Source: Myxococcaceae bacterium
GTDB lineage: Bacteria; Myxococcota; Myxococcia; Myxococcales; Myxococcaceae
Length of the DNA stretch: 13,940 nt
Direction: 5' to 3'
Assembly: GCA_018262385.1 (NCBI GenBank)
Contig: JAGSPQ010000053.1
Coordinates: 1-13,940 of the forward strand
This document shows, piece by piece, positions 1 to 13,940 of the stretch. How positions within the stretch are numbered: the first letter of the stretch is position 1; the number at the start of each line of letters is the position of its first letter. A model generated the notes under the pieces. It was not told the origin of the DNA. It did not search any database and saw only the letters and a program-made list of their open reading frames with translations. Position numbers and translations under genes: made by a program.

Positions 1-779
1 TCGGTCAGCACGCCGTCGCTGACGAACACCTTGCGGCCGGCGATCCGCATCTTCAGATCCGTGCCGTTGGGGTTGGTGAGGCGCAGCTGCTGGCCCTTGC
101 TGAGCACGTTGCGCACCACCTCTCCGGTGGTCTTCAGCTGCGCGTAGTCGACGTTGACCGCGTCCCAGAAGAGCCGGCTGAGGTCCGGCTTGGCGACGCC
201 GTAGCGCTTGGCGAGCGTCTCGGTGGGGTACAGCCCGTTGCCGAGGTTGACGATGCGGGTGTTCTTCTTCAGCCGCGCGTTGTTGACCACCCGCTGGGCC
301 TTGTTCCCCGCGGCCTGACGGTCGGGCAGCACCGAGCTCAAGTAGCCGGGGTTCTCGACCCACTCGACGTTGATGTCGGCGTCCACCGCGTTGACGAACT
401 TCAGCTGCGCGGCCACCAGCGGAGCGTCGTTGCGCGCCGGCACTTCGTCCCACCAGCGCTGGGTGTAGCGCTCGCTCTGCTGGATCCGCAGCGGGTGGGC
501 GCCGATCTTCGCCACTTCGAGCGCGATCTCGTCGAGCAGCGCGTTGTCGCGCTCCCCGCCGCGGACGGTCACCAGATCCTTCTCTCGCACGTTCGCGGCC
601 CGGACGATCTTGCGGGCCAGCTCCCCGGTGTTGATCCTGGGCTCGACCGCCGCCGGTGCCGCCGCGACCACCGGGGCGGGCGCAGGCGCGGGCGCCGGGG
701 CTGGGGCGGCAGGGCGGGGCGGAGCGGCCCAGACGACGCAGCAGGTGAGGAACGCAACGGAGGTGGCAGCGAGCTTCAT
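1..779 (-). CDS. Exported M29-family (thermophilic metalloprotease/AmpS-like) aminopeptidase, C-terminus cut by window edge
   Basis: The frame starts at ATG 779-777 and stays open to position 1, giving about 259 visible residues; the C-terminal part lies outside the window. A GAGGG Shine-Dalgarno lies about 6 bases upstream and supports this start. Residues 1-19 (MKLAATSVAFLTCCVVWAA) form a signal peptide, followed by an Ala/Pro linker to about residue 45. The rest resembles the N-terminal half of M29 aminopeptidases: a segment with VTVRGGERDNALLDEIA, then FWDAVNVDYAQL, then LRLTNPNGTDLKMRIAGRKV, all at the expected spacing. The two-metal catalytic site of this family (Glu/His/Asp residues in the C-terminal half) is not visible, so activity cannot be judged. 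Family M29 members are usually cytosolic, so the leader and linker are unusual and suggest a periplasmic or surface protein. The gene begins 61 bases after the 29-haem lipoprotein gene on the same strand and may be cotranscribed with it. Confidence 0.8.
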   Translation of the reverse strand, partial: MKLAATSVAFLTCCVVWAAPPRPAAPAPAPAPAPAPVVAAAPAAVEPRINTGELARKIVRAANVREKDLVTVRGGERDNALLDEIALEVAKIGAHPLRIQQSERYTQRWWDEVPARNDAPLVAAQLKFVNAVDADINVEWVENPGYLSSVLPDRQAAGNKAQRVVNNARLKKNTRIVNLGNGLYPTETLAKRYGVAKPDLSRLFWDAVNVDYAQLKTTGEVVRNVLSKGQQLRLTNPNGTDLKMRIAGRKVFVSDGVLT

Positions 780-840
780 GGTCGACCCTCGAAGGTGTAG
801 GGGCGACCTTCATAACGGAATCGGGAACGATCGGAGCGCG

Positions 841-3800
841 CTACTTCGGAACCTTGTGGCACATGATGCAGGTGCTCGGGTTCGTCATCTTGCTCTCGGT
901 GTGCACGAACCTCCACGCGGTGAGGTAGGCCGCGCCGGTCTGCACCAGCCCGTTGCCGGCCGGGACCACGTGACACTGGTAGCAGTTCACCGGGTAGAAG
1001 TGCTTCGCGTAGGTCACGGTGATCGTGTTCCCCTTGTAGGTGGGGGTGACGGAGGTCAGGGTGAAGGGGCGCGTGTCGCCCGCGCCGGCTGCCTGGGTGG
1101 TGGCTCCATTCCAGGGCGTGCCGATCAGGTTGCTGCCCGTCTCGTGACAGGCCTTGCAGTTGGCGTTGATCAGCGTCGACTTGTGGTCGTAGCCGAAGGC
1201 CTGCTTCCCGCCCGCGTTGGTCGCGTGGCAGGCAGTGCACAGCTGGGTCCCGACGGTGGGGTGGGGAAGATTGGCGATCCCGGTCTGGGTGGTGGGAGTG
1301 GTGGCCGGCGGCGCCGGAATGGTGAACCCTCCGACCGGAATGAAGGCCGGCACTCCGCCGGTGGCGCCCTTCCAGTTGGCAGCGGCGGTGGTGCCGGTGC
1401 CGGGGAAGGAGTGACACGAGCTGCAGTCGGTGGTGCCCGAGGCGGCGGTGTACGCGCTGTGGCTGTGCGCGGTGAACACCGCGGTCGGCTTCACGTTCAG
1501 GTGACAGGTGCTGCACCGCGCGGTGGTGCCGTTGTTGATCAGCGGCGTGGCGGCGCTGAAGTTGGGATGGAACTTCGCCTGCTTCCACTCCTTGCCCGCG
1601 ATCGCCCCGCCGGCGACGCCCTTCTGGGTGTGGCAGGCCCCGCAGTCTCGGCTCGCGACGTTGAGCTCCGCGTGGTTGAGCTGATCCAGGGTCCCGGCCG
1701 GGACGCCGGTGCCCGCTACTCCCGCCGAGCTGACGTAGGTCGAGTTGGTCAGGCCGAGGGGCAGGTTGTTGTTGGTGCCGATCACCGTGCCGCCGCCGTT
1801 GGTGGTGCCGTGGCACTCGCGGCAGGTGGTGGGGTTGGTGACCGCGGTGTGGAACAGGCTGCCCTTGTTCCAGGCGCTCCCGGTCGTCTTCGCGTCGGCC
1901 TGGTGGCAGACCGCGCAGTCCTTCCCGACCACGAACGACGAGCCGTGGTTCATCCACTGCGGCCCGTTGGTGGCGGTGCCGCCCAGCGCCAGGGTGTAGA
2001 CGACGCTGCTCCGGGTCGAGGCGTTGGGGAGCGGATCCGAGATCGCGTGGCAGTCGACGCAGGCGGTCGGCTGGGTGGCGAGGCTGGGGTGGTACGCGCC
2101 CGTCCTCCACAGCGTGGCGGCGATCGGCGTGTTCGCGCCCTTCGCCAGCGCGGCGGCGTGGCAGGTCTGGCAGGTCTGGAAGGTGATCAGCGGCGAGCGG
2201 TGCCGCATGCTGAAGGTGGTCCCGGTGGTGACGTCTGCTTTGGGCGCGTCCGCCATCAGCGGGTAATGGCAGACATTGCAGTCGGCCGGCACCGCCGCGC
2301 CAAGGTTGGGGTGGAACTGGCCGTCGGTCCAGGTGTTGCCCGGGCTGTTGTGACAGACCGCGCACTCCACCTGGCTCACCGAGGTGACCGACACTCCGCC
2401 GATCATCGCCGCGGCGGTGAAGGTGGCGCTGTGATCCATCGGCTGCAGCGTCGAGGCGGCCTTCTCCACGATCCCCACCGGCCGCATCTGCGAGTGGCAG
2501 CTGGTGCAGTTGGCGGTGGGCTGGGGGAAGGGAACCACCGCTCCGCCGGGGGTGGCCGCGTAGGCGGTGAGCGCGGAGTGGTACTTGCCGTTCGAGTAGG
2601 CGGTGACGGTGCCGTTGGTGTGGGTGTGGCAGTGCCAGCACTTGGTGTAGTCGGGGCTGGCGGTCGGGCCGGCGTTCAGCGCGGCGGGCAGCACCGGCGA
2701 GGTGTGGAGCATCGCGTTGTAGAGCGTGGCGTTGATCGTGCTGGTGCTGGTGACGAGCGCGCCGGTTCGATTCAGCGTCGTCTCGTTCACCTTGATGAAC
2801 TGGGTCGCCGAGCTGACCAGCACCGAGCCGGGGTACAGCTGGCCACCCTTCCAGTCGCCGCCCGGCAGCGCATTGGTCGCCGGGTTGTTGAAGTTCAGGT
2901 AGGTGTTGGCGGTCACCGTCGCCTGGTGGCAGCCGAAGCAGTCGCCGGTGCCGTTGGCGGCGTGGTCGAAGCCGATCAGCGCGGCGACGGTGCCGGCGTC
3001 GGTGCCCGGCTGCAGATCCGGCCGCTGGGTGGTGTGGCAGCCGATGCAGGTGGTGGCCGCCACGGTCGTCGCCGCGTGGCTGAAGCTCCCCGCCGCCCAG
3101 TTCGGGTTGTTGCCCCAGGCGCCGGTGCCCGGGTTGTTGTGGCAGACCGCGCAGTCCTGGGCGTTGCCGTGGGTGATGCCGAGGGAGTTGGTGAGGTAGT
3201 CGAATGGCGAGCGGCGGAAGTTGGGGTTGGTCCAGCCGGTGGTGGTGGTCGGCCGCTCGGCGTCGTGGCAGGGCAGGCAGGTGCTGGGCGTCGCGCTGCC
3301 CACCGCGTGGAAGATGCCGCCCGCCCAGGAGGTGTTGGTCGCCGCGCTGGCCGCGTGGCAGGCGCCGCAGTCGCCCTGGGCCGAGGGGGCGCGGTGATCG
3401 AAGAGGATGTTCAGCGGCGGCACCGTCACCACCCCGGTGGCGCGCGAGTTGGCGTGGCAGTCGAGGCAGGAGCTGACCGCCGGCTTGCCCGCCGCCCGCA
3501 GCGAGGCGTGGAAGCCGGGGTCGTTGCCGCCGTCGCGGCCGGTGGTCCAGGTGGCCACCAACGTGTCCGACGGGCTGGAGTGGCAGACGCTGCAGTCGAA
3601 CGGCACTGCGCTGGCCGTCCCCGGGGCGCCGCCGTCCCACAGCACCGCTTCGTGGCGCATCTCTCCCGTGGGAGGAGTGCGGGCCGGGCTGGTGGCGAGC
3701 GGCCCGACGAAGCCGGTGGGGAGGGTGGGCGCGTGGCAATCGGAGCAGACCGCCGGCTGCGCCAGCTTCAGGTTGGCCAGCGAGGAGTGGAAGTTGCCGG

Positions 3801-4545
3801 GGAAGTAGTCGCCGGTGGACGCCGTCGGGTGACAGTTTTCGCAGGCCGAGAGGAAGGCCGAAGGGATCGCGGTGGTCCCGTGGCTCATCGGCATCGAGAG
3901 CGTCTGGGTCAGGGGCGTGACCCGGATGATCGAAGTGCCCGCCCAGGTGGGGAGCAGGCTGTTGACCACGATGTCGTGGGCCGGATCCGAGGCGTTGTCC
4001 GGCGCCATCCCTGCGTCGAGCCAGGTGGTCTTCACGTGACAGGCGCCGCAGTCGGCCGCGCCCCTCGAGGGGTGGGTGAACCCGGCCTTCGGCAGCGCGG
4101 CGAACGGAGTCTCGACGTCGTGACAGGCGGCGCACTTGTCGTCGATGCCGGCGTGGTCGTAGGGAACTTTTGCTCCCGCCGGGTGGCAGCTGAGGCAGCC
4201 CAGCAGCACCCCGCCGTCGCTCGGCCGCTCGCTGGCGTACGAGTAGAGCTTCTCGCTCAGGTGGAGCCGGTCGTTGATCGACTGCTCGTGCATGTGACAG
4301 CCGAGGCAGCTGAACTGGGCGAAGGTTCCGGCATCCGGCTCGTTGTGGCAGCCCTCGCAGGCGATCGGCCCGTCGGACTGCAGCACCGTGCGGCCCAGCT
4401 CGTGGGCGGTGCCCGCGGCAATCGGAAACCAGGTGTGGTTCTCGGCGGTGATCGGCACCGGCGGCTTGTAGGTGGACGGAGACGAGCAGCCGCCGAGCGC
4501 GATCAACGCCCCGAGCGCCCAACGAGCAGCAGTGCAGTTCGACAT
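841..4545 (-). CDS. Outer-membrane-type lipoprotein multihaem c-type cytochrome, 29 CxxCH motifs
   Basis: This encodes 1234 residues from ATG 4545-4543, with a purine-rich ribosome binding site (AGAGGGA) about 6 bases upstream. The N-terminus is a lipoprotein signal with lipobox LGGC at 17-20. Residue +2 is Ser rather than Asp, which fits export to the outer membrane. I count 29 CxxCH haem-attachment motifs, from CEGCH at 63-67 to CIMCH at 1226-1230, and no other recognisable domain. Much of the chain repeats a loose two-haem unit: DCxxCHxxPG..W..G.FH......CxxCH...RP......F.H. Haem spacing is mostly 20-45 residues; a haem-poor stretch of about 95 residues lies between motifs 14 and 15 and another of about 64 between 5 and 6. 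Such proteins serve extracellular or envelope electron transfer in metal-reducing bacteria. Here it is probably a surface haem chain or terminal reductase working with the conduit encoded at 6534-12828, but it is a separate transcription unit, divergent from the kinase gene. Its substrate cannot be assigned. Confidence 0.93.
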   Translation of the reverse strand: MSNCTAARWALGALIALGGCSSPSTYKPPVPITAENHTWFPIAAGTAHELGRTVLQSDGPIACEGCHNEPDAGTFAQFSCLGCHMHEQSINDRLHLSEKLYSYASERPSDGGVLLGCLSCHPAGAKVPYDHAGIDDKCAACHDVETPFAALPKAGFTHPSRGAADCGACHVKTTWLDAGMAPDNASDPAHDIVVNSLLPTWAGTSIIRVTPLTQTLSMPMSHGTTAIPSAFLSACENCHPTASTGDYFPGNFHSSLANLKLAQPAVCSDCHAPTLPTGFVGPLATSPARTPPTGEMRHEAVLWDGGAPGTASAVPFDCSVCHSSPSDTLVATWTTGRDGGNDPGFHASLRAAGKPAVSSCLDCHANSRATGVVTVPPLNILFDHRAPSAQGDCGACHAASAATNTSWAGGIFHAVGSATPSTCLPCHDAERPTTTTGWTNPNFRRSPFDYLTNSLGITHGNAQDCAVCHNNPGTGAWGNNPNWAAGSFSHAATTVAATTCIGCHTTQRPDLQPGTDAGTVAALIGFDHAANGTGDCFGCHQATVTANTYLNFNNPATNALPGGDWKGGQLYPGSVLVSSATQFIKVNETTLNRTGALVTSTSTINATLYNAMLHTSPVLPAALNAGPTASPDYTKCWHCHTHTNGTVTAYSNGKYHSALTAYAATPGGAVVPFPQPTANCTSCHSQMRPVGIVEKAASTLQPMDHSATFTAAAMIGGVSVTSVSQVECAVCHNSPGNTWTDGQFHPNLGAAVPADCNVCHYPLMADAPKADVTTGTTFSMRHRSPLITFQTCQTCHAAALAKGANTPIAATLWRTGAYHPSLATQPTACVDCHAISDPLPNASTRSSVVYTLALGGTATNGPQWMNHGSSFVVGKDCAVCHQADAKTTGSAWNKGSLFHTAVTNPTTCRECHGTTNGGGTVIGTNNNLPLGLTNSTYVSSAGVAGTGVPAGTLDQLNHAELNVASRDCGACHTQKGVAGGAIAGKEWKQAKFHPNFSAATPLINNGTTARCSTCHLNVKPTAVFTAHSHSAYTAASGTTDCSSCHSFPGTGTTAAANWKGATGGVPAFIPVGGFTIPAPPATTPTTQTGIANLPHPTVGTQLCTACHATNAGGKQAFGYDHKSTLINANCKACHETGSNLIGTPWNGATTQAAGAGDTRPFTLTSVTPTYKGNTITVTYAKHFYPVNCYQCHVVPAGNGLVQTGAAYLTAWRFVHTESKMTNPSTCIMCHKVPK

Positions 4546-4566
4546 GCGAGTCCCTCTTTCCCCTTT

Positions 4567-4588
4567 CCCCTGAGAGTCTCCTCAGGGG
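4567..4588. promoter_or_regulatory. Perfect 8-bp inverted repeat in the divergent intergenic region
   Basis: CCCCTGAG (4567-4574) and CTCAGGGG (4581-4588) are exact inverted copies separated by 6 bases (AGTCTC). The element lies 22 bases upstream of the 29-haem cytochrome start, just above its purine-rich ribosome binding site, and about 100 bases from the kinase start. It could be a protein operator or, if transcribed on the minus strand, a hairpin in the cytochrome mRNA leader that controls stability or ribosome access. No T-run follows it, so it is not a typical intrinsic terminator. The rest of the 143-bp gap (4546-4688) contains no gene and no convincing sigma-70 promoter that I can identify. 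Confidence 0.4.
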
Positions 4589-4675
4589 CCCATCGAGCCG
4601 CAGGCTGGGGTCCGAACGCCGGCCGGCAGCGGCTCGCGGGACAATACGTCGCCGACCTCGAGGCGGGCAGTGGCC

Positions 4676-4681
4676 CATACT
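4676..4681 (+). promoter_or_regulatory. Possible -10 element (CATACT) giving a leaderless kinase transcript
   Basis: CATACT ends 7 bases before the kinase ATG at 4689. No Shine-Dalgarno sequence precedes that ATG, so a transcript starting at or next to the ATG would explain its absence. I see no good -35 hexamer at the correct distance (CGACCT is poor), so this is a weak proposal. Confidence 0.2.
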
Positions 4682-4688
4682 CATTCTC

Positions 4689-6527
4689 ATGGCTGACCCA
4701 CACGTACCCACCGTTGTGAATCCGACCCACCTGATGGATCCCACGGTGAGCTCGGGCCGAAGCCAGGCGGTCGACCTCGGCGCCACCACCCTCGCCGAGC
4801 CGCCGGGCAAAGAGCGGTACGAGCAGCTCAAGCTGCTCGGCGCGGGCGGGATGGGCGACGTCCACCTGTGCCGCGACGGGCGGATTGGCCGCGAGGTCGC
4901 CCGCAAGGTGATGCGGCCCGAGGCGGCCGCGTACGCCGACGGCCGGGACCGCTTCCTGCGCGAGGCGCGGGTCCAGGGGCAGCTCGAGCACCCCGCGGTG
5001 GTGCCGGTGTACGAGCTGGGCGAAGAGGCCGGCGCGCCGTTCTTCACCATGAAGCGGGTGCGGGGGCAGACGCTGGGCCAGCTGCTCAACGCGCTGGCGG
5101 AAGGCGATCCGCAGACCCGGCGCCAGTACACCCGGCGGCGCCTGCTCACCGCCTTCAGCCAGCTGTGCGTGGCGATCGACTTCGCCCACAGCCGCGGGGT
5201 GCTGCATCGGGACCTCAAGCCCGAGAACGTGATGCTCGGCGACTTCGGCGAAGTCCACGTGCTCGACTGGGGACTGGCCCGGGTGGCCGGGGTCGAGGAT
5301 TCCCCGGGCCTGCCTGCGCTGAGCGCCGGTGCGCCGGGAGCGACCCAGGCCGGCACGATGATGGGCACCCCCGGCTACATGGCGCCCGAGCAGGCGGAAG
5401 GGAATCTGCCGCGGCTGGCGGGGTGGACCGACGTGTACGCGCTGGGGGCGATCCTGTTCGAGCTGCTCACCCTCGAGCGGCTTCATGATCAGCCGACCTC
5501 CGACGAGCGGGTGCTGAGCACCCTGGCCGGCCGCGAGGTCCACCCGATGCAGCGCTCGCCCGAGCGCGACGTGCCGGTCGAGCTCGACGCGCTGGTGGCC
5601 CGGGCCTGCGCCTTCGCGCCGGAGCAGCGGCCGAGCGCGCGCGAGCTGTCGGAGGAGATCGAGCGCTTCCTCGACGGCGATCGCGATCTGGAGCGCCGCC
5701 GCGAGCTGGCGAAGGCCTGCGTGGCGGCGGCGCAGACGGCGATGGGGCGCCCGTCCGGCCGGGCCGAGGCGATGCGCGAAGTGACCCGCGCGCTCGCGTT
5801 GGTCCCCGACGAGCCCGCCGGCTTGCGGATCCTCGGGCGGCTGCTGACCGAGGTTCCCGCCGAGCTGCCCCCGGCGGCCCGCTCCCAGATGGAAGCGGCC
5901 CAGGCCGCGGCGCGCGTCGGCGTCGTGGGAGTGGCGGCGTCGCGCGCGGCGACCTGGCTGGCGTTCGTGCCGCTGATCCTGTGGATGGGCGTTCGCGACT
6001 GGCGGCTGGCGCTCTTCGCGCTGGGCGCGCTCAGCCTCTCGTTCTTCGCCGCGTTCTACTTCCGCCTGCGCGGCGAGGGCCTCACCAACCTCGCCAGCCT
6101 CGGCCTGCTGCTGCTCAGCTCGTTCGCCCTCGCCGGGTTCGGCTTCGTGCTCAGCCCGTTCGTGCTCGTGCCGGCGCTCGCCGCCACCAACACGCTCTTC
6201 TTCGCCACCTACCTCTCTTCGAAGGTTCGCCCGCTGGCGGCGCTCTCGGGAGTGGTGGCGGTGCTGGCGCCGGTGGGGCTGGAGGCGCTGGGGGTGCTGC
6301 CGCGCTCGTTCGCCTTCGCCGACGGACACCTGGAGCTGCTGCCGCGGATGACTGCGCTCGCGCCCGGGCCGACGCTGGTGCTGCTGCTGGCGGGGAGCGT
6401 GGCGCTGGTGGTGACTCCGGCGGTGCTGGTCGGCCGGCTGCGCGACTCGCTCGAGGCGGCCGAGAAGAAGCTCTTCCTCCAGGCCTGGCACCTCAACGCG
6501 CTCGCGCCGAGCGAGCTCGAGCGGTGA
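4689..6527 (+). CDS. Membrane-bound eukaryote-like Ser/Thr protein kinase with six-helix C-terminal membrane domain
   Basis: This encodes 612 residues with a full kinase domain at about 44-330. Visible elements are the glycine loop GAGGMG (51-56), catalytic Lys73 in VARKVM, Glu92 in the alpha-C helix (FLREARV), the catalytic loop HRDLKPEN (173-180), a DWG metal-binding motif instead of DFG (193-195), and GTPGYMAPE (226-234) after an Ala/Gly-rich activation segment. The key catalytic residues are all present, so it should be active. After a helical linker (about 335-415) come about six hydrophobic helices (approximately 421-436, 440-457, 468-485, 489-508, 516-536, 561-583) and a short charged tail, instead of the single helix and PASTA or sensor domain of classical PknB. 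The ATG at 4689 lacks a Shine-Dalgarno; no better start is visible. It is divergent from the 29-haem cytochrome gene and convergent with the barrel gene, so it may regulate the electron-transfer system, but its target is unknown. Confidence 0.92.
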   Translation: MADPHVPTVVNPTHLMDPTVSSGRSQAVDLGATTLAEPPGKERYEQLKLLGAGGMGDVHLCRDGRIGREVARKVMRPEAAAYADGRDRFLREARVQGQLEHPAVVPVYELGEEAGAPFFTMKRVRGQTLGQLLNALAEGDPQTRRQYTRRRLLTAFSQLCVAIDFAHSRGVLHRDLKPENVMLGDFGEVHVLDWGLARVAGVEDSPGLPALSAGAPGATQAGTMMGTPGYMAPEQAEGNLPRLAGWTDVYALGAILFELLTLERLHDQPTSDERVLSTLAGREVHPMQRSPERDVPVELDALVARACAFAPEQRPSARELSEEIERFLDGDRDLERRRELAKACVAAAQTAMGRPSGRAEAMREVTRALALVPDEPAGLRILGRLLTEVPAELPPAARSQMEAAQAAARVGVVGVAASRAATWLAFVPLILWMGVRDWRLALFALGALSLSFFAAFYFRLRGEGLTNLASLGLLLLSSFALAGFGFVLSPFVLVPALAATNTLFFATYLSSKVRPLAALSGVVAVLAPVGLEALGVLPRSFAFADGHLELLPRMTALAPGPTLVLLLAGSVALVVTPAVLVGRLRDSLEAAEKKLFLQAWHLNALAPSELER

Positions 6528-6533
6528 GCGGCC

Positions 6534-8228
6534 CTACAGCTGTCCGCCGAGCTGGCCGAGGAAGGTGCCGGAGATCGGCTCGCCCCCGGTGTAGGTCGGC
6601 ACGCCCACCAGCCCCCGGCCCATCCCGCTGATCCGGATCCACATCCAGCGGTTGATCGTCAGGTCGACGACCAGCGACGCGCCGAGCTCGTGGCTGGCGA
6701 GGCCCTCGTTTCCGGTCACCCGCTGCTCCTGAAACCAGCTGCCGCGGGCGAGGATCCGCAGCCGATTGACCGGGATCACCGTCGCCTGCAGCCAGGCGGT
6801 GCGGCCGCGCAGCCAGCCGATCTCTTCCTGGTAGCTGACGGTGAGCGAGCCCGCCTGGCCGAACAGCTGGGGGAAGGTCAGCTCGGGGCCGAAGCGGGTC
6901 TGGTTCAGCCGGCTGGTGAAGTCGATCGCGGTGCCGGCCAGGGCGCCGATCCACAGCCCGGGCGATAGCTCGAGGGTGACGCCGAGATCGGCGTGGAGCG
7001 CGCGCTGGCCGGGGAGGGTGGCGCCCACCTCGAGGGTGTCGCTGGCGCTGGTGCCCCGGTAGCGGCCCGCGGCGTAGACCCGCAGCACCTCCGCCGGCCG
7101 CCAGCCGAAGTCGAGCCGCGCCCCGTCGACCAGGCCGAGCGCCTGGGCGCTGAGCGCTCCCAGCTCGACCTGCAGGTGGGCGTCGAAGCTGCGGGTCAGC
7201 CAGGCGTGCACCGCCACGCCGATCTCCAACCGCCCCGGCACCAGCGCGCGCACCGCGTAGCCCGCGTGCGCCTCGAGCTGCAGCAGCGAGGCGCGCGGGC
7301 CTTTGCCCGACTCGAGCCGCGCCATCACGAAGCCGCCCACCGTCCACCGCCGGCTCGAGACCCCCAGCGAGACCGGGTCGGGCAGCATCCCTCCGTAGGC
7401 GCCGACCTGCACGCTCTCGTCGCGGTTGCGCCAGCCGGCCTGCGCGCCGTCGACCATCAGCAGCCCCGGGGTGTACCGGGTCCAGGTGCGGCCCAGCCGG
7501 GCGGTCAGCGGCAGCTGGGGCGAGTGGTACGACAGCTCGAGCTGGCGAACGAGCACCACCGGGCTGCCGCGCAGCGGCGACTGGAAGCCGGCCGGGCGCT
7601 GGCTGAAGTTGAGCACGGTGAGATCCGCCGAGCCGTGGATCCCGCGCCAGATTGGAATGTCGTAGGCGCCCAGGTCGATCCGCTGGGTGTGGTACGGCCC
7701 TTCGGGCGAGGCGAGGTTGAGCCAGGTGGTGTGCGAGACGGCGATCGACGCCAGCCGGGTTCCCCGGCCGAGCAGCCCGCCGCTGGCCCCGGCGAAGTCG
7801 ACCAGCGGCACCTCTTCGGCTTCGACCTTCTGCCTGCGCGCCTCCAGCTCGGCCGGATCCGCGGGCGTCGGCGGAGCGGCCGGCGGCTTCGGCAGCGCTC
7901 GCACCACCGCGACTCGATCTCCCACCTGCAGGCCCTGGACGTTGCAGATCGACCACTTCTCCGACGCCGCGCTCACCGTGCAGCGCCCGACCAGCCGTCC
8001 GCCGCGGGTCACCACCAGCCCGCTGCCCACCGCGACCCCGTCGATCGTGCCGCGATTGAGGTAGGCGGTGGTGGCGGTGGTGAAGGTGACCTGGCCCGGC
8101 CCCTCGCTGGGCAGGGTGGCCGGCGCCCGCGTCCGCTTGGCGCGGACCGCCTTCTTCGGCCTGGCGAGCGCCGCTCCGCCGAGCAGCAGCGCGATCAGCA
8201 GCCACACCCGCGCGCGCAGGGGGCTCAT
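6534..8228 (-). CDS. Predicted outer-membrane beta-barrel of a porin-cytochrome conduit (MtrB-like role)
   Basis: This encodes 564 residues from ATG 8228-8226, which overlaps the stop of the decahaem cytochrome gene as ATGA; an AGAGG ribosome binding site lies 9-10 bases upstream. Residues 1-23 form a signal peptide ending ALA. Residues about 45-110 form a small beta-rich, possibly SH3-like region (LNRGTIDGVAVGSGLVV ... GLQVGDRVAVVR) with two cysteines (83, 95) that could form a disulphide. A Pro-rich and charged linker (113-140) follows. From about 145 to the end the sequence alternates short amphipathic strands and turns, rich in Gly, Trp, Tyr and Arg, as in outer-membrane barrels. No haem motif is present. 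Position directly after a decahaem cytochrome gene suggests the barrel sheathes that cytochrome, as MtrB does MtrA. It is shorter than Shewanella MtrB (about 700 residues) and lacks MtrB's N-terminal CxxC. The assignment rests on context and strand pattern; no close family is recognised. Confidence 0.72.
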   Translation of the reverse strand: MSPLRARVWLLIALLLGGAALARPKKAVRAKRTRAPATLPSEGPGQVTFTTATTAYLNRGTIDGVAVGSGLVVTRGGRLVGRCTVSAASEKWSICNVQGLQVGDRVAVVRALPKPPAAPPTPADPAELEARRQKVEAEEVPLVDFAGASGGLLGRGTRLASIAVSHTTWLNLASPEGPYHTQRIDLGAYDIPIWRGIHGSADLTVLNFSQRPAGFQSPLRGSPVVLVRQLELSYHSPQLPLTARLGRTWTRYTPGLLMVDGAQAGWRNRDESVQVGAYGGMLPDPVSLGVSSRRWTVGGFVMARLESGKGPRASLLQLEAHAGYAVRALVPGRLEIGVAVHAWLTRSFDAHLQVELGALSAQALGLVDGARLDFGWRPAEVLRVYAAGRYRGTSASDTLEVGATLPGQRALHADLGVTLELSPGLWIGALAGTAIDFTSRLNQTRFGPELTFPQLFGQAGSLTVSYQEEIGWLRGRTAWLQATVIPVNRLRILARGSWFQEQRVTGNEGLASHELGASLVVDLTINRWMWIRISGMGRGLVGVPTYTGGEPISGTFLGQLGGQL

Positions 8229-9151
8229 CGGGTGCCGACCTCTTTGTGGCAGGCGTAGCACTTGAGATCCTGGAAGGCGTACCCGGGCACCGGGATCGCG
8301 ACCTGGGGCACGGAGTGAATCAGGTCGGTCTCCGGGCGGAGGTGGCACCGGGTGCACTTCGCCGTCCGGGTGGTGCACGAGCCGGGGGTGGTGGGCGCAG
8401 AGAGCGACTCGTGGCAACCGGCGCAGGGCGTCGCCGCGTGCGAGCCGCTGGAGATGGTGTAGCAGGCGTCGTGGCCGGGGAAGATCCCCGGCTTGAACCG
8501 GAACGCGTTGTGGCAGTTGCGGCAGCTGCCGGTGAAGCCGAGCGCGAAGTGGTTGACCTCGGCGGTCCGGGTGCGCTCGAGGTCCTGCTGGTGGCAGGCG
8601 CTGCACTCGACCGCCGGGCGGGAGAAGCGGCGGGCGCTCGCCTCGGCGTGGCACTCCAGGCACGGGAGGTTGGCGTGCGCGCCCACCAGCGGGAAGGCGG
8701 TGCGCCGGTGGGCGTCGGCGTCGAACTTCGAAGCCCAGGAGGCGGTGTCGTGGCAGCCCTCGCAGCGGGCGCCGAGATCTCCGGCGTGGACGTCGCGGTG
8801 GCAGCCGTTGCAGCTGAGCGGCACCGGCCTGTCGAAGCTGTCCGTGTGGCAGCCCTTGCACGAAGTCGAGCGGTGGACGCCGGTCAGCGGGAAGCCGGTG
8901 CGATCGTGGTTGAACTTCACCTCGGTCCACGCGGCGGTGACGTGGCAGGCCGAGCAGGCGGTCTCCCCCGGAGCCAGGTGGCCCTTCGGTGCCGGCTTCA
9001 ACTCCACCGGCGCGGCGACCGGGGCGTCGGCCGGGGCCTCGCTGCCCGCATCCGGCGCCTTCACCGCCGCCGGGCGCGCCTTCCCCGGCCGGGGCGCCTT
9101 CGCCGGGGCCGCGCCGAGCAACAGCGCCGCCAGCAGCACCAGCGCCCTCAT
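8225..9151 (-). CDS. Periplasmic decahaem c-type cytochrome (MtrA-like role)
   Basis: This encodes 308 residues from ATG 9151-9149, overlapping the upstream stop as ATGA; AAGGGG sits about 8 bases upstream. Residues 1-19 (MRALVLLAALLLGAAPAKA) form a Sec signal, followed by an Ala/Pro-rich linker to about residue 58. Ten CxxCH motifs follow, the first at 66-70 and the last at 298-302. The FxH..T.FPL.G.H...CxxCH module of the 18-haem neighbour occurs at about 80-102 and 145-168, and in degenerate form at 226-247. Two extra cysteines (230, 259) are not in haem motifs. Length and haem number match MtrA-type periplasmic decahaem cytochromes (about 330 residues, 10 haems), and the next gene encodes a barrel, so the likely job is to carry electrons through the outer membrane inside that barrel. 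Sequence kinship to MtrA itself cannot be judged by eye. Confidence 0.9.
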   Translation of the reverse strand: MRALVLLAALLLGAAPAKAPRPGKARPAAVKAPDAGSEAPADAPVAAPVELKPAPKGHLAPGETACSACHVTAAWTEVKFNHDRTGFPLTGVHRSTSCKGCHTDSFDRPVPLSCNGCHRDVHAGDLGARCEGCHDTASWASKFDADAHRRTAFPLVGAHANLPCLECHAEASARRFSRPAVECSACHQQDLERTRTAEVNHFALGFTGSCRNCHNAFRFKPGIFPGHDACYTISSGSHAATPCAGCHESLSAPTTPGSCTTRTAKCTRCHLRPETDLIHSVPQVAIPVPGYAFQDLKCYACHKEVGTR

Positions 9152-10764
9152 GGCTCGAACCCCTTGAACGAGCCCTGGTGGAAGTCGGAGTGGCAGCTCT
9201 CACAGTTGGTCGGCAGCGGCCGGTAGCGCACCACCGCCACCTTCGCCGACAGCTGCAGCTTGCGGTGGCAGCTGGCGCACTCCACCTTGGCGTGCTTGCC
9301 GTCGAGCAGGTACTCGGTGAACGGCGGCTGGTGGACGAACTTCGTCTCCTTCCAGTCCTTCGTCGTGTGGCAGCGCTCGCAGTCGGTGGCGGTCTTCGGG
9401 GTGGTCGCGAACTGTCCGGCGTGCACGTCCTCGTGGCAGGCCGGGCAGGTCATCGGCAGCGGCCGGTACTGCACCGCGCGATCCGGGGCCGGCGCGCCGT
9501 GGCACTTCGCGCAGGGCGCCGCCGCGTGCTTGCCGGTGAGCGGGTAGCGGGTGTCGCGATCGTGATCGAGCTTCACCGCCTTGGGGATCTTGTCGGCCAG
9601 CGCGGGGGACTTCGGGTGACAGGCATTGCAGGCCACCACCCGGTGGGCGCCCTCGAGCGGGTAGGCGGTCTTCTGGTGCTGCTCGAAGGTGAAGCGCGGC
9701 GGCAGGAAGCGCTCGACGGTGTGGCAGCCCTCGCAGTCCGGCGCCCTGGCCCCCTTCGCGCGGGTCAACTGGCCGACGTGCGCATCGGCGTGACAGGCGC
9801 CGCACTGGTCGAACGCCAGCCCCTTGAACTTCGCCTTCTCGCCGGGGAAGGGGCCGTGGCAGGCGGTGCAGGCCACGTCGAGGTGCTCGCCCTTGAGCGG
9901 GAACTTCGTCTTGTCGTGAAAGGCGCGCTCGGCGGTCGCGTTGCGGATGATCTTCCAGCCCTCGACGGTGTGGCAGCTCTGGCAGCGGGCGCCGAACTTT
10001 CCGTCGTGGAAGTCCTTGTGACAGTCGAGGCACGCCTTGAACTCCAGCGGCTCGAACTTCATGAACGTCTCGGACACCGGAGCGGGGAAGACCCCCTTGG
10101 GCGTGGTCTCGTCCTTCAGCGCCGGGTGGCAGGCGTCACACTTCACCTTCTGGTGTCTGCCCCTCAGCGGGTAGTTGGTGTCGGCGTGGTTGAAGTCCGG
10201 CGCGGGCTTCCACTGCTTCGGGTCGTGACAGGCGCCGCAGTCGTCGCCTTCCTGCCCGCGGTGCTCGTCGAAGTGGCAGCCGCGGCACTCGCGCCCCACC
10301 CCGAGCATCGTGTTTCGCTCGGGGTTCTTCTCCAGCAGCTTGAGCACGACGGGGTTGAGGATCCGCTTCCGGGTGTGGCACTTGTCGCAGGCCTGTTCGG
10401 CGTGCTTCCCCTCGAGCGGCCAGGCGGCGCGGCTGTGATCGAAGCCCTTCTGCCCCTTCGACCCCCAGTCGATCATCGCGAAGCTCTTCCCGCGGTGATC
10501 AGGGTGGCACGACTCGCAGTTGCGCTTGTCGTTGGCGATGTGGCCGTGAAAGCCCAGCCCCTTCTCGACCCGCGGCTTCAGCTCGAGGTGGCAGCCGAGG
10601 CAGGTCGCCTGCGACAGCTGGCCGCCGGCGGGGTGGCACTGGGTGCACTGCGAGATCCCTTCGAGCCCCGCGTGGGGTTTGGCCAGATCTCCGGGAGAGA
10701 AGATGTCGGCGTGGGCGGCGGTCGCGACCAGGACGGTGAGGACCGCGACGTGCGTGCGGCTCAA
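9148..10764 (-). CDS. Periplasmic 18-haem c-type cytochrome built from repeated multi-haem modules
   Basis: This encodes 538 residues from the proposed TTG start at 10764-10762, giving a compact signal peptide (MSRTHVAVLTVLVATAAHA, cut before Asp20). A GTG four codons upstream (10776-10774) is an alternative; neither has a clear Shine-Dalgarno. The TTG overlaps the previous gene's stop as TTGA, which fits translational coupling. There are 18 CxxCH motifs from 40-44 to 521-525. A module FxH...YPL.GKH....CxxCH recurs six times (about 108-130, 191-213, 282-303, 361-383, 399-422, 476-500), generally followed by a CxxCHxDxHxGQ unit and a third haem motif. No other domain is seen. It is probably a periplasmic electron carrier between the inner-membrane reductase encoded upstream and the decahaem-barrel unit encoded downstream. 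The upstream reading frame stays open into the reductase gene only because of the frameshift there, and should not be taken as part of this protein. Confidence 0.9.
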   Translation of the reverse strand: MSRTHVAVLTVLVATAAHADIFSPGDLAKPHAGLEGISQCTQCHPAGGQLSQATCLGCHLELKPRVEKGLGFHGHIANDKRNCESCHPDHRGKSFAMIDWGSKGQKGFDHSRAAWPLEGKHAEQACDKCHTRKRILNPVVLKLLEKNPERNTMLGVGRECRGCHFDEHRGQEGDDCGACHDPKQWKPAPDFNHADTNYPLRGRHQKVKCDACHPALKDETTPKGVFPAPVSETFMKFEPLEFKACLDCHKDFHDGKFGARCQSCHTVEGWKIIRNATAERAFHDKTKFPLKGEHLDVACTACHGPFPGEKAKFKGLAFDQCGACHADAHVGQLTRAKGARAPDCEGCHTVERFLPPRFTFEQHQKTAYPLEGAHRVVACNACHPKSPALADKIPKAVKLDHDRDTRYPLTGKHAAAPCAKCHGAPAPDRAVQYRPLPMTCPACHEDVHAGQFATTPKTATDCERCHTTKDWKETKFVHQPPFTEYLLDGKHAKVECASCHRKLQLSAKVAVVRYRPLPTNCESCHSDFHQGSFKGFEP

Positions 10765-12828
10765 CTGAAGATCCACTTGTAGCCGAGGAAGAGCGAGACG
10801 CCGATGTGGGCGGTGATCATCACCACCAGCAGGATCGCCAGCACGACGTGGAACACCCGCCAGACCGAGAGCAGCCCGCGCAGCGCGGTGTAGAAGGTGA
10901 CCTGGGTCTGCAGCTGGCGAAGCTCCTCGAACGAGGCGCGAAACTCGCGGAAGTGCGCGCCCGAGGGGAACTCGACCGCGAGGGTGCCGAGGGCGACCCG
11001 ATCTCTGACGCTGCGAAACGGAGTCCCGAGCAGGTACTTGATCAGCGACTGTGACTCGGCCGGGACCACCGCGCGGTTGAGCACGTCCTTCGCCTTCGAT
11101 CGCCAGCGAGACGGTGGTGGCGGTCGCGAGCACGTTGTTCGAGCGGAAGGTGGCGTGGAAGGCGATCACCAGCGGGCTCATGAAGCCGACGAACTGGTGG
11201 AAGGTCAGCCAGTTTCGAATCGAGCCCTTCCCCTTCATCACCGACCACCGCTTGCGCAGCGCGTAGATGAAGTTCGACATCATGAAGGCGGTGGCCACGA
11301 TCCCCACCCCGTGGCCCCAGACCCCGGCCGGCTTGAGCGCGGCGTGGGCGGCGTCCTTCACCCGCTCGGCGGCGGACAGGGTGTAGTAGCTGTAGCCCTT
11401 GAGGGTGAGCAGGCCGACGATCGCCACTCCGATCACCAGCAGGATGGTGGCGAAGCGGCGCGAGGCGCGCTCGACCTCGTCCTTCTTCGCGCTGCCGCGG
11501 CGGGCCTTGGCGGCCAGCTCCTCGCCCTGCAGCCGCCGCATCCCGACCCCGCTCTTCTTCAGGAACTCGGTCGGCAGCTCGCCGCCGAGGCAGGCGATCA
11601 CGAAGTCGTTCGACATCTTGCCGACCTTCCCGTCGTACTCGAGCCGGACCCACTCCCGGTTGACCTCCTTCACCGTCGAGGGCATCAGCGCGCGGATCCG
11701 CCCGGCGGTGACCAGCTCCTGGAACTTCCGGCGGTTCGCCTCGCGCCCGCGGCCGAACTTGTCCTGCCGGTAGCTCAAGGTCACTTTGGCGTCGGTCTCT
11801 TCGGCGATCTGAATCGCCGCCTCGAGCGCCGAGTCGCTGCCGCCCACCACCAGCACCTTGGCGCCGTCGTACTGCGTGGCGTCGACCAGCCGGTAGGTGA
11901 CGTTGGGCAGCTCTTCCCCCGGGACGCCCAGGGTCCGCGGAGTGCCGCGCCGGCCGATCGCCAGCACCACCTTCTTCGCGCTGACGATTCCCTTGCTGGT
12001 GGTGACGAGGAACGCGCCGTCTTCGCCCGAGACGCCGGTGACGTTCACCCCTTCTTCGATCTTGAGGTCCGCCTTGGCGATCGCGTGCTTCCAGCCGGCG
12101 AGCAGCTGCTCCTTCGAGATCAGCTCCTTGCCGAAGCGGCCGACGAAGGGCAGCACCACCTTCTCGGTCATCACCACCTTCTGCCGGGGGTAGTGGGCGA
12201 TGGTGCCGCCGATCGTCTCCCGCTCGAGCACCCGGAAGCTGACCCCCGCCTTCTTCAGCCCCAGCGCGGTGGCCAGCCCCGACGGGCCGGAGCCGACGAT
12301 CGCCACGTCCACCTGGCCCTTGATCTTGCGCGAGCCGTGCAGCACTTCGCCCAGGTGGGTGGCCACCTGCAGCCCCTGGGTGAGCGCGTTCTTGATCAGC
12401 CCCATCCCGCCCAGCTCGCCGACGATGTGGAGGCCGGGGCGGTTGGTCTGGAAGTGCTCGTCGACCTCCGGCAGGTCGACTCCGCGCTCGCTGGTGCCGA
12501 ACACCAGGGTGATCGCGTTCACCGGGCACTCGTTGGCGCACTTGCCGTGGCCGATGCAGGCCGAGGCGTCGATCAGCGCCGCCTTGCCGTCGACCACGCC
12601 GAGGATGTCGCCCTCGGGGCAGACCTTGAGGCAGGAGAGGCTGCCCATGCAGGTGTCGAGGTTGACCACCGGGTGGAGGCTGGCGGGCTGGTTGCGGCCT
12701 TCGGCCTTCGCGACGGCGAGGGCGGCGGTGTCCGCGGCTTCGCGGCGCGCGCGGGACCGCACCCACAGCACCGCCGCGATCAGGCCGATCAGAAACAGCG
12801 CCGCCAGGGCAATCACTTCGAAGTTCAT
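10761..12828 (-). CDS. Inner-membrane ferredoxin / FAD-NAD(P) oxidoreductase / cytochrome b fusion, interrupted by a frameshift near 11097
   Basis: The start is ATG 12828-12826. Residues 3-23 form a membrane helix. Residues 56-105 form a two-cluster ferredoxin domain with altered motifs: Cys60-xx-Ser63-xx-Cys66-xxx-Cys70-Pro and Cys91-xx-His94-xx-Cys97-xxx-Cys101-Pro. Residues about 172-425 form a thioredoxin-reductase-like flavoprotein with an FAD motif (GSGPSG, 179-184) and an NAD(P) motif (GGSDSALEA, 329-337). Helices from about 459 begin a membrane domain with likely haem-b histidines (543, 558; 506 possible). After Ile577 (11100-11098) this frame turns to charged, Pro/Arg-rich nonsense; the expected continuation lies in another frame from about 11096 to the TGA at 10763-10761, including VWRVFHVVLAILL and TAHIGVSLFLGYKW with two more His. 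The intact form should oxidise NAD(P)H and pass electrons through haem b to the periplasmic cytochromes. It is probably inactive or truncated as written, unless the shift is a sequencing or assembly error. No ribosome binding site is obvious. Confidence 0.8.
11085..11100 (-). other. Frameshift/deletion junction inside the membrane cytochrome-b domain
   Basis: On the minus strand the reductase frame reads through LATATTVSLAI and then becomes EGEGRAQPRGG. The frame that resumes the protein reads SKAKDVLNRAVVPAE, displaced by +1. The helix begun before the junction is only about 11 residues long and is not completed in either frame, or in the third (Arg-rich), so more than a single-base indel seems to be involved. 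The junction contains a tandem CGAAGG-CGAAGG. No slippery heptamer for programmed frameshifting is visible. Confidence 0.65.
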
Positions 12829-12840
12829 GCGAGGTCAGAC

Positions 12841-12903
12841 AGCGCAATGAGCGGCTGCGTCACTGGGTCGATCGAACGCTTCCGAAGCATGCCGCATTGC
12901 GCT
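12841..12903. repeat. Interrupted inverted repeat with central palindrome between the TPR gene and the reductase operon
   Basis: AGCGCAATG (12841-12849) and CATTGCGCT (12895-12903) are exact inverted copies, extended by CGGC/GCCG after a 2-base bulge. Midway between them lies TCGATCGA (12868-12875), and GCTTC-C-GAAGC (12878-12888) is a further small dyad. The element fills most of the 76-bp gap (12829-12904), beginning right after the TPR gene stop and ending 12 bases before the reductase ATG. It could be an operator, an mRNA leader or processing hairpin, or a weak termination structure; it lacks a T-run in either direction. Confidence 0.45.
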
Positions 12904-12904
12904 C

Positions 12905-13940
12905 CTAGAACCGCCCCGCGACGCTGACCCCGGTGCCGCTGGCGACCACCACCGGCGCCTCGGAACCGCCAGCAACGAAGAGCACCACCCCCACCCCGAG
13001 CAGGCCGCCAGCGGTGGCCAGCAGGGTGTTGGCGATCACCGCCGAGTCCCGGGCGCGGCGATCGGCCGCCTCGGCCTGCCGCTGGGTGAGGCTGGTCAGC
13101 GCCCCGGTCGAGTCGCGGGTCGCGTTGGTGATCAGCCCGCGCGCCGAGCTGGAGGCGAAGCCGAAGTAGGCGCCGACTCCGGCGGCGACCACCGCCGCGC
13201 CGCCCAGGCCGATGCCCAGCGGCCGCACCCAGCCGGGAGTCTGCGCGGCGACCGGCACTTGCGCGGCCTGGATCGCGACCGGCGGGAGCGACGGGGGCGG
13301 CTCGGGCGGCGGAACCAGCGCGCTGTCGATCAGCGGCTGCTCCGGGGTGCCGAGGGTGATCAGCACCGCGTCCTTCTCGCCCAGCGCCTCGGCCCACCAG
13401 CGCACCTCGGTGGCCACGGCGGGCACCTGCGCCTTGCCCGCGGCGTCGAGGGTCAGGGTGGTCACCTTCTGCTGATCTGCCACCTGGGTGTGCAGGCGAA
13501 TCTGCCGCACCAGCTTGAGCGCGTCGCGAGAGATGACCACCCCCACCGAAGCGACCTGGCCTCCCTCGAGCTTCAGCGGCTGGCGCCCGAGCGCGAGCGC
13601 ACCGGCGCGCTCGACGATCTCCTTCGCTTCGTAGAACGGGGTGCGGACCCGGGGCGGATGATCTCCGGACAGCTTTCGTCCCGGGTCGAGGGTAAGCAGG
13701 GTGACGAACGAGGTCCGCGCCTTCGGGCCTTTGTTGAGGTTGCCCCAGACGATCCCCTGCAGCTCGAGAATCGCCAGCGTCGTCTCCCGATCGTTGCCGG
13801 GCACCGCGAGGGCGAGGTCGAGGGTGCGCAGCGCCGCCGCGTACTCGAAGTCGTCGGCCTGGGCCCGCGCCTCGTCGAGCTTCGGGTTGGTGGAAGGGGT
13901 GGCCGAGGCAGCTTGCAGCCAGAGCGCAGTGAAGGCGGCG
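12905..13940 (-). CDS. Exported TPR protein with two C-terminal hydrophobic helices, N-terminus cut by window edge
   Basis: The frame is open from the right edge to TAG at 12907-12905, giving about 344 visible residues. The first visible residues (AAFTALWLQAASA) look like the end of a signal peptide, so the true start probably lies only a few codons outside the window; an internal GTG at 13804 would remove that leader and is not preferred. TPR-like helices follow (EARAQADDFEYAAALRTLDL and ETTLAILELQGIVWGNLNKG, then LLTLDPGRKL). Next is a beta-rich region of about 100 residues, then a Pro-rich stretch (PPPEPPPSLPP). Two hydrophobic helices (GIGLGGAAVVAAGVGAYFGF and LLATAGGLLGVGVVLFVAGG) flank a hydrophilic segment. 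Similar TPR lipoprotein-like and membrane-anchored proteins are frequent in myxobacterial genomes, where they are mostly uncharacterised. It lies 76 bases upstream of the electron-transfer operon on the same strand and could share its promoter. Function is unknown. Confidence 0.75.
   Translation of the reverse strand, partial: AAFTALWLQAASATPSTNPKLDEARAQADDFEYAAALRTLDLALAVPGNDRETTLAILELQGIVWGNLNKGPKARTSFVTLLTLDPGRKLSGDHPPRVRTPFYEAKEIVERAGALALGRQPLKLEGGQVASVGVVISRDALKLVRQIRLHTQVADQQKVTTLTLDAAGKAQVPAVATEVRWWAEALGEKDAVLITLGTPEQPLIDSALVPPPEPPPSLPPVAIQAAQVPVAAQTPGWVRPLGIGLGGAAVVAAGVGAYFGFASSSARGLITNATRDSTGALTSLTQRQAEAADRRARDSAVIANTLLATAGGLLGVGVVLFVAGGSEAPVVVASGTGVSVAGRF

Follow-up and report, generated by a model that had tools for sequence, protein, structure and literature searches.

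A conserved four-gene operon of Myxococcota, akin in part to PCC3 clusters, as a probable NAD(P)H-fed electron conduit across the cell envelope

Four genes in the window (the whole 13,940-nt stretch of DNA analysed, with coordinates counted from its first letter) form a real and conserved operon, and the four mostly travel together in Myxococcota. On balance we consider it probable that the operon encodes a trans-envelope electron conduit starting at cytoplasmic pyridine nucleotide. According to this proposal NAD(P)H would reduce the FAD of gene 1, from which electrons would pass by way of a double Fe-S domain to a pair of b haems. These would lie in a membrane domain like that of NAD(P)H oxidases and ferric reductases and would carry the electrons over the inner membrane. 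In the periplasm the 20-haem (18 in the window copy) and decahaem proteins would act as a single chain, and in several lineages both are fused into one polypeptide of ~30 haems c. The decahaem end would lie in or at a 22-strand barrel, and a surface lipoprotein cytochrome (29-haem here, 8-13-haem elsewhere) would pass electrons to acceptors outside. The known outer-membrane conduits compared here receive their electrons from quinol oxidases. One fed directly by NAD(P)H would let bacteria shed electrons (or acquire them) in another way that does not depend on the respiratory chain.

As the earlier note had described, the four genes lie on a single strand and overlap by four bases at each junction (TTGA at 10761-10764, ATGA at 9148-9151 and ATGA at 8225-8228). 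Their linkage, set beforehand as a test on which the proposal could fail, mostly holds: of 40 Myxococcota genome stretches, 30 have flavoprotein, 20-haem cytochrome, 10-haem cytochrome and barrel in this order on the same strand, and linkage is lost in a minority only. L065, L066 and L071 have the barrel gene displaced; in L072, L074, L075 and L076 it is weak or absent. Among 195 genomes of the window's phylum, 45 carry both the gene 4 barrel and the gene 1 membrane domain, three the barrel alone, and 147 neither; judged by strong domain matches, none of the 195 has the membrane domain without the barrel.

Table 1. Features of the operon and of the neighbouring 29-haem gene in the window.
Feature	Position	Strand	Remarks
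Gene 1, inner-membrane Fe-S flavoprotein with two-haem-b membrane domain	10761..12828	-	frame broken in window copy
Double Fe-S (ferredoxin-like) domain, residues 60-101	12526..12651	-	
FAD/NAD(P)-binding domain, thioredoxin-reductase/YpdA type, residues 174-431	11536..12309	-	lacks CXXC pair
First WX3HX13H motif, predicted haem-b ligands, residues 540-558	11155..11211	-	
Site of ~149 nt loss and frame change	11063..11101	-	[ST]GXXG motif of the family absent
Second WX3HX13H motif	10806..10862	-	in other frame
Gene 2, periplasmic multihaem cytochrome, homologue of PCC3-type 21-haem protein	9148..10764	-	18 CXXCH, TTG start
Site of in-frame loss, 56-residue two-haem segment of gene 2	9576..9577	-	segment present in six closest relatives
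Gene 3, decahaem cytochrome, signal-peptide-like start	8225..9151	-	10 CXXCH
Gene 4, outer-membrane protein	6534..8228	-	N-terminal beta domain and predicted 22-strand barrel
Probable fifth part, 29-haem cytochrome	841..4545	-	lipobox-like LGGC

A scan with family models found in gene 1 both the ferredoxin-like and the pyridine-nucleotide flavoprotein domains that had been proposed for it, and these domains support the view of the inner-membrane donor as a protein resembling pyridine-nucleotide flavoproteins. The ligand pattern of the Fe-S domain is C..S..C...C plus C..H..C...C, with a His replacing a Cys, and the flavin domain matches Pyr_redox_3 and the thioredoxin-reductase type. A search of genome contigs with the flavoprotein alignment gave 542 relatives, and the loci studied are the best 80 of these. 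Within this set the flavoprotein and the membrane domain are fused in 21 loci and adjacent in three more, and all 62 membrane domains extracted carry both WX3HX13H motifs and [ST]GXXG. The Pfam model Ferric_reduct scores below cut-off for the first member of the membrane-domain family and reaches E<=0.05 in 12 of 54 members. All 21 fused loci are labelled as the window's phylum or as Deltaproteobacteria/Proteobacteria. As a clean marker of Myxococcota the fusion was rejected: split loci (L109, L117, L137) are labelled Myxococcota or Myxococcales, and a genome of the window's phylum with one fused and one separate membrane domain (G182) also counts against it.

In the periplasmic part, gene 3 has the ten CXXCH motifs claimed for a decahaem protein, and shuffled gene 2 and gene 3 proteins yield at most two (2,000 trials each); a sequence search of the PDB with gene 3 gave no match at E<=0.1. 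That gene 4 is barrel-like, likewise set as a test together with a sufficient diameter, agrees with an AlphaFold model in which residues 161-563 are predicted to form 22 strands, behind an N-terminal beta domain (residues 45-96). The predicted barrel is nearest by VIA to substrate-specific Occ porins. Pfam includes an MtrB/PioB family; gene 4 gave no MtrB/PioB-type match in Pfam or NCBIfam at E<=0.1, and a search of genome contigs with the single barrel protein gave no match. The 29-haem lipoprotein-like cytochrome had been left out of the conduit drawn in the earlier note. In 12 of 36 loci its gene is next to the operon; within the fetched stretches it never occurs together with the alternative 8-13-haem gene. 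In 14 loci a cytochrome gene, lipobox-like in 11 of them, separates the 10-haem gene from the barrel gene. The 29-haem cytochrome probably belongs to the conduit as a fifth part, in which it would be a surface lipoprotein cytochrome at the outer end; the decahaem protein would be inserted in the barrel.

The earlier note had taken the operon for a distinct conduit type. It is not wholly distinct, because its inner-membrane and periplasmic halves are, by motif and alignment, kin of PCC3, a group of porin-cytochrome gene clusters predicted in Proteobacteria (He et al. 2017, PMC5566968). The parts of that paper describing the clusters give an IMP of ~300 aa with five TM helices, two WX3HX13H motifs and SGXXG, a periplasmic multihaem cytochrome with a median of 21 haems, a many-haem extracellular cytochrome and a porin; its sections on the model place the IMP on quinones, and the flavoprotein is absent from those sections. 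A passage of PMC12442390 states PCC3 function to be untested. By its motifs, two WX3HX13H and [ST]GXXG, the gene 1 membrane domain is homologous to the IMP; in the window copy both WX3HX13H are present, in different frames, and the GXXG part is missing. Gene 2 is homologous to the ~20-haem periplasmic cytochrome, with which it aligns haem by haem (34-37% identity to the 21-haem proteins of the PCC3-type loci L113, L119, L133 and L152). In general plan both kinds of cluster also have a predicted outer-membrane barrel and another large cytochrome, and in the genomes sampled here the flavoprotein family is common to both. PCC3-type IMPs occur in 42 of 369 sampled Gammaproteobacteria genomes, where the flavoprotein is a separate gene occurring with the IMP: 41 genomes have both, four have one alone and 324 have neither. 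Three differences stand beside these likenesses: flavoprotein and IMP form a fusion in most loci of Myxococcota; the barrel, predicted to have 22 strands behind an N-terminal beta domain, shows no BLASTP kinship to that of one PCC3-type locus (L119; 18.9 bits); and a separate decahaem protein with a choice of surface lipoproteins replaces one extracellular cytochrome. Gene 3 matches the 33-haem protein of L119 through haem repeats only.

The fusion of flavoprotein and IMP therefore names a likely cytoplasmic partner of PCC3-type conduits: NAD(P)H, and not quinones as published. With the co-occurrence, it turns what was earlier a guess about the inner partner into a testable question. In the literature searched no paper joining PCC3 to a flavoprotein was found, although the gene could appear in Figure 6 or the tables of He et al. 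More tentatively, and at somewhat less than an even chance, PCC3 and its Myxococcota kin may all be whole-envelope NAD(P)H oxidoreductases, in which an obligate partnership of His-ligated Fe-S flavoprotein and two-haem-b membrane protein, free of quinones, would connect the cytoplasmic NAD(P)H pool to the surface by way of some 20-30 periplasmic haems. If true, the published description of PCC3 (a quinone-linked iron-oxidation conduit) would be mistaken about the partner and about the direction.

Other readings concern the direction, the partner and the endpoint. Electrons might flow inward, with Fe(II), a partner cell or another extracellular donor feeding the chain, and the flavoprotein at its end reducing NAD(P)+ or a ferredoxin. 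We consider this unlikely: raising electrons from the level of Fe(II) to NAD(P)+ is, on general bioenergetic grounds, strongly uphill, and no ion-pumping part was recognised within the window. That PCC3 might take up electrons or oxidise iron is discussed in parts of two papers (PMC5566968, PMC10734462), and one passage has a PCC3 IMP gene up in iron-oxidising cells (PMC12442390), but in S. lithotrophicus ES-1, according to a section of PMC8788666, both PCC3 clusters are lower in cells grown on Fe(II) than in those grown on thiosulfate. Alternatively, as He et al. proposed for the PCC3 IMP, quinones may exchange electrons with the b-haem domain, the flavoprotein being a side input or sensor. 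The quinone link is that of the published IMP model, and the same sections liken the two-haem motif also to quinone-reactive cytochromes b (PMC5566968). However, fusion in 21 loci and adjacency in three more (best 80 of 542), together with the presence of both proteins in 41 of the 45 Gammaproteobacteria genomes having either, point to the flavoprotein as an obligate partner of the IMP, which makes the quinone reading quite unlikely. We infer NAD(P)H as donor and an outward direction for the conduit.

The haem chain could also stop in the periplasm, as part of a reductase or a detoxification system, with the barrel an ordinary solute porin encoded in the same operon. The nearness of the barrel to Occ porins, its lack of the family match and BLASTP kinship sought above, and its displaced, weak or absent state in seven loci all favour such an endpoint; yet the membrane domain is present in 45 of 48 barrel genomes and never, by strong match, without the barrel, and the cytochrome genes, mostly lipobox-like, lying between the 10-haem and barrel genes also tell against it, so that we rate it very unlikely. 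There is, finally, the state of the window copy. The stretch 12828-10761, previously read as one gene, is not a single open frame: 578 residues lie in one frame, to ~11093, and the last 110 (11093-10764) in another. Two conserved Trp codons of the membrane domain are 349 nt apart, vs 489-501 nt in 11 relatives (498 nt in seven of them); a twelfth, L076, has a naturally short loop of 225 nt. The 18 haems reported for gene 2 were confirmed by count and are atypical. Among the best 120 of 5,449 homologues, 99 have 20 haems and none has 18, and all six closest relatives have 20; 18 haems as a lineage trait or family norm was therefore rejected. The gap follows residue 396 and takes out 168 nt. These losses, and a search of the source genome (79% complete, 1,057 contigs) that found no second copy, would suit a cluster that is decaying or mis-assembled and has no function, irrespective of the role of its relatives. 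We hold this to be highly improbable: the reading frames of genes 3 and 4 and of the 29-haem gene are open and their lengths are those of the family, a barrel entry 99% identical to gene 4 (P0009) lies on a 2,131-base contig, and, as against decay, a short-read assembly error was judged at least as likely. The conduit would function in the window's strain, whose gene 1 is interrupted in the assembly.

Among known systems, MtrCAB, MtoAB and PioAB share the plan of a decahaem cytochrome and a barrel, with or without a surface cytochrome, and differ at the inner membrane, where the module here is an Fe-S flavoprotein and not CymA; the window proteins scanned gave no NapC/NirT-type (CymA) match. 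The decahaem/barrel pair, which had been likened to MtrAB, falls outside it by the family models tested (gene 3 scores 15.3 bits against the DmsE/MtrA-type TIGR03508, cut-off 192.2). A barrel, a periplasmic cytochrome and a surface cytochrome also make up the plan of OmbB-OmaB-OmcB (Geobacter Pcc), in which the OmbB barrel has about 20 strands, and of the Anaeromyxobacter pcc clusters. The latter, in the relevant part of Shi et al. (2014, PMC4245776), have two genes, with a cytochrome – given together for Anaeromyxobacter and Kuenenia – of 12-14 haems and 338-344 residues. In the Anaeromyxobacter loci here (L067, L068, L073) there are five genes, with haem counts of 20, 10 and 8-9, and identity with the known pcc was rejected by gene number and haem counts, in a comparison at the level of descriptions. 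With YpdA and thioredoxin-reductase-like ferredoxin-NADP reductases gene 1 shares FAD and NAD(P) Rossmann domains that align over residues 173-435; it differs in lacking the CXXC pair and in being fused to Fe-S and membrane domains, and scores 160.3 bits against the YpdA family TIGR04018, below the cut-off of 339.9. NOX and FRE have, as here, two helices each with an HX13H pair, beside a pyridine-nucleotide flavoprotein. In gene 1, however, the flavin domain is of thioredoxin-reductase type, with a double Fe-S domain, and not FNR-type, and the electron acceptor would be a periplasmic cytochrome rather than O2 or Fe(III).

The four-gene unit recurs across Myxococcota. In a gene-order survey of 40 neighbourhoods chosen by their barrel gene (gene 4, predicted to form a 22-strand outer-membrane barrel), the four genes were ordered on one strand in 30, which bears out the operon proposed in the earlier note. 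The ten exceptions comprise one ordered locus with merged reading frames (L064), two neighbourhoods cut by contig ends (L051, L069), three with a displaced barrel (L065, L066, L071) and four whose barrel gives a weak match or none (L072, L074, L075, L076); no flavoprotein match was found within the fetched stretch of L071, L072, L074 or L075. Relatives of the barrel (E<=1e-3) were found in 48 of 195 genomes of the phylum, which represent 30 of 90 genera. Of the 195, 45 have the barrel together with the membrane domain of gene 1 (E<=1e-20), four of them by weak barrel matches, and 147 have neither, eight of which show weak membrane-domain matches; the barrel occurs alone in three (G011, G026, G037) and the membrane domain alone in none. 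The parts of the proposed conduit and their linkage are established by computation. In six loci (L063, L065, L066, L071, L075, L076) genes 2 and 3 are a single protein of ~30 haems: this fusion suggests that the two genes encode one continuous haem chain.

Features of the window and of related loci (strand as annotated)
Sequence	Feature	Position	Strand	Remark
Window	Gene 1	12828-10761	-	
Window	Double Fe-S domain of gene 1	12526-12651		
Window	Gene 2	10764-9148	-	TTG start
Window	Gene 3	9151-8225	-	
Window	Gene 4 (barrel)	8228-6534	-	
Window	N-terminal beta domain of gene 4	7941-8096	-	
Window	Ser/Thr protein kinase	4689-6527	+	hydrophobic C-terminal stretches; between operon and 29-haem gene
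Window	29-haem cytochrome	4545-841	-	lipobox-like LGGC
L155	Open frame	1773-5918	-	57 CXXCH
L119	617-690-residue protein	11209-13059		
L103	617-690-residue protein	11173-13242		
L133	617-690-residue protein	11272-13233		

In the window, the four-base overlap described at every junction of genes 1-4 is present on the one strand, and CXXCH motifs number 18 (gene 2), 10 (gene 3) and 29 (the protein at 841-4545) against at most three in shuffled proteins. Gene 1, previously read as one gene, is in fact split between two frames: the interval between its two conserved membrane motifs is 349 nt, where 11 relatives have 489-501 nt (seven of them 498), and ~149 nt including a GXXG motif are absent. In a twelfth relative (L076) the interval is 225 nt, a naturally short loop. 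Gene 2 does carry the 18 haems first counted, but not as a family norm: among the best 120 homologues listed, 99 have 20 and none has 18, and the window copy is without 56 residues and two haem sites kept in all six closest relatives (62-67% identical). A further copy of the faulty genes was sought in the source genome (5.57 Mb, 1,057 contigs, 79% complete), in which the window makes up one entire contig, and not found; the faults may reflect assembly error or real decay. The N-terminal beta domain of gene 4, with two invariant cysteines (C83 and C95), has no Pfam match above cut-off.

The first 440 residues of gene 1 combine a double Fe-S domain with an FAD and NAD(P) domain of the thioredoxin-reductase/YpdA type; the remainder carries two WX3HX13H motifs. 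Since C413 is the sole cysteine outside the Fe-S domain, the disulfide pair is absent. The second cluster motif (C..H..C...C) is found in all 34 phylum loci and all 80 loci of a flavoprotein-based set (the sets share some genomes), and its invariant His in place of Cys (window; L039-L158) may indicate a His-ligated cluster. At the variable position of the first cluster Ser occupies all 34 phylum loci; the second set has Cys in 53, Ser in 23 and Thr, Val or Ala in four. The predicted membrane-domain model, although of high confidence (pLDDT 90.6), gave no significant relative in a fold search.

Gene 3 and the barrel were both called on the same strand in 36 loci. An 8-13-haem gene separates them in 14 of these (11 with a lipobox-like site), and 12 others have a 29-haem gene within the stretch. 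No locus of the 36 shows both of these cytochrome genes, and ten loci have neither, including the atypically laid-out L051, L066, L071 and L072. From this either/or pattern the 29-haem protein is likely the surface end of the conduit in the window; in the nearest relatives (L040-L045, L048) homologues with 29 CXXCH adjoin the operon. By eye, the 29-haem cytochrome is rich in T, S, A, G and N.

The electron donor, the direction of flow and the contacts between parts we infer as follows: electrons would most likely pass from NAD(P)H via FAD and Fe-S to two b haems in the inner membrane, from these most likely to the 20-haem and 10-haem proteins of the periplasm, and thence, again most likely, to the barrel and surface cytochrome. 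Electrons leaving NAD(P)H for the outside run downhill, whereas iron-level donors would have to drive them uphill to reach NAD(P)+. No ion-pumping part was recognised in the window. For PCC3, a predicted porin-cytochrome conduit of Proteobacteria, published expression data are mixed: both ES-1 clusters are lower in Fe(II)-grown cells (PMC8788666), one extracellular cytochrome stands at 0 in an ES-1 proteome table (PMC12016527), and one gene for the inner-membrane protein (IMP) is up in iron-oxidising Sideroxydans CL21 (PMC12442390, which states that the function of PCC3 is untested).

Matches to the barrel or the flavoprotein served to choose the loci, the latter coming from a search of genome contigs (best 80 of 542 kept). 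Flavoprotein and membrane domain are fused in 21 of the 80, all titled Myxococcota, Myxococcales, Deltaproteobacteria or similar; adjacent on one strand in three (KSB1 L099 and L110, unassigned MAG L145); and split in 56, mainly Proteobacteria, three being titled Myxococcota or Myxococcales. Within the fetched stretch of split loci, a ~300-residue membrane protein lies by the flavoprotein in 44 of 56, a cytochrome (mostly 21 haems, range 18-24, where uncut by a contig end) in 40, and both in 38. In five read gene by gene (L103, L113, L119, L133, L152), the genes that come next encode a second large cytochrome and a protein whose C-terminus is barrel-like. In three split loci (L119, L103, L133) a protein of 617-690 residues, with Sel1 and ankyrin repeats in L119, directly follows the flavoprotein gene and is possibly a further member of the system. 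The long open frame of L155 lies in a PCC3-type locus of a Novosphingobium MAG (an alphaproteobacterium).

The partnership extends to Gammaproteobacteria: flavoprotein (E<=1e-50) and IMP (E<=1e-12) are both present in 41 of 369 genomes and both absent from 324 (Fisher p ~1e-49, uncorrected for ancestry). The flavoprotein is alone in three (fragments only in G307 and G511, full length in G387) and the IMP in one (G400, a weak match). Two flavoproteins occur in five genomes, the same five that have two IMPs, two pieces in G244 being counted as one gene. The IMP lies within 2 kb of the flavoprotein at 36 of 49 places and on the same contig at 41. Where the fetched stretch around a flavoprotein showed neither an IMP nor a cytochrome (ten loci), the genome encodes the IMP elsewhere in every case.

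Membership of MtrAB was rejected on the family models for the decahaem protein and for the barrel. The layout of the split loci is that of PCC3, whose IMP is defined, in He et al. 2017 (PMC5566968), by the same motifs as the gene-1 membrane domain; both WX3HX13H motifs are present in all 62 membrane-domain sequences extractable from the 80 loci, and a haem-by-haem alignment pairs gene 2 with four PCC3-type 21-haem proteins. Inner-membrane motifs and periplasmic cytochrome are both those of PCC3, so that the conduit type is not wholly distinct as once proposed, while the porin and the extracellular cytochrome may or may not be of PCC3 type; we class the operon as kin to PCC3 but differing in its outer half. 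It follows the same plan as MtrCAB, a likeness that need not mean membership.
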